A stretch of DNA of 64,000 nucleotides from contig JANYJZ010000033.1 of assembly GCA_025358305.1 (NCBI GenBank), positions 62,001 through 126,000 on the forward strand. Reading direction: 5' to 3'. Both the position numbers and the translations under genes were made by a program. Below the pieces are notes generated by a model. It did not search any database and was not told the origin of the DNA. It worked only from the letters and a program-made list of their open reading frames with translations. The DNA comes from Ignavibacteriota bacterium. GTDB taxonomy: Bacteria; Bacteroidota; Ignavibacteria; UBA10030; SZUA-254. Below, piece after piece: positions 1 through 64,000 of this stretch; positions within the stretch are counted from its first letter, which is position 1, and every line of letters begins with the position of its first letter.

Positions 1-439
1 GGTAAAACAGCGAAAGCATCGTCGCGTACTTCACCGGGAGAGATGCGATACTCGACCGGATGAACCGCGCCAGATCCGCCGCCTCGGCATGGTCCATCAC
101 CGGGGCTCCCCCTTGCTCTTCATATCCCTGCTCATCGTCGTAGTCGACGCGTCCGGCGCTGCGCGCCGCGCGCCGTGTGAGCCGTGTGAGGCAGACGTTG
201 TAGACGATACGGTAGAGCCATGTCCCGAATCGGGCCGTCCCCTCGAAGCGCTCCAGCGCCTTGTATGCGCGAACAAAGGCATCCTGGACAGCCTCTTCCG
301 CCTCCTCCCGATTCCGGAGCATGCGGACCGCGAGCGTCATGGATTGGTCCTGATAGCGCTCAACGAGGAGCGCAAATCGGGGTTTCGCCCCTGCGCGGAT
401 CTGGGCGATGATATCGGCATCAGAAAGAGACATGTCCAT
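1..439 (-). CDS. ECF-type RNA polymerase sigma factor (C-terminus cut by window edge)
   Basis: Reading the minus strand from ATG at 439 (a second in-frame ATG is at 433) gives an open frame of about 146 codons that runs off the left edge. The N-terminal half has sigma region 2 features: paired acidic EEAEEAVQDAF followed by FGTWLYRIVYN, the usual ECF core-binding/-10 recognition block. A glutamate/glycine-rich linker follows, then the start of region 4 (SLPVKYATMLSLFY). ECF factors redirect RNA polymerase to stress or envelope regulons. No strong Shine-Dalgarno is visible. It is divergent from the small membrane protein at 599, with a 159-bp shared intergenic region. No anti-sigma gene is in view; it could lie beyond the edge. 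Confidence 0.88.
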   Translation of the reverse strand, partial: MDMSLSDADIIAQIRAGAKPRFALLVERYQDQSMTLAVRMLRNREEAEEAVQDAFVRAYKALERFEGTARFGTWLYRIVYNVCLTRLTRRAARSAGRVDYDDEQGYEEQGGAPVMDHAEAADLARFIRSSIASLPVKYATMLSLFY

Positions 440-598
440 CTGCTGAGTTAGACCGCCCCGAGGGCGCCAGGGTTTCGTTCAGGCGCCGGCCCCAAGGCAT
501 TTCTTCCACACTGTGAAACCTTCGCCCCCGCCACGAAGTCCAAGATATCAGAACGGGGGAACGTACCCCATTGAACGCCACCCACACAGGAGCACCAT

Positions 599-949
599 AT
601 GAATGAGACAGAACTGATCGTACCGGTCGTCCTCTTTATCGCGATCGCGGGGGTCGTCATCACCTATATCAGCTCCCGGCACCGCGAGCGGATGAGCATG
701 ATCGACAAAGGCATGTCGAGCGACGATATCAAGGCGCTCTACGCTCGCGAGGTGCGCCGGAGCCCCCTCGGATCACTGAAATGGGGCATCCTCCTTGTCA
801 TGGCGGGCCTCGCCATCCTCGTCGGCAACTTCCTCCACGACCGCTATTTCGTGGATGAAGGCGTCATCGCCGGCATGATCTGCCTCTTCGTCGGCATCGG
901 GCTCGTCATCTTCTATGGTCTCGCCGCGAAAAAGATGAGTCAGTTGTAA
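599..949 (+). CDS. small membrane protein, DUF6249-like
   Basis: This 116-residue protein has an N-terminal membrane helix (about 5-25), a conserved-looking cytosolic RHRERMSMIDKGM stretch, and two further hydrophobic helices (about 62-80 and 88-108). The layout and the RERM-IDKG motif match the uncharacterised DUF6249 family, which in Bacteroidota is often found beside ECF sigma factors, as here. An AGGAG ribosome site lies 5-9 nt before the ATG. Its role is unknown; modulation of, or dependence on, the neighbouring sigma factor is an inference from position only. Confidence 0.8.
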   Translation: MNETELIVPVVLFIAIAGVVITYISSRHRERMSMIDKGMSSDDIKALYAREVRRSPLGSLKWGILLVMAGLAILVGNFLHDRYFVDEGVIAGMICLFVGIGLVIFYGLAAKKMSQL

Positions 950-976
950 CTGGCCGTTCATCCCGCGCGAAACGAC

Positions 977-1016
977 AAAGGGAAGAGCCGGACCTGTCAG
1001 CTCTTCCCTTTTCCAT
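977..1016 (+). terminator. intrinsic terminator after the DUF6249-like gene
   Basis: A 12-bp perfect inverted repeat (977-988 with 1000-1011, AAAGGGAAGAGC) has an 11-nt loop and is followed by a short T-rich stretch. It lies between convergent genes, so it may also help stop the permease transcript from the other strand. Confidence 0.8.
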
Positions 1017-1069
1017 TTCCCTCTCCCCCACCCCCAGAAGCTGACCCGTGCGGTCTGCCGCGAGGGCCG

Positions 1070-2791
1070 TCACCGGTCCAGCGTTTGGTAGTTGATCTGG
1101 TGTGCGTCCTTCGCGACCGCCGCTTCAGTCCCTTCTTTGCTCAAGGCCATGTTCACTGCCCAGTAGAAGATCACGAGGGCGAAGACCGTCACCACGATGA
1201 CGTCGACCCAGTTGGGGATGATGCTCAGTGAGCCTTCCCCGTACCGGCCCAGCCATCCGATAAGCACCAGACCGCCCAGCCAGGGTGCGATCCAGAAGGA
1301 ATTCCGGAGCGTGCGTTGCGCACCGGTCCGAGAACGCAGCACACCCCCGGCGAAGAGCGCAAGACCGACTACCATCGCACAACCGAGCTTCCAGGTGGAG
1401 TCGAACCCCCCCCAGTAGATGATGAGGTTCGCCGAGCAAAAAGCCGCGGGCAGGACGAGCTTCGGCATGGGCACTCGGTACGAGCGCGGCCTGTTGCTGT
1501 CGACCTTGTGGAGCGCCGCGAGCGACACCGGTGCGAAGGCATACATGATCGCCGTGGCTCCGGTGACCACGGTGACGAGCGCGCTCCAGCTTTTGAACGG
1601 ACCGAAGGCAAGCGACCCGATGACCGCCGCCACGAGGATGGAAACGACGGGAACGCCCTTCGTATTTGTCGTGGCCAGCGCGGTCGGCATCTCCCTCTCC
1701 TCGCCGAGAGCGTAGGAAAGACGCGCCGTCGTGGCGACATACACGACGCCCGTGCCCGCCGGTGAGATGACCGCATCGACGATGAGCACCTTGGCGAGCC
1801 AGCCTGCGCCGAGTGCGAGCGCCAGCGTGTACCACGCTCCGTAGTCGGACGGGTCGGTACCGAGCGGCTTTGTCCAGCCGGCGGCAATGTTGGCAGGCTC
1901 GAGCCCGCCGATCATCACGATCTGGAGCAAGGAGTAGAGGACCGCGCCGATCGCCATCGCAGCGAGGATAGCGCGGGAGAGGTCTTTTTTCGGGTTGCGG
2001 GCCTCACCGGCGAGCTGGACCGCCTGCTCAAAGCCCTGCAGAGCGAAGACGACGCCTCCGGTGAGAGCGGCGAAGACGCCGTGGAAACCGAACGGCATAA
2101 ATCCGCCTCCGGCATGGAAATTCTCAGGCTTGAACTGCAGCGCGGCAACGACCGCGACCGCGACGACGGGGACCGCGGTCTTCCAGATCACGACGATGAT
2201 ATTGCTGTCGGACAGGAACTTCGCGCCGGCGAGATTCATCGCGGTGAATATGACCATCAAGACGAGAGCCACCATGATTCCCGTGGCGTTGAGCAATCCG
2301 GCATTCTCACCCACCTTGTTGATCATGTTGAAATTCACGTTGACCCAGCCAACGCTGTTGACATAGGTGACGGCCGCGAGCACCTCGATCGGCGCGATGA
2401 ACACGGCTTGGAGCCAGGCCGCCCAACCGGCCGTGAATCCTGCGATCGGACCGTGCGAGTAGTAGGGAAACCGTGCCGATCCCCCTGCGACGGGGTAGGT
2501 CGCGCCAAGCTCCGCATAGGTCAGCGCCAGGAGCGCCAGCATGCAGGCCGCCAGGATCCAGGACAACACCGATGCCGGACCCGCCATTTCAGCGGCGTTG
2601 AGCGCCCCGAGGAGCCAGCCCGAGCCGATGATCGACCCGAGCGAGACGAACATGAGCCCGTAGAATCCCACCGAGCGTTGCAGGTGGCCTCCAGCAACGG
2701 CAGGCCGTTCGTCCTTTTCTGTACTCATCCGAGAGTTCCCACTTGGTTCGTCATCGATTGAACTTGTAAGCGAATTGGTTACCTGAGACAT
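1070..2791 (-). CDS. APC-superfamily amino acid permease
   Basis: A 573-residue polytopic membrane protein with about 12-14 hydrophobic segments. The first helix carries GSIIGSGWL, the unwound TM1 substrate-binding motif of amino acid/polyamine/organocation permeases. Conserved FALQGFEQAVQLAGEARNPKKD follows in the TM6 region. The start at 2791 leaves a 40-residue polar cytosolic tail; the in-frame ATG at M22 is an alternative. A good promoter lies at 2835-2863. It stands alone as a transcription unit. Substrate cannot be read from sequence; amino acid import would suit the tyrosine-degrading operon downstream, but that link is speculative. Confidence 0.9.
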   Translation of the reverse strand: MSQVTNSLTSSIDDEPSGNSRMSTEKDERPAVAGGHLQRSVGFYGLMFVSLGSIIGSGWLLGALNAAEMAGPASVLSWILAACMLALLALTYAELGATYPVAGGSARFPYYSHGPIAGFTAGWAAWLQAVFIAPIEVLAAVTYVNSVGWVNVNFNMINKVGENAGLLNATGIMVALVLMVIFTAMNLAGAKFLSDSNIIVVIWKTAVPVVAVAVVAALQFKPENFHAGGGFMPFGFHGVFAALTGGVVFALQGFEQAVQLAGEARNPKKDLSRAILAAMAIGAVLYSLLQIVMIGGLEPANIAAGWTKPLGTDPSDYGAWYTLALALGAGWLAKVLIVDAVISPAGTGVVYVATTARLSYALGEEREMPTALATTNTKGVPVVSILVAAVIGSLAFGPFKSWSALVTVVTGATAIMYAFAPVSLAALHKVDSNRPRSYRVPMPKLVLPAAFCSANLIIYWGGFDSTWKLGCAMVVGLALFAGGVLRSRTGAQRTLRNSFWIAPWLGGLVLIGWLGRYGEGSLSIIPNWVDVIVVTVFALVIFYWAVNMALSKEGTEAAVAKDAHQINYQTLDR

Positions 2792-2834
2792 GCTCGTCCG
2801 CGAGCGCCGATATTCGCTTGTCCAATACTAGTCA

Positions 2835-2863
2835 TTTATACTAAAATAATCAACAGTCGTCAA
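2835..2863 (-). promoter_or_regulatory. promoter of the APC permease
   Basis: On the minus strand, TTGACG (2858-2863), a 17-nt spacer and TATAAA (2835-2840). The predicted start near 2828 gives a leader of about 37 nt before the ATG at 2791. Confidence 0.7.
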
Positions 2864-2985
2864 GCGAATTCGCCGGCGACTTCGTCAGACGGGAGCTCTC
2901 TGACAGGAAGACCAGGGCGGGGGTGGCCGCCTCGGACACAGGGCCAAGAAACGACTTTGGTGAACGAGGATCGCACGGAAAGGAG

Positions 2986-3216
2986 CTACGACTCGGGGAG
3001 TTCTTCGGATCGTCCGGAGAGGACCTCGCGGGCCTCGGCGGCTCGGGCGGCGTCGACAAGGACGCGGACGCCTTCGCGCTGGAGGAGTGGGATGAGCATG
3101 CCCCCGGCGTCGTCGAATTTCAGGAAGGATTCTATCCCGGCCGCGGAAAGCGTGGCCAGGGCAAGTTCAGCTTCGATCTCGGTAGGAAAAGTTGCGACGA
3201 CCTCGTAGGATTCCAT
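2986..3216 (-). CDS. DUF2007-domain small protein
   Basis: From M-E-S-Y at 3216 this is 76 residues. The opening ESYEVVATFPTEIEAELA is the typical start of the DUF2007 fold (putative signal-transducing, PII-like ferredoxin fold), with the motif of a helix that scans for 'older' subunit sequence and a closing VLVDAARAAEAREVL. An upstream in-frame ATG at 3255 would add 13 residues. It sits only about 3 nt below a predicted transcription start (promoter at 3265-3293), so a leaderless longer form is possible. The gene follows yihY after 175 nt. Biochemical role is unknown for the family. Confidence 0.8.
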   Translation of the reverse strand: MESYEVVATFPTEIEAELALATLSAAGIESFLKFDDAGGMLIPLLQREGVRVLVDAARAAEAREVLSGRSEELPES

Positions 3217-3264
3217 GGTGATCCCGATTGAGAATGGAGGAGACGAAGGAGACATTCTTGACGG

Positions 3265-3293
3265 AATCTACGGAAACTCCGGGCAGAAAACAA
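3265..3293 (-). promoter_or_regulatory. probable promoter of the DUF2007 gene
   Basis: TTGTTT (3288-3293), 17 nt, TAGATT (3265-3270) on the minus strand. Weaker than others here, but it matches the TTG-N20-TAnnTT pattern seen across the window. Confidence 0.5.
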
Positions 3294-3391
3294 CGCACTG
3301 TTACTGGTTGAACGTCGAGGTTGAACGTCAAGTGCGTCCGAGGAAGAAGGGAGAGAATCAGAGCAAACGGGCACGCCGCACTGGCGAAGGA

Positions 3392-4276
3392 CTACATGGG
3401 GGACGCTACCATCCGCATTCGAGAGTGCTGGCAGACCATGGCCCCGAGCATGAACGCAGATGCGGAATAATAGATCCAGAGGAGGAAGACGATGAGGAAG
3501 GTGTACGTGCCGTAGACCGAACCGTAGGAACCAAAGGAGGTGAGATACCATCCGAACGCGAGACCGGAGCACCACCAGATGATCGTCGCGGAGCCGGCGC
3601 CGGCGAGTGCGGCCCGCGGCGCCACTCCCCTGCCCGGCACGAAGCGGTAGAGGATATAGAACATGAGGACGATAGGAACGTTCGAAAACACGAGGATCAC
3701 ACCGGGTGTGAGCGAACCGACATGGGCGCGGTCGAGGATCGACCACCGTTCAAGGAGAGTCCCGGCGACGATGAAGAGCCATGTCGAGAGGTTCGCCAGG
3801 AGGAACAGGAGCGTCAGGACGAGCGTCAAGAGAAGATTCTTGACGATGCCCCGGAGGAACGTATCCTCCGCGTGGAGGTGGAACACGGTGTTGAGCGCCG
3901 TTCGGACCGCATTGAGGAGCGAACTCGACGTCCAGAGTAGGATCCCCGTGCCGAACCAACCGAACGACGACCGGTACTGGATGATGTCGGCGAGGAGTTC
4001 GTCGAGGGTCGTCTGGATCGCCGACGAATAAGGATTGGGCGGAAGGGCCGTCGTGATGATGTCGTGGATGTTTTGTATGGCTCTGTCGGACGAATGGAGT
4101 ACCATGCCGAGGATCGACGTGCCGAGGAGGATGAGCGGGATGAGACAGAGGATCGCGTGGAAGGAGATCCCCGCCGCCAAGAGGAGCATCGGATGCCGGT
4201 GCCACTGCTCGTAGAGCCCCTTGACGTGCGACCAGAGCGCGCCCAAGCGCGTCGGGACCGGGGCCCGGCCGCTCAT
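3392..4276 (-). CDS. YihY/BrkB-family inner-membrane protein
   Basis: A 294-residue protein with six hydrophobic helices. It has the family hallmarks AAGISFHAILCLIPLILL near residue 34 and the C-terminal GSYGSVYGTYTFLIVFLLWIYYS, typical of the YihY/UPF0761 (formerly BrkB, 'ribonuclease BN') family. Members are membrane proteins of unsettled function; the old RNase BN label is wrong. The ATG overlaps the uvrD stop codon as ATGA (4273-4276), so the two are translationally coupled and cotranscribed. Confidence 0.88.
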   Translation of the reverse strand: MSGRAPVPTRLGALWSHVKGLYEQWHRHPMLLLAAGISFHAILCLIPLILLGTSILGMVLHSSDRAIQNIHDIITTALPPNPYSSAIQTTLDELLADIIQYRSSFGWFGTGILLWTSSSLLNAVRTALNTVFHLHAEDTFLRGIVKNLLLTLVLTLLFLLANLSTWLFIVAGTLLERWSILDRAHVGSLTPGVILVFSNVPIVLMFYILYRFVPGRGVAPRAALAGAGSATIIWWCSGLAFGWYLTSFGSYGSVYGTYTFLIVFLLWIYYSASAFMLGAMVCQHSRMRMVASPM

Positions 4277-6489
4277 ACGATCTTCAGACGGGCATACTTG
4301 AGCAGGAGGTTCTTGCGTCCCACCTGCGGAAAGTCGACGACGGCCTTGAGGGATTCCCCGGTGCCGACGACGTAAACGACCTTTCCCTTCCCGAAGATCT
4401 CATGCTCGACGAACTTGCCCGCTTTCAGATCATCCGCTGAGAGCGCCTCGGAATCGTAGTCGGGCTGCTCGTCGGGAACGAAGCGATCCCCCCTTGTAGC
4501 GGCCGGCTTCCTGCTCGGCCGCGGAGCCGCGGTCGTTGCGGCGGAGCGGTAGGGCGAACCGCGGTGCACCGACTCCGTCAGGACCGCCCCTCCCCCCATC
4601 TCCTCGAGGAAGCGTGAGGGGGACTGGTACGACATTTCGCCGAACCGGAAACGGATGCGCGCATGGGTGAGCGTCAGCTTGCGCATCGCCCGCGTCATGC
4701 CGACGTAGAGAAGTCGCCGCTCTTCCTCAAGCTCTTTGCGCTCGATCGACGAGGAATAGAACGGGAGAAGGCCCTCCTCGAGCCCGGCGACGAACACCAG
4801 GGGAAACTCCAGCCCCTTGGCGCTGTGGAGGGTCATGAGGGTCACGGCGTTGTGCTTGTCGTCCCATTCGTCCATGTTCGACAGGAGCGATACATCCTGG
4901 AGGAACTGCTCCAAGGTGGCATCCGGGCGCGATGCGGAGAATTCCGAGATCGCCGAAAGGAGCTCCTGGACGTTCTCCCACCGAGCCATGGCCTCCGGGT
5001 TCCCTTCATCCTTGAAGATCTTCAGGATCCCGATCTCGTCAACATACGCCCGGGAAAGTTCGCTCAGCGACATTTCGGCGCTCATCCTCCGGTACTTCTC
5101 GAAGAGCGCGCCGAGCGACGCGATGCCCGATTTCGCTTTCGGTGTCAGGAGCGCGATCTCGCCGGCGCGCAAGGCGGCCGACGGGAGATCGACGCCGGCG
5201 CTCCCGGCGAACGCGAGGAAATGCTCCAACGCCACGTCGCCGAGCCCGCGGACGGGATAGTTCACGATCCGGAGAAAACTCTCCTGGTCGCGGGGGTTCA
5301 CCAGGACGCGCAGGTACGCCATGACGTCCTTCACTTCCTTTCGCTGGTAGAACTCCACGCCCCCGACGATGGCGTAGGGGAGATTCTGGCGCCGCAAGGC
5401 GTCTTCAAGGGACCGCGACTGGGCGTTCGTGCGGTACATGATCGCGACATCCTTCATGTCGAGCTTCAGGCGCCGGGACTCCTCGAAGATCCGGGAGACG
5501 ATCGTCAAGCCTTCGTCCTTGTCGTCGTCGCAGGCAACGACACTGATCGGGTCCCCTTCGGTGTTCTCTGTCCAGAGGTCCTTCGGGATCTGGTCGACGT
5601 TGTGCTTGATGAGCGTATCGGCCGCTGCCAGGATCGAGCGAGTCGAGCGGTAGTTCTGTTCCAGCCGGATCGTCTTCGCTTCGGGATAATCGCGCTCAAA
5701 GTCGAGGATGTTGCGTATGTCGGCGCCCCGGAACGCATAGATGCTCTGGGCGTCGTCGCCCACGACGCAGATGTTCCGGTACCGATCGGCGAGCATCTTG
5801 ATCAGGGTGTACTGGGCCCGGTTCGTGTCCTGGTACTCGTCGATGAGGATGAACCGGAAGCGGTCCTGGTACTTCGCAAGGGTCTTCGGATGAAGCGTGT
5901 AGAGTTCGATCGGTTTCAGGAGGAGGTCGTCGAAATCCATCGCGTTGAACTGCTTGAGCCTCCGCTGGTACTCCGCGTAGACCTGCGCGGCCTTTTCTTC
6001 GAAGATATCCGTCGCACGGCGGGCGGCTTCGTCGGGTCCGATGAGCTGGTTCTTCGCGCCGCTGATCCGGGACCGGATCGCTTGGGGATTGAACCGCTGC
6101 CAGGAGATCCCCTGGGCTTCCATGACCCCCTTGATGAGTCCGAGACTGTCCTGGGAATCGTAGATGGAGAAGTTCTTCTGGAATCCCACCTGCTCGCACT
6201 CCGTCCGGAGGATCCGGGCGAACACCGAGTGGAATGTCCCCATCCAGAGCTGCGTGCTTTTCTCCCCGACGAGCTTCACGACGCGGTCCTTCATCTCGGA
6301 TGCGGCCCTGTTCGTAAAGGTGAGGGCGAGGATCTGATAGGCGGGCACGCCGATGGAAATGAGGTGGGCGATGCGGAAGGTGAGCACGCGGGTCTTCCCG
6401 CTTCCGGGGCCCGCGACGATCATGACCGGACCCTGGGCGGACTTCACCGCTTCCTGCTGCTTCTCGTTCAGACTTTCGAGGAATGACAT
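4273..6489 (-). CDS. pcrA: UvrD/PcrA-type superfamily 1A DNA helicase
   Basis: About 738 residues from M-S-F-L at 6489. It has Walker A AGPGSGKT (residues 26-33), motif II DEYQDTN, motif III GDDAQSIYAFRGA, and motifs IV-VI including VTLMTLHSAKGLEFP and YVGMTRAMRKL. The C-terminal part is a low-complexity linker followed by a Tudor-like module (EHEIFGKGKVVYVVGTG), as in PcrA/UvrD. It is an ATP-driven 3'-5' helicase for excision repair, mismatch repair and clearing of recombination intermediates. Upstream in-frame ATGs exist at 6501 and 6525. The 6525 one overlaps the promoter region (6515-6543) and is therefore unlikely. Stop overlaps the yihY start. Confidence 0.95.
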   Translation of the reverse strand: MSFLESLNEKQQEAVKSAQGPVMIVAGPGSGKTRVLTFRIAHLISIGVPAYQILALTFTNRAASEMKDRVVKLVGEKSTQLWMGTFHSVFARILRTECEQVGFQKNFSIYDSQDSLGLIKGVMEAQGISWQRFNPQAIRSRISGAKNQLIGPDEAARRATDIFEEKAAQVYAEYQRRLKQFNAMDFDDLLLKPIELYTLHPKTLAKYQDRFRFILIDEYQDTNRAQYTLIKMLADRYRNICVVGDDAQSIYAFRGADIRNILDFERDYPEAKTIRLEQNYRSTRSILAAADTLIKHNVDQIPKDLWTENTEGDPISVVACDDDKDEGLTIVSRIFEESRRLKLDMKDVAIMYRTNAQSRSLEDALRRQNLPYAIVGGVEFYQRKEVKDVMAYLRVLVNPRDQESFLRIVNYPVRGLGDVALEHFLAFAGSAGVDLPSAALRAGEIALLTPKAKSGIASLGALFEKYRRMSAEMSLSELSRAYVDEIGILKIFKDEGNPEAMARWENVQELLSAISEFSASRPDATLEQFLQDVSLLSNMDEWDDKHNAVTLMTLHSAKGLEFPLVFVAGLEEGLLPFYSSSIERKELEEERRLLYVGMTRAMRKLTLTHARIRFRFGEMSYQSPSRFLEEMGGGAVLTESVHRGSPYRSAATTAAPRPSRKPAATRGDRFVPDEQPDYDSEALSADDLKAGKFVEHEIFGKGKVVYVVGTGESLKAVVDFPQVGRKNLLLKYARLKIV

Positions 6490-6514
6490 GCTCGCGCTCA
6501 TTGTGATGGAGAGA

Positions 6515-6543
6515 AAAGTAGACAATATTCAGGATTCATGCAA
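6515..6543 (-). promoter_or_regulatory. promoter of the pcrA-yihY unit
   Basis: TTGCAT (6538-6543), 17 nt, TACTTT (6515-6520), minus strand. Predicted start near 6508, only 7 nt before the ATG at 6501 and 19 nt before that at 6489. This rules out the most upstream ATG. Confidence 0.65.
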
Positions 6544-6659
6544 GACGGTGGAGAACGGGGTAAGGGCGGCCGGGAGGGGAGACGGAAAAAACAGAGCGCG
6601 TCAGACGCTTCCGCCCGTCGTGGGCGGCGTGAGCGCTGACGCGCAACAACGAAGAGGAT

Positions 6660-7283
6660 CTACAGGATGATGGCGCCTTCAAGGCGCAGGAGGAACTCCT
6701 TGGTCTTCACGCCGCACGAGTAGCCGACGAGAGCGCCGTTCGAGCCGAGCACCCGGTGGCACGGGATGATGATCGGGAGCGGGTTCGCGCCGTTTGCACG
6801 GCCCACCGCCTGCGTGGCCTTCGGGACCCCGGCGCGCTTCGCCAGGTGCTTGTAGGTGATGGTGCTGCCGTAGGGTATCTTGGAGACCTCGTTCCAGACG
6901 CGGATCTGGAAGGGGGTGCCGAGGAGATCGATCGGACAGGTGAACTTGGCAAGCCTACCGTTGAAATACCGGGAAAGCTGGTCGATGACGTCTTTGTTCC
7001 GGGCGCGGTTATCGGACACCGTCTCCGGCTCGAAGTTCTCTTTCAGCCAGCCGAAGAAATCCTTCCGGGATTCCTTCGGGACGCTGATCTTGCAGACGCC
7101 CTTTTCCGTGGACGCGACGTAGATCCGGCCTATGCGCGAATCGAACGACGTGCAGTACACCTTCGTCGCCCGGCGCTGCACGCCGGCACCGCTGCCTCCA
7201 TCTTTCTCTCCCTCCGACTTCCACTTTCTCCGAACGCTACTGGCAACTTTGGCTACTTCAAGTGTTGCAGTATCATCAATCAT
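6660..7283 (-). CDS. ogt: methylated-DNA--protein-cysteine methyltransferase (Ogt/AGT)
   Basis: A 207-residue suicide DNA-repair enzyme that removes alkyl groups from O6-alkylguanine. The C-terminal domain carries the active-site PCHRV (nucleophile Cys175), preceded by the DNA-binding helix region GTPFQIRVWNEVSKIPYG and AVGRANGANP. The N-terminal extension (1-40) is polar and atypical. The gene lacks a visible Shine-Dalgarno. A 31-codon reading frame with its own GAAGG site overlaps its start by 8 nt (7276-7371), so translational coupling is possible. It is monocistronic, with a candidate promoter at 7454-7482. Confidence 0.93.
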   Translation of the reverse strand: MIDDTATLEVAKVASSVRRKWKSEGEKDGGSGAGVQRRATKVYCTSFDSRIGRIYVASTEKGVCKISVPKESRKDFFGWLKENFEPETVSDNRARNKDVIDQLSRYFNGRLAKFTCPIDLLGTPFQIRVWNEVSKIPYGSTITYKHLAKRAGVPKATQAVGRANGANPLPIIIPCHRVLGSNGALVGYSCGVKTKEFLLRLEGAIIL

Positions 7284-7371
7284 AGAATATCTTTAGGTAC
7301 GACGCGTGAGTTTTTCGAATTCTTAAGTTAAGGACGGGCAAGGGCGGACGTTGAATCAATGTCTCCCCCAT
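7276..7371 (-). CDS. possible leader peptide (31 aa) overlapping the ogt start
   Basis: ATG at 7371 with GAAGG placed 7 nt upstream opens a 31-codon frame (MGETLIQRPPLPVLNL...) whose TGA at 7276-7278 lies just inside ogt. The overlap and the missing ribosome site of ogt suggest coupling. Against it, codons such as TTA, AGA and ATA are rare in this G+C-rich DNA, so the frame could be chance. Confidence 0.3.
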   Translation of the reverse strand: MGETLIQRPPLPVLNLRIRKTHASYLKIFYD

Positions 7372-7428
7372 TGATAATCCTTCGATGTACAGATGATGAC
7401 GTTGGCGAGCAGACTGGGATGTAGAACG

Positions 7429-7445
7429 GTCACATGCAGTGTGAC
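7429..7445. promoter_or_regulatory. palindrome at the predicted ogt transcription start
   Basis: GTCACA-N5-TGTGAC, a perfect 6-bp dyad that begins at about +2 of the predicted minus-strand transcript from 7454-7482. The position suits a repressor operator, but no cognate regulator is in the window. Confidence 0.4.
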
Positions 7446-7453
7446 GCGGAGGA

Positions 7454-7482
7454 AAAATAAGTATTCGGAAAAAGAAAAGCAA
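7454..7482 (-). promoter_or_regulatory. candidate ogt promoter
   Basis: TTGCTT (7477-7482), 17 nt, TATTTT (7454-7459). It would give a long (~164-nt) leader containing the palindrome and the 31-codon frame. The rest of the gap between 7483 and 7634 is A/T-rich then G/C-rich and shows only a small hairpin (7560-7582) without a T-tract. Confidence 0.5.
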
Positions 7483-7634
7483 GACAAAAAATATCGCTCC
7501 CGCAAATTTTTTCCTTGCACTTGACCGAAGAGCGCTTCCGCCCTCGCCGCCGTTCCCTAACGACGTTTCCGTGGAACGTCGTGGAACGAATGCACTCTCG
7601 ATGCCCTTGGTTACGACGGCATGGAAGCAGAGCC

Positions 7635-10600
7635 TTAGAAGAACGCTCTAACTTCCGCCCGAGCCGTATGCACCGGCGTCCCTCCCCCTTCGCTCCTCCC
7701 GTCGTACGACGCGAATGCCTGAATGAACTGCGTCAGGCGGTATTCCAGGCCGAAGCGCCAGAGCCATGTCCTGCCGCTGACGCGACCCGCGGTGAGTTCG
7801 TAGGGCAGCACGTCGGGGGCGCGCCGCAAGGTCACTTCTTCGCGCGTCAGCTCGGCTCTCACCTGTCCGCGCCCCTGGATGGAATAGACGCAACGAACCG
7901 CTTCGGCGTTGATATTCGCTTCCGTCGTCTCGGCGTTCGTCGCATATCCCGCATCGAGCCGGAATCCCGCCTCGACCTCCTGCACCGGACGGTACGACCA
8001 GTCTGAGGAGACCATGTTCGACCGCACCGTCCGTTCCCGGACGCTCGGTTGCGAAGAAGTGAGATTATCGATCTTTTCGACGAAGTCGATCTGATTTGCG
8101 ATCTCACTCAGGAATTGCCACCGGAGCCGGACAGAGCGCTCCCGGGAAAAGGCCCGTTCGGAGAGCGCGGCGAACTGCGCAAGACCGTGCCGCTGGTTCA
8201 GCCGAAACCGGAGCGAAAACTCCCGATGGTTCTCCAGGACGTACATGTCCTGGGTCAGGAGATTGCTCCCGGCCAGCGTGGTCGCATCGCTTAAAAAACG
8301 GCTTAGATGGAGGAGGTAGATCTGACGGGTGTCGGGATCGCTGCTTCGCTCCTCTACTCGGGCGTAGGTCTCGGAGGTAAGGGCCGAAAGAGCCGATGCG
8401 GCCCACCCGCCGCCGGAGAGCATCCGGGAGGGCGTCAGCCGGATCCTGGAGCTCGCGTTGACGTTCACCACCGGCGTGAGCGCGTCGGTGGGAACCGTCA
8501 CGGCGATAAAATCCCCGTCGAACCTCGTGAGCCGGAAATCCTGCTCGTCGACGGTGTTGTTCTTGTTGAGGTCGCCGGCGTAGACGTAATTCCCCGTCCC
8601 GCGCTGCACGCGCTGGAAGATCCGTTCCTGCTTCGCCGACTGCTCCGAGGCCCCTTCATAGAACCATTCCGTTTCGACCCCACGGTCGAGCGGAGTAAAT
8701 CGGGTCATCCAGCGCATGAGGATGCTCTCGCGGTCGTCGGCGTTCCTCTTCCGGAAGGCGTCGGTGAAGGTTCGGTGCTGGACCGAGAGATCGAGCGAGG
8801 AGGACAGGTCGCGCCAGGAGTCGAGCCGGAGTCCGTACGACTGCGTCGTGGTCCGAGACACGCGCCGAAGCGTTCCCGTTTGCAGTGAGTCATCCCACCG
8901 CATCCCGAGGCCGGCTCGGCCCGAGACCGGGCCGAGACTGTCGAAGGCGATCCCCGGGGTGACCTCATTGAACTGAAAGCTGCCGAATGTAAGCGTGTCC
9001 GCCGAGAGGCTTCGCGAACGGAGGACCTCGCCGCGGTATTCGATCGACGGAACGAGAAATCCGGCCTTCATCTTCGCGGTCCCCCCGTGCCGGATCCAGA
9101 GCCCGCCGCCATCTCGGACGGGATCACGGCTGTCGATGAGTTCCCACTGGTAGCCGGCGGCGGGAAGTCCGGACGCGTGGAGGGCCGCCGACGCGTTGTA
9201 CCGGTTCGACGAGAACGTGCCGGTCCGTTCGATGCGGCCCGCCCCCCCTTGGAATGTCACGGCAGCGCCCGGCGAGTACGCCAGATTAGCTTCGCGGATG
9301 GTCTCGTCCGCGCCGGAGGAATCGGCAAGGTTCCACTTCCGGGCGAACTCGACCTCGTTCACGCGGTCCAGGGGGGCAAAGCGGCTCCCGATCTGGCGCT
9401 CTCTGAGCGTCAGGTCGATGGAGCCGAGGTCCGCCTTCCCGAGCGTCATGTGCTCGGGGGCGTAGCGCAGGCCTACGTTCAGGGCCGTCCCGCCGTTGTC
9501 GTCATCCTGGAGGCTTGAGAAGCGGTTCTTGTCGAATGCGCTCGCGGCGAACTCGCCGGACAACGTGAGGTCCTCGGCGAGCCGTCCGGAGAGGCCGACG
9601 TCCGCGAGGGAATGCGACTGCGCCATCGGCAGGGTCCTCACCGGGGCGTACGATCCCCGGCGGATCCCGACGAACCGGTAGTTCCCGGAGGAGATCTTCT
9701 CGTAGTCTCCTATTCCGAACCCGACGGAGCTGAAGGTCACGGAGAAGCGCGCGTTCGCCGAATCGTACGGCGCGTAGACGTAGATTGTGCGGAGCACTAT
9801 TTGGTTGCTTGCGGGATCCTGGACAAGGGTGTCGCGCTGGAGGTACTGCCCTTTTCCCGGCCCGACATCCACGGCGCCGACCCTCGTCGCCTTCGACGGG
9901 TCGTCCCCTGCAAGCCTCAGCGTGTCGCGGTCGGCGTCCGTGAGACTATTGTCGAGCGGCGAGTCCGGGTCGTCGCTCTCCCGGAAGTAACTCGTGTGCA
10001 GCGTGAGCGTCTTCCCGAGCATCGCGAATCCGGCCTGGGCCCCGACGAGCGTCCTATTGAACTGGCGGTCGGAATACTCGAAGTCCACGACGATCCTCGC
10101 CGCGTGCGAGATGAGCCGCCGGGGGGTGAACGTGAGCTCCCCGGTCGAATAATCGATCACGTACTCCTGGTTCTCTCCGCGGGTCACCCGCTCGCCGTTG
10201 AGGTAGACCCGCTCCGTGCCGGCGATGATGACGATGTTCCGTTCGTTGTCCCGGCCCGCAAGCCGGTACGGCCCTTGTACGCCGTCGAGGCCCCGGAATT
10301 CATTCGTTGTGAACTTCCCCCTCGTCACGGCCGCCGCGACCGCGACGTCGCCGCTTTCTGTGCCGGCGGAAAGATGCGCGCTCGCCTTGGCTCCCTGGAG
10401 CTTTCGGCTGAACCGAGAGAACTCGGTACCGGGCATGTCGAGGACAAAATCGCCGAACGTCGCCTGGAGGTTCGTCCCCCGGAGCTCGACGAAGACCTTG
10501 TCGAACTCCTGGAGCGTCTGCGTGGTGCCCTCGGGCTGGATCGGTGAGTTCTCGTCGGTGAGTGCGGCGGTGAGTTCAAGATCGTCGGACACTTTACCTG

Positions 10601-11171
10601 CCATCTGCATTCTGAACCCGGAATTGAGCGACAGGTCGCGGTTGGAGCCGATCGAGAAGCCCCGAACGATGCTTCCGCTCTTCTGGAGCTTCGAGCCGAA
10701 GATGTCATCGAACGCGAACGGCGTTTCCGGACGCACAGGCGCACGCGTTCCGTTCCCGCGGGCTAGGGTGTCCGCCAGGAAGACCGGCTCCCGGCGACGG
10801 TACTCCGGGAGGAATGAGAACGGGAGCGCATGGTACGTCCCCTCGACGCGGTGCGGGCGGCTCGAATCGGCCGCAAGCGTATCGAGGAGGGCGAGCGCGA
10901 GGCGGATCGTTCCACTGCGGCCGTCAAGCCGGTAGTCTCGTTCCGGGACGAGGATCCGTCCGTCGAGCCGGACGATCTCCGAGCCGGAGAGGATGAATTG
11001 GTGCCCGAGGCGGACGAGCGAGTCTGCGGGCCGGACGTCAAACGTAAAGCGGTAGACGGAGCCGGTGAAACGGGAGGGACCGACCTGCCTGCCCGCGGCG
11101 GCGCCCGCGGAAAGCGCGAGGCCGAGAAGGACGACGAGAGCCCGATATTGAAGGAAGAGGATCGACCGCAT
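7635..11171 (-). CDS. very large outer-membrane beta-barrel protein, function unknown
   Basis: About 1178 residues from M-R-S-I at 11171, with a signal peptide (hydrophobic ALVVLLGLALSAGAAAG). The alternative ATG at 11201 adds 10 residues. Around residues 150-250 it has a conserved block, GSIVRGFSIGSNRDLSLNSG, then QMAGKVSDDLELTAALTDEN, PIQPEGTTQTLQEFDKVFVE and TFGDFVLDM. Further on it has ERVYLNGERVTRGENQEYVI followed by STGELTFTPRRLI. I recognise these blocks from large hypothetical outer-membrane proteins of Bacteroidota and Ignavibacteria; there is some resemblance to repeats in SprA-like proteins. The rest is alternating-polarity beta strands ending in an aromatic F-F, as expected for Bam-inserted barrels. 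It is not a TonB-dependent receptor: no plug domain or TonB box is apparent. Confidence 0.75.
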   Translation of the reverse strand: MRSILFLQYRALVVLLGLALSAGAAAGRQVGPSRFTGSVYRFTFDVRPADSLVRLGHQFILSGSEIVRLDGRILVPERDYRLDGRSGTIRLALALLDTLAADSSRPHRVEGTYHALPFSFLPEYRRREPVFLADTLARGNGTRAPVRPETPFAFDDIFGSKLQKSGSIVRGFSIGSNRDLSLNSGFRMQMAGKVSDDLELTAALTDENSPIQPEGTTQTLQEFDKVFVELRGTNLQATFGDFVLDMPGTEFSRFSRKLQGAKASAHLSAGTESGDVAVAAAVTRGKFTTNEFRGLDGVQGPYRLAGRDNERNIVIIAGTERVYLNGERVTRGENQEYVIDYSTGELTFTPRRLISHAARIVVDFEYSDRQFNRTLVGAQAGFAMLGKTLTLHTSYFRESDDPDSPLDNSLTDADRDTLRLAGDDPSKATRVGAVDVGPGKGQYLQRDTLVQDPASNQIVLRTIYVYAPYDSANARFSVTFSSVGFGIGDYEKISSGNYRFVGIRRGSYAPVRTLPMAQSHSLADVGLSGRLAEDLTLSGEFAASAFDKNRFSSLQDDDNGGTALNVGLRYAPEHMTLGKADLGSIDLTLRERQIGSRFAPLDRVNEVEFARKWNLADSSGADETIREANLAYSPGAAVTFQGGAGRIERTGTFSSNRYNASAALHASGLPAAGYQWELIDSRDPVRDGGGLWIRHGGTAKMKAGFLVPSIEYRGEVLRSRSLSADTLTFGSFQFNEVTPGIAFDSLGPVSGRAGLGMRWDDSLQTGTLRRVSRTTTQSYGLRLDSWRDLSSSLDLSVQHRTFTDAFRKRNADDRESILMRWMTRFTPLDRGVETEWFYEGASEQSAKQERIFQRVQRGTGNYVYAGDLNKNNTVDEQDFRLTRFDGDFIAVTVPTDALTPVVNVNASSRIRLTPSRMLSGGGWAASALSALTSETYARVEERSSDPDTRQIYLLHLSRFLSDATTLAGSNLLTQDMYVLENHREFSLRFRLNQRHGLAQFAALSERAFSRERSVRLRWQFLSEIANQIDFVEKIDNLTSSQPSVRERTVRSNMVSSDWSYRPVQEVEAGFRLDAGYATNAETTEANINAEAVRCVYSIQGRGQVRAELTREEVTLRRAPDVLPYELTAGRVSGRTWLWRFGLEYRLTQFIQAFASYDGRSEGGGTPVHTARAEVRAFF

Positions 11172-11252
11172 CAGCGGAACATAGGGAACTTGGCGACACA
11201 TCGTACCGCTCGGGCATCATTCTCCGTCATGCTGAACGCGTTCACTACAACG

Positions 11253-11281
11253 ATGGTAAGAATTTTTCCGGCGATATCCAA
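11253..11281 (-). promoter_or_regulatory. candidate promoter of the large OM barrel gene
   Basis: TTGGAT (11276-11281), 17 nt, TACCAT (11253-11258), minus strand. Divergent from the hisC-type gene promoter 37 bp away. Confidence 0.5.
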
Positions 11282-11317
11282 GGCGGACGTCACTTCGGAG
11301 TCCGCGCGTCCGGACGG

Positions 11318-11346
11318 TTGATTTTCAGAGGTATTGTTGGTATCTT
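11318..11346 (+). promoter_or_regulatory. promoter of the tyrosine/homogentisate operon
   Basis: TTGATT (11318-11323), 17 nt, TATCTT (11341-11346). Predicted start near 11353, 40 nt before the ATG at 11393. The box occupies the region of the more upstream in-frame TTG start, which excludes it. Confidence 0.7.
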
Positions 11347-11392
11347 TCACGCTGAAAAAATCACTGACCTGACGCTCTTTCATCTCCTCCGG

Positions 11393-12475
11393 ATGCCCCT
11401 GGTTCCGCCATATATCGAGTCGCTTCGGCCGTACACTCCGGGAAAACCGATCCGGGAGGTGGAGAAGGAGTTCGGGCTCACGCACGTCGTGAAGCTCGCC
11501 TCGAATGAGAACCCCCTCGGATCGTCCCCGTGCGCGATCGCGGAGATGGAGAAACACATGGGCGAGCTCCAGTATTACACGAACGGCGGCTACGACCTCC
11601 GGGCGGTGCTCGCCAAGCGGTTCCGGCTCGACATCGGCAACGTCATCACCGGCAGCGGCTCCGAAGGGATCATCTCCAACATCATCCGGACGTTCCTCTG
11701 CGACGAGGACGAGGTCCTCACGACCGAGGCGGCCTTCATCGGGTTCCAGGTGCTCGCCAAATCGCGCGGCGTGGCGTACCGGACCGTGCCCTACAAGGCG
11801 TGGCGCTACGACCTTCCGGCCCTCGCGGCCGGGATCACCGACCGGACCAAGATCATCTACCTTGCCAACCCGAACAACCCCACCGGGACGATCTTCACGA
11901 AGAAAGAGTTCGACGCGTTCTACGCGCTCGTGCCGGAGCGGGTCCTCATCATCCTCGACGAAGCGTACTTCGAATATGCCACGGGCGACCCCGACTATCC
12001 CGATTCGATGAACTACCGGTACGACAACGTCATAACGCTCCGGACGTTCTCAAAGATCTACGGCCTCGCCGGCATCCGCATCGGCTACGGGTTCGCCCAC
12101 GACCGGCTCATCGGCAATCTCCTGAAGGTAAAGCTCCCGTTCGAACCGAGCACGCTTGCGCAGGCGGCGGGGATCGGGGCGCTCGGCGATGAAGGGTTCC
12201 TCCGGCGCTCGCGCGAGGTGAACGACGAGGGGCTGGCGTTCGTCACGGCATCGTTGCGAAAGATGGGCGTGACGGTGGTCCCCTCGAGCGCGAACTTCGT
12301 CATGGTCGTCCGGGAAAATGAAGCGGACGTCGACCGCATCTTTCAGCGGCTCTTGCGCTCCGGCGTGATCGTGCGCCCGCTCGCCGCATTCGGCCTGACG
12401 CACTGCCTTCGGATCTCGATCGGCACCCGGACGGAGAACGAGACGATGCTCCGCGCCCTCGCACCGGCGGTCTGA
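11393..12475 (+). CDS. hisC: HisC-family PLP aminotransferase, probably aromatic (tyrosine) aminotransferase
   Basis: A 360-residue fold-type I aminotransferase. It shows SNENPLG (37-43), the NPNNPTGT loop (159-166) and TFSKIYGLAGIRIGYG with PLP-binding Lys221, all typical of histidinol-phosphate aminotransferase. However, no other histidine genes are present. It is the first gene of an operon followed 61 nt later by 4-hydroxyphenylpyruvate dioxygenase. HisC proteins of several bacteria also transaminate tyrosine and phenylalanine. I infer that here it makes 4-hydroxyphenylpyruvate from tyrosine. A genuine histidine role cannot be excluded. The ribosome site before the ATG is poor. Confidence 0.85.
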   Translation: MPLVPPYIESLRPYTPGKPIREVEKEFGLTHVVKLASNENPLGSSPCAIAEMEKHMGELQYYTNGGYDLRAVLAKRFRLDIGNVITGSGSEGIISNIIRTFLCDEDEVLTTEAAFIGFQVLAKSRGVAYRTVPYKAWRYDLPALAAGITDRTKIIYLANPNNPTGTIFTKKEFDAFYALVPERVLIILDEAYFEYATGDPDYPDSMNYRYDNVITLRTFSKIYGLAGIRIGYGFAHDRLIGNLLKVKLPFEPSTLAQAAGIGALGDEGFLRRSREVNDEGLAFVTASLRKMGVTVVPSSANFVMVVRENEADVDRIFQRLLRSGVIVRPLAAFGLTHCLRISIGTRTENETMLRALAPAV

Positions 12476-12536
12476 CGCGCGCGCGCCTCTGGCGGAGCGT
12501 CCACACGTGTTTCATGAATTTTGAAGGGCTACTCGC

Positions 12537-13658
12537 ATGGCACCATCGACAGAACCACACACACCCGGCGACTTCCTGCCGATCAACGGCACGGACTACA
12601 TCGAACTCTATGTCGGGAACGCAAAGCAGAGCGCCCATTTCTACCGGTCCGCGTTCGGATTCCGGCTCGTCGCCTACGCCGGACTCGAGACCGGCGTACG
12701 CGACCGCTCGTCCTATGTCCTCCAGCAGGACAAGATCAGGCTCGTCCTCACCTCCCCCCTCCAGCCCGACCATCCGATCAGCGACCACATTCGGCTCCAC
12801 GGCGACGGCGTACGCGACCTCGCCCTCTGGGTCGACGATGCGGCATCGGCATACCATGAGACGACGAAGCGGGGCGCCCGGGGCGTCCAGGAGCCGACGG
12901 TCTTCCGGGACGAGTTCGGCGAGGTCAAAAAGTCCGCCATCGCGATCTACGGCGACACCATCCATACGTTCGTCGAACGCAAGGCGTACCGCGGCGCGTT
13001 CATGCCTGGCTATGCCGCCGTCACCGCGGAGGACAAGGTTTCCCGGCCGGTGGGTCTGAAGTACATCGACCACTGCGTCGGCAACGTCGAGCTCGGCAAG
13101 ATGAACGAGTGGGTAGAATTCTACATGCACGTCATGGGGTTCCGGCTCTACCAGCATTTCGACGACAAGGACATCACGACGGAGTATTCCGCCCTCATGT
13201 CGAAGGTCATGGCGAACGGCAACGACCGGATCAAGTTCCCGATCAACGAGCCGGCCCCCGGCCGGCGAAAATCGCAGATCGAGGAATACCTCGAATACTA
13301 CCGCGCCCCCGGCGTACAGCACATCGCCATGGCGACCGACAACATCATCGACACGGTCGCCAAACTCACGGCGCAGGGGCTAGAGTTCCTCCGCGTCCCG
13401 TCGACGTATTACGACGACCTCCAAAAGCGCGTCGGGACGATCGACGAGCCCATCGAGGAGCTGAAACGGCTCGGGATCCTCGTCGACCGGGACGACGAGG
13501 GATACATGCTTCAAATCTTCACCAAACCGGTGGAGGATCGTCCGACCCTCTTCTTCGAGTGCATCCAGCGCAAAGGGAGCAAGAGTTTCGGCAAAGGCAA
13601 CTTCAAGGCCCTCTTCGAATCGATCGAACGGGAACAGCACCTCCGCGGCAACCTCTAG
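12537..13658 (+). CDS. hppD: 4-hydroxyphenylpyruvate dioxygenase
   Basis: A 373-residue non-haem Fe(II) enzyme that converts 4-hydroxyphenylpyruvate to homogentisate. Two vicinal-oxygen-chelate domains are visible (about 16-150 and 173-350). The metal ligands of the family can be placed at His179 (YIDHCVG), His262 (GVQHIAM) and Glu341 (LFFECIQR). A GAAGGG ribosome site precedes the ATG by about 10 nt. Length is normal. The next gene begins 11 nt after its stop. Confidence 0.96.
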   Translation: MAPSTEPHTPGDFLPINGTDYIELYVGNAKQSAHFYRSAFGFRLVAYAGLETGVRDRSSYVLQQDKIRLVLTSPLQPDHPISDHIRLHGDGVRDLALWVDDAASAYHETTKRGARGVQEPTVFRDEFGEVKKSAIAIYGDTIHTFVERKAYRGAFMPGYAAVTAEDKVSRPVGLKYIDHCVGNVELGKMNEWVEFYMHVMGFRLYQHFDDKDITTEYSALMSKVMANGNDRIKFPINEPAPGRRKSQIEEYLEYYRAPGVQHIAMATDNIIDTVAKLTAQGLEFLRVPSTYYDDLQKRVGTIDEPIEELKRLGILVDRDDEGYMLQIFTKPVEDRPTLFFECIQRKGSKSFGKGNFKALFESIEREQHLRGNL

Positions 13659-13669
13659 GACGGACGACC

Positions 13670-14671
13670 ATGCGCCTCTGCACATTCGAAGTCACGACGG
13701 TCCTCGGGAGATTTCAGCGCCTCGGAGCCGTCACGCCCCGGGGGATCGTCGACCTGAACGCCGGTTGCGCCTGGCACCTCCACCAGCAAGGTGAGGCGCA
13801 GCCGGCGAGGCTCGCAAACGCCCTCATACCGCCGGACATGCTCGCCTTTCTCCAAGGAGGTGCGGCAGCCATGACGCTCGCCAGAAGAGTGCTGGCGCAG
13901 TTCGAAGAGGCGTCACTCTCCCGCGTGATCCCCACCGGGCTCAACGATGCGGCGCTCCTTTTTCCGATGGACGCCGTTCGGCTCAGAGCGCCTCTGCCTC
14001 GGCCCGCGTCGATGCGGGACTTTTACGCCTTCGAGCAGCACGTGAAGAAGGGGTTCGAGAAACGGGGAGAGCCGATGCCCGCCGAGTGGTACGAGATGCC
14101 TGTCTACTACAAGGGGGCGCACTGGAGCATCATCGGCACGGGCGACGAGGTCGCGTGGCCGTCATTCACGGAAAAATTCGACTACGAGCTCGAACTCGCC
14201 ATCATCATCGGCAAGGCGGGACGGAACATCCCCGCGGAGAAGGCGGCCGAATACATCGCGGGATATACCGTGATGAACGACTTCAGCGCCCGAGACATCC
14301 AGCGCGCCGAGATGAAGGTTCGGCTTGGCCCCGCCAAGGGGAAGGACTTTGCCACCGCGATCGGCCCGGTGCTCGTGACCCCGGATGAGATCGGCGACCC
14401 CTATAACCTCGCGATGACCGCCCGGGTGAACGGCGAACTTTGGTCTTCGGGGAACTCCGGCTCTATCACGCACTCCTTCGAGAAGATGATCGCGTTCGCC
14501 TCCCTGGAGGAACTTCTGCAGCCGGGGGACCTCATTGGATCGGGGACGGTCGGGACGGGCTGCGGCCTCGAACTCGACCGCTGGGTGAAGCCCGGAGACA
14601 TCATGGAACTCGAAATTGAAAAGATCGGCGTCCTCAAGAATACCGTTGTACGCCGCTCCCAAAAGTCGTAG
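13670..14671 (+). CDS. fumarylacetoacetate hydrolase-family protein
   Basis: 333 residues, with an N-terminal cap domain and a C-terminal FAH fold: YELELAIIIGKAGRNIP, GYTVMNDFSARDIQ and the closing LIGSGTVGTGCGLELDRWVKPGD. The overlapping AGGA at the hppD stop is its ribosome site. Classical fumarylacetoacetases are about 420 residues. This shorter form is the type found in bacterial homogentisate clusters and could cleave fumaryl- or maleyl-acetoacetate to acetoacetate directly. No maleylacetoacetate isomerase gene is in the operon. Confidence 0.9.
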   Translation: MRLCTFEVTTVLGRFQRLGAVTPRGIVDLNAGCAWHLHQQGEAQPARLANALIPPDMLAFLQGGAAAMTLARRVLAQFEEASLSRVIPTGLNDAALLFPMDAVRLRAPLPRPASMRDFYAFEQHVKKGFEKRGEPMPAEWYEMPVYYKGAHWSIIGTGDEVAWPSFTEKFDYELELAIIIGKAGRNIPAEKAAEYIAGYTVMNDFSARDIQRAEMKVRLGPAKGKDFATAIGPVLVTPDEIGDPYNLAMTARVNGELWSSGNSGSITHSFEKMIAFASLEELLQPGDLIGSGTVGTGCGLELDRWVKPGDIMELEIEKIGVLKNTVVRRSQKS

Positions 14672-14709
14672 TATTCACTCACACGCCACTTTCACAGGAA
14701 CGAACCACT

Positions 14710-15810
14710 ATGTATCCTCTCCAGAAAGGCAAGACCGCAAAACAGGCCCACGTCGGCCTCCCTGAAGGTTCGTACGAGGAAGAACATGGCCGCAAGGGCT
14801 TCTCCGGCAAATCGGCCCACCTGTACCACGCGAAGGTCCCCACCGGCTGGACCCGGTTCGAAGGAAAGCTGAGGCCGCACTGCATCGACACGAACAAGCT
14901 CGAGCCGACCGACCGGACGGATCCCAAAGGATCGCCGGTGGCGTTCCTGGGCAACAACGACGTACGGCTCTATGTCTCGCGCCGGACCGAGCCGATGCCG
15001 TTCTATTACCGCAACGCCGACGGCGACGAGCTGTACTTCGTCCACCGCGGCGAAGGGACGATCGAGACCGACTTCGGCCCGATGGCGTTCGAGAAGGGGG
15101 ACTACATCAACATCCCGCGCGCCGTCACCTACAGGGTCATCCCGAAGACGAAGGACAATTTCTTCCTCATCATTCAGTCCAAATCGGAGTTCGAGCAGCC
15201 TGAGAAGGGGCTGATCGGCCAGCACGCTCTCTATGACCCGGCCGTCATCATCACGCCGGAACCGCAGCCCATCCTCGACGACAATCGTGAGTGGGAGATC
15301 CGGATCAAGGTGGACGAGGAGTTCTCGTCGGTCTTCTATCCGTACAACCCGATGGATGTCATCGGCTGGAAGGGCGATCTGACCGTCTGGAAGCTCAACA
15401 TGCGGGATATCCGCCCCATCATGAGCCACCGCGCACACCTTCCGCCGAGCGCGCACACGACGTTCGTGACGCACGGTGCGATCGTCTGCAGCTTCCTCCC
15501 TCGGCCGCTCGAGGAGGACCCGGCGGCTCTCAAGGTCCCGTTCTTCCACCGTAACACGGATTACGATGAGTTCATTTTTTACCACGACGGCAGCTTCTTC
15601 AGCAAGGACAACATCGCTCCGGGCATGATCACCCTCCATCCGCGGGGGATCCACCACGGACCGCACCCCAAGGCGCTGAAGAATCAGGCGACGAAGACGC
15701 ATACGGACGAGTACGCGGTCATGCTCGATGGCCTCAACCCCATCAACGTGCTCCCCGCAGGTGAGGCGGCGGAGTGGAAGGATTACTGGAAGAGCTGGAT
15801 CGACAAATAG
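14710..15810 (+). CDS. hmgA: homogentisate 1,2-dioxygenase
   Basis: A 366-residue cupin-type Fe(II) dioxygenase opening the homogentisate ring to maleylacetoacetate. The tail has the family's metal region, FFHRNTDYDEFIFYHDG (candidate ligands His280 and Glu287), and HPRGIHHGPHPKA (His315/316). The N-terminal GEGTIETDFGPMAFEKGDYI is a second cupin-like strand set. It is shorter than the human enzyme (445 aa) but typical for bacterial members. It lies between the FAH-family gene and the flavin reductase in one operon. Confidence 0.94.
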   Translation: MYPLQKGKTAKQAHVGLPEGSYEEEHGRKGFSGKSAHLYHAKVPTGWTRFEGKLRPHCIDTNKLEPTDRTDPKGSPVAFLGNNDVRLYVSRRTEPMPFYYRNADGDELYFVHRGEGTIETDFGPMAFEKGDYINIPRAVTYRVIPKTKDNFFLIIQSKSEFEQPEKGLIGQHALYDPAVIITPEPQPILDDNREWEIRIKVDEEFSSVFYPYNPMDVIGWKGDLTVWKLNMRDIRPIMSHRAHLPPSAHTTFVTHGAIVCSFLPRPLEEDPAALKVPFFHRNTDYDEFIFYHDGSFFSKDNIAPGMITLHPRGIHHGPHPKALKNQATKTHTDEYAVMLDGLNPINVLPAGEAAEWKDYWKSWIDK

Positions 15811-15875
15811 CGGCCGCCGCAAACCCGGAGTGCCCGGGTCGCGAAGCACACCACCGAGGACGGAGAGACGCGCAC

Positions 15876-16481
15876 GTGATCATCAACCCGAAGGAACACG
15901 ACCACAACAACATCTACAAGCTCATGATCGGTTCGATTGTGCCTCGGCCGATCGCGTTCGTCTCCACCTCTAGCCCGGAGGGCGTCCGCAACCTCGCTCC
16001 GTACAGCTTTTTCAACGGCGTCTGCTCCAATCCGCCCATCATCCTCTTTTCCACGGTGATCCGCAGGGACGGAACGTACAAGGACACCCTGAACAATGTC
16101 CGGGCGACGAAGGAGTTCGTCGTCAACATCGTCTCGGAGGAGTTCGCCGACCGGATGAACGTCACTTCGGCGGACGTCCCCCCCGACGTCGACGAGTTCG
16201 CGCTCTCCGGCCTCACGCCTGTGCCCGCGGACCTGGTGTCGTGTCCCCGGGTGAAGGAATCGAAGATCAGCATGGAGTGCTCGCTCGTCAACTTGGTCAC
16301 GTTCGGAGAAGGGGCGGGCGGCGGCTGTACGGTCTTCGGAGAGATCCTGCGGTTCCATATCGCGGATGAACTCTTCGACAACTTCCGGATCGATCCGGAC
16401 AAACTCCACGCCATCGGGAGGATGGGCGGCCCGACCTATGCCCGGACGCGCGACCGGTTCGAGCTCATCCGTCCGAAGTGA
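15876..16481 (+). CDS. flavin reductase-family (FMN-binding split barrel) protein
   Basis: 201 residues from a GTG start at 15876, chosen because GGAGAG lies 8 nt upstream and the protein then opens VIINPKEHDHNNIYKLMIGS in line with the family. SIVPRPIAFVSTSSPEG and NLAPYSFFNGVCSNPPII are hallmarks of the flavin reductase/DIM6-NTAB domain that binds FMN. Such genes recur in homogentisate clusters of Bacteroidota, but the reaction is not settled. It may supply reduced flavin or act as a stand-alone reductase. Confidence 0.85.
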   Translation: MIINPKEHDHNNIYKLMIGSIVPRPIAFVSTSSPEGVRNLAPYSFFNGVCSNPPIILFSTVIRRDGTYKDTLNNVRATKEFVVNIVSEEFADRMNVTSADVPPDVDEFALSGLTPVPADLVSCPRVKESKISMECSLVNLVTFGEGAGGGCTVFGEILRFHIADELFDNFRIDPDKLHAIGRMGGPTYARTRDRFELIRPK

Positions 16482-16498
16482 GGCTCCGGCACCCGCCG

Positions 16499-18175
16499 AT
16501 GACGCTTTCTCCTGCAACGCTTGCACGCATTACCGAAGCCCGCACCGTCGGCGGACTCCCCCCCGACCGCCATCAGGTTCCCTACCGCTCTGTCGGCGAC
16601 CTCCTCGCCCAGCAGGCCGCAACGTATGATCTCGCGCCGTGGCTCGATTTTTATCCCGACGACGGACCTCCCCTCCGGTATTCCTACCGGCAGTTTTACG
16701 CCGCCGTCTCTAGGACCGCCGACGATCTCGCTGGGCGGGGCATCTCACACGGCGACCGCATCGCGACGGTCTCCCACAATCACGCGGCCACGGTCATACA
16801 GTACTTCGCCGCCTGGATGATCGGCGCCGTCGTCGTTCCCGTCAATGTGGGTGAGGACGATAGGCGGATCGCCTATATCCTCGAGAACTCGGGGTGCAAG
16901 CTCGCATTCGTCAGGGACCGGTATGCGGACCGCATCGGAAAGATCCTCGCCTCCCTTCCGTCCGTCGCGCTCGTCCTCGTGGGAGACGCGTGGGGCGCCG
17001 GGGCCGAGGCACCTCCAGCTGCAATCGAGCGGCACGCGCGCGTGGCGATCGACGATGAGGCGCTCATCGTCTACACCTCCGGGACGACCGGGCTTCCCAA
17101 GGGCGTGGTCCTGACGCATTACAATCTCCTGGTCGACGCGAAGGAGATCGGGCTCTGGCACGCGATGAAGCCCGGGGACCGGATGATGTGCGTCCTCCCC
17201 ATCCATCACGTGAACGGCACGGTCGTCACGCTCCTGACGCCGCTCTACTACGGCGGAAGCGTCGTCCTCCATCAGAAGTTCCATTCGAGCAGGTTCTTCC
17301 CCTCCATCGCCCGAGACGCGGTCCAGGTCGTCAGCGTCGTGCCGACCCTCCTGCAATTTTTGCTGCACGAGCGCTCCGATCTCTCGGCCCTCGACCTCTC
17401 GCACTTGCGGCACATCATCTGCGGCGCGGGCCCCCTCACCGTCGAACTCGCGCAGAATTTCGAATCGCATTTCCACATTCCGATCGTGCACGGCTACGGG
17501 CTCTCGGAGACGACGTGCTACTCCTGTTTTCTCCCTTTGGACCTCGCGCCCGAGGAGCACCGGCGCTGGCTCGGAGAGTTCGGCTTCCCTTCGATCGGCG
17601 TGCCGATACCATGCAACGAAATGGCGATCCACGACGACCAAGGCTGTGCGCTTCCCGAAGGAGCGAAGGGCGAGATCGTCATTCGGGGCCACAACGTCAT
17701 GCGATGGTATTTCGGGGATCCGCAGGCGAATGAGAAGACGTTCGCCTACGGGTGGTTCCGGAGCGGGGACGAAGGATTCTGGAAGCAGGACGGCCGCGGA
17801 CGACCCTTCTTCTTCATCACGGGACGGATCAAGGAGCTCATCATCCGCGGCGGGACGAACATCTCCCCCTTCGAGATCGACGAGGCGCTCATGCACATGC
17901 CGGGGGTGAAGGCGGGCCTTGCCGTGGGATTCGAGAACGACTGGTACGGGGAGGAAGTGGGCGCCTACATCCAGCGGGAGGAAGGCGCAGTAGTGTCAGA
18001 GAAGGATGTGATCGATTACTGCAGAAAGATCTTTTCGTATCAGAAATGCCCGAAGGTCGTCCTCTTCGGCGACGACATTCCGGTCACCTCGACCGGAAAG
18101 TACCAGCGCAACAGGCTCAAGCCGCTCTTTACGCCGTGGAAATCGACGCAGTTCACCGAGAGCGCCCGGCACTGA
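16499..18175 (+). CDS. AMP-forming acyl-CoA synthetase/ligase
   Basis: 558 residues from ATG 16499; a GTG at 16478 overlapping the previous stop would add seven. ANL-superfamily motifs: P-loop YTSGTTGLPKG (192-202), HGYGLSETT, RSGDEGFW, ITGRIKELIIRGGTNISP, and the C-terminal catalytic lysine region TSTGKYQRNRLK. It adenylates a carboxylate and transfers it to CoA. Substrate is unknown. As last gene of the homogentisate operon it could activate acetoacetate or an aromatic acid, though it resembles CaiC/long-chain ligases more than acetoacetyl-CoA synthetase. It converges on the next gene, with only 4 nt between stops. Confidence 0.85.
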   Translation: MTLSPATLARITEARTVGGLPPDRHQVPYRSVGDLLAQQAATYDLAPWLDFYPDDGPPLRYSYRQFYAAVSRTADDLAGRGISHGDRIATVSHNHAATVIQYFAAWMIGAVVVPVNVGEDDRRIAYILENSGCKLAFVRDRYADRIGKILASLPSVALVLVGDAWGAGAEAPPAAIERHARVAIDDEALIVYTSGTTGLPKGVVLTHYNLLVDAKEIGLWHAMKPGDRMMCVLPIHHVNGTVVTLLTPLYYGGSVVLHQKFHSSRFFPSIARDAVQVVSVVPTLLQFLLHERSDLSALDLSHLRHIICGAGPLTVELAQNFESHFHIPIVHGYGLSETTCYSCFLPLDLAPEEHRRWLGEFGFPSIGVPIPCNEMAIHDDQGCALPEGAKGEIVIRGHNVMRWYFGDPQANEKTFAYGWFRSGDEGFWKQDGRGRPFFFITGRIKELIIRGGTNISPFEIDEALMHMPGVKAGLAVGFENDWYGEEVGAYIQREEGAVVSEKDVIDYCRKIFSYQKCPKVVLFGDDIPVTSTGKYQRNRLKPLFTPWKSTQFTESARH

Positions 18176-18179
18176 ACCG

Positions 18180-18950
18180 TCAGAAGATGAACGTCCCGAG
18201 ATAGATGCCCGTCGTGAAACGGAACCCCTTCGGATTGACGCCGTCGGGAACGCCGGTGATGTCGTAGCGGTCGTCGAGCTTCCAGCTGTTTCCTGCAGTG
18301 CCGAGATAGCTTACGCCGGCCCGCAGACCGAGCCACCGCATGACCGCCACTTCCACCCCGACAGAGGGTTCATAGAGAAAGAAGGAGCCTTCCAGCGTAC
18401 GCGAAAATTCCGCGGTAGGCTGGGAACTCCCGTACTCGCTCCAGAGATCGCCCCAGACCTTGCCGGTCCCGTTGTCCCGGGTCATGTTGAACTTCATGTT
18501 GCCGCCCCCGAGCATCGTGCCGACGGTGAAGTCGAGCCGGGGAATGACGGGCACGACGTAGTCGAAGGTCACGCCCCCGAGCCCCACGGAGAGCTTCACG
18601 GTCCGGCGGGTGTTCGAGGAGAGTTCGAGGGAGGAGGACTCCATGCTTCCCCCGGCGCCGATGCCGCCCACGCGGAGGTTCGGAACGAAGAGAATGTAGG
18701 CGTAGCCCTGGATCCCCGACATGTAGAGGCCGTTCTTCGAGAACGTCGCTGCGTTCGAGGCCGCGAGGACGGCGTTCACGGGGTCGAGATCGAGAAAGAG
18801 CCACGAAGGGGTGACCCCGGCCGCGAACCCCAGCTTCACCTGGGAGGAGCGCTTCGGCGGAACCGGATCCGGATGGTCGTCGATCTGGGCAAGCGCGGGA
18901 GAAACGGCGAGGATGAATCCGGCGGCAAAACACATGAACCAACGACGCAT
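18180..18950 (-). CDS. predicted outer-membrane beta-barrel protein
   Basis: 256 residues with a signal peptide (MRRWFMCFAAGFILAVSPALA). The rest alternates hydrophobic and polar residues in strand-length stretches and ends in G-T-F-I-F, a typical OM insertion end. AGGAGA lies 8 nt before the ATG. I do not recognise a named family. It is divergent from the DUF1207-like gene across a repeat-bearing intergenic region. Confidence 0.7.
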   Translation of the reverse strand: MRRWFMCFAAGFILAVSPALAQIDDHPDPVPPKRSSQVKLGFAAGVTPSWLFLDLDPVNAVLAASNAATFSKNGLYMSGIQGYAYILFVPNLRVGGIGAGGSMESSSLELSSNTRRTVKLSVGLGGVTFDYVVPVIPRLDFTVGTMLGGGNMKFNMTRDNGTGKVWGDLWSEYGSSQPTAEFSRTLEGSFFLYEPSVGVEVAVMRWLGLRAGVSYLGTAGNSWKLDDRYDITGVPDGVNPKGFRFTTGIYLGTFIF

Positions 18951-18991
18951 GAAGTACTCTCCTAGGAAATGGTTGTTCGCAAAGTCCGATC

Positions 18992-19020
18992 AATGTACCA
19001 AAATATCGAAAGAGTTACAA
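18992..19020 (-). promoter_or_regulatory. promoter of the 256-aa OM protein gene
   Basis: TTGTAA (19015-19020), 17 nt, TACATT (18992-18997), minus strand, about 42-nt leader. Confidence 0.65.
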
Positions 19021-19030
19021 CAACGCGGCG

Positions 19031-19185
19031 TGCATTCCCGTTACCTGCATTCCCGTTACCTGACATTTCTATCGAGTCCAATACCTGACATTTCTATCGA
19101 GTCCAATACCTGACATTTCTATCGAGTCCAATACCTGACATTTCTATCGAGTTCAATACCTGACATTTCTATCGAGTTCTAACAC
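19031..19185. repeat. two adjoining tandem repeat arrays (2 x 15 bp, then 5 x 25 bp)
   Basis: 19031-19060 holds two exact copies of the 15-mer TGCATTCCCGTTACC. Directly after, 19061-19185 holds five 25-bp units that begin TGACATTTCTATCGAGT and end CAATACC. The first three are identical, the fourth has one C-to-T change and the fifth diverges at its end. The array lies between the two divergent promoters and does not overlap either. There are no spacers, so it is not CRISPR. The rest of the 18951-19279 gap holds only the two promoters. Confidence 0.92.
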
Positions 19186-19211
19186 TACCGAGTTTCTCCA
19201 TGCATTTCCCG

Positions 19212-19240
19212 TTGCGTATCGCACCTCTGAGTGGTATATT
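19212..19240 (+). promoter_or_regulatory. promoter of the DUF1207-like gene
   Basis: TTGCGT (19212-19217), 17 nt, TATATT (19235-19240). Leader about 33 nt. Confidence 0.65.
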
Positions 19241-19279
19241 CTTGCATGCATCCACTTCCACAGAACCGAGTTTGACCTC

Positions 19280-20140
19280 ATGATCCGAGCGTTCCTCGTT
19301 CTCCTTTGCACCATGATCTGCGTACGCCCCTGCGCCTCTCAGTTCACGTTCCTCCCCGAAGGTTCTCACTTCGCGCCACTGAAGGCGAACATCCAGGAGG
19401 CGCGCATCGGGGTGTTCAAATTCTCGGAAGTAGGCGATATGAAGGTCGACATCGGCAACTCGATCGACCTCATCGGCTTTCGAGGGGGGGCTGATGCTCG
19501 CCTTGGGGTCACGGTGGGGATCGATTTCATGGCCTACGCGTTCACGACGGGCGCACAGGGCCTGCGCCTGCAGATCGACGCCATCGACGGCTTTTTCGGC
19601 GGCAACATGACGGCGTCACTCGGCGGCGACTCGGACCGCGTCACCGCGCGGCTGCGACTCCTCCATCACAGCGCGCATCTTGTCGACGGACATTATTCCG
19701 TCGCCGCCGGAGCGTGGCTCGACAACCGGCAGCCGGTCGCCTTTACGAGGGACTTTGGAGAGCTCGTCCTGGCCCGCGAAGGAGAGACCGGCGCGATGCG
19801 CGTGCGGTACTACGCAGGGACCTCATACGCGACGCTCGTCCGACCGTCTCCCATCGAGCGTTTCGCCTATCTCGCAGGCGTCGAGCTGTCGACGCCCGCG
19901 ATCATCGGAGCGCTCTGGTCGCGCCCCGTGAACCTCTTCACCGCCTACCAGCTCACGCTGACCGGGGTCGAACGCTATGCGGCGTCGCACCAGGTGCAGG
20001 CGGGGGCGAAGTTCGGGGACTGGACCGGCAAGGGTCCGACGATCTACGTCGCCTACTATACCGGCCGGCACATGTTCGCGGAATACTACAACGAACGCAT
20101 CTCGACCGTCGGCGTCGGCTTCACCGTCGACTTCTTTTAG
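19280..20140 (+). CDS. secreted/outer-membrane protein, DUF1207-like
   Basis: 286 residues with a signal peptide (to about residue 20) and then FTFLPEGSHFAPLKANIQEA. This start motif resembles the DUF1207 family, whose members begin with a short 'FLP...FxPLxAdPrEp' segment. Repeated amphipathic strands and the ending TVGVGFTVDFF suggest a barrel. Function is unknown. It converges on the HD-domain gene with 9 nt between stops. Confidence 0.65.
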   Translation: MIRAFLVLLCTMICVRPCASQFTFLPEGSHFAPLKANIQEARIGVFKFSEVGDMKVDIGNSIDLIGFRGGADARLGVTVGIDFMAYAFTTGAQGLRLQIDAIDGFFGGNMTASLGGDSDRVTARLRLLHHSAHLVDGHYSVAAGAWLDNRQPVAFTRDFGELVLAREGETGAMRVRYYAGTSYATLVRPSPIERFAYLAGVELSTPAIIGALWSRPVNLFTAYQLTLTGVERYAASHQVQAGAKFGDWTGKGPTIYVAYYTGRHMFAEYYNERISTVGVGFTVDFF

Positions 20141-20149
20141 GAGCGAAGA

Positions 20150-20701
20150 CTAGACGAGCCCTAGAGGCGCGGCAGCTTCCCTCATCGCATCGATGACGAA
20201 CCGGATATGCTCGTCCTGCGGGACACCGAGCTCGGCCGTGCCCTGTGCGATATCCTCTCTGCTGACATTCCTCGCGAACGCCTTATCCTTCAGCTTCTTC
20301 TTCACGGAAGAGACCTCGAGGTCCGCGATCTTGTTCGGACGGATGAGCGAGCAGGCCATGATGAAGCCGCAGAGTTCGTCGCAGGCGAAGAGGGCCTTCG
20401 CCATGCGCGACTCGCGCGGCACGCCGGTATACGACGCGTGGCCGAGGATGGCCTGGCGGAGATCCTCCGGGTACCCGCGCTCCCGGAGAATCTCCGACCC
20501 CTTGAGCGGGTGGTCGGGGGCGTTGGGATACATCTCGTAATCAAAATCGTGAAGGACGCCGGTCATCCCCCAGAGCTCCTCGTCCTCCCCGAACTTCTTC
20601 GCATAGGCGCGCATCGCCGCTTCAACGGCGAGCATATGCTTGAGAAGGGCGTCGCTCTTTGTATATTCGTTGACGAGCTGCACTGCGTCGGTGCGTGTCA
20701 T
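20150..20701 (-). CDS. HD-domain metal-dependent phosphohydrolase-like protein
   Basis: 183 residues from the ATG at 20701, chosen because AGGGA lies about 7 nt upstream. The HD signature is present: His22, His51-Asp52 (GVLHDFDYE), His64 and His88 (LGHASY). The HDIG-type single domain is common in proteins hydrolysing nucleotides or phosphoesters. The substrate is not predictable. A longer reading frame upstream lacks support and overlaps the likely promoter. Confidence 0.85.
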   Translation of the reverse strand: MTRTDAVQLVNEYTKSDALLKHMLAVEAAMRAYAKKFGEDEELWGMTGVLHDFDYEMYPNAPDHPLKGSEILRERGYPEDLRQAILGHASYTGVPRESRMAKALFACDELCGFIMACSLIRPNKIADLEVSSVKKKLKDKAFARNVSREDIAQGTAELGVPQDEHIRFVIDAMREAAAPLGLV

Positions 20702-20743
20702 GGATGGTCCCTGTGCGTCTGGAGGAGAATAATGCTGTGCTGA

Positions 20744-20772
20744 AAGATTGCATTTTTTCTTGAGACTTGCAA
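20744..20772 (-). promoter_or_regulatory. possible promoter of the HD-domain gene
   Basis: TTGCAA (20767-20772), 17 nt, AATCTT (20744-20749), minus strand. The -10 lacks the first T. Confidence 0.4.
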
Positions 20773-20793
20773 CGGGCGAGCCCTCCACGTACC

Positions 20794-20822
20794 TTGAATC
20801 TTCATGTGAATCTTCCTATATT
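20794..20822 (+). promoter_or_regulatory. promoter of the O-methyltransferase gene, implying a leaderless mRNA
   Basis: TTGAAT (20794-20799), 17 nt, TATATT (20817-20822). The predicted start is near 20829, 2 nt before the ATG at 20831. There is no Shine-Dalgarno, which is consistent with leaderless translation. Confidence 0.65.
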
Positions 20823-20830
20823 TCTTCCCC

Positions 20831-21457
20831 ATGGACATCACCCATCCCCAGATCGCGCGCTACCTCGACCGCGTCACGCCGCGGCGCGACAGCGTCCTAT
20901 GTTCGATGGAGACATACGCACACCGGCGCTCGTTTCCAATCGTCGGCCCTCAGGTCGGGCAGCTCCTCTGGATACTCGCGCGGACGTCCAAGGCGACCCG
21001 GGTCCTCGAGCTCGGCTCGGGGTTCGGGTATTCGGCCTACTGGTTCGCGAAGGGCATGGGCCCGAAAGGCAGGGTCTACTGCACGGAAGGCGATCCCGAA
21101 AACGTGCGCCGGGCCGAAGAGTATTTCCGCCGCGGAAGGATCGGCTCCCAGATTACGATCTTGACCGGAGATGCGCTCGACTCCATGGACGAGATCGACG
21201 GCACGTTCGACATCATCTTCAACGATATCGACAAGCACCAGTACCCGGCGGCGTTTCGGAAAGCGCTCCCTCGGCTGCGCAAAGGGGGCCTCCTCATCAC
21301 CGACAACGTCCTGTGGAGCGGCAAGGTCACGCGCGGACCATTCGACGCGAAGACCGCGGGCATCGTGAGCTACAACCGGAGCATATTTTCTTCCAAGAAA
21401 CTCTTCAGCACGATCGTCCCCGTCCGGGACGGCGTCGCGGTCAGCGTGCGAGTGTAG
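20831..21457 (+). CDS. SAM-dependent O-methyltransferase (family 3)
   Basis: 208 residues with the AdoMet-binding motif VLELGSGFGYSAYWFA (about 60-75), the acidic motif YCTEGDPENV, and FDIIFNDIDKHQYPAAF plus LLITDNVLWSGKV, as in caffeoyl-CoA/catechol-type O-methyltransferases. Substrate is probably a catechol or other phenol. A small zinc-ribbon-like gene starts 3 nt after its stop and is cotranscribed. Confidence 0.9.
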   Translation: MDITHPQIARYLDRVTPRRDSVLCSMETYAHRRSFPIVGPQVGQLLWILARTSKATRVLELGSGFGYSAYWFAKGMGPKGRVYCTEGDPENVRRAEEYFRRGRIGSQITILTGDALDSMDEIDGTFDIIFNDIDKHQYPAAFRKALPRLRKGGLLITDNVLWSGKVTRGPFDAKTAGIVSYNRSIFSSKKLFSTIVPVRDGVAVSVRV

Positions 21458-21460
21458 CCG

Positions 21461-21709
21461 ATGATCGTGACGGTCCTTGCGGTCTCATTCCTCTGTCTCG
21501 TGGGATTTGTCGCCTATATCGGCTACAAGACCGTCATCAGGAGCGCCTCGCCGACAAAGGAAGAGCTCGCAACGGAACGGTGCACGATCTGCCGAGAACG
21601 CATGGCGAAGGAACTTCTCGTGGAGCGGCAGATCGGCGATTACAAGCTCCTCTACTTCTGCCGCACGTGCATTCTCGGGCTCAACGCCGACCTCGGCAGC
21701 AATCCCTGA
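21461..21709 (+). CDS. small membrane-anchored CxxC/CxxC protein
   Basis: 82 residues: one N-terminal membrane helix (VLAVSFLCLVGFVAYIGYKT) then a short soluble part with two cysteine pairs, CTIC and CRTC, about 26 residues apart. The layout suits a zinc ribbon or redox site. Three nucleotides separate it from the methyltransferase. No named family recognised. Confidence 0.7.
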   Translation: MIVTVLAVSFLCLVGFVAYIGYKTVIRSASPTKEELATERCTICRERMAKELLVERQIGDYKLLYFCRTCILGLNADLGSNP

Positions 21710-21722
21710 GGCCGTTCCGCCC

Positions 21723-22709
21723 TCACCACTCTTCCTGTTCGAATGCGATTCCCATCTGTTGTGCAATGTGCCGGATATCGGACATGAGGTGCGGATTCCC
21801 GCAGGTCATGATGACCGTCGCGCCGGGAACCATACGTGCGCGGAGCGCCCCCAGATCATGATGGGCGGGAAGAACGGGTGCGAGCGCCTTCCGAAGAAGA
21901 TCCTCTTCCTTCCGGCCGTCTCCCCCGGCCGCCACCGCTTGGCGCAGGTCCTCTTCTTCCTTCAACGGCATGTCAAAAACGGACCGGAGCACATTGTTCG
22001 CCCGGCCTCTGCCGGGGGCGTTCTCCGCCGGATCTGACGCCGTGGGCCGCGTGATCGTCGGTAGGTATGCAAAGTCGATCTTCTGCGCCCGTTCGATCGC
22101 GCAGAGCTCTTCGTGATAGCCGAGTTCGCCGGCTGTACGATTCGTATGAAGGAGCGTGAAGCGCTGGCTTCGGCCCCTGCCCTGGCGGGCGTCATGGTCC
22201 GCCTGCTTGATCATCGAGGCGAATGGCGCGAGTCCGGTCCCCGTCCCGACAAGGATGATGTTCTCAAACCCCACCGCTCTCCTCTCGAGCGTGAACTCCC
22301 CGACGATCTTGTTGACGTAGAGGAGCGAGCTGTCGGAGTCCGGGTCGATGGCAAAGATCGATTCCGAGAGTCGCCCCGGGGTCTCCGTCCGGATGAGTTC
22401 GAGCACGATGTAGAACTCAACATACCCGTCGCGTTCCGTCTCGAAGGGGGCGGATGCGATCGAGTAGGAATGCATGATGGAACCGCGGCGGATATTCCCC
22501 GCCTCGTCCTGGTCGTAGACGTACGTCACCGTGCCTCCCGGTCCAACCTGCTTCTTCGTCAGCTTGCAGTTGTCCCGGGAGAGGGCCATATACTGGCCGG
22601 AGCGATAGGGAGGAAATGTGCCCCCCGGTTCCGGCGCGACGCGAAAGATCTCGAGGATGGGCGAGAGCGGCCTCCGCTGGATCACCCGGCCCATTTTCTT
22701 TTCTGCCAT
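21723..22709 (-). CDS. ferredoxin-NADP reductase-like flavoprotein
   Basis: 328 residues with an FAD-binding barrel (GQYMAL near 39-44; HSYSIASAP at 80-88) and an NAD(P)-binding half (VGTGTGLAPFASM, TCGNPHLM). Fold and motifs match FNR/oxidoreductase families. The usual R-x-Y-S flavin motif reads H-S-Y-S here, so the arginine is replaced by histidine. A long insertion after about residue 225 is unusual. TTTAGGAG lies just before the ATG. It is transcribed from its own promoter, although it lies downstream of the SDR genes on the same strand. Confidence 0.85.
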   Translation of the reverse strand: MAEKKMGRVIQRRPLSPILEIFRVAPEPGGTFPPYRSGQYMALSRDNCKLTKKQVGPGGTVTYVYDQDEAGNIRRGSIMHSYSIASAPFETERDGYVEFYIVLELIRTETPGRLSESIFAIDPDSDSSLLYVNKIVGEFTLERRAVGFENIILVGTGTGLAPFASMIKQADHDARQGRGRSQRFTLLHTNRTAGELGYHEELCAIERAQKIDFAYLPTITRPTASDPAENAPGRGRANNVLRSVFDMPLKEEEDLRQAVAAGGDGRKEEDLLRKALAPVLPAHHDLGALRARMVPGATVIMTCGNPHLMSDIRHIAQQMGIAFEQEEW

Positions 22710-22735
22710 GATCTCCTAAAGAAATATTCGTGGAT

Positions 22736-22764
22736 ATTGTACGGACTTTGCCGGAAAGGTGCAA
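22736..22764 (-). promoter_or_regulatory. promoter of the FNR-like gene
   Basis: TTGCAC (22759-22764), 17 nt, TACAAT (22736-22741), minus strand. Leader about 20 nt ending in a good ribosome site. Confidence 0.7.
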
Positions 22765-22797
22765 ACCGGCTGTGACGGCGGGATGGGGGTAGGGAGG

Positions 22798-23523
22798 TCA
22801 GGCTTTAGGGTTCGTGGGGCGGATGTCGATCTCGCTCACCATGGTGTTCCTCGGCAGCCGAAGCGCGTCGAGGGCGACACGTGCGATCGTGTCGGCGGAC
22901 GGGATCGCCGACGAATGTTTCATCTGATGCGAGGGACCGGAGAACGCCGTATCGACGGAGCCGGGGCAGAGGGTGATGACGCGGATATTCTGGTCGCGCA
23001 CTTCCAGGAGGAGGCAGCGGGAGAACCCTATGAGCGCCCATTTTGTTGCGGCGTACCCGGCGCCCCCGGTGAAGGCGTTCCTTCCGGCGAGCGACGAAAT
23101 ATTCACAATGTCTCCTGACTGGGCGCGCGTCATATACGGGAGGACGGCTCTGGTACAGAGGAACACGCCGCGCATGTTCACCGCCCACATGGCGTCAAAA
23201 TCGGCCGTCGTGAGCTTCGCGACGGGAACGAACGAGCCGATGCCTGCGTTGTTGACGAGGCCGTCGACCGTTCCGAACCGGTCGGCGCACGCTTGAACCA
23301 AGCGCTCCACGCTAGACTCGTCGGAGACGTCGGCGACAACGGGGAGTGCGGCGCCCCCGAGGGCGGCGATCTCATCGCCAACCTTCGAGAGCTCCGAGGC
23401 GGTGCGGGCAGCAACAACGACGTTCGCGTGCTCGGCACCGAGGGCGAGCGCGATGGCGCGCCCGATGCCGCGGCCGGCGCCGGTGACGATCCATGTCTTT
23501 TGTGCAAGAATTGACGCGGTCAT
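22798..23523 (-). CDS. short-chain dehydrogenase/reductase
   Basis: 241 residues from ATG 23523. Classical SDR: TGAGRGIGRA (14-23), NNAG (91-94), Ser144, and Y157-x3-K161 in GYAATKWAL. Its tail, SEIDIRPTNP, resembles the tail of the neighbouring SDR. As the last gene in the pterin block it may act on a pterin side chain, but a generic ketone/alcohol substrate is equally possible. Confidence 0.88.
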   Translation of the reverse strand: MTASILAQKTWIVTGAGRGIGRAIALALGAEHANVVVAARTASELSKVGDEIAALGGAALPVVADVSDESSVERLVQACADRFGTVDGLVNNAGIGSFVPVAKLTTADFDAMWAVNMRGVFLCTRAVLPYMTRAQSGDIVNISSLAGRNAFTGGAGYAATKWALIGFSRCLLLEVRDQNIRVITLCPGSVDTAFSGPSHQMKHSSAIPSADTIARVALDALRLPRNTMVSEIDIRPTNPKA

Positions 23524-23584
23524 AGGATCCGATACAAGGTGGGTATGGCAGTGTCGAAACGGATGCGTGTGGGCACGTCGGGTA

Positions 23585-24298
23585 CTAGCCGATATCCCCC
23601 TCTTGGGGCCGGACCACAAGCTCCTCCACGATGCAGTCGTCCGGCATGAGATACGCCGCGAGCACGGCTTCGGCGACGCTCCTGGGGGACATCATCCGCT
23701 TCCCGAACCGCTTCCGGTCCTCCGGGCTCCACATAGCGGTCTCGGTGGCCCCGGGGAGGACGTTCACGACCTTGATCTTGTAGGGCCGCATCTCTTCCCG
23801 GAGGACCTTCGTGAGGGCGTGCATGCCGGCTTTCGCTGCGGAATACGCAGACGAGCCGGTGAACGTGGCGACCGCTGCGGTCGAGTGGATGCTGATGACC
23901 CACCCCTTCTTCCGCCGGACCATGGAGGGAAGGACCGCCTTGATGCAGGTGATCTGGCCCGCGAGGTTCACCGCGAAGAGGTCGTGAAATTCCGAGAGCG
24001 AGGTATCGAGGAACGACTTGAAGACGGTCACGCCGGCGTTGTTCACGAGAACATCGATGGCGCCGACGCGGTTCTGGATCCGGACGACCGTCGCGAGGAT
24101 CGAACGGGGAAACGAGATATTGCACGGGAAGGCGTGGGCCCTCCCACCGGCGAGCGTAATCTCCTTCACCGCCGACTCGAGCTCGCGAGCGCTGCGCCCC
24201 GACAGACAGACCTCCGCCCCGACCGACGCGAACTGTTTCGCGATCTCACGGCCGATGCCGCGTGATGCGCCCACGACCCAGACGACAGGCCGATCCAT
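23585..24298 (-). CDS. SDR resembling Chlorobium-type sepiapterin reductase
   Basis: 237 residues from ATG 24298, chosen because AGGGAAAG lies 8 nt upstream; ATG 24325 is an alternative. SDR motifs: VVGASRGIGRE, NNAG (86-89), Ser139, and Y152-x3-K156. The C-terminal stretch IVEELVVRPQEGDIG and the preceding MMSPRSVAEAVLAAYLMP resemble, from memory, sepiapterin reductase of Chlorobium tepidum, which ends in a similar EE-xx-RP-xx-GDI. The gene follows GTP cyclohydrolase I and PTPS. It would reduce 6-pyruvoyl-tetrahydropterin/sepiapterin to a biopterin-type cofactor. The family is certain, the substrate an inference. Confidence 0.78.
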   Translation of the reverse strand: MDRPVVWVVGASRGIGREIAKQFASVGAEVCLSGRSARELESAVKEITLAGGRAHAFPCNISFPRSILATVVRIQNRVGAIDVLVNNAGVTVFKSFLDTSLSEFHDLFAVNLAGQITCIKAVLPSMVRRKKGWVISIHSTAAVATFTGSSAYSAAKAGMHALTKVLREEMRPYKIKVVNVLPGATETAMWSPEDRKRFGKRMMSPRSVAEAVLAAYLMPDDCIVEELVVRPQEGDIG

Positions 24299-24329
24299 GC
24301 GGGTCTTTCCCTGACGTCGCTTCATGGCG

Positions 24330-24911
24330 TCAGGCGAGAGGGCGAATGATGAGTTTCAAGAACTCGTTCCGCGTGCGCTCGTCGTCGCGGAACGATCCGA
24401 GCATGGCGCTCGTCGTCGCGACCGAATTTTGCTTCTCGACGCCGCGCATCATCATGCAGAGATGCCTGCCCTCGATGACGACGGCGACGCCGTCCGGCTC
24501 CAGCGCATTGTAGAGCGTCTCTGCGATCTGCTGCGTCATCCGTTCCTGCACCTGGAGGCGCCTGCTGAACATCTCCACGATTCTGGGGATCTTGCTCAGG
24601 CCGATGATCTTCCCGTTCGGGATGTACGCGACATGGGCCTTCCCGTAGAACGGCAGCATGTGGTGTTCGCACATGCTAAAGAAGTCGATGCCCTTGACAA
24701 TGACCATCTCGTCGTACTTTTCCGTGAAGACCGCGCCGTTGAGGAGGGCCCCGATGTTCTGGCCGTAGCCGCTCGTGAGGAACTCGTACGCCTTCGCGAC
24801 GCGCCGGGGGGTCCTCACGAGGCCTTCGCGGGCGGGATCCTCGCCGATGAGCGTGAGGATGTTCTTGATCGACCCCTCGAGTGCGGACGGTCGTGCCGTT
24901 CGTTTTGCCAT
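24330..24911 (-). CDS. folE: GTP cyclohydrolase I
   Basis: 193 residues. It has the zinc ligands Cys81, His84 and Cys152 ([30 protein letters not shown]) and [14 protein letters not shown] of the type IA enzyme. It converts GTP to 7,8-dihydroneopterin triphosphate, the first step of folate, queuosine and tetrahydrobiopterin synthesis. The ATG lies 2 nt after the PTPS stop, with GAGG 6 nt upstream, so the two are translationally close. The neighbours point to biopterin rather than folate here; no folB/K/P genes are nearby. Confidence 0.97.
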
Positions 24912-24913
24912 GG

Positions 24914-25318
24914 TCAGCCTCGGTATTCTGCAAAGTTGTTCGGCGTCTCGTACACGCGTACGCAGTAGAGCTTGCCGGCGGTGATCCGCGGCGCGAGGAT
25001 GCCCCAGAAGATCGTCGCCAGGTTCTCCGCGGTCGGGATGACCCCCCGGAGGAACTCGACGTCGAAGTTGAGATGCCGGTGATCGACCTTCTCGAGGATC
25101 TCCGCGTCGATGATGTTCGCGAGTTTCTTCAGGTCCATGATCATACCGGTCTCCGGCGCCGGATCCCCGGCGACCGTCACCTCGATCTCATAGTTATGCC
25201 CGTGGCCGTTGGCGTAGGCGCATTTCCCGTAGAGAGCGAGATTCTCCTCCTCCGTGAATTTTGGGTTGAAGAGCCTGTGGGAGGAACAAAAATGTTCCTT
25301 TCGCGTCAGATAGACCAT
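24914..25318 (-). CDS. 6-pyruvoyl-tetrahydropterin synthase (PTPS-II type)
   Basis: 134 residues of the PTPS/QueD superfamily. The motif around the catalytic cysteine is [11 protein letters not shown], i.e. C-x5-HGH as in animal PTPS, not the C-x3-HGH of QueD. Zinc ligands are His14, His39 and His41. Cys33, Asp79-His80 and Glu124 fall at the same spacings as rat PTPS Cys42, Asp88-His89 and Glu133, a constant offset of 9 (rat numbering from memory). It ends in [11 protein letters not shown]. It therefore probably makes 6-pyruvoyl-tetrahydropterin for BH4. GAGGAA lies 7 nt before the ATG. A queuosine role (QueD) is the alternative. Confidence 0.9.
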
Positions 25319-25331
25319 TGTGTTTTCCTCG

Positions 25332-25790
25332 TCATAATGCTTCCAGAACCTCGTCCGTGTGGCCTTCCACCTTCACGTTCGGGAAGATGCGGGCGATCTT
25401 TCCCTTCTCGTCGATGATGAAGGTCGTGCGGACGATCCCCATATACTTCCGGCCCATGAACGCCTTCTGCTGCCACACGCCGTAGGCCGAGATCGTCTCC
25501 TTCGATTCATCGCTCAGGAGCGGGAACGGGAGATCGAACTTGTCGACGAATTTCTTGTGCGAGGCCGCGGAGTCCGCGCTCATGCCGAGAACGACGGCCC
25601 CCTTCCTCTTCACGCGGGCCAGGTTGTCCCGGAACGAGCAGGCTTCTTTCGTGCATCCCGGCGTGTCGTCCTTCGGATAGAAGAAGAGCACGACCTTCTT
25701 TCCGCGGAGGTCTTTCAACGAGATCGTCGAACCGTCGGCCGTTGGGAGCGTGAACACCGGGGCCGTATCTCCGACGTTGGGCGCAGGCAT
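25332..25790 (-). CDS. bcp: peroxiredoxin, Bcp/PrxQ type
   Basis: 152 residues from ATG 25790, chosen because the family begins close to VGDTAPVFTLP; an ATG at 25847 lies in a terminator hairpin. FYPKDDTPGCTKEACSFRD carries peroxidatic Cys46 and resolving Cys51. It reduces hydroperoxides using thioredoxin. It lies 13 nt upstream of the PTPS gene and is probably cotranscribed with the pterin genes. Confidence 0.93.
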   Translation of the reverse strand: MPAPNVGDTAPVFTLPTADGSTISLKDLRGKKVVLFFYPKDDTPGCTKEACSFRDNLARVKRKGAVVLGMSADSAASHKKFVDKFDLPFPLLSDESKETISAYGVWQQKAFMGRKYMGIVRTTFIIDEKGKIARIFPNVKVEGHTDEVLEAL

Positions 25791-25811
25791 GTTCGTATGA
25801 GAGTTTGTGGG

Positions 25812-25851
25812 CAAAAAAGAGGGGATCGCCGCCGAGCCGGCCGCCATCCCC
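25812..25851 (-). terminator. intrinsic terminator between the two peroxiredoxin genes
   Basis: On the minus strand GGGGAT (25851-25846) pairs with ATCCCC (25826-25821) around a G/C-rich loop able to pair further. It is followed by TCTTTTTTG. It should end the upstream peroxiredoxin transcript and separate it from bcp and the pterin genes. Confidence 0.65.
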
Positions 25852-25878
25852 TTCAGATGCGGAAGTGTGAACGGCCCG

Positions 25879-26349
25879 TCAGGCTGACTTCAACGCGGCG
25901 GTGACCTCATCATACGGCGGTTCGACGCCGGGGTTTGGGGCGACCCACGCGTAGCGGACAACGCCCTTCGCGTCAAGGATGAAGACGGCGCGGTTCGAAG
26001 CGGTGTATCCCTTCACGCCGGCAAAATTCTCAAACAGGCCGGCATACGATCTCGATACCGATTGCGTGACATCGCTCAGGAGAGGATAGGTGATGCCATT
26101 CGCCGCGGCGAACGCCTTATTGGCGAACGGGGAGTCGGTGCTGATGCCGACGACCTGGGCGTTGAGGCTGTTGAAGTTCGCCATCGCATCGCGGAAAGAG
26201 CACATCTCCTTCGTACAGACGCCGGTGAAGGCGCCGGGATAGAACGCCATGACGGTCTTCTTTCCGAAGAACTCCGCGAGGGTGTGTTCCTTCTTTTCCG
26301 TATCGACGAGCGTGAAATCCGGGGCTTTCTCTCCTACCTTCAATGGCAT
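25879..26349 (-). CDS. peroxiredoxin, redoxin/AhpE-like
   Basis: 156 residues from ATG 26349, supported by AGGAG 7 nt upstream. FYPGAFTGVCTKEMCSFRD places peroxidatic Cys45 and a second Cys50. The VGISTDSPFANKAFA block and PNPGVEPPYDEV tail are typical of thioredoxin-dependent peroxiredoxins. It probably forms its own transcript because a terminator follows. Confidence 0.92.
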   Translation of the reverse strand: MPLKVGEKAPDFTLVDTEKKEHTLAEFFGKKTVMAFYPGAFTGVCTKEMCSFRDAMANFNSLNAQVVGISTDSPFANKAFAAANGITYPLLSDVTQSVSRSYAGLFENFAGVKGYTASNRAVFILDAKGVVRYAWVAPNPGVEPPYDEVTAALKSA

Positions 26350-26427
26350 AGACAACTCCTTTGCAATGGGGACGCGTTTGGCGTGCGGTGATCGATTTGA
26401 TGGTTCTAGATGCTGAATTCCGGATAA

Positions 26428-26456
26428 AAATTAGGAAATAACCCGATGAAAAGCAA
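26428..26456 (-). promoter_or_regulatory. promoter of the redoxin gene
   Basis: TTGCTT (26451-26456), 17 nt, TAATTT (26428-26433), minus strand. Back to back with the T9SS-cargo promoter 14 bp away. Confidence 0.65.
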
Positions 26457-26469
26457 GAAACGCGCAAGC

Positions 26470-26498
26470 TTGACTTTAAAGATACATTGTCGTACTTT
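26470..26498 (+). promoter_or_regulatory. promoter of the T9SS cargo gene
   Basis: TTGACT (26470-26475), 17 nt, TACTTT then TG (26493-26498), matching the Bacteroidota -7 form TAnnTTTG. Leader about 58 nt. Confidence 0.7.
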
Positions 26499-26562
26499 TG
26501 ACGCAAGTGAAGGAGGGAGGGTTCACCACTCTGTCAATGGTCCTATCAAGAAAGGCCCAGCC

Positions 26563-28833
26563 ATGAAAACCCAAGCTCGCTATCGTTTCCTCACCCCGAT
26601 CATCGCACTTCTCTGTGTTTTTCTTGCCGGCGTTCTCTCGCTGACGTTCGCCGCTTCGGCGGGCCAGCTCACGATAACCTCGTTCTCCATCCCTCTCGTC
26701 ATCTCGGAACACGGCTATGAATCCTACGGCCTCAATTTCGGGGTCGACCCGGCCGCGACGACCGGGATCGACCTCGCTCTCGGCGAGATGGAGTATCCTC
26801 CGCTCCCGCCCGGCGGCGGGATGGCGATGTTTCAGACGCCCGGCGGAAATTGCATCCTCAATCTTCGACCGTTCACGAGCGCTCTCCAGACCGACACGTT
26901 CCGCGTGGGCATCATCTTCGAGGCCTCCGATACGTCGCTCTACCCGGTGACGTTCTCCTGGCCCAACCTCAGCAGCTACTTCAGCGGTGGAGCGAGGCTC
27001 CGGTCGGACCTCAGCGGCTCGGCCTTCGATGTTGACATGAAGGCGCAGACCTCGTACACCCTCAGCGGCCCTCCCGGCGGCACCCCGGGGTTTATCTCCG
27101 CCTACATCATCGTGAGCGGACCGTTGCCCGGCAATACTCCGCCGGTCGTTTCGACGTACGGATACGGAGCAGGCGGCTTCGTCGCGATCGTGAACGCGCC
27201 CGGGTCGGCGATGTCCCCCGACGCGGTCAGCGCCGTCGCTGCAACGAGCGCATGGTTCGAGTATGGACCGACCAGGCTCTACGGAAGCGCGACGGCTCCT
27301 CAAGCGGTTCCCAACGGGACGAGCGTCAATCTCTCCGAGTCGTTCGATCCCTCGAGCCTCCCCATGAATTCGCGCCTTCATTTCCGCGCGGTCGCCCAAA
27401 CCGGCGCGGGGACCTACTACGGCGACGACCGCATCGTCTCGCACGGAACGCCTGCGGCCGAGGACACCTCCGGGTTGGTCCGGTACCGGACGGCGACCTA
27501 CCGGGATTGGGCGGATGCGGTCGATCAGAAGGGAAAAAGGAAAGCGGTAAAAGCGAAGCCGGATAAGTTGACGTTCGAGTTCTACGTCGTCAACGACCTG
27601 GTGAACGCCGACGAGCTCGACTTCTACATTTCCGCGCCAGTCGTGCAGGAGTCGCTGAAAGTCGATCCGCCGACAGCAGGGGGGGCCTTTACGCCCAAGA
27701 TCGTCGAGGTGCATTGGGCTGCGCCTCTCGCACTCGGCGAAACGGTGTTCGTCTCCGGTATAGCGCTCAAGACGAAGTTGAGCGTGCCGAAGTACTTTTG
27801 GGAAAGCCACCCCACTCCCACAACGAAGATCGACGGTCCGTTCAAGAAGGATGCAGTGTTCACCGAGAAGGACCTGAAACTTCCCATGCCGAACCTTCAC
27901 AACGTCGGTGCGGATATCTACGGCGGCCTCGCGCAGACGACCGTCAACATCTTCGTCGGGATCACCGGCGACCCGAAGGGAGCGCACACCGTCTCCCACC
28001 CGAGCTACAAGGACGTCCAGAAATCCATGGTGAAGGAGAACAAGGCGGGGAACCTCTACCACACGCGCGCCTGGCACTGCATCGACGTATTTGATAAGAG
28101 CCAGAATCCGGTCACCAAGGCGCAGAAAGCTCTTCCGCCCGACAAGGAGAACAACCTCCTCTTCGCCGACCAGCTGACGCTGAAGCTCAATATCGCCGCG
28201 AGCGATTCGGGCATCTTTCCCCCCGGATTGGGCGAGCTCGTCTACTCCAACGGGACGTCGTTCGACGGCCTGAGCGTGCGGATGATCGCCCTGTATGCAG
28301 ACTCCTTTCTTGCATGCCCCGCGCTGCCCCCGCACGGCGAATCCGATCCGGCCGTCTACCTGAAGGTCATCCAGGACATCGATACCGCGTTCACCGGACC
28401 AATGGACACAACCGAATGGAGCGGCGAAAAGGTCATCTGCACCGGCGCGAGGATGCTCATGGATGTGCCGTACCTCCATGCGGTCCCGGGCGCCGTCCCG
28501 CGGACATTCGTGCAATTGCCACCGTACCTCATGGATCGCCTGCCGGAGCGCTATGCGATCCGTCAGAACTACCCCAATCCCTTCAATCCGACGACGACGA
28601 TTTCATTCGCGCTGGGAGGGACGGCAAATGTGACACTGACAGTGTACAATATGCTCGGCCAGCAGGTGGCGGAGCTGCTGCGCAACGAGCTGCTCGATGC
28701 CGGCGACCAAGAGGTGGCATTCGACGCGTCGCGTCTCGCCTCCGGGGTCTATTTTTATTCCGTCATCGCGCGCAATCCCGAAGGGTCGGCTCTCCTCTTC
28801 TCCCGCACGATGAAGATGCTCCTCGTGAAATAG
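26563..28833 (+). CDS. secreted protein with type IX secretion sorting domain
   Basis: 756 residues from ATG 26563 (AAAGG 8 nt upstream). Signal peptide to about residue 32 (FLTPIIALLCVFLAGVLSLT...). The middle is beta-rich with a fibronectin/pilus-like look and no recognisable catalytic motif. The last ~95 residues are a T9SS type A sorting domain: RYAIRQNYPNPFNPTTTISF, VYNMLGQQVAEL, LASGVYFYSVIA and the basic end MKMLLVK. It would cross the outer membrane through the PorV-dependent T9SS and be anchored or released. An intrinsic terminator follows. Confidence 0.88.
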   Translation: MKTQARYRFLTPIIALLCVFLAGVLSLTFAASAGQLTITSFSIPLVISEHGYESYGLNFGVDPAATTGIDLALGEMEYPPLPPGGGMAMFQTPGGNCILNLRPFTSALQTDTFRVGIIFEASDTSLYPVTFSWPNLSSYFSGGARLRSDLSGSAFDVDMKAQTSYTLSGPPGGTPGFISAYIIVSGPLPGNTPPVVSTYGYGAGGFVAIVNAPGSAMSPDAVSAVAATSAWFEYGPTRLYGSATAPQAVPNGTSVNLSESFDPSSLPMNSRLHFRAVAQTGAGTYYGDDRIVSHGTPAAEDTSGLVRYRTATYRDWADAVDQKGKRKAVKAKPDKLTFEFYVVNDLVNADELDFYISAPVVQESLKVDPPTAGGAFTPKIVEVHWAAPLALGETVFVSGIALKTKLSVPKYFWESHPTPTTKIDGPFKKDAVFTEKDLKLPMPNLHNVGADIYGGLAQTTVNIFVGITGDPKGAHTVSHPSYKDVQKSMVKENKAGNLYHTRAWHCIDVFDKSQNPVTKAQKALPPDKENNLLFADQLTLKLNIAASDSGIFPPGLGELVYSNGTSFDGLSVRMIALYADSFLACPALPPHGESDPAVYLKVIQDIDTAFTGPMDTTEWSGEKVICTGARMLMDVPYLHAVPGAVPRTFVQLPPYLMDRLPERYAIRQNYPNPFNPTTTISFALGGTANVTLTVYNMLGQQVAELLRNELLDAGDQEVAFDASRLASGVYFYSVIARNPEGSALLFSRTMKMLLVK

Positions 28834-28880
28834 TAGTTCAACACGCGACCGTGATCCGGAACGGATCTGGTCTGTATGTC

Positions 28881-28910
28881 AAAAGCCCGGGGGTCTCCCC
28901 CGGGCTTTTT
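28881..28910. terminator. strong intrinsic terminator, probably bidirectional
   Basis: A 13-bp stem (28881-28893 with 28897-28909, AAAAGCCCGGGGG) with a 3-nt loop and T-runs on both strands, between the convergent T9SS-cargo and DUF2279-like genes. Confidence 0.92.
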
Positions 28911-28948
28911 GTATGGTATCGCGAAGACAGGATCAACGCTTCCGTGCG

Positions 28949-29911
28949 TCAGAAGTAAAGCCCGTACCAGATCGCCGAGGGGGAGAAGCGCACGGTGGGC
29001 GCGGGGAGGTGGATAAAATTCAAGGCGAGGCTCAGCGTCCTGAGAAATCCTGTCCGCTGCGGAATGATCTTTGTCATGTCGTAGTCAAAGGCGAGGAAGA
29101 AGACCCGGTAGGGCGCCGAGGTCGTCGACGCAATGTCGCGCGCGCCGTACCCGACGGCGAGCCCGAGGAATTCCGGCCAGTATTTCTTCGCCCCGTCCGG
29201 GAGGATGGATCTCGGAGAGGCGGTGATCCAGAACGTTTGGCCCTCGTAATCGTCCATCATGAGATGTTTCTGCCCATGGAACCCTGAGCCGCCCGGATGG
29301 TTGATGAGCGGCGAGGGTCGGTAGCTCATTTTGAGCTCCACTTCCTGAAGCGACGGGACGTAGTGCCGAAGGATCGGCCAGCCGGAGCCCCCTACGTCGG
29401 CGGCGAAATCAACGCGGTCAAACCCCCAGGTGGAGAACCCGTCCTCGACTTCGACGTACGTCTGAAAGAGCAGGGCGCCGGCCGAAGCAAGCCAGAGCGC
29501 ATCATCATCCGGAACGTTTGCCCACCGGACCGCATTCCCGATGACGAACGCGAGCGCGGTTGCTCCGTAAAAATGACCGATCTTATCAACGCTCAGTCCG
29601 TACACCAGGTCTTCCTGAAAATGGAACGACGTGCGGTTATCCGCCCACCAGCCATGCTGCTGATAGATGTGGATACCCACCATTCCACCCGCCAGCACTC
29701 CCCCCACGAGCGCCAAGCGGCCGCGATCGACCGATGGGCGGAGCGTGGGATCGGGCGTATCGATGGAATCGGCAATCGTTGAGGTGAACAAAGCAGATCG
29801 GAGTCCCGACGAGAGCCGCGCAGCGAGTGGCGAGCGGTCCGTCTGCGCCCCGGCGTCGGAGGCGGCAAGGCAAACGAGAAGGAGAAGCAACAACGATCCG
29901 GGCAGGCGCAT
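28949..29911 (-). CDS. DUF2279-like periplasmic/outer-membrane protein
   Basis: 320 residues from ATG 29911 (a GTG at 29923 is possible). Signal peptide MRLPGSLLLLLLVCLAASDA. LVYGLSVDKIGHFYGATALAF and the acidic VEVEDGFSTWGFDRVDFAAD resemble the DUF2279 (YfiM-like) family. The protein ends in aromatic IWYGLYF. It begins 22 nt after the UDP-glucuronate decarboxylase stop and is probably cotranscribed with ugd-uxs, suggesting an envelope-polysaccharide role. Confidence 0.65.
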   Translation of the reverse strand: MRLPGSLLLLLLVCLAASDAGAQTDRSPLAARLSSGLRSALFTSTIADSIDTPDPTLRPSVDRGRLALVGGVLAGGMVGIHIYQQHGWWADNRTSFHFQEDLVYGLSVDKIGHFYGATALAFVIGNAVRWANVPDDDALWLASAGALLFQTYVEVEDGFSTWGFDRVDFAADVGGSGWPILRHYVPSLQEVELKMSYRPSPLINHPGGSGFHGQKHLMMDDYEGQTFWITASPRSILPDGAKKYWPEFLGLAVGYGARDIASTTSAPYRVFFLAFDYDMTKIIPQRTGFLRTLSLALNFIHLPAPTVRFSPSAIWYGLYF

Positions 29912-29932
29912 CGTGACGGTCACTTGAAAGGG

Positions 29933-30898
29933 TCAGGCGCCAGGACGGTGGGCGACGATCTTCTGGCGGAAGTACTCGAGGGTCTTTGTCAGTCCCTCGG
30001 CGCGGTCCACCTTGGGGGCCCACCCAAGGAGCTTCGTGGCGCGCGTGATGTCGGGCTGCCGGACCTTCGGGTCGTCCTCGGGAAGCGGCTTGAAGACGAT
30101 CCTGCTCTTGCTCCCGGTGAGCGCCTGGATCTCTTTCGCGAGCTGGAGCATCGTCAGTTCGTCTGGGTTGCCGACGTTCACGGGCTCGCTCGTGTCGGAC
30201 ATGAGGAGCCGAAAGATGCCGTCAATGAGGTCGTCGACATAGCAGACGCTTCGCGTCTGGCTCCCGTCGCCGAACACCGTAAGGTCTTCACCGCGAAGCG
30301 CCTGGGACATGAATGCGGGGATCGCGCGACCGTCGTTCAGGCGCATCCTCGGGCCGTACGTGTTGAAAATCCGGATGATCCGCGTATCGACGCCGTGGAA
30401 GCGGTGGTACGCCATCGTCATCGCCTCCGCGAACCGTTTCGCCTCGTCGTAGACGCCGCGGGAACCGATCGGGTTGACGTTTCCCCAGTATGACTCCTCC
30501 TGCGGATGGATGAGAGGATCGCCGTACACCTCGGAGGTCGACGCGACGAGGAACCGCGCGCCCTTCGCCTTGGCGAGCCCGAGCGCCTTGTGCGTTCCGA
30601 GCGAGCCGACCTTGAGCGTCTGGATCGGCAGCTTTAAGTAGTCGATGGGACTCGCGGGAGAGGCAAAATGGAGGATGTAGTCGACGCTGCCCTCGATGAA
30701 GATGTAGTTCGTGACATCGTGATGAACGAACTGGAACCGGTCGTGGCCGAAGAGATGTGCAATGTTCGCGGTGTCGCCGGTAATGAGGTTGTCGATGCAG
30801 ATGACGCGGTGCTTTTCCGCCAGGAGCCGGTCGCAGAGATGCGATCCGAGAAACCCCGCGCCTCCGGTGACGACGCTTGTCGGTGTCTTAGACGGCAT
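29933..30898 (-). CDS. uxs: UDP-glucuronate decarboxylase (UDP-xylose synthase)
   Basis: 321 residues, extended SDR. It has GGAGFLGSH (12-20), [20 protein letters not shown] (77-96), which is diagnostic for UXS, and Y150-x3-K154. It decarboxylates UDP-glucuronate to UDP-xylose via the 4-keto intermediate. Its start lies inside the last codons of ugd (11-nt overlap), so substrate producer and consumer are translationally linked. Confidence 0.93.
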
Positions 30899-32204
30899 GT
30901 GTCGCCCCCCGTCCGATGCCGTAATAGACGAATCCCTTTTCCCTCAGGACGGCCGGATTGTAGATGTTGCGGCAGTCGAAGATGACGTGGCCGCGCATCA
31001 GGGACTTCATCTTGTCGAAATCGGGCCGCCGGAACTCGTTCCATTCCGTGACGACGACGAGCGCGTCAGCGTTCTTCAAGGCCGCATAGTTCGCTTCATG
31101 GTAGGCGACCCGCTTGCCGAGATGATTCTTCGCCTCCACGATGGCGACAGGGTCGTGCACGGAGACCTTCGCCCCGCGCTTCAGGAGGTGCTCGATGATC
31201 GTCACCGACGGCGCCTCGCGCATGTCGTCGGTGTTCGGCTTGAACGAGAGCCCCCAGACGGCGATGTGCCTGCCTTTGAGCTTCCCCCCGAAATGATCGA
31301 CGATCTTCCGGATCGTCCGTTCCCTCTGGTAGTCGTTGACGTACTGGACCGCTTCGAGGACCTTGAATTCATAGTTGTGCTCCGCGGCCGTCTTGCCGAG
31401 CGCCCGGACGTCCTTCGGGAAGCAGGATCCGCCGTAGCCGACGCCGGCGAAGAGGAACTGCGCGCCGATGCGAGCGTCAGTCCCTATCCCCTTCCGGATC
31501 ATGTCGACATCCGCGCCGACCTGCTCGCAGATGTTCGCGATCTCGTTCATAAACGAGATCTTCGTCGCAAGGAACGCGTTCGCAGCGTACTTCGTGAGCT
31601 CCGAACTTCGTTCGTCCATGACGATGAACGGGTTGCCGGTCCGGATGAACGGGCCGTAGAGCTCGGCCATGACGGCGATCGCCCGGGGACTGGAGGACCC
31701 CACGACGATGCGGTCGGGCTTGAGAAAATCGTTGATGGCGGCGCCTTCCTTGAGGAACTCCGGATTGGAGACCACATCGAACTCGACATCGGTCCCTTTG
31801 CGGATCGCATTGCGGACCTTGTCGGCGGTCCCGACGGGAACGGTGCTTTTGTTCACGATGACCTTGTACCCGTTCATGTGTTTGGCGATGTCCCGTGCGA
31901 CCTTGAGAACGAGGCTCAGGTCGGCGGATCCGTCCCCCGACGGCGGAGTGGGAAGGGCGAGGAACACGACCTCGCTTTCCTTCACGCCGCGGGAGAGATC
32001 GGTCGAGAAGGTCAGGCGTTTTTCACGCTGGTTCTTCTTGAGGAGTTCGACAAGCCCCGGTTCGAAGATCGGCGACCTTCCCTTCCGGAGCATCTCGATC
32101 TTCTTTTTGTCGACGTCGACGCAGACGACGTCATTCCCAGTTTCCGCAAAGCAGGTTCCGACGACAAGGCCGACGTAGCCTGTTCCTATGACACCTATTT
32201 TCAT
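30888..32204 (-). CDS. ugd: UDP-glucose 6-dehydrogenase
   Basis: 438 residues from ATG 32204. Rossmann [17 protein letters not shown] (7-23), and catalytic Cys261 in [15 protein letters not shown]-dependent two-step oxidation of UDP-glucose to UDP-glucuronate. First gene of the ugd-uxs-DUF2279 unit, read from the promoter at 32249-32277. Confidence 0.96.
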
Positions 32205-32248
32205 ACGGTCCGATTGATAGTGTTGTCGTTCGTCAAAATTTCGGGAAT

Positions 32249-32277
32249 AGTATAGAGATAATTTGCCCGAATTCCAA
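32249..32277 (-). promoter_or_regulatory. promoter of the ugd-uxs operon
   Basis: TTGGAA (32272-32277), 17 nt, TATACT (32249-32254), minus strand. Leader about 38 nt. Confidence 0.7.
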
Positions 32278-32321
32278 TGCCGCGCCTTGCCGTACGCATA
32301 CAATAGACTCGATTCGGCGAT

Positions 32322-33440
32322 TCACGCCCCGAAGAAGGCGCGGACTCCTTCGATCACGAATTTCACCTGAATGTCGGAGAGATCCGCGTGCATCGGAAGC
32401 GCGAGGACCTCGTCCGCCGCCCGTTCGCTCACCGGGAAGTCCCCCGGGCCGTACCCGAGATGACGATAGGCTTCCTGGAGATGGAGCGGGATCGGGTACG
32501 CGACCGCCGTGGAAATCTCCCGGTCCGCCAGGAACGTCTGAAGGGCCGCGCGCCGCTTCGTCCGGACCACGAAGAGATGGTAGACGTGTTCACAGCCCGG
32601 GGCTTCCGTCGGCATGGCGAGGTCGCCCGCGCCTGCGAGTCCCGACCGGTATCTCCCCGCGATCTCCCGGCGGCGTTCGGTCCATGTCCGGAGCATCTTG
32701 AGTTTCACACCCAGGACAGCTCCCTGGATGCCGTCCATGCGGTAGTTATGCCCCCAGAACGCGTGCTTGTACTTTTCAACCTGCCCGTGGTCCCGCAGCT
32801 GACGCATACGGAGCGCAAGCGCGTCGTCATTCGTGAGGATCCCCCCCGCCTCGCCGTATGCGCCCAGGTTCTTTCCCGGATAGAAGCTGAATCCCGCCGC
32901 GGCCCCGAAGTTGCCCACGTACCTGCCTCCGTATCTGGCAAGATGGGCCTGACAGGCATCCTCGACGATCGGGATACCGTGCAACGCTGCGATAGCGGAG
33001 ATCTCCTGCATCGCCGCCGTCTGGCCGTACAGATGGACGGGCATGATCGCCTTGACGGACTTCCCCTTCGGGGAACGCAGGAGCTCCGCGAGACGGTTGG
33101 GGTCCATCGTGAATGTCCCCGGATCGATATCGACGAGGAGCGGCGTCGCCCCCAGAAGCGAGACCGCTTCAAGCGTCGCGATGAACGTGAACGGCACCGT
33201 CGCGACCGCATCACCGCGGCCGACCCCGAGCGCCCAGAGCGGAACGTGCAGCGCGTCCGTGCCCGAGCCGACCCCGACGCAGTGTTTCACGCCGTGGGCG
33301 TCGGCGAACGACCGCTCGAAGTTCGCGACCGCTTTCCCGAGAATGAACTGGGAGGTGGAAACGACGTCCTGTATGGCGGCGTCGATATCAGGCTTGAGTG
33401 TGAGATACTGGGCGTGGAGATCTGCGAGTGGGACCTTCAT
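32322..33440 (-). CDS. DegT/DnrJ/EryC1-family sugar aminotransferase
   Basis: 372 residues from ATG 33440. Family motifs: KVPLADLHAQY start, CVGVGSGTDALHVPLWALG, VHLYGQTAAM, EDACQAHLARYGGRYVG and FSFYPGKNLGAYGEAGG with PLP lysine Lys190. The GRHYP-like C-terminus (YPIPLHLQEAYRHLGY) is the sugar-nucleotide binding part. It aminates a keto-sugar nucleotide, probably a UDP-3-keto sugar as in WlbE/QdtB-type enzymes. It lies upstream of ugd on the same strand, but ugd has its own promoter. Confidence 0.88.
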   Translation of the reverse strand: MKVPLADLHAQYLTLKPDIDAAIQDVVSTSQFILGKAVANFERSFADAHGVKHCVGVGSGTDALHVPLWALGVGRGDAVATVPFTFIATLEAVSLLGATPLLVDIDPGTFTMDPNRLAELLRSPKGKSVKAIMPVHLYGQTAAMQEISAIAALHGIPIVEDACQAHLARYGGRYVGNFGAAAGFSFYPGKNLGAYGEAGGILTNDDALALRMRQLRDHGQVEKYKHAFWGHNYRMDGIQGAVLGVKLKMLRTWTERRREIAGRYRSGLAGAGDLAMPTEAPGCEHVYHLFVVRTKRRAALQTFLADREISTAVAYPIPLHLQEAYRHLGYGPGDFPVSERAADEVLALPMHADLSDIQVKFVIEGVRAFFGA

Positions 33441-33599
33441 GTCGGCAGGGCCAAATGAGTCAGAATAATGAGGTATGAAGTACGATTCTGAGTCAAAGAT
33501 AATCAAAACGGGAGTGACTATCAACCTCCCCGCGGCGAGCGTTGCCGGTCCCGGGCCATTTCCGTTCGGAGCGCTCGGGAGCGGGAGGACGGAAAGGAG

Positions 33600-34289
33600 C
33601 TATTCCTTGAGCACCAGCCGATAGCCGATGCCGGACTCCGTGACGAGGAGTTTTGGGTGGGCGGGGTCGTCTTCTATTTTTTTCCGGAGTTGACCGACAT
33701 AGACCCTCGAGTATTGCGTCTCCCCTTCGAAGGTGGGGCCCCAGATCGTCTGGAGGATGAACCGGTGCGTCAGGACCTTGCCGGCGTTCCGGACGAACAA
33801 GGACAACAACGAATATTCCGTGGGCGTAAGTTTTACCGCCTCGTCATGGATCTTCACCGTACGGTTCGTGAGATCGACGGTGAGGCTTCCGCTGACGAAC
33901 GTCGAGCCCTGGTCCGTCCGCTGATGATGCCGGAGCGCGGTGCGGATCCGGGCGATGAGCTCTCGACCGCGGAACGGCTTTGCGAGATAATCGTCCGCAC
34001 CTGCATCGAGGGCCGCGACGATATCCTGTTCGCTCGACCGGACGGAAAGGATGACGATCGGAATCGCCGTCCACTCGCGCAATTGCTTCAGAACTTCTAT
34101 GCCGTCCATGTCGGGGAGGCCAAGGTCCAGAATGATGATTTCAGGCCTGACCATGGCCGCCTGTTGCAGGCCTTCCTTGCCCGAGACGGCGAGGTGGACA
34201 GTAAATCCGGCCGTCTCGAGTGTGATCTGCAGAAGACGGCGGATCTGCGCCTCGTCATCGATGACCAAGACCGGGGGCTGAGTGCTCAT
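33600..34289 (-). CDS. kdpE: KdpE response regulator
   Basis: 229 residues. The receiver domain has phospho-acceptor Asp55 (IIILDLGLPDMDG) and a conserved Lys in DYLAKPF; the C-terminal OmpR/PhoB winged helix runs about 130-228. It activates kdp transcription under potassium limitation. Its ATG overlaps the kdpD stop as ATGA (34286-34289). Confidence 0.95.
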   Translation of the reverse strand: MSTQPPVLVIDDEAQIRRLLQITLETAGFTVHLAVSGKEGLQQAAMVRPEIIILDLGLPDMDGIEVLKQLREWTAIPIVILSVRSSEQDIVAALDAGADDYLAKPFRGRELIARIRTALRHHQRTDQGSTFVSGSLTVDLTNRTVKIHDEAVKLTPTEYSLLSLFVRNAGKVLTHRFILQTIWGPTFEGETQYSRVYVGQLRKKIEDDPAHPKLLVTESGIGYRLVLKE

Positions 34290-36967
34290 GCGCCAGCCTG
34301 GCTCGTTGTGTGTACCGGCAGCCGCATGGTGAACTTCGCGCCGCCTTGCGCCCCGTTCTCGACCTGCAGCGATCCCTTGTGCGCCTCCACAAACCCGCGG
34401 GCGATCGACAGCCCCAGGCCGGTCCCGCCCGCCTTCGTTCCCGGCACCCGGTAGAATTTCTCGAAGACCTTTTGGAGCGCTTCTTTCGGAAAGCCCGGGC
34501 CGGTATCGGAGATGACAAGGACGCAGTCCCCCTGTTCGATGAAGGCTCGGACAGTGATGCTCGATCCTGCGGGGGTGTAGATCGATGCGTTATGGAGAAG
34601 GTTGATGACGGCCTGCTCGATCAGGGCGAAGTCGAGTTTCACCAGGGGCATATCGAGCTGAACGTCGATCGTGAGCACATGCTGCGCGAGTTCCTGATGA
34701 AGCTGTTCCGCGCCGGCATTGATGAGGTCGCGGATATCGCACCAGTCTAGGATCGGCGTGATCCTCCCGGACTCGAGCCGGGTCATATTGAGGAGGTTCT
34801 CGACGAGACGGTTGAGACGTTCGGCGGCGGTGTGGATCTCGGAACTGAGATCGCGCCGAACCGAGTTCTCTGGCGTGGCGGCCTGATCGAGCAAGCTCTC
34901 CGAAGCGCTCACGATCGCCGCGATCGGGGTCCGCAGCTCATGCGAGATCGAGTTGAACAACGTCTTGTAGAGACGTTCCGACTCCGCCAGAGCGATCGAC
35001 CTCTTCGCCATCTCGTTCAACTGTTCCCGTTCAAGGGTCGATGCGATCTGGCTGATGAAATTTATCAGGAGCGTTTCATGATCGCTCCCGAGCTGCTTGC
35101 CCTGCAAGAGCTTGACGCCGATGACGCCGAGCGGGTACCGCGGACCCGTCATGGGATAGTACGTCGCCGATGCGAAGGGAAGCGTGTCGGTGAACTTCCC
35201 CGCTTTCTTCTCATTCCAATAGACCCAGGCGGGGACGGTGAATTCCTTCGCATCGGCCTCATACGTGCTTGCTTCATGCGCCCGTGTAAAGATGTCTCCG
35301 TCCTGTTCGCTGAGGAACACCGCGACATCCGCGTCGAAAAATCTCTTGATGTTGACGACGGCCGCCCGGGCGACGTCGTCCTGCGTTCTGGCGATCGAAA
35401 GGTCCTTCGTCAGCGTATAGAGCGCCACGGCCTTCTCTTCTCGTTGCCGCACAGCCCTTTCACGCGACCGGATACGCGCCGTGAGCGTCCCCGTCACGGA
35501 TGCTATCGCGAAATACATCGCGAGCATGAGGATGTCCTGGCCCTCCGCGACGATGAAGGTGAATCTCGGAGGAATGAACAGAAAATCCCATGCAAGGGCG
35601 CTCAATGCTGCGGAGAGCAGGACAGGCCCCGGACCGAGCTTTAAGGGCAACAGGGCGACCGAAAGGAGCATGATGAGCGCGACGGTCTGGTACCCGAGGA
35701 GGGAGGTGAACGGAAAACATGCCAGCGCAACGAGGCAGACGGTCGCCGCGGCGATCGCGTACTGGGCCAGGCCCGATTGGGTCTTGGGGAAGCGGAGCAG
35801 CTTTGAGCGGGTCTCGAGTTCCGGGTCGCCTCCGATGACGTAGACGTCGAGGTCGCCGCTGCGTTCGATCACCTTATCGAGAAGGCTCTTCCGGAACGAG
35901 AAGGAATGAAACGTCTTACCGACGAGGATCTGCGTGGCGTTCTGTTGGCGCGCGACGCGGACAAGCGCATCGGCGACGTCCTCATCGGAGGTCGTGATGA
36001 TCTCGGCGCCAAGCTCCTCAGAAAGTTTGATGTTCTTCGCGAGTTGTGCCCGGGCGGATTCGGAAAGCTGGGCCGAACCCTCGACGTAGACGGCGATCCA
36101 CGACGCATCCATCGTGTACGCCATACGCCGCGCCCACCGGATGAGCGAGACGCTGTGCGGGCTTGCGCTTATCGCCACGAGCAGCCGCTGGCCCGACTTC
36201 CAAGGACCGGCGATCTGCCTGGTCTGCATGTAGTCGCGCAATTGGTGGTCGACGCGCTCTGCCGTCAGCCGGAGCGACATCTCCCGGAGCGCCGTGAGGT
36301 TCCCTTTCCGGAAGAAATTCTCGATCGCCTTCTGCGAACGTTCCGGCGGATAGACCTTTCCCTCGGACAGCCTCTTCAGAAGTTCATCGGGCGGGATATC
36401 GATGATCTCCACTTCATCGGCTTGTTCAAAAATGGAGTCGGGGACGGTCTCCCTGATGGTTGAGCCGGTGATCTGCGTTACCGTGTCGGCCCGGCTCTCG
36501 AGATGCTGGACGTTCAGCGTCGTAAAGACGTCAATGCCGTTGTCAAGCAACTCCTGGACGTCCTGATAGCGTTTCGCGTGGCGGCTTCCGGGGATGTTCG
36601 TATGGGCAAGTTCGTCGACGAGGATAAGTTGCGGCTTTCGCGCGATGATGCCGTCCAGGTCCATCTCTTCGAGCAGGTTGCCCTTGTACTCTGCCTGCCT
36701 CCGCGCGACCGACGGCAATCCGGCGACGAGCGCCTCCGTTTCCGCGCGCTTATGCGTCTCGATATAACCGATGAGGACGTCGATCCCTTTCGACTTCGCC
36801 TCGTGCGCTGCTTTGAGCATGTCGTAAGTCTTGCCGACGCCGGCACACATGCCGAAGAAGATCTTCAGCTTCGCCTTTGTTGCATGCTCCTCTTCCTTCT
36901 GCAGGACGTGAAGAAGTGCGTCGGGATCGGGCCGCAGTTCGCCTGGGTCCGTCATGGCCTCATGCAT
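34286..36967 (-). CDS. kdpD: KdpD sensor histidine kinase
   Basis: 893 residues (alternative ATG 36955). Order: N-terminal KdpD domain with Walker A GMCAGVGKTYDML (about 39-51) and DELAHTNIPGSRH; USP domain (about 250-375); four membrane helices (about 400-505); GAF-like region (about 520-650); HisKA with SISHELRTPIAAI; HATPase with DTGPGFPKEAL and GGTGLGLSIARG. Full length and intact. A 229-nt gap separates it from the porin gene upstream; I found no convincing promoter or other element there. Confidence 0.96.
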   Translation of the reverse strand: MHEAMTDPGELRPDPDALLHVLQKEEEHATKAKLKIFFGMCAGVGKTYDMLKAAHEAKSKGIDVLIGYIETHKRAETEALVAGLPSVARRQAEYKGNLLEEMDLDGIIARKPQLILVDELAHTNIPGSRHAKRYQDVQELLDNGIDVFTTLNVQHLESRADTVTQITGSTIRETVPDSIFEQADEVEIIDIPPDELLKRLSEGKVYPPERSQKAIENFFRKGNLTALREMSLRLTAERVDHQLRDYMQTRQIAGPWKSGQRLLVAISASPHSVSLIRWARRMAYTMDASWIAVYVEGSAQLSESARAQLAKNIKLSEELGAEIITTSDEDVADALVRVARQQNATQILVGKTFHSFSFRKSLLDKVIERSGDLDVYVIGGDPELETRSKLLRFPKTQSGLAQYAIAAATVCLVALACFPFTSLLGYQTVALIMLLSVALLPLKLGPGPVLLSAALSALAWDFLFIPPRFTFIVAEGQDILMLAMYFAIASVTGTLTARIRSRERAVRQREEKAVALYTLTKDLSIARTQDDVARAAVVNIKRFFDADVAVFLSEQDGDIFTRAHEASTYEADAKEFTVPAWVYWNEKKAGKFTDTLPFASATYYPMTGPRYPLGVIGVKLLQGKQLGSDHETLLINFISQIASTLEREQLNEMAKRSIALAESERLYKTLFNSISHELRTPIAAIVSASESLLDQAATPENSVRRDLSSEIHTAAERLNRLVENLLNMTRLESGRITPILDWCDIRDLINAGAEQLHQELAQHVLTIDVQLDMPLVKLDFALIEQAVINLLHNASIYTPAGSSITVRAFIEQGDCVLVISDTGPGFPKEALQKVFEKFYRVPGTKAGGTGLGLSIARGFVEAHKGSLQVENGAQGGAKFTMRLPVHTTSQAGA

Positions 36968-37196
36968 CCTTCAACGGCCAGGAAAGGGGAGACGGCAACG
37001 TGGGATGGCCCCATTATCGCTCGGACGGGGATGCCCGGCAATGCGCTTTCCGTCATCTGGTGTGTAGGCGCAGGATTCATTCAATTCGATCGTTCGTCAA
37101 CGGATCTCTTGAACGGCAATATAGCGATTCATCCTGCAACTTTCACCTGCGTCCGCCGGCTTCGATTCGGCGCATGTGCATGACCGCGGCGGTTTC

Positions 37197-38513
37197 TTAA
37201 AAACGGACAATGAGTGATCCGATGATCCGGTTCTCGCTTGTCCGAAGATCGGCGACAAATCCTGCGGGATCGCCGATCGGCGCGTTCCAGCCATTGGGAG
37301 AGGTGAGGCCGCCGTGGCCGGCAAAGTACGGAACCGATGCCTGGCGATGGACGAATTCGATCCCCCAGGTGGTGTGCTCGTTCGGCATGAATTGAATGCC
37401 GCTCGAGCAGTCCCAGGAATCGAACTGGTCGCCCGGATTCTGCGTGAGGATCCCCGCGCCGGTCGGCAGAAGCGCCAGGTAGCGTCCCGGATTATGGAGC
37501 TGGCCTCCGCCGATCGTCCAGGCGAAATGCTCCTCCTGTCCGAGCCAGAGCCTGTGATAGAACATCCAACTCAGGAAATTCTGCGCCGGAGTGCTGGCGT
37601 CGCCGCCGAAGGGGACGACCCCCCCTCCATTTTCGAACCCGACATCCCCCGTGATGGAGAAGGCCGCTTTCGGGATCGAGCTCCCGGAGCGCTGACGGTA
37701 GCGGATGAGCAGGCTATTGTCGCTATGGAACCGAAATCTCCCGGGCGTATTCGGCGTGTCCCACCCCCCGTAAACGCTACCGAGGATGGAGATCCATTCC
37801 TCCGGACGATAGATCGTTTGAAACCCAACGCCGGGCTGCTCGTTGAACATTCCGTACGTCTGCCACCCGTTGATGATCCAATATTCCAATTTCAGCCGGT
37901 CGGTAGGAAATGTCTGTATCCGCATGCCGGTGAAGAACCACGGCGTGTTGTCCGACGTGAACGAGTTCTGATAGTTCCAATTCTCGAAGTTGTTGTACCC
38001 CATGAGCCCCACGTAGGACTTGAAGATGCCGACATCGATGTTGACCCCGTGCATCGTGTTCAGATGCATGCCGACATACCCCTCGGTCACGTACCGGAGA
38101 GCGGTGTACAGATCATACTGCCCGCGCAACGGCGTGTTGTCATTGCGGGGAACGCCGGTCGACCGGGTGCCGAATTGCAGCATAAGCCGCGCGCGGGCCC
38201 CGCTCTCCGGATCATGAAAGTCACCGCCGACCTCGATGTACGAGACGTTGAACTCATCGGATCGGAACGTGGCCGTCGATCCTGAGTTCGTATGGTCGAT
38301 GGGATGGTTGAAGTTGAAGTTGTAGTTCATATCCATCGTCATATCGCCGGTGAAATACTTGGAATCAAGCACCTGCTTGTGAAGACGGCTGTTCCCCTGG
38401 AGCCAGGTGAAATCCCCCCATGCAAACGGCTCGCCGGTGGAACCGTTCGTGGAGTCCGGCTGCGCGAAGCAGCACGCTGTTGCGAAGATGAGGCCGAGAA
38501 TATAGATTTTCAT
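37197..38513 (-). CDS. outer-membrane porin of the BBP2 (OmpL-like) type in the kdp locus
   Basis: 438 residues from ATG 38513, with a signal peptide (MKIYILGLIFATACCFA). The mature part is a barrel rich in aromatic girdle residues, with NFENWNYQNSFTSDNTPWFF and YRPEEWISILGSVYGGWDTP, and ends in RIIGSLIVRF. The pattern fits putative beta-barrel porin 2 proteins that accompany kdp genes in Bacteroidota. It probably lets potassium through the outer membrane when KdpFABC is induced. Confidence 0.78.
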   Translation of the reverse strand: MKIYILGLIFATACCFAQPDSTNGSTGEPFAWGDFTWLQGNSRLHKQVLDSKYFTGDMTMDMNYNFNFNHPIDHTNSGSTATFRSDEFNVSYIEVGGDFHDPESGARARLMLQFGTRSTGVPRNDNTPLRGQYDLYTALRYVTEGYVGMHLNTMHGVNIDVGIFKSYVGLMGYNNFENWNYQNSFTSDNTPWFFTGMRIQTFPTDRLKLEYWIINGWQTYGMFNEQPGVGFQTIYRPEEWISILGSVYGGWDTPNTPGRFRFHSDNSLLIRYRQRSGSSIPKAAFSITGDVGFENGGGVVPFGGDASTPAQNFLSWMFYHRLWLGQEEHFAWTIGGGQLHNPGRYLALLPTGAGILTQNPGDQFDSWDCSSGIQFMPNEHTTWGIEFVHRQASVPYFAGHGGLTSPNGWNAPIGDPAGFVADLRTSENRIIGSLIVRF

Positions 38514-38538
38514 GAGATGTTGCTCTTTCGTGTGTTGG

Positions 38539-38976
38539 TCAGTGAATTTTATGCGATTGAATTGCCTCCACGAGCGCCTCCGGTTGGTCTGTTCCGATCC
38601 GGAATCTCGTGCCGTTCTTGAGATCGATCTCCACCGCCTGAGTGCCGGACACATTCCACAAGAGATATTCTCCCGGCAGCCACCGGATCCCCCACCCGGC
38701 ATACCACGGATTGCGGACACTCCGGACAGCCATGATGTCCGCAAGCGGGATCTTTCTACGGATAAGCCCCAGTCCGAAGCCGCACGATAGAATTCCGTCC
38801 TTGACCTGCACCGTGAGCGAATAGAACAGGAGGAGTGAGACGGCCAAGACCGCCGCGGCGATCTCCCGGTTGGGGCGCGATAACGCGCCGTTGCCACCGA
38901 AGATCAGCAACGCGACCGCGCCTCCTGCGATCAATGCGATGATGAGCCAGCCGATCTGAGTATGACGATAATCCAT
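38539..38976 (-). CDS. two-helix membrane protein with PH-like domain in the kdp locus
   Basis: 145 residues from ATG 38976 (AGGAG 6 nt upstream). Two membrane helices (about 8-28 and 38-56) are followed by a compact beta-rich domain, KIPLADIMAVRSVRNPWYA then VEIDLKNGTRFRIGTDQPEA, which looks like a bacterial PH/YdbT-type fold. It lies in the run kdpB-orf59-orf145-porin. Role unknown. Confidence 0.75.
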   Translation of the reverse strand: MDYRHTQIGWLIIALIAGGAVALLIFGGNGALSRPNREIAAAVLAVSLLLFYSLTVQVKDGILSCGFGLGLIRRKIPLADIMAVRSVRNPWYAGWGIRWLPGEYLLWNVSGTQAVEIDLKNGTRFRIGTDQPEALVEAIQSHKIH

Positions 38977-39025
38977 ATCCGCTCCTTGCTCGTTGTCGTA
39001 CGGTATTCGGCGGGTCGCTCGCCGA

Positions 39026-39205
39026 TCACCGCGCGGGCGTCCTGGGCTGGATATGTGCGGTATCCACACGGGTTGTATCCGGCGCCATGAAATTTTTCCA
39101 AATCGGCGTATCGGCGTTATAGCCATTATACAGCAAGATCCCTACGAGGATCAAGACGACCACGAGCAGTATCCCGCAGGCAATTTGATAGAATTCACGT
39201 CGCAT
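39026..39205 (-). CDS. 59-residue single-span membrane protein in the kdp locus
   Basis: ATG at 39205 with AGGGGG 5-6 nt upstream opens MRREFYQIACGILLVVVLIL..., 59 codons and a stop at 39026-39028. It has one membrane helix (about 7-27) and a polar tail containing DTPIWKNF. It starts 26 nt after the kdpB stop and ends 49 nt before orf145. It is easily missed because of its size. Confidence 0.75.
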   Translation of the reverse strand: MRREFYQIACGILLVVVLILVGILLYNGYNADTPIWKNFMAPDTTRVDTAHIQPRTPAR

Positions 39206-39231
39206 GTTTCCCCCTGCTCTCGGCGAGGATC

Positions 39232-41367
39232 TTACACGAGCCCGATCGCATGAATGAATAGATCGATCAACTTGATGCCGACGAACGGCGCAATCAACCC
39301 GCCGACGCCGTAAATGAGGAGATGACGACGCAGGAGCTCCACCGCGCTCACCGGCCGGTATTTGACTCCCTTCAGCGCCAGCGGGATCAACGCGACAATG
39401 ATAAGCGCGTTGAAGATGACCGCTGAGAGGATCGCGCTTTGGGGCGTGGCAAGGCCCATGATATTCAGCGCGTTCAGGGCCGGATATGTCGTGGCGAAGG
39501 CCGCTGGAATGATGGCGAAGTATTTTGCGACGTCGTTCGCGATGCTGAACGTGGTGAGCGTTCCCCGGGTCATGAGCAGCTGTTTGCCGATCTCGACGAT
39601 CTCCAATAATTTCGTCGGATTGCTGTCGAGGTCGATCATATTCGCCGCCTCGCGCGCGGACTGCGTTCCCGTGTTCATGGCGACGGCGACGTCCGCTTGG
39701 GCGAGCGCCGGTGCATCGTTGGTCCCGTCTCCCGTCATGGCGACGAGCCGTCCCCCCCGTTGATACTCGCGGATGAGCTTCAGCTTGTCCTCGGGCGTCG
39801 CTTCAGCCAGAAAATCGTCCACGCCGGATTCCGCGGCGATCGCCGTCGCGGTGAGAGGATTATCGCCCGTGATCATCACGGTCTTGATCCCCATCCGCCG
39901 CAGGTGGGCGAACCGCTCTTTGATCCCACCCTTGACGATGTCCTTCAGATGAATCACGCCGAGCACCTCCTTGTTCTCCACGACCACGAGCGGCGTTGCC
40001 CCCGCCCGTCCGACGTCCTGCACCGTTTGCTGCACAGCAGCCGGGTAGACGCCCCCGAGTCGTTCGACGTATGCCCTCATTGAATCAGCCGCCCCCTTGC
40101 GGATGATCCGCTGCGCGCTCGTCCCATCGCTCTGAATATCGACCCCGCTCATGCGGGTCTGCGCGCTGAACGCGACGAATTGGGCCGAGATCTCATGGAT
40201 CTCGCGGCCGCGAAGTCCGTATTTTTCCTTTGCGAGGACGACGATCGAGCGGCCCTCGGGAGTTTCATCCGCAAGGGAGGCGAGCTGCGACCCATCGGCG
40301 AGCCGCTCCTTTGAGATTCCCGGCGCGGGGGTGAACTCAGTCGCCATCCGATTCCCCAGCGTGATCGTTCCCGTCTTGTCGAGAAGCAGGACGTCGACGT
40401 CGCCGGCCGCTTCGATGGCACGGCCGGAGGTCGCGATGACGTTGTGACGGATCATGCGGTCCATGCCCGCGATGCCGATCGCGGAGAGCAGGCCGCCGAT
40501 CGTCGTCGGGATGAGACACACCAGGAGCGCAACCAGGACCGTCATCGTGATGGGCGTTCCCTGGCCGGCTGCCGCCACGCTGAAGATCGAGAATGGCAGC
40601 AACGTTGCGCACACAACGAGAAAGATGATCGTGAACGCGGCGAGCAGGATGTTGAGCGCGATCTCATTCGGCGTCTTTTGGCGTTTGGCGCCTTCGATGA
40701 GCTTGATCATCCGATCGAGGAACCCGCCGCCAGGCTCAGCGGTGAGCCTGATGACAAGCCAGTCGGACAGGACGCGCGTGCCACCGGTGACGGCGCTCCG
40801 GTCGCCTCCCGATTCGCGGATCACCGGGGCGCTTTCGCCGGTGATGGCGCTTTCGTCGACGGATGCGACCCCTTCGATCACCTCCCCGTCCGCCGATATG
40901 ACCTCTCCCACCTCGACGAGAAAGACATCGCCCTTGCGCAAAGCCGATGAGGCGACGATCTCAAAGGGGGACCCGTGGCGCGGTGCGTTCAGTCGTTTTG
41001 CCACGATGTCCTTCCGCGCGCGTCTGAGGGCGTCCGCCTGCGCCTTTCCTCTCCCTTCGGCGAGCGCCTCAGAGAAATTCGCGAACAGGACGGTGAACCA
41101 AAGCCAGAGCGAGACGCCCCCGATGTACCACGCGGGGGCCTCCCCCGTGCCCCAGAGCGCCTGTATCCACAACGCCGTGGTCAACGCGCTCCCGACCTCC
41201 ACGACGAACATCACCGGATTGCGCGCCATCGACCGCGGGTTCAGTTTCACGAACGCATCGCCCACTGCGCGACGCACCATCTCGCCGGTCAGCGCGATCG
41301 GCCGGTTCTTGAGCTGGTCTGACGTCGAACCGACGACCTGCTTCCCCGCCTGTAGTTCGTTGACCAT
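39232..41367 (-). CDS. kdpB: KdpB, ATPase subunit of the K+-transporting P-type ATPase
   Basis: 711 residues. Phosphorylated Asp330 in [12 protein letters not shown], the TGES actuator loop ([13 protein letters not shown]), [16 protein letters not shown], and helices at both ends. Couples ATP hydrolysis to K+ uptake with KdpA. It starts 1 nt after the kdpA stop. Confidence 0.97.
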
Positions 41368-41368
41368 G

Positions 41369-43111
41369 TTAGTGCACCATCATAAAATGCTCTGCGATCG
41401 GCCCGAGCGCAAGGGCCGGAAGGAAGTTCAGCGCTCCGACGATGAGAACGACGGCGATAAGCCAGAAGACGAAGAGCGGCGTGTGAGTCGGAAGCGTACC
41501 CTCGCTCACCGGGACGAGCTTCTTCTTCACCACTGATCCCGCGAGCGCGAGCGTGGGGACGACAAGCCAATACCGGCTGATGAGCATCGCGATGCTTCCG
41601 GTAAGATTGTAGAAGGGCGTATTCGCCCCGATCCCGCCGAACGCGCTGCCATTGTTGTTCCCCTGCGATGTGAACGCATAGAGCACTTCGGTGAAGCCGT
41701 GGGGGCCCGGATTCGCGATGCCCGCCTTGCCGGCATCCAGGATGACCCCCAACGCGGTCAGGCCAAGTACGGTGAGGGGCATGATCAAGATGAGGATCGA
41801 CGCCATCTTCATCTCGTACGCTTCGATCTTGTGTCCGAGATACTCGGGCGTTCTTCCGACAAGGAGGCCGGCGACGAACACCGCAACAATGACGAAGACG
41901 AGCATGCCGTAGAGCCCGGATCCGACGCCGCCGAAGATCACCTCCCCGAGCTGCATCATCACGAGGGTTACCAGTCCGCCCATGGGCGTAAAGGAATCGT
42001 GCATGGCGTTCACCGATCCGTTCGAGGCGGCGGTCGTCGCGACGGCCCACGCCGCGGAGTTGACGATGCCGAACCGGACCTCCTTCCCTTCCATGTTGCC
42101 GCCGGGATTCAGTGACGTCGTCGTCTGATCGACCGCTGGCGAGGGGAATTTCGGGTTGCCGTTGGATTCGGCCTCATACGCCCAGCAGGTAAAGACAAGA
42201 AGCACGATCATCATCGCGGCCAGCACGGACCAGCCCTGCCGCGTGTCACCGACCATCTTGCCGAACGTATAACAGAGTGCAGCGGCAATGAGAAGGATGG
42301 AGAGCATTTCGAGGACATCCGTCAGCGGCGTCGGGTTTTCGAACGGATGCGCGGAGTTCACATTGAAGAACCCCCCACCATTCGTGCCGAGCTGCTTGAT
42401 GGCGATCTGGGAGGCGGCCGGGCCGACGGCAATGACCTGTTGCGTCACGTTCGCTCCGCTCGCATCGGTCGTCTGTTCCAGGAGCGGAACGCTGACCGAC
42501 GGCGAGAACGTCTGCACGACGCCCTGCGAAACGAGGACGAGCGAGAGCACGATGGAAAGCGGCAGGAGGATGTAGAGCACGCTCCGCGTCATGTCGACCC
42601 AGAAGTTGCCGAGCGTCTCCGCCGAGTGGCGGGCAAGTCCGCGGATGAACAGCGTCAGCACGGCCATGCCCGATGCTGCGGAAACAAAATTCTGCACGGT
42701 CAGCCCGGCCATTTGCGTAAGATAGCTCATCGTCGTCTCTCCGCCGTACGCCTGCCAGTTCGTGTTCGACGCAAAGCTCACTGCGGTGTTGAACGACGTG
42801 TCGGACGCGACGGCGCCGAGCCCTACCGGGTTCAGCGGAAGCAGCTGCTGGACGCGCTCGAGCGCGTAGACGACGATCAGTCCGAGAAAGTTGAACAGCA
42901 GCATCGATGCGGCATTTGCCTTCCAATCCATCTCCTCGGCTGGGTTGACGCCCGAGAGCCGGTAGATCAGCCGCTCCAGCCATCCGACGACCGGATCCAT
43001 GAATGTCCGCTCGCCTTGGTACACCCGGGCCATGTACGCGCCAAGCGGCTTCGTCAGGAGGATGATCGCGCCGAGAAAAAAGGCGAGCTGAAGCAATCCA
43101 TTCGCGGTCAT
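41369..43111 (-). CDS. kdpA: KdpA, potassium-translocating subunit
   Basis: 580 residues with ten or more membrane helices and the four selectivity-filter-like loops of the SKT family (e.g. [54 protein letters not shown]). Takes K+ through the membrane for KdpB. Its ATG overlaps the kdpF stop (ATGA at 43108-43111). Confidence 0.97.
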
Positions 43112-43200
43112 CCGAAGATCTCCGGCTTCAGGAGCGCGACGACGAGGTAGATCAAGAGCCCGACGGCGATGATCCCGGTGACGATATAGATCCAGTTCAT
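43108..43200 (-). CDS. kdpF: KdpF, small stabilising subunit
   Basis: 30 residues, [20 protein letters not shown]..., one membrane helix ending KPEIFG. Length and sequence fit KdpF, which stabilises the KdpABC complex. Both its start and its stop overlap neighbours as ATGA (with orf36 and kdpA). Confidence 0.9.
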
Positions 43201-43307
43201 GATCTGTCTCCCGGGGAATCGTCCCTGAGGACGTCGCACGCCTTCATGAGCCCGAAGGTCAGGAGAAAGAACGCGACGGCAATGCCTAGATACAGGATGT
43301 CCATCAT
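43197..43307 (-). CDS. 36-residue membrane peptide between kdpC and kdpF
   Basis: ATG at 43307 (or 43304) behind GGAGGGAAG opens [20 protein letters not shown]..., one membrane helix and a charged tail [12 protein letters not shown]. It overlaps kdpC upstream (ATGA at 43304-43307) and kdpF downstream (ATGA at 43197-43200). Similar short unnamed peptides occur beside kdpF in other bacteria, from memory. Probably an extra small subunit. Confidence 0.8.
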
Positions 43308-43894
43308 CTTCCCTCCGATCGTCCGATGTCGTCCAAGGCGAGATTCAGTTTGAGCACATTCACGCGCGGTTCGCCCAGGAACCCAAGTTGCCTGCCCTCC
43401 GTGCACTCCCCCACCACCTGGCGGACCTGGTCCTCGGAGAGATTACGAATGCGAGCGACGCGTGGAACCTGGTAGAGGGCGGCAAGAACGCTGATATGGG
43501 GATCGAGTCCGCTCCCCGACGCGGTCACGAGATCGACCGGGATCGGGCCCTCATTCTGGGGATCGGCCTGCTTCAAGGCCTTGATGCGCTGCGCTACCGC
43601 TTCAAGCAAGGCAGGATTGAGCGGCCCGTAGTTCGACCCTGACGACGACGACGCATTGTACGGCACGTTCGGCGTCGCCGAAAGCCGGCTCCAAAAATAC
43701 TTGGGCTGGGAGAAGGGCTGCCCGATGAGTCCGGAGCCAAGGATCTTTCCGTCCTTCTCCAGGAGGCTTCCATTCGCCTGATGAGGAAACACGAGTTGGG
43801 CGATGCCGGTCACCAGGACCGGATAGATCAGCCCCGTCAGGATCGTGAAAAGGAAAAGTGCCACGCTCGCCGTGCGAACTTGTCGCCATATCAT
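43304..43894 (-). CDS. kdpC: KdpC, accessory subunit of the K+-transporting ATPase
   Basis: 196 residues from ATG 43894 (GAGG 7 nt upstream). N-terminal membrane helix, then [32 protein letters not shown] and [13 protein letters not shown], all KdpC hallmarks. Unusually it is the first gene of the locus instead of following kdpB. Confidence 0.96.
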
Positions 43895-44277
43895 ATCGTA
43901 ACCTCGTGCTCGCTTCTTAGAGTACACAAACGTCCGAGAACGATCTCAGACTCTCGGGATGGGGGGAGGATGGACACCCCCATGGATCGCGTCACCGGCA
44001 TCAATATCGCACTCTTGACACCATAGAATCAATCCACGGACCGTAAAGAGGTGATGGGGAGATATAAGTTTTCTGTAAAGATAAGCGGTTGGCAGGGTCG
44101 CCCGGCGCAATCGAGGACCGTTAGATCTCTCAAGGGGGGAGTGTTGCTGCGAGGCGGGGAAAGAAAGAGATGGGAACGTGGCGGTGAGAGTGCGCTCACA
44201 CACGGCGAACCGTCAGGGAGAGATCATCTGCAATGACGCCTCCCGGAACAGCCTTCAGAATTTGAAGAAACAACGAG
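43895..44277. other. kdp upstream region
   Basis: 383 bp between the tRNA-Ser and kdpC with no convincing gene. It holds a weak promoter (44003-44032) and a small dyad CCGAGA/TCTCGG (about 43934-43957) that would lie in the kdp leader. No recognisable riboswitch (I looked for a c-di-AMP/ydaO-type core by eye) was found. Confidence 0.6.
44003..44032 (-). promoter_or_regulatory. possible kdp promoter
   Basis: TTGATT (44027-44032), 18 nt, GATATT (44003-44008), minus strand. Suboptimal, as expected for an activator (KdpE)-dependent promoter. It would give a leader of about 100 nt. Confidence 0.35.
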
Positions 44278-44365
44278 CGGAGGGGGAGAGATTCGAACTC
44301 TCGGTACCCTTAAAGAGTACAACGGTTTTCGAGACCGTCCCGTTCAACCACTTTGGTACCCCTCC
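44278..44365 (-). tRNA. tRNA-Ser(CGA)
   Basis: 88 nt with a 7-bp acceptor stem (GGAGGGG/CCCCTCC), anticodon arm ACGGT-CTCGAAA-ACCGT giving anticodon CGA, a long variable arm (CTCTTTAAGGG region) typical of tRNA-Ser, T-arm GAGAG-TTCGAAT-CTCTC and discriminator G. The 3' CCA is not encoded. It decodes UCG. Confidence 0.96.
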
Positions 44366-44390
44366 GAGTGCAGAGCCTTTGGTGCGCTAA

Positions 44391-44419
44391 AAGATACGGA
44401 AAGATGGGGAAAAAATCAA
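44391..44419 (-). promoter_or_regulatory. tRNA-Ser promoter
   Basis: TTGATT (44414-44419), 17 nt, TATCTT (44391-44396). Predicted start about 19 nt before the mature 5' end. Confidence 0.7.
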
Positions 44420-44475
44420 TCCTTGCGGCGGAGACGACCAGTGGTATGACGGGAGCAGCGCGCCGGCACAAACGT

Positions 44476-46704
44476 TCAGGAATAGATGACGAGCTCCTGA
44501 CCGATGTGGATCTTCGACCCGCGGATCTTGTTCCAAGACTGAAGCTTCGCGATCGAGACGCCGAACGAGGAGGCGATGCTGTGGAGAGTATCGCCTTTCT
44601 TCACTTTATAGGAGATCGCGCTTTTCTTCGGATCGGCCTTCGCCGTCTCCTTTTCAAGCTTCAACGGCAACAAGGATGCCTGGGCGACCGCCGTTTTGCG
44701 GCTCACCGAGGACTGGTCCTCGATGAGGATATCGAGCTTCTGCCCCCTCGAGATCGCGTTCGATCGCATCCCGTTCCAGCGGCGAACGTCATCCACGGAT
44801 ACGCTATAGCGCGACGAGATCGATCCGAGATTGTCACCCTTGCGGACCTCATACCTCGTCCAGTAGGTTCCCGCCTTCGTTGCGCGGCGCCCGGGGGCCG
44901 CGTCGTCGTTCCGGGATTTCAGCGAGGCGGCACGCTCTTCGTCCGACATGTTGTCGATGCGCGCATACTCCTTCGCGAGATCCTTCGACACGTAGATGTT
45001 GAGCGATGTCCCCACCCGGATCGACGTACCGAACGGGATCTCGTTCCACAATCTCAAGTCGCTCACGCGCGCGTTGAACAGATCCGCGATCTCGCCGAGC
45101 GTGTCCCCCTTCTTGATCCGGTAGGCCACTTTGGTCTTGCCGCGGGTCGACTGCGCGATGGTCTTCGCGTGTTTCTTCGAATGTGCGGAACTCTTCGGCG
45201 CCGGCTCGTCGGCGAAGCTGGAGGCGTACGCCTGCGACGAGGCGGCGACCGGGATCCTCAGAACGCGCCCGACGGCGATCCGCTGCCCGAGAGAGAGCAT
45301 GTTGGATTCGGCGAGAAGCGATTTCGGAATGCCGTACTTCTTCGCGATCGTCCCGAGCGTTTCGCGCTTCTTGACGGTATGGGCGATCCAGTCCTGCTTC
45401 TGATCCACCGGCAGCGCCGCGTAGGCGGCGTTGAAGACGGTCGACTTGCCTTTCGGAATGCGGAACACGAGTCCCTTCGTCCCCGGGGGCGTGCACCACT
45501 GGACGAGCGCGGGATTGAGTTCCCTGAGCGATTCGATGTCCGTCCCCGCGCACTTCGCGAGGACCGACAGGTCGACGCAATCGTTGACAATCACCGTGTC
45601 GAACACCAGCGGGTCGCTCGGCACGATGTCGAACCCGTAGTTTTGCGGGTTCATGCCCATGACCGCGGCGGCGATGTACTGCGGAACGTAGTTCCTCGTC
45701 TCGCGGGGGAGGTTCGGACGCATCTTCCAGAAGTCCCTCGAGCCGCTCCTGCGGATGGCGCGGTAGACCCTTCCTCCGCCGGAATTGTACGCGGCCAAGG
45801 CGAGGTACCAGTCGCCGAACTCCTGGTGGAGATCGCTCAAATGGCGCGCAGCCGCGCGCGTGGCCTTTTCGAAGTCGCGCCGATCGTCATACCAGAAATT
45901 GCCCGTCAGGCCGTAGAGCGAACCGGTCCCCTTGATGAACTGCCAGAGGCCGACAGCCTTCGCCCACGAATGCGCTGCCGGATTGAGGCCGCTCTCGATC
46001 ATGGAAAGATAGATCAGTTCCTCGGGAGCTCCTTCTTGGCGGAAGATCTCGCGCATTCTCGGGAAATACTTCCCCGAGAGGTAAAGCCAGCGATCGAAAT
46101 GGGGCTTCCCCTTCCCCTGGAAGAAGGAGATGTTCTGCTCGACGTGCCCGTTGATCACGAGCGGGATCGACGTCGTCGTGATGATCGAGCGAGGCTGGTC
46201 CTGGCCCACCGAATCGGCCATCTCGGTCATGTCGGTGAGTTTCTGCCGCAGGGCAAAAATGGAGGTCTGCGGCCCGAGGTCATCGATGCTCGCGATATAC
46301 TTCTCGTAGTCCTCGATGACGCTGTGGCTCAGATCATTGAAATCCTTGTTGTTCTCGATGCTCGGGTAATAGCTCAGTTCGTTGAGTATCCCGATCGCAT
46401 ACTCGAATTCAGAGGCGGAACGGCTTGAATCGCCTGATTCTTCGGCTTCCAGGGCGGAAAGGTAGTGCTGGCGCGCGCGTTCGAGGAGCTGCCCGGTGAC
46501 CTCGTCGTACGTGGAATCGACGATGAGCGCCCCGGTGTCGGCCATGGCGGTGGCCATCTCAGCTTTTGAGAGGGTATCGGGAGACAGGAGGGTAGATGCC
46601 TGGACGCGCGGCTTGTCGGCATGAGCGACCGAATGCCGGACGCCATCCGAGGAGCACCCCCATAAACAGGCAAGAAACAACAAAATCCCGTAGAAACGAT
46701 TCAA
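44476..46704 (-). CDS. mltD: MltD-like lytic transglycosylase lipoprotein with four LysM domains
   Basis: 742 residues starting at TTG 46704, supported by AGGG about 7 nt upstream, by the lipoprotein signal (FLACLWGC, lipidated Cys17) and by the next Met lying at residue 50. Transglycosylase domain about 195-345 with catalytic Glu237 ([11 protein letters not shown]) and [23 protein letters not shown] follows. Four LysM repeats at roughly 430-478, 520-570, 610-660 and 698-742 (e.g. [19 protein letters not shown]) bind peptidoglycan. It cleaves murein glycan strands at the outer membrane during growth or remodelling. A consensus promoter lies at 46750-46778. Confidence 0.94.
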
Positions 46705-46749
46705 ATAGCTACCCTATCTCTTTGGTGGCTGATGTACCAATTATTAAAA

Positions 46750-46778
46750 ATATAGAGAAATAGGGCTAAAGTGTCAAG
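46750..46778 (-). promoter_or_regulatory. promoter of mltD
   Basis: Perfect TTGACA (46773-46778), 17 nt, TATATT (46750-46755), minus strand. Leader about 39 nt. Confidence 0.78.
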
Positions 46779-46810
46779 GAGTATTTATGAAAAAGTGATA
46801 TGCAGCAACA

Positions 46811-48376
46811 TTATAGGGGAATATTTCCATGCTTCTTCTTAGGATTGCTGTCTACCTTGTTATAAAGCAGTGATAAAGCTCGAATTAGCTTCGGACGCGT
46901 CATGCTCGGCTCGATGACGTCATCGATGTACCCCCTGCCGGCCGCAATGAACGGGTTGGCAAACTTCTCCCGGTAATCCTCGACCTTGTCGGCGAGCGCT
47001 TTCTCCTTATCCGCCTCCTTTTCGATCTCTTTCCGAAAAATGATCTCCACCGCCCCCTTCGGTCCCATGACGGCGATCTCGGCCGTGGGCCATGCGAAGT
47101 TAAAATCGCCTCGAATATGCTTCGAATTCATGACATCGTACGCACCCCCGTACGCTTTTCGCGTGATCAGCGTGATCTTGGGGACGGTCGCCTCGCAGAA
47201 CGCATAGAGGAGCTTGGCCCCGTGCTTGATGATCCCGCGCCATTCCTGGTCCGTTCCCGGGAGGAAGCCCGGCACGTCCTCGAGGACGATCAGGGGAATG
47301 TTGAACGCGTCGCAGAACCGGATGAACCTGGCCCCTTTGACCGAGGAATCGATGTCGAGCACGCCCGCCAAGACCGCCGGCTGGTTGGCGACGATGCCGA
47401 TGGACTTGCCGTCGAGGCGCGCGAAACCGACGATGATGTTCCGCGCGTAGAGATCGTGCACCTCAAAGAAGTCTCCCGCGTCCACGATTGCATGGATGAC
47501 GTCCTTCATGTCGTACGGCTTGTTCGGGTTCTCCGGGACGATAGTGTTGAGCTTCGCCTCGGTCCGGTTCGGATCGTCCTTTCCGGCGAGCACCGGCGGA
47601 TCGTCCACGTTGTTCGACGGAAGAAAGCTGAAGAGCTTCCGGACGGCATTGAGGCATTCGACCTCGTTCTCGCAGGCGAGGTGCGCCACGCCCGACTTTG
47701 TCGCATGGGTGACCGCGCCGCCGAGGTCCTCGAAGGAGACGTCCTCGTGCGTCACCGTCTTCACGACGTTCGGCCCCGTGACGAACATGTAGCTCGTATG
47801 CTTCACCATGAACGTGAAGTCGGTGATCGCGGGGGAATAGACCGCGCCGCCGGCGCACGGTCCCATGACCGCGGAGATCTGCGGGATAACGCCGGATGCG
47901 AGCGTGTTCCGGAGAAAGATGTCGGCGTACCCGCCGAGGCTCACGACCCCCTCCTGGATCCGGGCCCCGCCCGAGTCATTCAGTCCGATGACCGGAGCGC
48001 CCACTTTCATCGCCATATCCATGATCTTGCAGATCTTCTCCGCGTGCGCCTCCGAGAGCGATCCGCCGAATACCGTGAAGTCCTGACTGAAAACGAAGAC
48101 CGTCCTGCCGTCGATCGTTCCCGTCCCGGTGACGACGCCGTCGCCGAGGTAGCGCTGCTTCTCCAGCCCGAAATCCGTCGAGCGGTGGATGACGAACGCG
48201 TCGATCTCCTCGAAGCTGTCCGGGTCGAGCAGGACATCGAGGCGTTCGCGCGCCGTCAACTTCCCCTTCTTATGCTGGTCATCGATGCGCTGCTGCCCGC
48301 CGCCGAGGAGGGATTGCGCCTTCAGGTCCCGGAGATGCCGGAGTCTTTCAGAGTCGTCTGCTGTCGACATGGTCAT
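46811..48376 (-). CDS. acyl-CoA carboxylase carboxyltransferase (beta) subunit
   Basis: 521 residues (ATG 48376; second ATG at 48370). Two crotonase-fold halves: [13 protein letters not shown] and [16 protein letters not shown] bind acyl-Co[21 protein letters not shown] and [15 protein letters not shown] bind carboxybiotin. It matches propionyl/methylmalonyl-CoA carboxyltransferases (PccB/MmdA). The substrate may be propionyl-CoA or acetyl-CoA. No biotin carboxylase or biotin carrier gene is adjacent, so those subunits must be elsewhere. Confidence 0.93.
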
Positions 48377-48407
48377 AACCGATCAATTGTGTGAATGTAT
48401 GCGACGT

Positions 48408-48436
48408 AAGATAGCCACTGGTCTGGCGCTTGTCAA
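48408..48436 (-). promoter_or_regulatory. promoter of the carboxyltransferase gene
   Basis: Perfect TTGACA (48431-48436), 17 nt, TATCTT (48408-48413), minus strand. Leader about 25-30 nt. Confidence 0.78.
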
Positions 48437-48453
48437 GGGGCGCCCGCGCGGAT

Positions 48454-50166
48454 CTACTTCCGGTCCCGTTCGCGTGCGACCGTCGGGACGAACGGCACGG
48501 GAGATTCCACCGCCGCGACGCCCACGATGACGCGGGCACGGTTGAGTGCGTCGTCGATATTGCCGAAGATATTCTCCGCTCCAATGATATCGACGAGCCC
48601 CGACTGGTCAAGGGCCATGAGCGGCTGAGTGTGAATGTCCGATATGAGGAACGCGATCGCGTGCTTTGCGCAGTCTGCCCTTACCTTCTTCAAGGTATTG
48701 AGACCGGTGGAGTCGATCGCCGGAACGTTGCGCATGCGGATGATCCGAACGCGGGGGCGCTTTTCGATGATGTTCATCGCCTCCTCGAACTTATAGGCCG
48801 CACCGAAGAAGAACGGTCCGTTCACCTCGTACACCTCGACCCCAACCGGCACTGCCCTTTTTTCAATGCCGTTCGGGTCGTCGCTATCGTCCTCGTCCCG
48901 GAACTCGTTCGTCACGACGTCGACGTTCGTCACCATCGCCATCCTGCGCATGAAGAGGAAGACGGAGAGGAGCATCCCCACCTCGATGGCGACGGTGAGG
49001 TCGATGATCACCGTCAGGCCGAACGTGATGAGGAGGACGATGACGTCGCTCCGGGGGCTCCGGAGGAGCGCCTTGAACGAACGCCATTCGCTCATATGGT
49101 ACGCCACCACGACGAGGATCGCCGCGAGGCACGAGAGCGGAATGAGCGTTGCCCACTTGCCGAGAAAGAGCATGATGACGAGAAGGACGAGCGCGTGGAT
49201 GATGCCCGCGACGGGCGTGCGGCCGCCGTTTCGGATGTTCGTCGCGGTTCGTGCGATGGCTCCCGTCGCCGGCAACCCGCCAAAGAGCGGCGAAGCGATG
49301 TTTGCGACGCCGACGGCGATGAGTTCCATGTTGGAACGGTGCTTGCCTCCGATCATGCCGTCGGCGACGACGGCGGAGAGGAGCGATTCGATGCCCGCCA
49401 GGAGGGCGATCGTGATGGCCGGCTGCGTCAGCTGCCGCAAGGTGGCGATCGAGACGGGGGTGAGATGCGGCGCGGGCAGCATTGACGGGATCTCCCCAAA
49501 CCGGCTCCCGATCGTCTCGACCGGAAGGTGGAAGAGCTGCACGGCCGCCGTCGACAGGAGGAGCGCCACGAGGGATCCCGGGATCTTATGGAAGAACCTC
49601 TGCCACACAATGATGAGCGCGATCGATCCGGCGGCGATCGCAAGGGCATAGACGTTCACCGACGATGAATGTTCGGCGAAGCTCCCCCACTTTTCGACGA
49701 AATCGGCCGGAACGGCCCCCATCTGGAGCCCAAAGAAGTCCTTCACCTGCGACGAGAAGATGATGAGCGCGATGCCGCTCGTGAAGCCGACGATGACCGG
49801 ATAGGGGATGAACTTGATCGCGGAGCCGAACCGGGCGAGCCCCATGACGATGAGCATCACCCCCGCCATCATGGTCGCGATGAGGAGACCGTTCTCGCCG
49901 AAATTCTGGATGACGCCGTAGACGATGACGACGAACGCGCCGGTCGGCCCCCCGATCTGGACCTTGCTCCCGCCGAGCGCGGAGATGATGAAGCCGGCGA
50001 TAATGGCCGTGAAGAGCCCTTTTTCAGGGGAGACGCCGGACGCGATGGCAAACGCGATGGCAAGAGGGAGCGCGACGATCCCCACGATGAGCCCGGCGGA
50101 CATATCGCCGAAGAACTGCTCCTTCGTGTAGTGTTCGAGCGTCGTGAAAAGCTTTGGTTTCAGCAC
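48454..50166 (-). CDS. SulP-family anion transporter with STAS domain
   Basis: 570 residues from a GTG at 50166 (GAGGGAT 5 nt upstream). About 12-14 helices include [40 protein letters not shown] and [20 protein letters not shown], classic SLC26/SulP motifs. The C-terminal STAS domain (about 445-545) includes [17 protein letters not shown]. It probably carries sulfate, bicarbonate or another small anion. Substrate not readable. Confidence 0.92.
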
Positions 50167-50205
50167 AGATCCCTCATGCCGTCATGATCAGTGAAAAAGT
50201 AACCA

Positions 50206-50234
50206 AAGATACACTAAGACGGGGGAAAAGTCAA
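50206..50234 (-). promoter_or_regulatory. promoter of the SulP gene
   Basis: TTGACT (50229-50234), 17 nt, TATCTT then TGG (50206-50211), a full TAnnTTTG match. Minus strand. Confidence 0.75.
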
Positions 50235-50273
50235 AACGGGGGAAGTGAAACGGGTAAAGGAGGGACCGAGGCC

Positions 50274-50302
50274 TTGACAGAACGGTTCTTTCTCTGTATC
50301 AT
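50274..50302 (+). promoter_or_regulatory. orphan plus-strand promoter
   Basis: Perfect TTGACA (50274-50279), 17 nt, TATCAT (50297-50302). It faces no protein gene on its strand; an intrinsic terminator begins 35 nt after the -10 box. Confidence 0.65.
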
Positions 50303-50308
50303 TCATCG

Positions 50309-50373
50309 TAACATACTCGTCCACCGCTAATCCACAAACGGGCAGGTTCGTTTTGAACCTGCCCGTTGTTTTT
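50309..50373 (+). ncRNA. candidate small RNA (~65 nt)
   Basis: Defined by the consensus promoter at 50274-50302 and the terminator at 50337-50373, between two minus-strand genes. The predicted transcript has a ~28-nt unstructured 5' part followed by the 13-bp terminator hairpin. It contains no start codon with a ribosome site. It lies just past the 3' end of the DEAD-box helicase gene on the opposite strand and upstream of SulP, so it could also act antisense on the helicase 3' end if read-through occurs. Confidence 0.5.
50337..50373 (+). terminator. intrinsic terminator
   Basis: 13-bp perfect stem AACGGGCAGGTTC (50337-50349) with its complement (50355-50367), a 5-nt loop and GTTTTT on the plus strand. 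On the minus strand the stem is followed only by TTTG, so it fits plus-strand RNA best, though it may also help end the helicase transcript. Confidence 0.85.
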
Positions 50374-50394
50374 CCCGGCATTCCGTCGTACTTT

Positions 50395-51609
50395 TTACGA
50401 TTTGCGCCGCACAAGATTCTGCCACTTGCGCTTCCAGGGCCGCGTGCTCGTGCTCTCGCGGTCCTTCGACGGGCGATCCGAGCTTTCCCGCGCGATGACC
50501 GGCAGCGAGCTGCCGTCGACGGTCTTCAGCGTGATGCTTCCCTTGTGCGTGAAGAGGATCTGCTTGAAGAACTTCCGTTCCTCCTCCGTCGCGACGAGCG
50601 AGATCGCTTCGCCGCGCTTCCCGGCGCGGGCAGTGCGGCCGACGCGGTGCGTGTAGGATTCCGTGTCCTTCGGGATCTCGTAATTGTACACGTGCGTGAT
50701 ATTGTCGATGTGAAGGCCGCGCGCGGCGACGTCGGTCGCGACGAGCACGCTGAACTTCTTCAGACGGAAGTCCGCGGTGACGCGCTCGCGCTGCGGCTGC
50801 GACATGTCGCCGTTCAAGCAGCGCGCGTGGACGCCCTGGGCGGAGAGTTTCTTCGCGAGCTTCGCGGTGATGTGCTTTCTGTTGCAGAAGACGAGCGCGA
50901 GGTCGCGGTCGTGCTTCAGGAGCTCGATGAGAAGGGGCATCTTCTGATCCGGGTTCGTCTGATAGTACGTCTGACGGAGGAACTCCGGCTTCACCTCGGA
51001 GGCAAGCGCAACGTTCTTCGGGTTGCGCAAGTACTTTTGGCTGAGCTTGGAGATCTCGGCCGATACCGTCGCACTGCACAGGATGGTCTGCCGGGTCGCC
51101 GGCACGTGCTTCAGGATGCGTTCGATGTCCTTGATGAACCCCATGTCGAGCATCCGGTCCGCTTCGTCGAAGACGAGATACTGGATCTCGCCGAGGGAGA
51201 CCGCCCGGCGTTCCAACAGGTCGAGGAGGCGTCCCGGGGTGGCGATGATGATGTTCGTCATCTTCATCTTTTTGATCTGGTTGCTGATCGAGACCCCGCC
51301 GTAGACCGACGTGATGCCGAGGCTCTTTCCTTGCGAGAACTTGATGAACTCGGTCGAGATCTGCGTGCACAATTCCCGCGTGGGCACCAGGACGAGTGCC
51401 TTCAGGCCGTCCCTTCGCTGCATCTTTTCGATGATCGGGATCGCAAAGCTCAGCGTCTTCCCGGATCCGGTCTCCGACTGTGCGAGTACGTCCCGGCCGG
51501 CCATGATCGCCGGGATAAGTTCCAGCTGGATGGGCGTGGGGGTGGTGATGCCGTTCTTTTCCAAGAGCGAGATCATCGGTTTGCTGAGTGCTAATGCTTC
51601 TGATTTCAT
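50395..51609 (-). CDS. DEAD-box RNA helicase
   Basis: 404 residues from ATG 51609 (AAGGAAG 5 nt upstream). Motifs: Q motif TPTPIQLELIP, Walker A AQSETGSGKT, PTRELCTQI, TPGRLLDLL, DEAD in VFDEADRMLDMGF, SAT, VATDVAARGLH, HRVGRTARAGKRG. A short basic C-terminus (RPWKRKWQNLVRRKS) suits RNA binding. RhlE/DeaD-like; probably ribosome assembly or RNA decay at low temperature. A long G/C-rich upstream region (51610-51712) shows only a weak -10 (TATAAA). Confidence 0.95.
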   Translation of the reverse strand: MKSEALALSKPMISLLEKNGITTPTPIQLELIPAIMAGRDVLAQSETGSGKTLSFAIPIIEKMQRRDGLKALVLVPTRELCTQISTEFIKFSQGKSLGITSVYGGVSISNQIKKMKMTNIIIATPGRLLDLLERRAVSLGEIQYLVFDEADRMLDMGFIKDIERILKHVPATRQTILCSATVSAEISKLSQKYLRNPKNVALASEVKPEFLRQTYYQTNPDQKMPLLIELLKHDRDLALVFCNRKHITAKLAKKLSAQGVHARCLNGDMSQPQRERVTADFRLKKFSVLVATDVAARGLHIDNITHVYNYEIPKDTESYTHRVGRTARAGKRGEAISLVATEEERKFFKQILFTHKGSITLKTVDGSSLPVIARESSDRPSKDRESTSTRPWKRKWQNLVRRKS

Positions 51610-51712
51610 GAAACTTCCTTTATAAGAAGAACTGTGAGTAGAAAACCCTTGGCGTACCGTCAGAGCTCGAGCGCGGAGCGCACGGGCAGCGTACAAAGAC
51701 GCGAAGAGACCA

Positions 51713-52819
51713 TTACAACAGGTCTTCGATAACGCCGCCGCCGACAAGGCGGTCGCCGTCATAGAGGACCACGGACTGGCCCGGGGTGATCGCGCGCTTT
51801 GGCTCGTCGAAGACGACGCGGAGCATCCCATCCTGTCCCACGGAAACCGTTGCGGGGGCAGCGGTATCCTTATAACGCACCTGCGCGTGAAGCGCGCACT
51901 CCCCTTCGATGCCGGCGAGGCTGACAAAGTTCGTCCTCCCTGCCACGAGGCCGCTCCGGAAGAGTTCGGCGTCCCTTCCGATGTGGACCGTATTCGCCTC
52001 AGGATCGATCCCCTTCACGTAGACCCGCTCCCCGTGCGACCCGATGCCGCTGCGCTGACCGATGGTATAGTGGGGGTAGCCCTGGTGCTTGCCGACCACC
52101 TTGCCGTCGAAGACGATGTCCCCGCCGGCGAGTTTCTCACTGAGCCCGGGATCGCGTTCCCGCAGGAACCTCCGGTAGTCATTGTCCGCCACGAAACAGA
52201 TCTCAAAACTCTCCTCCTTGAAGGCGGTCTTGAGGCCGTGACGCGCGGCGATCGAGCGTACCTCCGGCTTCGTCAGGTCCCCCAGCGGGAAGATCGTCTT
52301 TGCGAGCGCCTCCTGCGGGAGGGCCCAGAGCGCGTAGGTCTGATCCTTCCGCGCGTCGCGGGGACGCGCGACCGTGTAGCGACCGCTCGCCTCGTCGAAC
52401 GCGACCCGAGCGTAGTGCCCGGTCGCGATGTGGCTTGCGCCGAGCGAGGCGGCCTTCCGAAGAAGCGCCCCCCACTTGATCTCGCGGTTGCAGATGATGC
52501 ACGGGTTTGGGGTCCGGCCGCGCAGGTATTCGTCGACGAAATTGTCGATGACCTCGCGTCCGAACTCCTTTGTGAAATCGACGACGTAGTGCGGAATGCC
52601 GAGGGTGACGGCCACCTGCCGGGCGTCGTTGAACGCATCGAGGCCGCAGCAGCTCGTTTCGTTGCCGATGTTCCCACCGACTTCATCAAAGCTGTAGGTC
52701 TTCATGGTGACACCGATGACGGTGTACCCTTGTTCGAGAAGAAGTGCCGCAGCAACAGAGGAGTCGACACCGCCGCTCATACCGACGACGACTGTCGTAT
52801 TTTGCCGATTTTGCGCCAT
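51713..52819 (-). CDS. mnmA: tRNA-specific 2-thiouridylase MnmA
   Basis: 368 residues. PP-loop GMSGGVDSS near residue 13, catalytic cysteines in NPCIICN and SFEICFVAD, and the C-terminal barrel RAITPGQSVVLYDGD. It puts sulfur on U34 of Glu, Gln and Lys tRNAs. The ATG at 52819 is chosen because the predicted promoter (-10 at 52832-52837) leaves the more upstream ATG at 52831 untranscribed. This makes the mRNA nearly leaderless, and there is no Shine-Dalgarno. Confidence 0.96.
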   Translation of the reverse strand: MAQNRQNTTVVVGMSGGVDSSVAAALLLEQGYTVIGVTMKTYSFDEVGGNIGNETSCCGLDAFNDARQVAVTLGIPHYVVDFTKEFGREVIDNFVDEYLRGRTPNPCIICNREIKWGALLRKAASLGASHIATGHYARVAFDEASGRYTVARPRDARKDQTYALWALPQEALAKTIFPLGDLTKPEVRSIAARHGLKTAFKEESFEICFVADNDYRRFLRERDPGLSEKLAGGDIVFDGKVVGKHQGYPHYTIGQRSGIGSHGERVYVKGIDPEANTVHIGRDAELFRSGLVAGRTNFVSLAGIEGECALHAQVRYKDTAAPATVSVGQDGMLRVVFDEPKRAITPGQSVVLYDGDRLVGGGVIEDLL

Positions 52820-52831
52820 GAGGTGACACAT

Positions 52832-52860
52832 AACATACGAAAAATTGAGCCAAGAACCAA
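52832..52860 (-). promoter_or_regulatory. promoter of mnmA, near-leaderless
   Basis: TTGGTT (52855-52860), 17 nt, TATGTT (52832-52837), minus strand. Predicted start near 52825, about 6 nt before the ATG. Confidence 0.6.
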
Positions 52861-52917
52861 GGCATCTCCCCCGGGGGTTCCGGGCGGGCCTCCGGTCACC
52901 GTCCGGCGGCGTGCGTG

Positions 52918-53571
52918 TCAGTCGGGCTCATATTTCCATGGGGCCGCCGGGCGGATCCGCATGTTGCGGGTCCCTCGCGAGATGCCGTCCTTGCCCTTCG
53001 TCAGCGTCACGACCGGAGAGAAGCCGCCGAGCTTGGAGAGTGCAATCCTGTCCTTCGCCGTGATGCGCTTATCTCCCTGGAACCAAAACTCATGGATGAA
53101 GTGTTCCTTCATTCCGCCGCCGAAGACCTGCACGTGGATGTGCGCCGGTTCGCCGGGGGCGAGGATCTCCGGCGCAGGAACGATGGTATGGATCTCGTAG
53201 CGGCCGTCTCTCCCTGTGGCAAGCCACCCATAGAGCCTGGGATGGAACACATTCTCTTCGGGCCGGTGATAGTATCCTCCCGCGTCGGTCTGATACAGGA
53301 AGAGAGTGACGCCGGAGTCGGGTGTGACGCCGTCCTCCTGGTAGATCGTGCCCGACAGAATGACCGGCTCGCCGGGCTCGCCGCTTGAGGCGAGCCATGC
53401 CGTTGCCGTGATCGTATCGGGGAGCGAACAGGAGCCGCACAAAGCGTACCCCGTACCCGTCGATCTCGACTCGATGGTGATCTGCTTCGTGGTTTGAGCA
53501 TCCACGCTCGACGCAGCAGGACCGCATTGGAGCAGAAGGGCTAGGATGGTGAGCGTACTCTGGAATCTCAT
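52918..53571 (-). CDS. secreted intradiol ring-cleavage dioxygenase-like protein
   Basis: 217 residues with a signal peptide (TLTILALLLQCGPAAS). Intradiol dioxygenase core: LSGTIYQEDGVTPDSGVTLF, GGYYHRP (Tyr100/101), DGRYEIHTIVPA (Tyr125) and EPAHIHVQV (His144, His146). These match the Tyr-Tyr-His-His Fe(III) ligand set of catechol/protocatechuate dioxygenases. The length is that of a single catalytic domain. An exported member is unusual for aromatic catabolism; extracellular use on catecholic compounds is an inference. AGGAGG lies 9 nt before the ATG. A regulated promoter lies at 53647-53675. Confidence 0.82.
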   Translation of the reverse strand: MRFQSTLTILALLLQCGPAASSVDAQTTKQITIESRSTGTGYALCGSCSLPDTITATAWLASSGEPGEPVILSGTIYQEDGVTPDSGVTLFLYQTDAGGYYHRPEENVFHPRLYGWLATGRDGRYEIHTIVPAPEILAPGEPAHIHVQVFGGGMKEHFIHEFWFQGDKRITAKDRIALSKLGGFSPVVTLTKGKDGISRGTRNMRIRPAAPWKYEPD

Positions 53572-53646
53572 ATTGATGTGCCTCCTATTGACTGATCCGA
53601 TGGACTAAGCGTGGCCCCCATGGCCGCACGATCTCTCCACACGATA

Positions 53647-53675
53647 AATGTACCGAACGGCCGTTCAGTTGTCAA
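53647..53675 (-). promoter_or_regulatory. promoter of the intradiol dioxygenase gene
   Basis: Perfect TTGACA (53670-53675), 17 nt, TACATT (53647-53652), minus strand. The spacer is almost filled by a palindrome. Leader about 69 nt. Confidence 0.78.
53652..53669. promoter_or_regulatory. palindromic operator inside the promoter spacer (TetR-like)
   Basis: ACCGAACGGCCGTTCAGT: the inner 12 bp GAACGGCCGTTC are a perfect palindrome, and two further outer pairs match with one mismatch between. Size and sequence style resemble TetR-family operators. A bound protein would block both promoter boxes. Confidence 0.6.
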
Positions 53676-53694
53676 ATCGACCCTCAGACGGAGC

Positions 53695-55464
53695 CTACAG
53701 CGCGAGATCGATCTGGACGCCGGCGGTTCCCAGTTCGTTCCCCGGAAGCCGGTCCGGCCCCGTACCGATGCGTTTCACGTCGTCGCGGACTTCTTCGGTG
53801 TACTTCACCGAGCAGACGAACGCCTTGCTGAACGCGTACCGAATAACGCACGACCACCGAAGTCCTTCGCCGTAGAGCACGGGCATCGAGGTGGCCCCTT
53901 CAAGGTCGCGTTCGTAGGCGGACAGACGCGCCTCGTAGGAGGTTGTGCGGAAGATCGTGATCCGGGCATTCCACCAGAACTGCGCCGCCGAGGGGGCAGT
54001 GAGTTCCGCAAGAACGAGCATTCCGTGTCCGGCGCTCCCAGACGAATCCGCCGACAGCATCGTCCGCTCCCACCGCCCCCGCACGTGCACGCCGCCGAAG
54101 GTCCGGTAGTCGATGTTGAGCCGGAGCGACCGCCGGGAGGAGGACGCCTGTTGCGTGGCGAAGAGTCCCGCGCCGTCGCGCACGAGGAGGTCCTGGAGCG
54201 TCACCTTGCTGGCATAGCGAAGCGCGACGGCGCACCGGGCTGCCGGCTGGAACTCGAGCTGAAGGAACCGGTCGCTTCCCCCCCCGGCGAAGCGCTGCGA
54301 CGGAACACCGCCGGGGAAGCGGAAGAGATCGACGTAGCCGGCGACCGACCATCGTCGCGCGGAGGCGAGCCGGATCCCGGTATAGACCCCTTTCTCGTCC
54401 GACATTCCCGCATGCTCTCCGAACCCGTTCCCGTGGAGCGAGACAAAGCGGTAGGGGTAGTACCGGAGCGCCGCGACGAGATCCACCCCTTGCGCCGCCT
54501 TGAGCCGGGCGCACGAGTTCCCGCCAGGCGAGCCGTTCGCGATCCCCCACTCGCCGAAGAGGTCCCACGGGCCCGACCGCCAGTGATAATCGCAGCTCGC
54601 GGCCGCCGCCCTCTTCCCGGAGAATCGTGCGCCGGCGTCGAGTGAAAGTTCCCGTGCGTACAGAGAGCGGTAGAGGCAGGCGCCGAACGTGTTTCCGCGC
54701 GGGTCCTGAACATGCGCCGTGGCGCCGTAGAGCCGCTCCCCGAGCGCGCCGCGCTTCGCCTCTTCGCCCGATGTCCGGAAATACCCCGCCGCGTAGATGC
54801 CCGTGGCCTCTCCGAGGGCATTCACGCTGGCGTCGACGCCGCGACGCGAGGTGAAGAGATTGACCGACCAGCCGCCGAACTGCATCCCGAGGGCGGCCCC
54901 GCGAAAGTACGTGTTCTCGTCGGAGCTGAAGTGGGGCACGATGCCCCTCTCCTTCCGCACCACGGCACCGGCGATATCTTCCCCCTTGCCGACGTCCGCC
55001 CCTCTCCACAGTGCAAGACCGAGTGCCGACTCGACGATGTAATCGCCGAGAAGGACCGTCCGGAAAGGGCCGATGCGGCGCAGCGCGAGATACCCGGTCG
55101 CGAAATCGTCGAACTTCCTCTCGCCCGGATCCTTCTCGAGAAGCAGTCCGGCGGAGAGATGATCCGACGGCGTGAAGCGGACGCGTTGATAGGACTTCAT
55201 CCGCGATCCGGCGTACGTCCCATTCCGGTAGCCGTCCGACGCTTCCAGATGTTCGGTGAGCCTCGAACGAAGCTCGATGACCGGGGCCGACGGCGCGGGC
55301 TCCGTCGCCAGGAGCTCGGCCAGTGGAGAGTCCTCAATCCCGGCGGACAGCCCGAACCGAACCTCTTCGTCGACGGTATCGGCTTCGGCCGGGCGATCAT
55401 GCTGGGCCGGTGACGCCCGGAACACGAGGACGAGAAGCACGCAGACGGCCAGAAGCCTATTCAT
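53695..55464 (-). CDS. predicted outer-membrane barrel protein, function unknown
   Basis: 589 residues from ATG 55464 (AGGAGG 6 nt upstream). Signal peptide MNRLLAVCVLLVLVFRASPA. An acidic linker and a short helical segment (IELRSRLTEHLEASDGYRNG) are followed by about 450 residues of alternating strands, ending AGVQIDLAL. The first part resembles bacteroidotal barrels that carry a helix-hairpin-helix start, but I see no complete HhH. Its ATG lies 8 nt inside the upstream PorV-like gene, so the two are coupled and may form one complex. Confidence 0.72.
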   Translation of the reverse strand: MNRLLAVCVLLVLVFRASPAQHDRPAEADTVDEEVRFGLSAGIEDSPLAELLATEPAPSAPVIELRSRLTEHLEASDGYRNGTYAGSRMKSYQRVRFTPSDHLSAGLLLEKDPGERKFDDFATGYLALRRIGPFRTVLLGDYIVESALGLALWRGADVGKGEDIAGAVVRKERGIVPHFSSDENTYFRGAALGMQFGGWSVNLFTSRRGVDASVNALGEATGIYAAGYFRTSGEEAKRGALGERLYGATAHVQDPRGNTFGACLYRSLYARELSLDAGARFSGKRAAAASCDYHWRSGPWDLFGEWGIANGSPGGNSCARLKAAQGVDLVAALRYYPYRFVSLHGNGFGEHAGMSDEKGVYTGIRLASARRWSVAGYVDLFRFPGGVPSQRFAGGGSDRFLQLEFQPAARCAVALRYASKVTLQDLLVRDGAGLFATQQASSSRRSLRLNIDYRTFGGVHVRGRWERTMLSADSSGSAGHGMLVLAELTAPSAAQFWWNARITIFRTTSYEARLSAYERDLEGATSMPVLYGEGLRWSCVIRYAFSKAFVCSVKYTEEVRDDVKRIGTGPDRLPGNELGTAGVQIDLAL

Positions 55465-56278
55465 GTCCGCCTCCTCCCCACCGGATGGAGAGCGAACATT
55501 CATGGGTGGGCCCGAGATCCTCGTGGAGGGAGAACGCGTAGTCGAATGAGGCGAACCCTGCCCGCACGCCGATGCCGGCATGGAACTCGGACGGCTGGTC
55601 GGTGACGCCGAGCCGGACCAGGAATGCAGAAGCCACGACGATCTCGGCGCCGGCGCGGAGCGACGGATCGAACCCCGGCTCCTTCAGGAGATCGGCGGTG
55701 ACGAGGAACTCGCCGGCCGGCTGGAACGCCAACCCCATCGCGGCCGACTCCCGCAGCCGCTCTCCACCCGCGCCAAGTGCGGGTGCGTTGAGATTGCGGA
55801 TGCGAAATCCCATGCGGAACGCGCTCTCGAGTTCGACAGAGTAGCCCGCATTCACGCCGTACGCCGAGGCCGAGCCGTAATTGCTGACGGACACCGCGTA
55901 GCGCACGAGCGTGGCCCCCACGTCGCCCAGCGACGTCTGCACCCCAAACGAGAGGCTCACCGACTCCTCCCGGTATAGCGAGAATCCATACCTGCTTCCC
56001 GCGATGCCTATGACGCCGAACGGCACCGGCACCGCCGCCGTCGCTGCCGAAAAGGAGAGCTCACTGAATCCGAAGGGCCGGGGCGAAAGAAAGAACCCCG
56101 CCTCGGCCGATCCGAGCCGCGCCAGGCCCGCCGGGTTGAAGAACATCCCCCAGGCGTCGCCGGAGAGGGCCGTATAGGCACCCGCAAGGCCTTGGGCCCG
56201 CCCCCCGGCTTCGGTGCGTTCGAAGCCGCCGCGGGCGACGGACGCGGAAATGAACATGAGAATGATGAGTTTTCGCAT
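55457..56278 (-). CDS. PorV/PorQ-like outer-membrane protein
   Basis: 273 residues, with a short signal peptide ending near residue 17, then GGRAQGLAGAYTALSGDAWG followed by MFFNPAGLARL. This is the diagnostic start of the FadL-like PorV/PorQ family, whose N-terminal loop docks in the barrel. PorV shuttles T9SS cargo and PorQ anchors the sortase-like PorU/Z. It ends in IRWGGGGHE, a less typical tail. It is divergent from porD, which supports a T9SS-related role. Confidence 0.75.
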   Translation of the reverse strand: MRKLIILMFISASVARGGFERTEAGGRAQGLAGAYTALSGDAWGMFFNPAGLARLGSAEAGFFLSPRPFGFSELSFSAATAAVPVPFGVIGIAGSRYGFSLYREESVSLSFGVQTSLGDVGATLVRYAVSVSNYGSASAYGVNAGYSVELESAFRMGFRIRNLNAPALGAGGERLRESAAMGLAFQPAGEFLVTADLLKEPGFDPSLRAGAEIVVASAFLVRLGVTDQPSEFHAGIGVRAGFASFDYAFSLHEDLGPTHECSLSIRWGGGGHE

Positions 56279-56294
56279 AATGCCTCCCGATCTG

Positions 56295-56323
56295 ATTATG
56301 GAAACTTGTGCCTATAGGCGCAA
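56295..56323 (-). promoter_or_regulatory. minus-strand promoter of the PorV-like operon
   Basis: TTGCGC (56318-56323), 17 nt, CATAAT (56295-56300). It overlaps the porD promoter head to head. Confidence 0.55.
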
Positions 56324-56334
56324 TTGCCTATATT
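56306..56334 (+). promoter_or_regulatory. plus-strand promoter of porD
   Basis: TTGTGC (56306-56311), 17 nt, TATATT (56329-56334). Its -35 and that of the opposite promoter are the two arms of an 18-bp near-palindrome centred on CTATAG. Confidence 0.65.
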
Positions 56335-56358
56335 ATTTTTAAGAACCCTTACGAGCGC

Positions 56359-57264
56359 ATGAAAACCCTACTCCTTACTGCTGCGGCAGTCCTCTTCTTC
56401 CTTCAATGCTCCATCGCCCAGGAGATCAACTGCACGGTGACGGCGAACCTCGATCTCCTCAACAGCGAGTCACGCGAGAACCTCGTTGACTTCGTCTCGA
56501 ACGTGGAGCAGTACATCAACTCGTACCGCTGGACGTCGGAGGACCTCGGGGGCGAGAAGATCGCCTGCGCGCTCAACATCCAGTTCCAGGCGTCGCCGAC
56601 GAGCAACACCTACACGGTGCAGGCGTTCATCGGAAGCCGGCGGCGGATCTACAAGTCCGACAAGAGCACGGCCCTCCTCCGGATCCTCGACGATAAGTGG
56701 CAGTTCAACTACCTCCGGAGCCAGCCCCTGACGCATACCGAGGGTCGCTTCGATCCCCTGACGAGTTTCATCGACTACTACATCAACATCATCATCGGAT
56801 ACGATTTCGACTCGTACCGGGCCGGCGACGGCACGCCGTACTTCCAGCGCGCTGCGGACATCGTGAGCAAAGGGAGAAACGGCGGCACGGGATGGGATGT
56901 CGCGACGGGCACCGCGTTCAGCCGTGCGCAGTTCTCCGACGAACTAATGAATCCGCAATTTAGAGAGTTTCGGGAGGCGGTTGAAGCGTACCACTATCAC
57001 GGGCTCGACCTGATGTACAAGGACGACGGGAAGGCGAAGAAGAACATCCTTGCTGCTCTGGAAAAAATAGACAAAGTCCAGAAAAGAATCAACCAGAAAA
57101 GCCTGCTACTGAAAATATTTTTCGACACAAAATACCTGGAGATCGCCGAGACGTATATCGGGTACCCCGATCTCGAGGTGTTCACGCGTCTCGCGCAGAT
57201 CGATGCCAATCATCAGCAGACGTACGACGAATACAGCAGAAAGACAGGGATAGAAAAGCCCTGA
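56359..57264 (+). CDS. porD: type IX secretion-associated PorD-family protein (DUF4835)
   Basis: 301 residues from ATG 56359. Signal peptide MKTLLLTAAAVLFFLQCSIAQ, then EINCTVTANLDLLN and QYINSYRWTSEDLGGEKIAC, the usual DUF4835/PorD opening; TSFIDYYINIIIGYDFDSY follows. PorD is needed for T9SS function in gliding or protein-secreting Bacteroidota; its exact role is unclear. Supports T9SS in this organism together with the sorting-domain protein at 26.6 kb. Confidence 0.85.
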   Translation: MKTLLLTAAAVLFFLQCSIAQEINCTVTANLDLLNSESRENLVDFVSNVEQYINSYRWTSEDLGGEKIACALNIQFQASPTSNTYTVQAFIGSRRRIYKSDKSTALLRILDDKWQFNYLRSQPLTHTEGRFDPLTSFIDYYINIIIGYDFDSYRAGDGTPYFQRAADIVSKGRNGGTGWDVATGTAFSRAQFSDELMNPQFREFREAVEAYHYHGLDLMYKDDGKAKKNILAALEKIDKVQKRINQKSLLLKIFFDTKYLEIAETYIGYPDLEVFTRLAQIDANHQQTYDEYSRKTGIEKP

Positions 57265-57286
57265 CGCGGACGGTCCGCGCCCCCCG

Positions 57287-59350
57287 TTAGCGGACGACGA
57301 CGATGTCGAACATGTGGTCACCGACAAGGATCTTGTTGACGACCTCCATCCCCCGCGTGACCTTCCCAAAGATCGTATAACGGCCTTCGAGATGTGGCTG
57401 CGGCGACTGGGTGATGAAGAACTGCGATCCCTCCGTATCTTTCCCCGCGCTTGCAATACCCATCGTCCCCACCTCGTACCGGAGAGGTGAGAATTCCGAC
57501 CGTATCGCATATCCCGCTCCTCCCCATCCGTCCCCCCGGGGATCTCCCCCTTGCACGACGAAGTTCGGTACGACACGATGGAACGACAGGCCGCGGTAAA
57601 AGCCGCGCTGCGTCGCGAGCTTGAGGAAGCTCATCACCGTGAACGGCGCCACATTCTTGTACAACTCCATAAAAACATCTCCGCGGATCGTCTCGAGCTT
57701 CACCTTGACCGTTTCCGGCAGCGCGCGCAGGTACTCAAAATCGAGGTCGACATAGGGAGGCTCGTACTCCCTGTTGATCTCCCGGGCGTAGCTTCGTCCG
57801 GTGATCGCGGCGAGCGCTGTCGCGGCCGCGGAGGCGACCGACTGGTCCCGGACAGAAAGTTGATCCCTTAAGACCTTCACTGCCCGGTCATCGCCGATCT
57901 TCCCGAGGGTGGCGATGATCTCCTGCATCGCCTCGACGTCATCCGGTACCCGCATGGCCGCAATCGCGGACAGGAGGGGTGCGACGGCGGACTTGCGGAG
58001 AAAGAGCGAGTCGCCGAGAATGGATGCGGCGGTCGTGGCGAGCGCAACGTCCTTCTTCTGGAGAGACGCCACAGCGGCGCCGTATGTCGCAGCGACAAGG
58101 GCCGAATCGGCATGCCTATGGCGGCTGAGTTCCTGGAGTCCCTCGAGCGCCGAGCGCGCGAGGAGTGGGTCCTGATCGTTCACGAACGGCAGCAGGACGT
58201 CGGCCGCTCCAGCCGCGCCGGTCGAACCGACCGCGGTGATGAGCCGCGCCTTCAGCGGGATATTCGATGCGGCACCGGGCCTGATAGAAGCAAGCGCCTT
58301 CGGCCCGAGGAGCTTCGCGAGCGAGAGCGCCGCCTCCGCCTGGAGCTGCCAAAGATATCCGTCGTCCGGATTCTCGGAGATCCTTGTCAATTCGGCCATC
58401 GCCTCGCCCATCCCGGCGTGGTCCGCTCGGACGGTCATAGCGCCGAACGTGGAAAGAGCGGTCACGGCGATATGCGTGTTCTCGCTCAGGAAGGCGCGGC
58501 GGAAGAGGTCGGGAAGGTCCGGATTGTCCTCCAGTGTGAAATTGCCGAGCGCCTTCAGCGCATTGACCCTCACCCGCCAGTCGCCGTCATGTTCGGCGAG
58601 CTTGACAAGGGCGTCCATCGAACGCTTCGCGTCCTTGAGCTTGCCGAGGAGCGTGGCGAGGTTCATCCGCACGCGAGGATCGTGGTGGAGGAAAAGCGGG
58701 ACGATCCACTCGATCTGCGCGCGCGTCTCATCGTGGTCGCCGATCCGCTGGAGCGCGTAGACAGCCTGCCACGGGGCGGCATCCGCCGGCTTCATGAACT
58801 TCATGAGGTACCGTACGGCGTCGGTAGAGGAGATCCCGCGTATGCCGAACCGGGCAATGCTCATGATGACCGCATTCGAGTGCTCCGATGTGCCCCCGAA
58901 GCGTGACAGGATGTCGCTCAGGCCAAGCTCCGTGCCGAACTTGCCGATCTCTTCGATGAGCCGGTCCGCGTCCTTCATCTGATCGAGACGCGCCCAGATG
59001 AGGTCGTGTTCCAGGACCTGACGGCTCGCCAGGCTCAGAGCAGGAGCGGTCTGACCGATCGCCCAAGCGGCGGTCGTCTCGAGCGATGCTGGGCCGTCCG
59101 TCAGGTTCGCGATGAGGGGCGTGAGCGCCGTCGTATCCTGGATGCTTCCGTATGCGAACGTCGCCCGCTCCCGCACGACGGGATCGTGATCGGAGAGATA
59201 CTGCAGGAGCACGCCGTCGTGGAGCGTCCGCAGGTCCTGGATCCGGAGGATCGTTTCCAGCTTGTCGCGCCGCTCCGCGGCCACATCGGAGGCGGTTCCT
59301 TGGCCGGCGGCGAGGACTGGAAATGCGAGGAGGAGGAAGAGCGATCTCAT
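57287..59350 (-). CDS. HEAT-repeat protein fused to a cyclophilin-type peptidyl-prolyl isomerase
   Basis: 687 residues with a signal peptide (MRSLFLLLAFPVLAAG). Residues ~25-520 form tandem HEAT-like helix pairs (e.g. LSDHDPVVRERATFAYGSI, LFLHHDPRVRMNLATLLGKL). The C-terminal ~145 residues are a cyclophilin domain: GFYRGLSFHRVVPNFVVQGG carries the catalytic arginine, and GSQFFITQSPQPHLEG is the conserved pocket. A periplasmic foldase with a protein-binding scaffold is the likely role. It starts 9 nt after tatD stops. Confidence 0.9.
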   Translation of the reverse strand: MRSLFLLLAFPVLAAGQGTASDVAAERRDKLETILRIQDLRTLHDGVLLQYLSDHDPVVRERATFAYGSIQDTTALTPLIANLTDGPASLETTAAWAIGQTAPALSLASRQVLEHDLIWARLDQMKDADRLIEEIGKFGTELGLSDILSRFGGTSEHSNAVIMSIARFGIRGISSTDAVRYLMKFMKPADAAPWQAVYALQRIGDHDETRAQIEWIVPLFLHHDPRVRMNLATLLGKLKDAKRSMDALVKLAEHDGDWRVRVNALKALGNFTLEDNPDLPDLFRRAFLSENTHIAVTALSTFGAMTVRADHAGMGEAMAELTRISENPDDGYLWQLQAEAALSLAKLLGPKALASIRPGAASNIPLKARLITAVGSTGAAGAADVLLPFVNDQDPLLARSALEGLQELSRHRHADSALVAATYGAAVASLQKKDVALATTAASILGDSLFLRKSAVAPLLSAIAAMRVPDDVEAMQEIIATLGKIGDDRAVKVLRDQLSVRDQSVASAAATALAAITGRSYAREINREYEPPYVDLDFEYLRALPETVKVKLETIRGDVFMELYKNVAPFTVMSFLKLATQRGFYRGLSFHRVVPNFVVQGGDPRGDGWGGAGYAIRSEFSPLRYEVGTMGIASAGKDTEGSQFFITQSPQPHLEGRYTIFGKVTRGMEVVNKILVGDHMFDIVVVR

Positions 59351-59359
59351 AGGCCTATC

Positions 59360-60196
59360 TCACGATTTGGTTTCAGATGTGCGTTCCTCCCAATGGAACA
59401 CTCGGCGGACGGCGGCGGACGTCGCCGCGCCCACCTCTTCCAGAGGGACATTCTTGATCTCCGCGATCTTCGCGGCGATGATCGGTATGTGTGACGGTTC
59501 ATTGCGTTTCCCGCGGTGCGGGACCGGGGTGAGGTACGGGCTGTCCGTTTCCAAGAGCATGTACTCCAGCGGCGTCGCCGCGACGACCGCGGCCATGACG
59601 TTCGGCCGGTTCGGTTTCGCGGGGAACGTGACGGGTCCCGGAATGGAGATGTAGAACCCCCAGTCGATCACCTTCTGCGCCATCGCCGGATCGCCGGGAA
59701 AACAGTGGAACACTCCCCGCACTCCCCTTCCGTCGCCGCCGGTCCTCCATGTGGGGTGGGACCGTACGAACTCTCCGACGATCCTCAGTGTATCCTCTTC
59801 CGCCTCGCGGGAATGGATGATGATCGGGAGGTCGCGCCGCACCGCGATCGCGATCTGCGCCGCAAATGCGTCTCGCTGCACTTCGGGAGGCGAGAAGTTG
59901 TAATGGTAGTCGAGGCCGATCTCGCCGATGGCCACGACGGACGGATCGAGGGACAGTTCTTCGATCTGGGCGAGCGACCCCCGGTCGGCCTTCGACGCGT
60001 CGTGCGGATGGAACCCGACGGCCGGGTGGATCATGCCGTTCGCCCGCGCCAAAGTGAGCGCTTCCCTGCTCGTCTCAAGGTCGGTCCCCGGGTTGACGAT
60101 CTCGGTCACTCGGGCATCGCGTGCCCGCGTGAGCACCACGCTCACATCGTCGGCGAAATCCTTGGAAAAAAGGTGCGCGTGCGAGTCAATGAACAT
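59360..60196 (-). CDS. tatD: TatD-family metal-dependent deoxyribonuclease
   Basis: 278 residues. Metal-binding DSHAH (His6, His8), VAIGEIGLDYHYNFSPPEVQ, PIIIHSREA, GVFHCFPGDP and LLETDSPYLTP are all in place. 3'-5' exonuclease activity in DNA repair and quality control is known for the family. It lies between wecE and the HEAT-cyclophilin gene, spaced 50 and 9 nt. Confidence 0.95.
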   Translation of the reverse strand: MFIDSHAHLFSKDFADDVSVVLTRARDARVTEIVNPGTDLETSREALTLARANGMIHPAVGFHPHDASKADRGSLAQIEELSLDPSVVAIGEIGLDYHYNFSPPEVQRDAFAAQIAIAVRRDLPIIIHSREAEEDTLRIVGEFVRSHPTWRTGGDGRGVRGVFHCFPGDPAMAQKVIDWGFYISIPGPVTFPAKPNRPNVMAAVVAATPLEYMLLETDSPYLTPVPHRGKRNEPSHIPIIAAKIAEIKNVPLEEVGAATSAAVRRVFHWEERTSETKS

Positions 60197-60246
60197 GATG
60201 CGGCACAGCTGCGGGTGTGGATGGGGTGGTCGTTGGGACGCGCATG

Positions 60247-61428
60247 TCAGGCCAGTGCGCTGTGGAGAGCGTCGATCACGTAGGCGACATCCTCATCGGC
60301 AAGCTGGGGATAGATCGGGAGCCGGAGAAGCCCGCCGGCCACGCTGTCGGTGACGGGAAGCGCAAGCCCTTCGGTGCCGAGGTGCGAGACTGCGTACGGC
60401 GACGAGTGGAGCGGGATGTAATGGAATGTCGCTCCGATTCCGCGGGTCTTCATCTCCCGCATGACGCGGTTCCGTTCGCCCTCCGAGGGAAGAAGGATGG
60501 CGAAGATGTGGTAGTTCGATCGGCTGTAGGCGGGAATGATCGGCAGCCGCAGCTTCTCACGCCGCTCCAGGTCCCTGAGCCCTTCCATGTAGATCCCATG
60601 AATGCGCTCGCGCCGGGTTTGAATGACGTCGATATCCTTGAGCTGGGCACGGAGCACCCCGGCAAGGATCTCCGACAGGATGTAACTGCTGCCGACGTCG
60701 ACCCAGGTATACTTATCGACCTCCCCGCGCAGGAAGTTCTCTCGGTTCGTTCCTTTTTCGCGGATGATCTCGGCGCGCCGGGCCAAAGCCTCGGTGTTGG
60801 TGATGAATGCCCCACCCTCCCCGCTCACATAGTTCTTCGTGTCGTGAAAACTGTACGCACCGGCGTCCCCTATCCCCCCGAGGAACTTTCCCTTGTACAG
60901 CGCGTTCATGCCTTGGGCCGCGTCTTCGATCACCGGAAGCTTGTGCTTTCGCGCGATCTCGAGGACCGCGTCCATGTCCGCGGCGACGCCGGCGTAGTGG
61001 ACGGGGGCGATGGCCTTGGTCCTCGGCGAGATGCAGCGTTCAAGGTCGCGGACGTCCATCGTGAAGGTGTCGCCGGTGATCTCGCAGAACACGGGCTTCC
61101 CCCCTCCCCGGAGGATCGCATTCGCCCCCGACACGAACGTGAAACTCGGCGTGATCACCTCGTCACCCGGCTGGAGATCGAGCATCATCATCGCCATCTC
61201 GAGGGCGTGCGTGCACGAGGTGGTCAGGAGCACATGCTTCAGGGAGAAGAGGCCGGAGATCTGCCGCTCGACGCTCCGGCAAACGGAACCGTCGCCGCTG
61301 AGCTTGCCCGCGGCCAGGACGCTGCGCACTTCGTCGATGATGCGTTCATCGACAAATGGCTTGTTGAGCGAAATGTTCTTCGCCGCCGGCGCGCTGGAGT
61401 TCTTCGTATGATTCTTCTCGTTCGTCAC
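60247..61428 (-). CDS. wecE: dTDP-4-amino-4,6-dideoxygalactose transaminase (WecE/RffA type)
   Basis: 393 residues from a GTG at 61428 (GAGAG about 6 nt upstream; no Met until residue 77). Close to E. coli RffA by eye: ISLNKPFVDE, VLLTTSCTHALEMAMMMLDL, PSFTFVSGANAIL, VHYAGVAADMD, EDAAQGMNALYKGKFLGGIG, SFHDTKNY with PLP Lys198, IIREKGTNRENFLRGEVDKY and FHYIPLHSSPYA. It aminates dTDP-4-keto-6-deoxyglucose to dTDP-fucosamine for surface glycans. Confidence 0.93.
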   Translation of the reverse strand: MTNEKNHTKNSSAPAAKNISLNKPFVDERIIDEVRSVLAAGKLSGDGSVCRSVERQISGLFSLKHVLLTTSCTHALEMAMMMLDLQPGDEVITPSFTFVSGANAILRGGGKPVFCEITGDTFTMDVRDLERCISPRTKAIAPVHYAGVAADMDAVLEIARKHKLPVIEDAAQGMNALYKGKFLGGIGDAGAYSFHDTKNYVSGEGGAFITNTEALARRAEIIREKGTNRENFLRGEVDKYTWVDVGSSYILSEILAGVLRAQLKDIDVIQTRRERIHGIYMEGLRDLERREKLRLPIIPAYSRSNYHIFAILLPSEGERNRVMREMKTRGIGATFHYIPLHSSPYAVSHLGTEGLALPVTDSVAGGLLRLPIYPQLADEDVAYVIDALHSALA

Positions 61429-61557
61429 GCATCTCTCACGTATGGGTTCACAGTGCGCACTGCACTCAGGCGCTAAGGCAAGATACGAAAATGTACTTGG
61501 AAATCCACGCCGGTCGGCCAGGTAGGACTGAGGCTGAGCCGCTCTTCGCCGCCCGAG

Positions 61558-61586
61558 TTGCATCTTTTCCTCCCATGAAGTATACT
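61558..61586 (+). promoter_or_regulatory. promoter of the methyltransferase-fold lipoprotein gene
   Basis: TTGCAT (61558-61563), 17 nt, TATACT (61581-61586). Leader about 29 nt. Confidence 0.7.
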
Positions 61587-61621
61587 ACCGCAGAATTCTC
61601 CCACTTCTATGGAAGCGCTTG

Positions 61622-62548
61622 ATGACAGCAGGAACATTCATGCGGGTTGCTCGCGCGGCGGCGGCCTCCGCAGCCCTCCTCATCGCCGGATGCAACGCCC
61701 CGCAGACGGGGACGGCGGTCCGTCACTCCGCTCCGGTCGTCTCAAATGCGGAGATACTCCGGAGTCTGAGCGTGGACGGCCGGACGGTGGCGTGCGTCGA
61801 TACGACGAACTGGCAGTCCGAATTGAAGTACGTCGCGGTGATGGACATCCCGATGCACTGCATCATGACCCCCGGAAAGATGTTGTTGTTCGGACTGGGA
61901 GGCGGCTCGGTCGCGCGCAATTACCGCCGCATGGCTTGGAGCGTAAATGTGGTCGAGCCCGATTCGACGCGGCTCAGTTTCGCCAGGAAGGCGTTCGACT
62001 TCACTGACCGGACCGTACAGGTCATCACCGGCGACGGCCGTGCGTACCTCGCCGACACGAGCCGCCGGTACGACATCATCCTCCTCGACTGCGTGAGCAG
62101 CAATGACTACCCCAGGGAGATGATGACAAAGGAATTCTTCACGCTCGCCGCGGCCCGGATGCCGGAAACGGGCATCTTCGCGATCGCAGTGGAATCGGTC
62201 GGATGGAAGGATGAGATCGTACAGACGCTCTCGGCGACGCTCGGGGCCGCCTTCCGGCAGGTCATCGTGCTGCCGATCTCCGAACCGCCGGACAAGTTTG
62301 GCAGCATCGTACTCATGGCGTCGAACACGGTGAGGAGCGACCTCCTCCGCGATCCGGAACGGAACCTCGACTACAGTCCGGAATGGCGCTACGGCCCGGA
62401 ATACCAGAAGGCGCACGCTTGGGACAATCACTTCACTCTTGTGCCGGGCGCAGCGCGCATCCAGACCGACACCGACAATTCGTGGGACCGGATCCTGGCG
62501 GCGATCATCGCCGCAGAGAAGCAGCAGCCCCGGGAATACCTCCCCTAG
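61622..62548 (+). CDS. lipoprotein with spermidine synthase-like methyltransferase fold
   Basis: 308 residues from ATG 61622 (GGAAG 7 nt upstream; ATG 61640 with AGGA is possible). The lipobox LLIAGC near residue 23 predicts export and lipidation. The mature part has a Rossmann core as in spermidine synthases: LLFGLGGGSVARNYRRMAWS, VVEPDSTRLSFARKAF, TGDGRAYLADTSRRYDIILL and SSNDYPREMMTKEFF. A SAM/dcSAM-binding fold outside the cytoplasm is odd, so the protein may have been repurposed. Confidence 0.75.
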   Translation: MTAGTFMRVARAAAASAALLIAGCNAPQTGTAVRHSAPVVSNAEILRSLSVDGRTVACVDTTNWQSELKYVAVMDIPMHCIMTPGKMLLFGLGGGSVARNYRRMAWSVNVVEPDSTRLSFARKAFDFTDRTVQVITGDGRAYLADTSRRYDIILLDCVSSNDYPREMMTKEFFTLAAARMPETGIFAIAVESVGWKDEIVQTLSATLGAAFRQVIVLPISEPPDKFGSIVLMASNTVRSDLLRDPERNLDYSPEWRYGPEYQKAHAWDNHFTLVPGAARIQTDTDNSWDRILAAIIAAEKQQPREYLP

Positions 62549-62698
62549 CCGTTCATCGGTGGGAGATCGGCCGCATCTTCGAACTCCACAGGAAATCCCT
62601 CGACCGACCACGCCAGGCTGCTTGATCCAGGCGGCGCACGACACTGTCACTTCCTCGATCGACCTGCCGACATCAGCTATGACTTCCCCGTCATAGAA

Positions 62699-62729
62699 CA
62701 CCCGTCCGCGAGACGATCACGGACGGGTG
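62699..62729 (-). terminator. hairpin downstream of the serine protease-like gene
   Basis: 10-bp perfect stem CACCCGTCCG (62699-62708) with CGGACGGGTG (62720-62729). On the minus strand it is followed by TTCTATG, a poor T-tract, so termination is uncertain. The remainder of the 62549-62757 gap shows nothing. Confidence 0.5.
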
Positions 62730-62757
62730 CGAAGAGCGGTACTGCGATTTGAATACC

Positions 62758-63888
62758 TTACTGGCCCACCATCGTTGCCCCCAGGAAGCTCAGGACCTGT
62801 CCGATGGGATTGGCGATCGCCGACGTAGAGCTGCCTGCGAAGAGGAGCCCGACGGCTTTTGCGTTTGTCGTGACGTCCTGGACCATGAGCGAGCCGGAGT
62901 CGCCGGAATTCAGGAACCTGCTCCCCCTGTTCTTGATCACGATCTGGCCGGTGAAGGTCTTCGTAAAGGAGGTGCCGCCGGCGCATTCGTTCTCATACGT
63001 GATGTTGACCGTCGCATTGAGCGCGCTGACGCTGCTGCGGCTGAGACCGGTCGTGCGGCCGCTCTTCTTCACCGCCTGGCCGATCGAAGCTCCGATGGTC
63101 GTTGCGCTGATCGTACCGACGTCAAGGATCGCGCCGTCGGTGCGGACCATCCCAGAGATGACCTGGGCGATCGCGCAGTCGACGTTCGAACTCGGAAGGC
63201 TCTTGATGCCTGAGAGCGTCGCGACATTCTGTGCGTTTGCCGCCGTGCAGTTGACGTCGATGAGGCCCGGCTGGACGACGGGGTCGCCAGCCGTTGCGAC
63301 GCGGCCGTTGCCGCCGGAGACGATGTCCGCTTCGAAGACATGGTAATTGCTCAACACATACTGCGCGCCGCCTTTTGATACGAGCGATCCGAGCGTGCCG
63401 CCGCAGCAATAGCCGTTGGCGAGGTCGTATCGCCAGCCGCCGGAAGTTCCCATCTGGATCGGGGGAGCCTGGATGGCCTTATGATCGGCCATCGCGCGAA
63501 ACCTTCCCGTGACCTCTTGGACAACGGGGTATCCGGAGATCTCGCTCGGGATGCCCCTGGCGGCGATGCCTCTCCCTTTGATGGGCGTGCTTGGTTGGGA
63601 TTCGAGATAGACCATGACGGCGAGTCTGCCGTCATCCGTGAGGCCGGTTGCTGTGCCCACGACCCCCGGCACCGACATAAGGTCGGACGTCGACTGGTCC
63701 TGAACCGCCATGATGCTCTGCACTGCCGGATTTTCCTTGGTGAGAAGAATAGATTCCTGACCGGTGACCGGCGAGTTCGACATATCCTGCATCTTCTCGC
63801 AACCCGTCCAGTAGACGAGTGAGAGCGCAAAGATTGTCGCCATCAGCACGAACGTCAGCCAAGAGGACGCGCGAAACGATTTATGCAT
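62758..63888 (-). CDS. exported trypsin-fold serine protease-like protein
   Basis: 376 residues with GAAGGAGG before the ATG. The N-terminus is a signal/anchor (FVLMATIFALSLVYWTGC); Cys30 could be lipidated, though WTGC is an imperfect lipobox. A small domain (about 70-100, PGVVGTATGLTDDGRLAVMV) precedes a chymotrypsin-fold with His183 (LSNYHVFE), Asp237 (NVDCAIAQ) and Ser331 (NSGDSGSLM). The triad spacing is intact. Similar to Nal1-like/trypsin-like peptidases of FCB bacteria. Substrate unknown. Confidence 0.82.
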   Translation of the reverse strand: MHKSFRASSWLTFVLMATIFALSLVYWTGCEKMQDMSNSPVTGQESILLTKENPAVQSIMAVQDQSTSDLMSVPGVVGTATGLTDDGRLAVMVYLESQPSTPIKGRGIAARGIPSEISGYPVVQEVTGRFRAMADHKAIQAPPIQMGTSGGWRYDLANGYCCGGTLGSLVSKGGAQYVLSNYHVFEADIVSGGNGRVATAGDPVVQPGLIDVNCTAANAQNVATLSGIKSLPSSNVDCAIAQVISGMVRTDGAILDVGTISATTIGASIGQAVKKSGRTTGLSRSSVSALNATVNITYENECAGGTSFTKTFTGQIVIKNRGSRFLNSGDSGSLMVQDVTTNAKAVGLLFAGSSTSAIANPIGQVLSFLGATMVGQ

Positions 63889-64000
63889 ATGGACCTCCTT
63901 CTTGAGGTGTAAGGAACATGTGGATTGTGTGGATTTGAATGTAGTGCATTGCTCTTTTCACGGGAATGTGAACCATCCCTCGCACTCCGGGTTATCAGCT

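Follow-up and report, generated by a model that had tools for sequence, protein, structure and literature searches.

Does an orphan promoter followed by a hairpin, lying between two genes that both read the other way, constitute a small RNA (sRNA) gene? The question arises in the window, a stretch of 64,000 nt within the 3.2-Mb genome of an Ignavibacteriota bacterium (G000). Both genes flanking the locus are on the minus strand: a SulP transporter gene (48454-50166), whose closest named protein matches are groundwater Ignavibacteria MAGs, and a DEAD-box helicase gene with its stop at 50395, running upward. The intergenic gap between the SulP start and the helicase stop holds a plus-strand unit at 50251-50373, in which TTGACA-N17-TATCAT is followed by an unpaired stretch of ~28 nt, a 13-bp hairpin and GTTTTT. 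From this arrangement the first-pass annotation had proposed a plus-strand sRNA of ~65 nt. Its reading of the promoter, of the hairpin with a T-tract on the same strand, and of a gap free of protein genes between minus-strand neighbours proved correct. No plus-strand open reading frame in the window, and none with a start codon, fits the predicted transcript. The features considered below are as follows.

50248 to 50258, plus strand: conserved upstream box AAACGGGTAAA, consensus AAWCGGGTAAA, present in 8 of 8 homologues
50274 to 50302, plus strand: promoter TTGACA-N17-TATCAT, with TTGA...N17...TAnnnT retained in 8 of 8 homologues
50309 to 50373, plus strand: predicted sRNA transcript of ~65 nt, deduced from promoter and terminator, with its start placed 7 nt past the -10
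50320 to 50335, plus strand: conserved core TCCACCGCTAATCCAC, unpaired in folds, with AATCCAC invariant in 8 of 8 homologues
50337 to 50373, plus strand: intrinsic terminator, a 13-bp hairpin and GTTTTT, covarying in 8 homologues
50206 to 50234, minus strand: divergent SulP promoter TTGACT-N17-TATCTT, a neighbour outside the sRNA

The promoter elements, TTGACA at 50274-50279 and TATCAT at 50297-50302 with a 17-nt spacer, match the consensus at 11 of 12 positions. TTGACA-N16-18-TATMAT occurs three times in the whole genome and not once in a reversed control. In a 3-kb scan, two promoter-like sites scored at least 9/12 against 0.6 expected, and terminator-like sites appeared at the background rate (2 vs 2.0). 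The hairpin, AACGGGCAGGTTC-GTTTT-GAACCTGCCCGTT at 50337-50367, has 13 perfect pairs and a folding energy of -24.5 kcal/mol (z -7.5), far more stable than shuffled sequence. Its plus-strand tail is GTTTTTC and the minus-strand stem is followed only by GTTTGTGG, so the T-tract favours the plus strand, as the first-pass annotation held. The promoter and terminator matches by themselves are only mildly unusual and constitute weak evidence; the sRNA gene is convincing because it is conserved across genomes, and not from the pattern alone.

The check that the first-pass annotation had proposed, a covariance search in relatives, was run on a set of genomes that included 15 of the host family (G000 among them). 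Combined with synteny and with reading of each match, it yielded the unit in seven other family genomes across six genera, eight genomes of related groundwater bacteria in total. A DNA search with the whole gap gave no real homologue, and a DNA match in G001, inside an NHL-repeat protein gene, was rejected as chance. The first homologue, in G010 (a different genus), was found by comparing SulP upstream regions. It lies on the opposite strand next to a gene other than the helicase and reads TTGATT-N17-TACAAT, TCCACCACTAATCCAC, a hairpin of GGGCAGC paired with GCTGCCC, and a tail rich in T; relative to the window, one base of the 16-nt core is changed and the hairpin differs by compensatory changes. 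A covariance model of these two sequences (R2) then recovered G005, at E 0.008, from a set of weak matches that were mostly coding. The G005 copy has TTTGAT-N17-TACAAT (or TTGATC-N16), then TCCACCAATCCACC, then a hairpin with TTTTTATT. The G005 unit sits between mnmA and pccB, as in the window, and the helicase and SulP are absent from that locus; in both G010 and G005 the unit belongs to the same mnmA-pccB block as in the window, with different adjoining genes.

A three-sequence model (R3) added G009, G001, G004 and G013, all with the unit between dnaG and a gene of ~166 aa, and the G007 copy was found by reading dnaG downstream regions. The unit lies just downstream of dnaG, and co-directional with it, in all five of these genomes. 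It is absent from the dnaG downstream regions of G000, G010 and G005, which were also read, so the unit occupies one of two sites in each of the eight genomes. A three-protein tree, poorly resolved in its deeper branches, groups the dnaG-site genomes as a single clade (support 93), and a single relocation of an intact gene between the two sites would be the simplest reading. Several other matches were rejected, including one in G008 (TTCGCCACTAATCCAC; an ORF end followed by that gene's own terminator), one on contig C7 of G007 (at a gene end; the copy 3' of dnaG was taken instead) and most other weak covariance matches, which fell within coding frames. No recognisable copy was found in the remaining 7 of the 15 family genomes (G002, G003, G006, G008, G011, G012 and G014), some of which are fragmented or have the loci cut by contig ends. 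Neither in these seven nor beyond the family is absence firmly shown, given fragmented genomes and models built on few sequences; outside the family, moreover, AT-rich matches in coding sequence overwhelmed a class-wide pattern search with CTAATCCAC...TTTTTT. In the order-level relatives tested, the regions downstream of dnaG lacked the exact core motif, with one near match, CTAATCTACC, in G016. In G003 (L380, ~1040-1140), CCTCCACTAATCCACC on the minus strand precedes a hairpin with a T-rich tail, with no evident promoter or upstream box; this match is either a decayed copy or chance.

The eight copies share one anatomy. All have TTGA (TTTGA in G005), 17 nt and TAnnnT at near-constant spacing, and the promoter copies at the dnaG site read TAnnTT. 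Sigma-A type TAnnTTTG promoters have been described for Flavobacterium, and the spacing fits that type (PMC9723704). The core follows the -10 at a distance of 20-30 nt, and the unpaired (C)TAATCCAC is common to all eight; CTAATCCAC (50327-50335) is kept in seven, while G005 reads CCAATCCAC and has a core of different length (CCACCAATCCACC). Perfect copies of the core number one in the window and one in the genome. The terminator stem covaries while the core remains fixed and unpaired: five of the seven core stem pairs show two-sided changes across the eight homologues, 91% of cells are paired, and the covariation score was reached by none of 500 shuffles.

Further, the alignment revealed an element that the first-pass annotation did not contain. 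AAWCGGGTAAA begins 26 nt ahead of the -35, and within the alignment, which is anchored on the -35, CGGGTAAA begins 23 nt ahead of it, with at most two changes in any of the eight homologues and near-constant spacing. The best 8-column window of this upstream box carries 9.35 bits, against a maximum of 5.77 in 5000 jittered control alignments. The box lies outside both search models, R2 and R3, and therefore provides independent support for the homologues; the dnaG-downstream locus that the matches share is a second check that played no part in the search. The box is probably an activator site, and its rigidity predicts a specific regulator that could be identified.

These observations suggest that the unit is very probably a real sRNA gene: seven homologues in two gene neighbourhoods, with shared promoter, core and terminator, support the ~65-nt plus-strand RNA that had been proposed. 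The hairpin could instead serve the minus-strand helicase gene, with the plus-strand promoter a chance match. It lies ~28 nt beyond the helicase stop and its symmetry could allow it to work both ways, yet every homologue has its T-rich tail on the sRNA strand, and upstream box, promoter and core are conserved together, in five genomes co-directionally with dnaG. Box, promoter, core and covarying terminator are common to eight genomes; therefore the hairpin is not merely a helicase terminator. The first-pass annotation would have counted conservation of the hairpin solely as the helicase 3' terminator against an sRNA; the helicase is the immediate neighbour of the unit in no homologue, which leaves this explanation extremely unlikely. 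Equally improbable is a conserved cis element, a leader or operator read on the minus strand, of the divergent SulP gene: the element is upstream of SulP in the window and in G010, but SulP's own promoter (50234-50206) is downstream of the element, and no SulP gene adjoins the unit in G005 or in the dnaG-site genomes. Attenuators or leader RNAs that encode a short peptide can likewise have their own promoter and terminator; however, the homologous transcripts share no start codon or reading frame and no co-directional gene follows just downstream in the window, so that this reading is very unlikely as well.

The alternative with the most weight accepts the sRNA gene and has the RNA act by binding protein, as a sponge or ribonucleoprotein of the 6S or Csr kind, and not by pairing with mRNA. 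A short, C/A-rich and nearly invariant core is also explicable as a protein site, and a conserved target for pairing is not demonstrated. Nevertheless, the unpaired plus-strand part has no CsrA-type GGA motif, there is no long 6S-like hairpin, and the purine-rich complement of the core, GGUGGAUUAG, resembles a ribosome-binding site; protein binding is thus an improbable mode of action. Base-pairing seeds are typically recognised by a core that stays fixed and unpaired beside a terminator stem that varies freely. The core is probably such a seed, and a base-pairing mechanism is likely.

The best explanation as a whole is a free-standing sRNA gene with an activator box, pairing in trans at translation starts, to which we assign a probability of about 0.72. 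RNA polymerase would start at ~50309 from TTGACA-N17-TATCAT, probably controlled or activated by a regulator on AAACGGGTAAA, centred roughly 54 bp ahead of the start, and transcription would end at the hairpin and T-tract at ~50373. The resulting RNA of ~65 nt would carry the conserved UCCACCGCUAAUCCAC in an unpaired 5' half, and its 3' end would be stabilised by the terminator hairpin. Its most likely mode of action is in trans and independent of Hfq: by pairing with sequences similar to GGUGGAUUAG, close to start codons or ribosome-binding sites, CUAAUCCACC of the sRNA would block translation starts. A search for Hfq (PF17209) gave no match in G000; the same search gave a match in 5 of 14 known control genomes.

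A candidate target was picked from near-complementary sites in a genome pattern search, with one genome checked. The leader of a lipoprotein operon (G000:C5), whose lipoprotein of 304 aa is encoded at L384:8006-8920, has two sRNA-complementary sites, one over the start codon. Site 1, of 16 nt, is GUGGAUGAGUGGUGGG, with a pairing energy of about -26 to -28 kcal/mol; site 2, ~50 nt beyond, is GUAGAUUAGCGG-AGAA-UGGACG, over the ribosome-binding region and start codon (-25 kcal/mol). The site 2 energy was reached by ~0.1% of random 40-nt stretches of the window and by none of 500 shuffled sRNAs, and none of the 173 start regions listed for 59 genes pairs as strongly. Because site 1 was chosen by genome search and one genome was checked, this envelope lipoprotein leader is held to be a plausible target, at somewhat less than even odds. 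Another pattern-complement match, in C22 of G000, and most such matches in relatives provided no convincing target. The lipoprotein leader (L384, 7881-8006, plus strand) also contains an inverted repeat, AGAGAGAAAGACCCGGG...CCCGGGTTCTCTTTTCTCTCT, which is long and imperfect and bears the first site in its loop. In G013 (L375, ~1108-1150, plus strand), an intergenic GTGGATTAGTGATGAA complementary to the sRNA core lies directly ahead of an intrinsic terminator, and is possibly a sponge or 3'-UTR site, or chance.

In its sequence, the unit has properties of intergenic trans-acting bacterial sRNAs, namely its own intergenic promoter, an apparent same-strand intrinsic terminator and no conserved reading frame. 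Neither the unit in the window nor its homologous loci matched an Rfam family at the gathering score, and the best sub-threshold match, with E 1.2, was to sraA on the opposite strand; this also sets the unit apart from Chlorobi-1, Chlorobi-RRM, Lnt and other Chlorobi motifs, which are candidate RNAs of a neighbouring lineage (PMC2864571). The closest parallel in design is GibS (BTnc035) of Bacteroides thetaiotaomicron, likewise intergenic, with its own promoter and intrinsic terminator and an unpaired conserved 5' seed, in a lineage without obvious Hfq. Bacteroides has been described as lacking Hfq, and GibS pairs with translation-initiation regions, with high affinity in vitro and without protein. 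GibS, however, is described as conserved within Bacteroides, with no sequence or synteny relation to the window sRNA shown, and its seed is in the first 30-50 nt, whereas the fixed core here is just ahead of the terminator (PMC7366714). Similarly, IsrR and other Gram-positive sRNAs with C-rich motifs pair unpaired C-rich regions with G-rich ribosome-binding sites, in the case of IsrR independently of Hfq, but they are longer, have several hairpins, are Fur-controlled and come from an unrelated phylum with unrelated sequences (PMC9410917). Rfp18, a genus-wide sRNA of Flavobacterium in a related phylum, is strongly folded with its pairing region within a stem-loop, and no relation was seen (PMC9723704).

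Small RNAs are hardly catalogued beyond Proteobacteria and the Terrabacteria group, and an Rfam survey lists 16 sRNA families for the entire Fibrobacteres-Chlorobi-Bacteroidetes group (PMC9029176). We found no sRNA described for Ignavibacteria in the literature. The unit very probably represents a previously uncatalogued sRNA gene family of Ignavibacteria, of an ordinary kind. A fuller version is doubtful: an undescribed family under one dedicated transcription factor, acting via the CGGGTAAA box, would have moved intact between two chromosomal sites and would silence operons for envelope lipoproteins by pairing both at the leader loop and at the start codon, in a lineage that lacks Hfq. With control box, promoter, probable seed and terminator visible in eight genomes, this compact unit offers a ready test of sRNA use in a bacterium with no Hfq match.

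The region next to the unit has features of its own. The SulP promoter, TTGACTTTTCCCCCGTCTTAGTG-TATCTTTG, is of Bacteroidota type and diverges from the sRNA promoter at a distance of ~40 bp; a closely similar promoter is present in G008 (L007). Three 12-nt direct repeats, AGACGGGGGAAA, AAACGGGGGAAG and AAACGGGTAAAG, occur at 50217-50259 with spacings of 17 and 14. The last of them (AAACGGGTAAAG) overlaps the conserved upstream box, and the three may be additional regulator sites peculiar to this genome.
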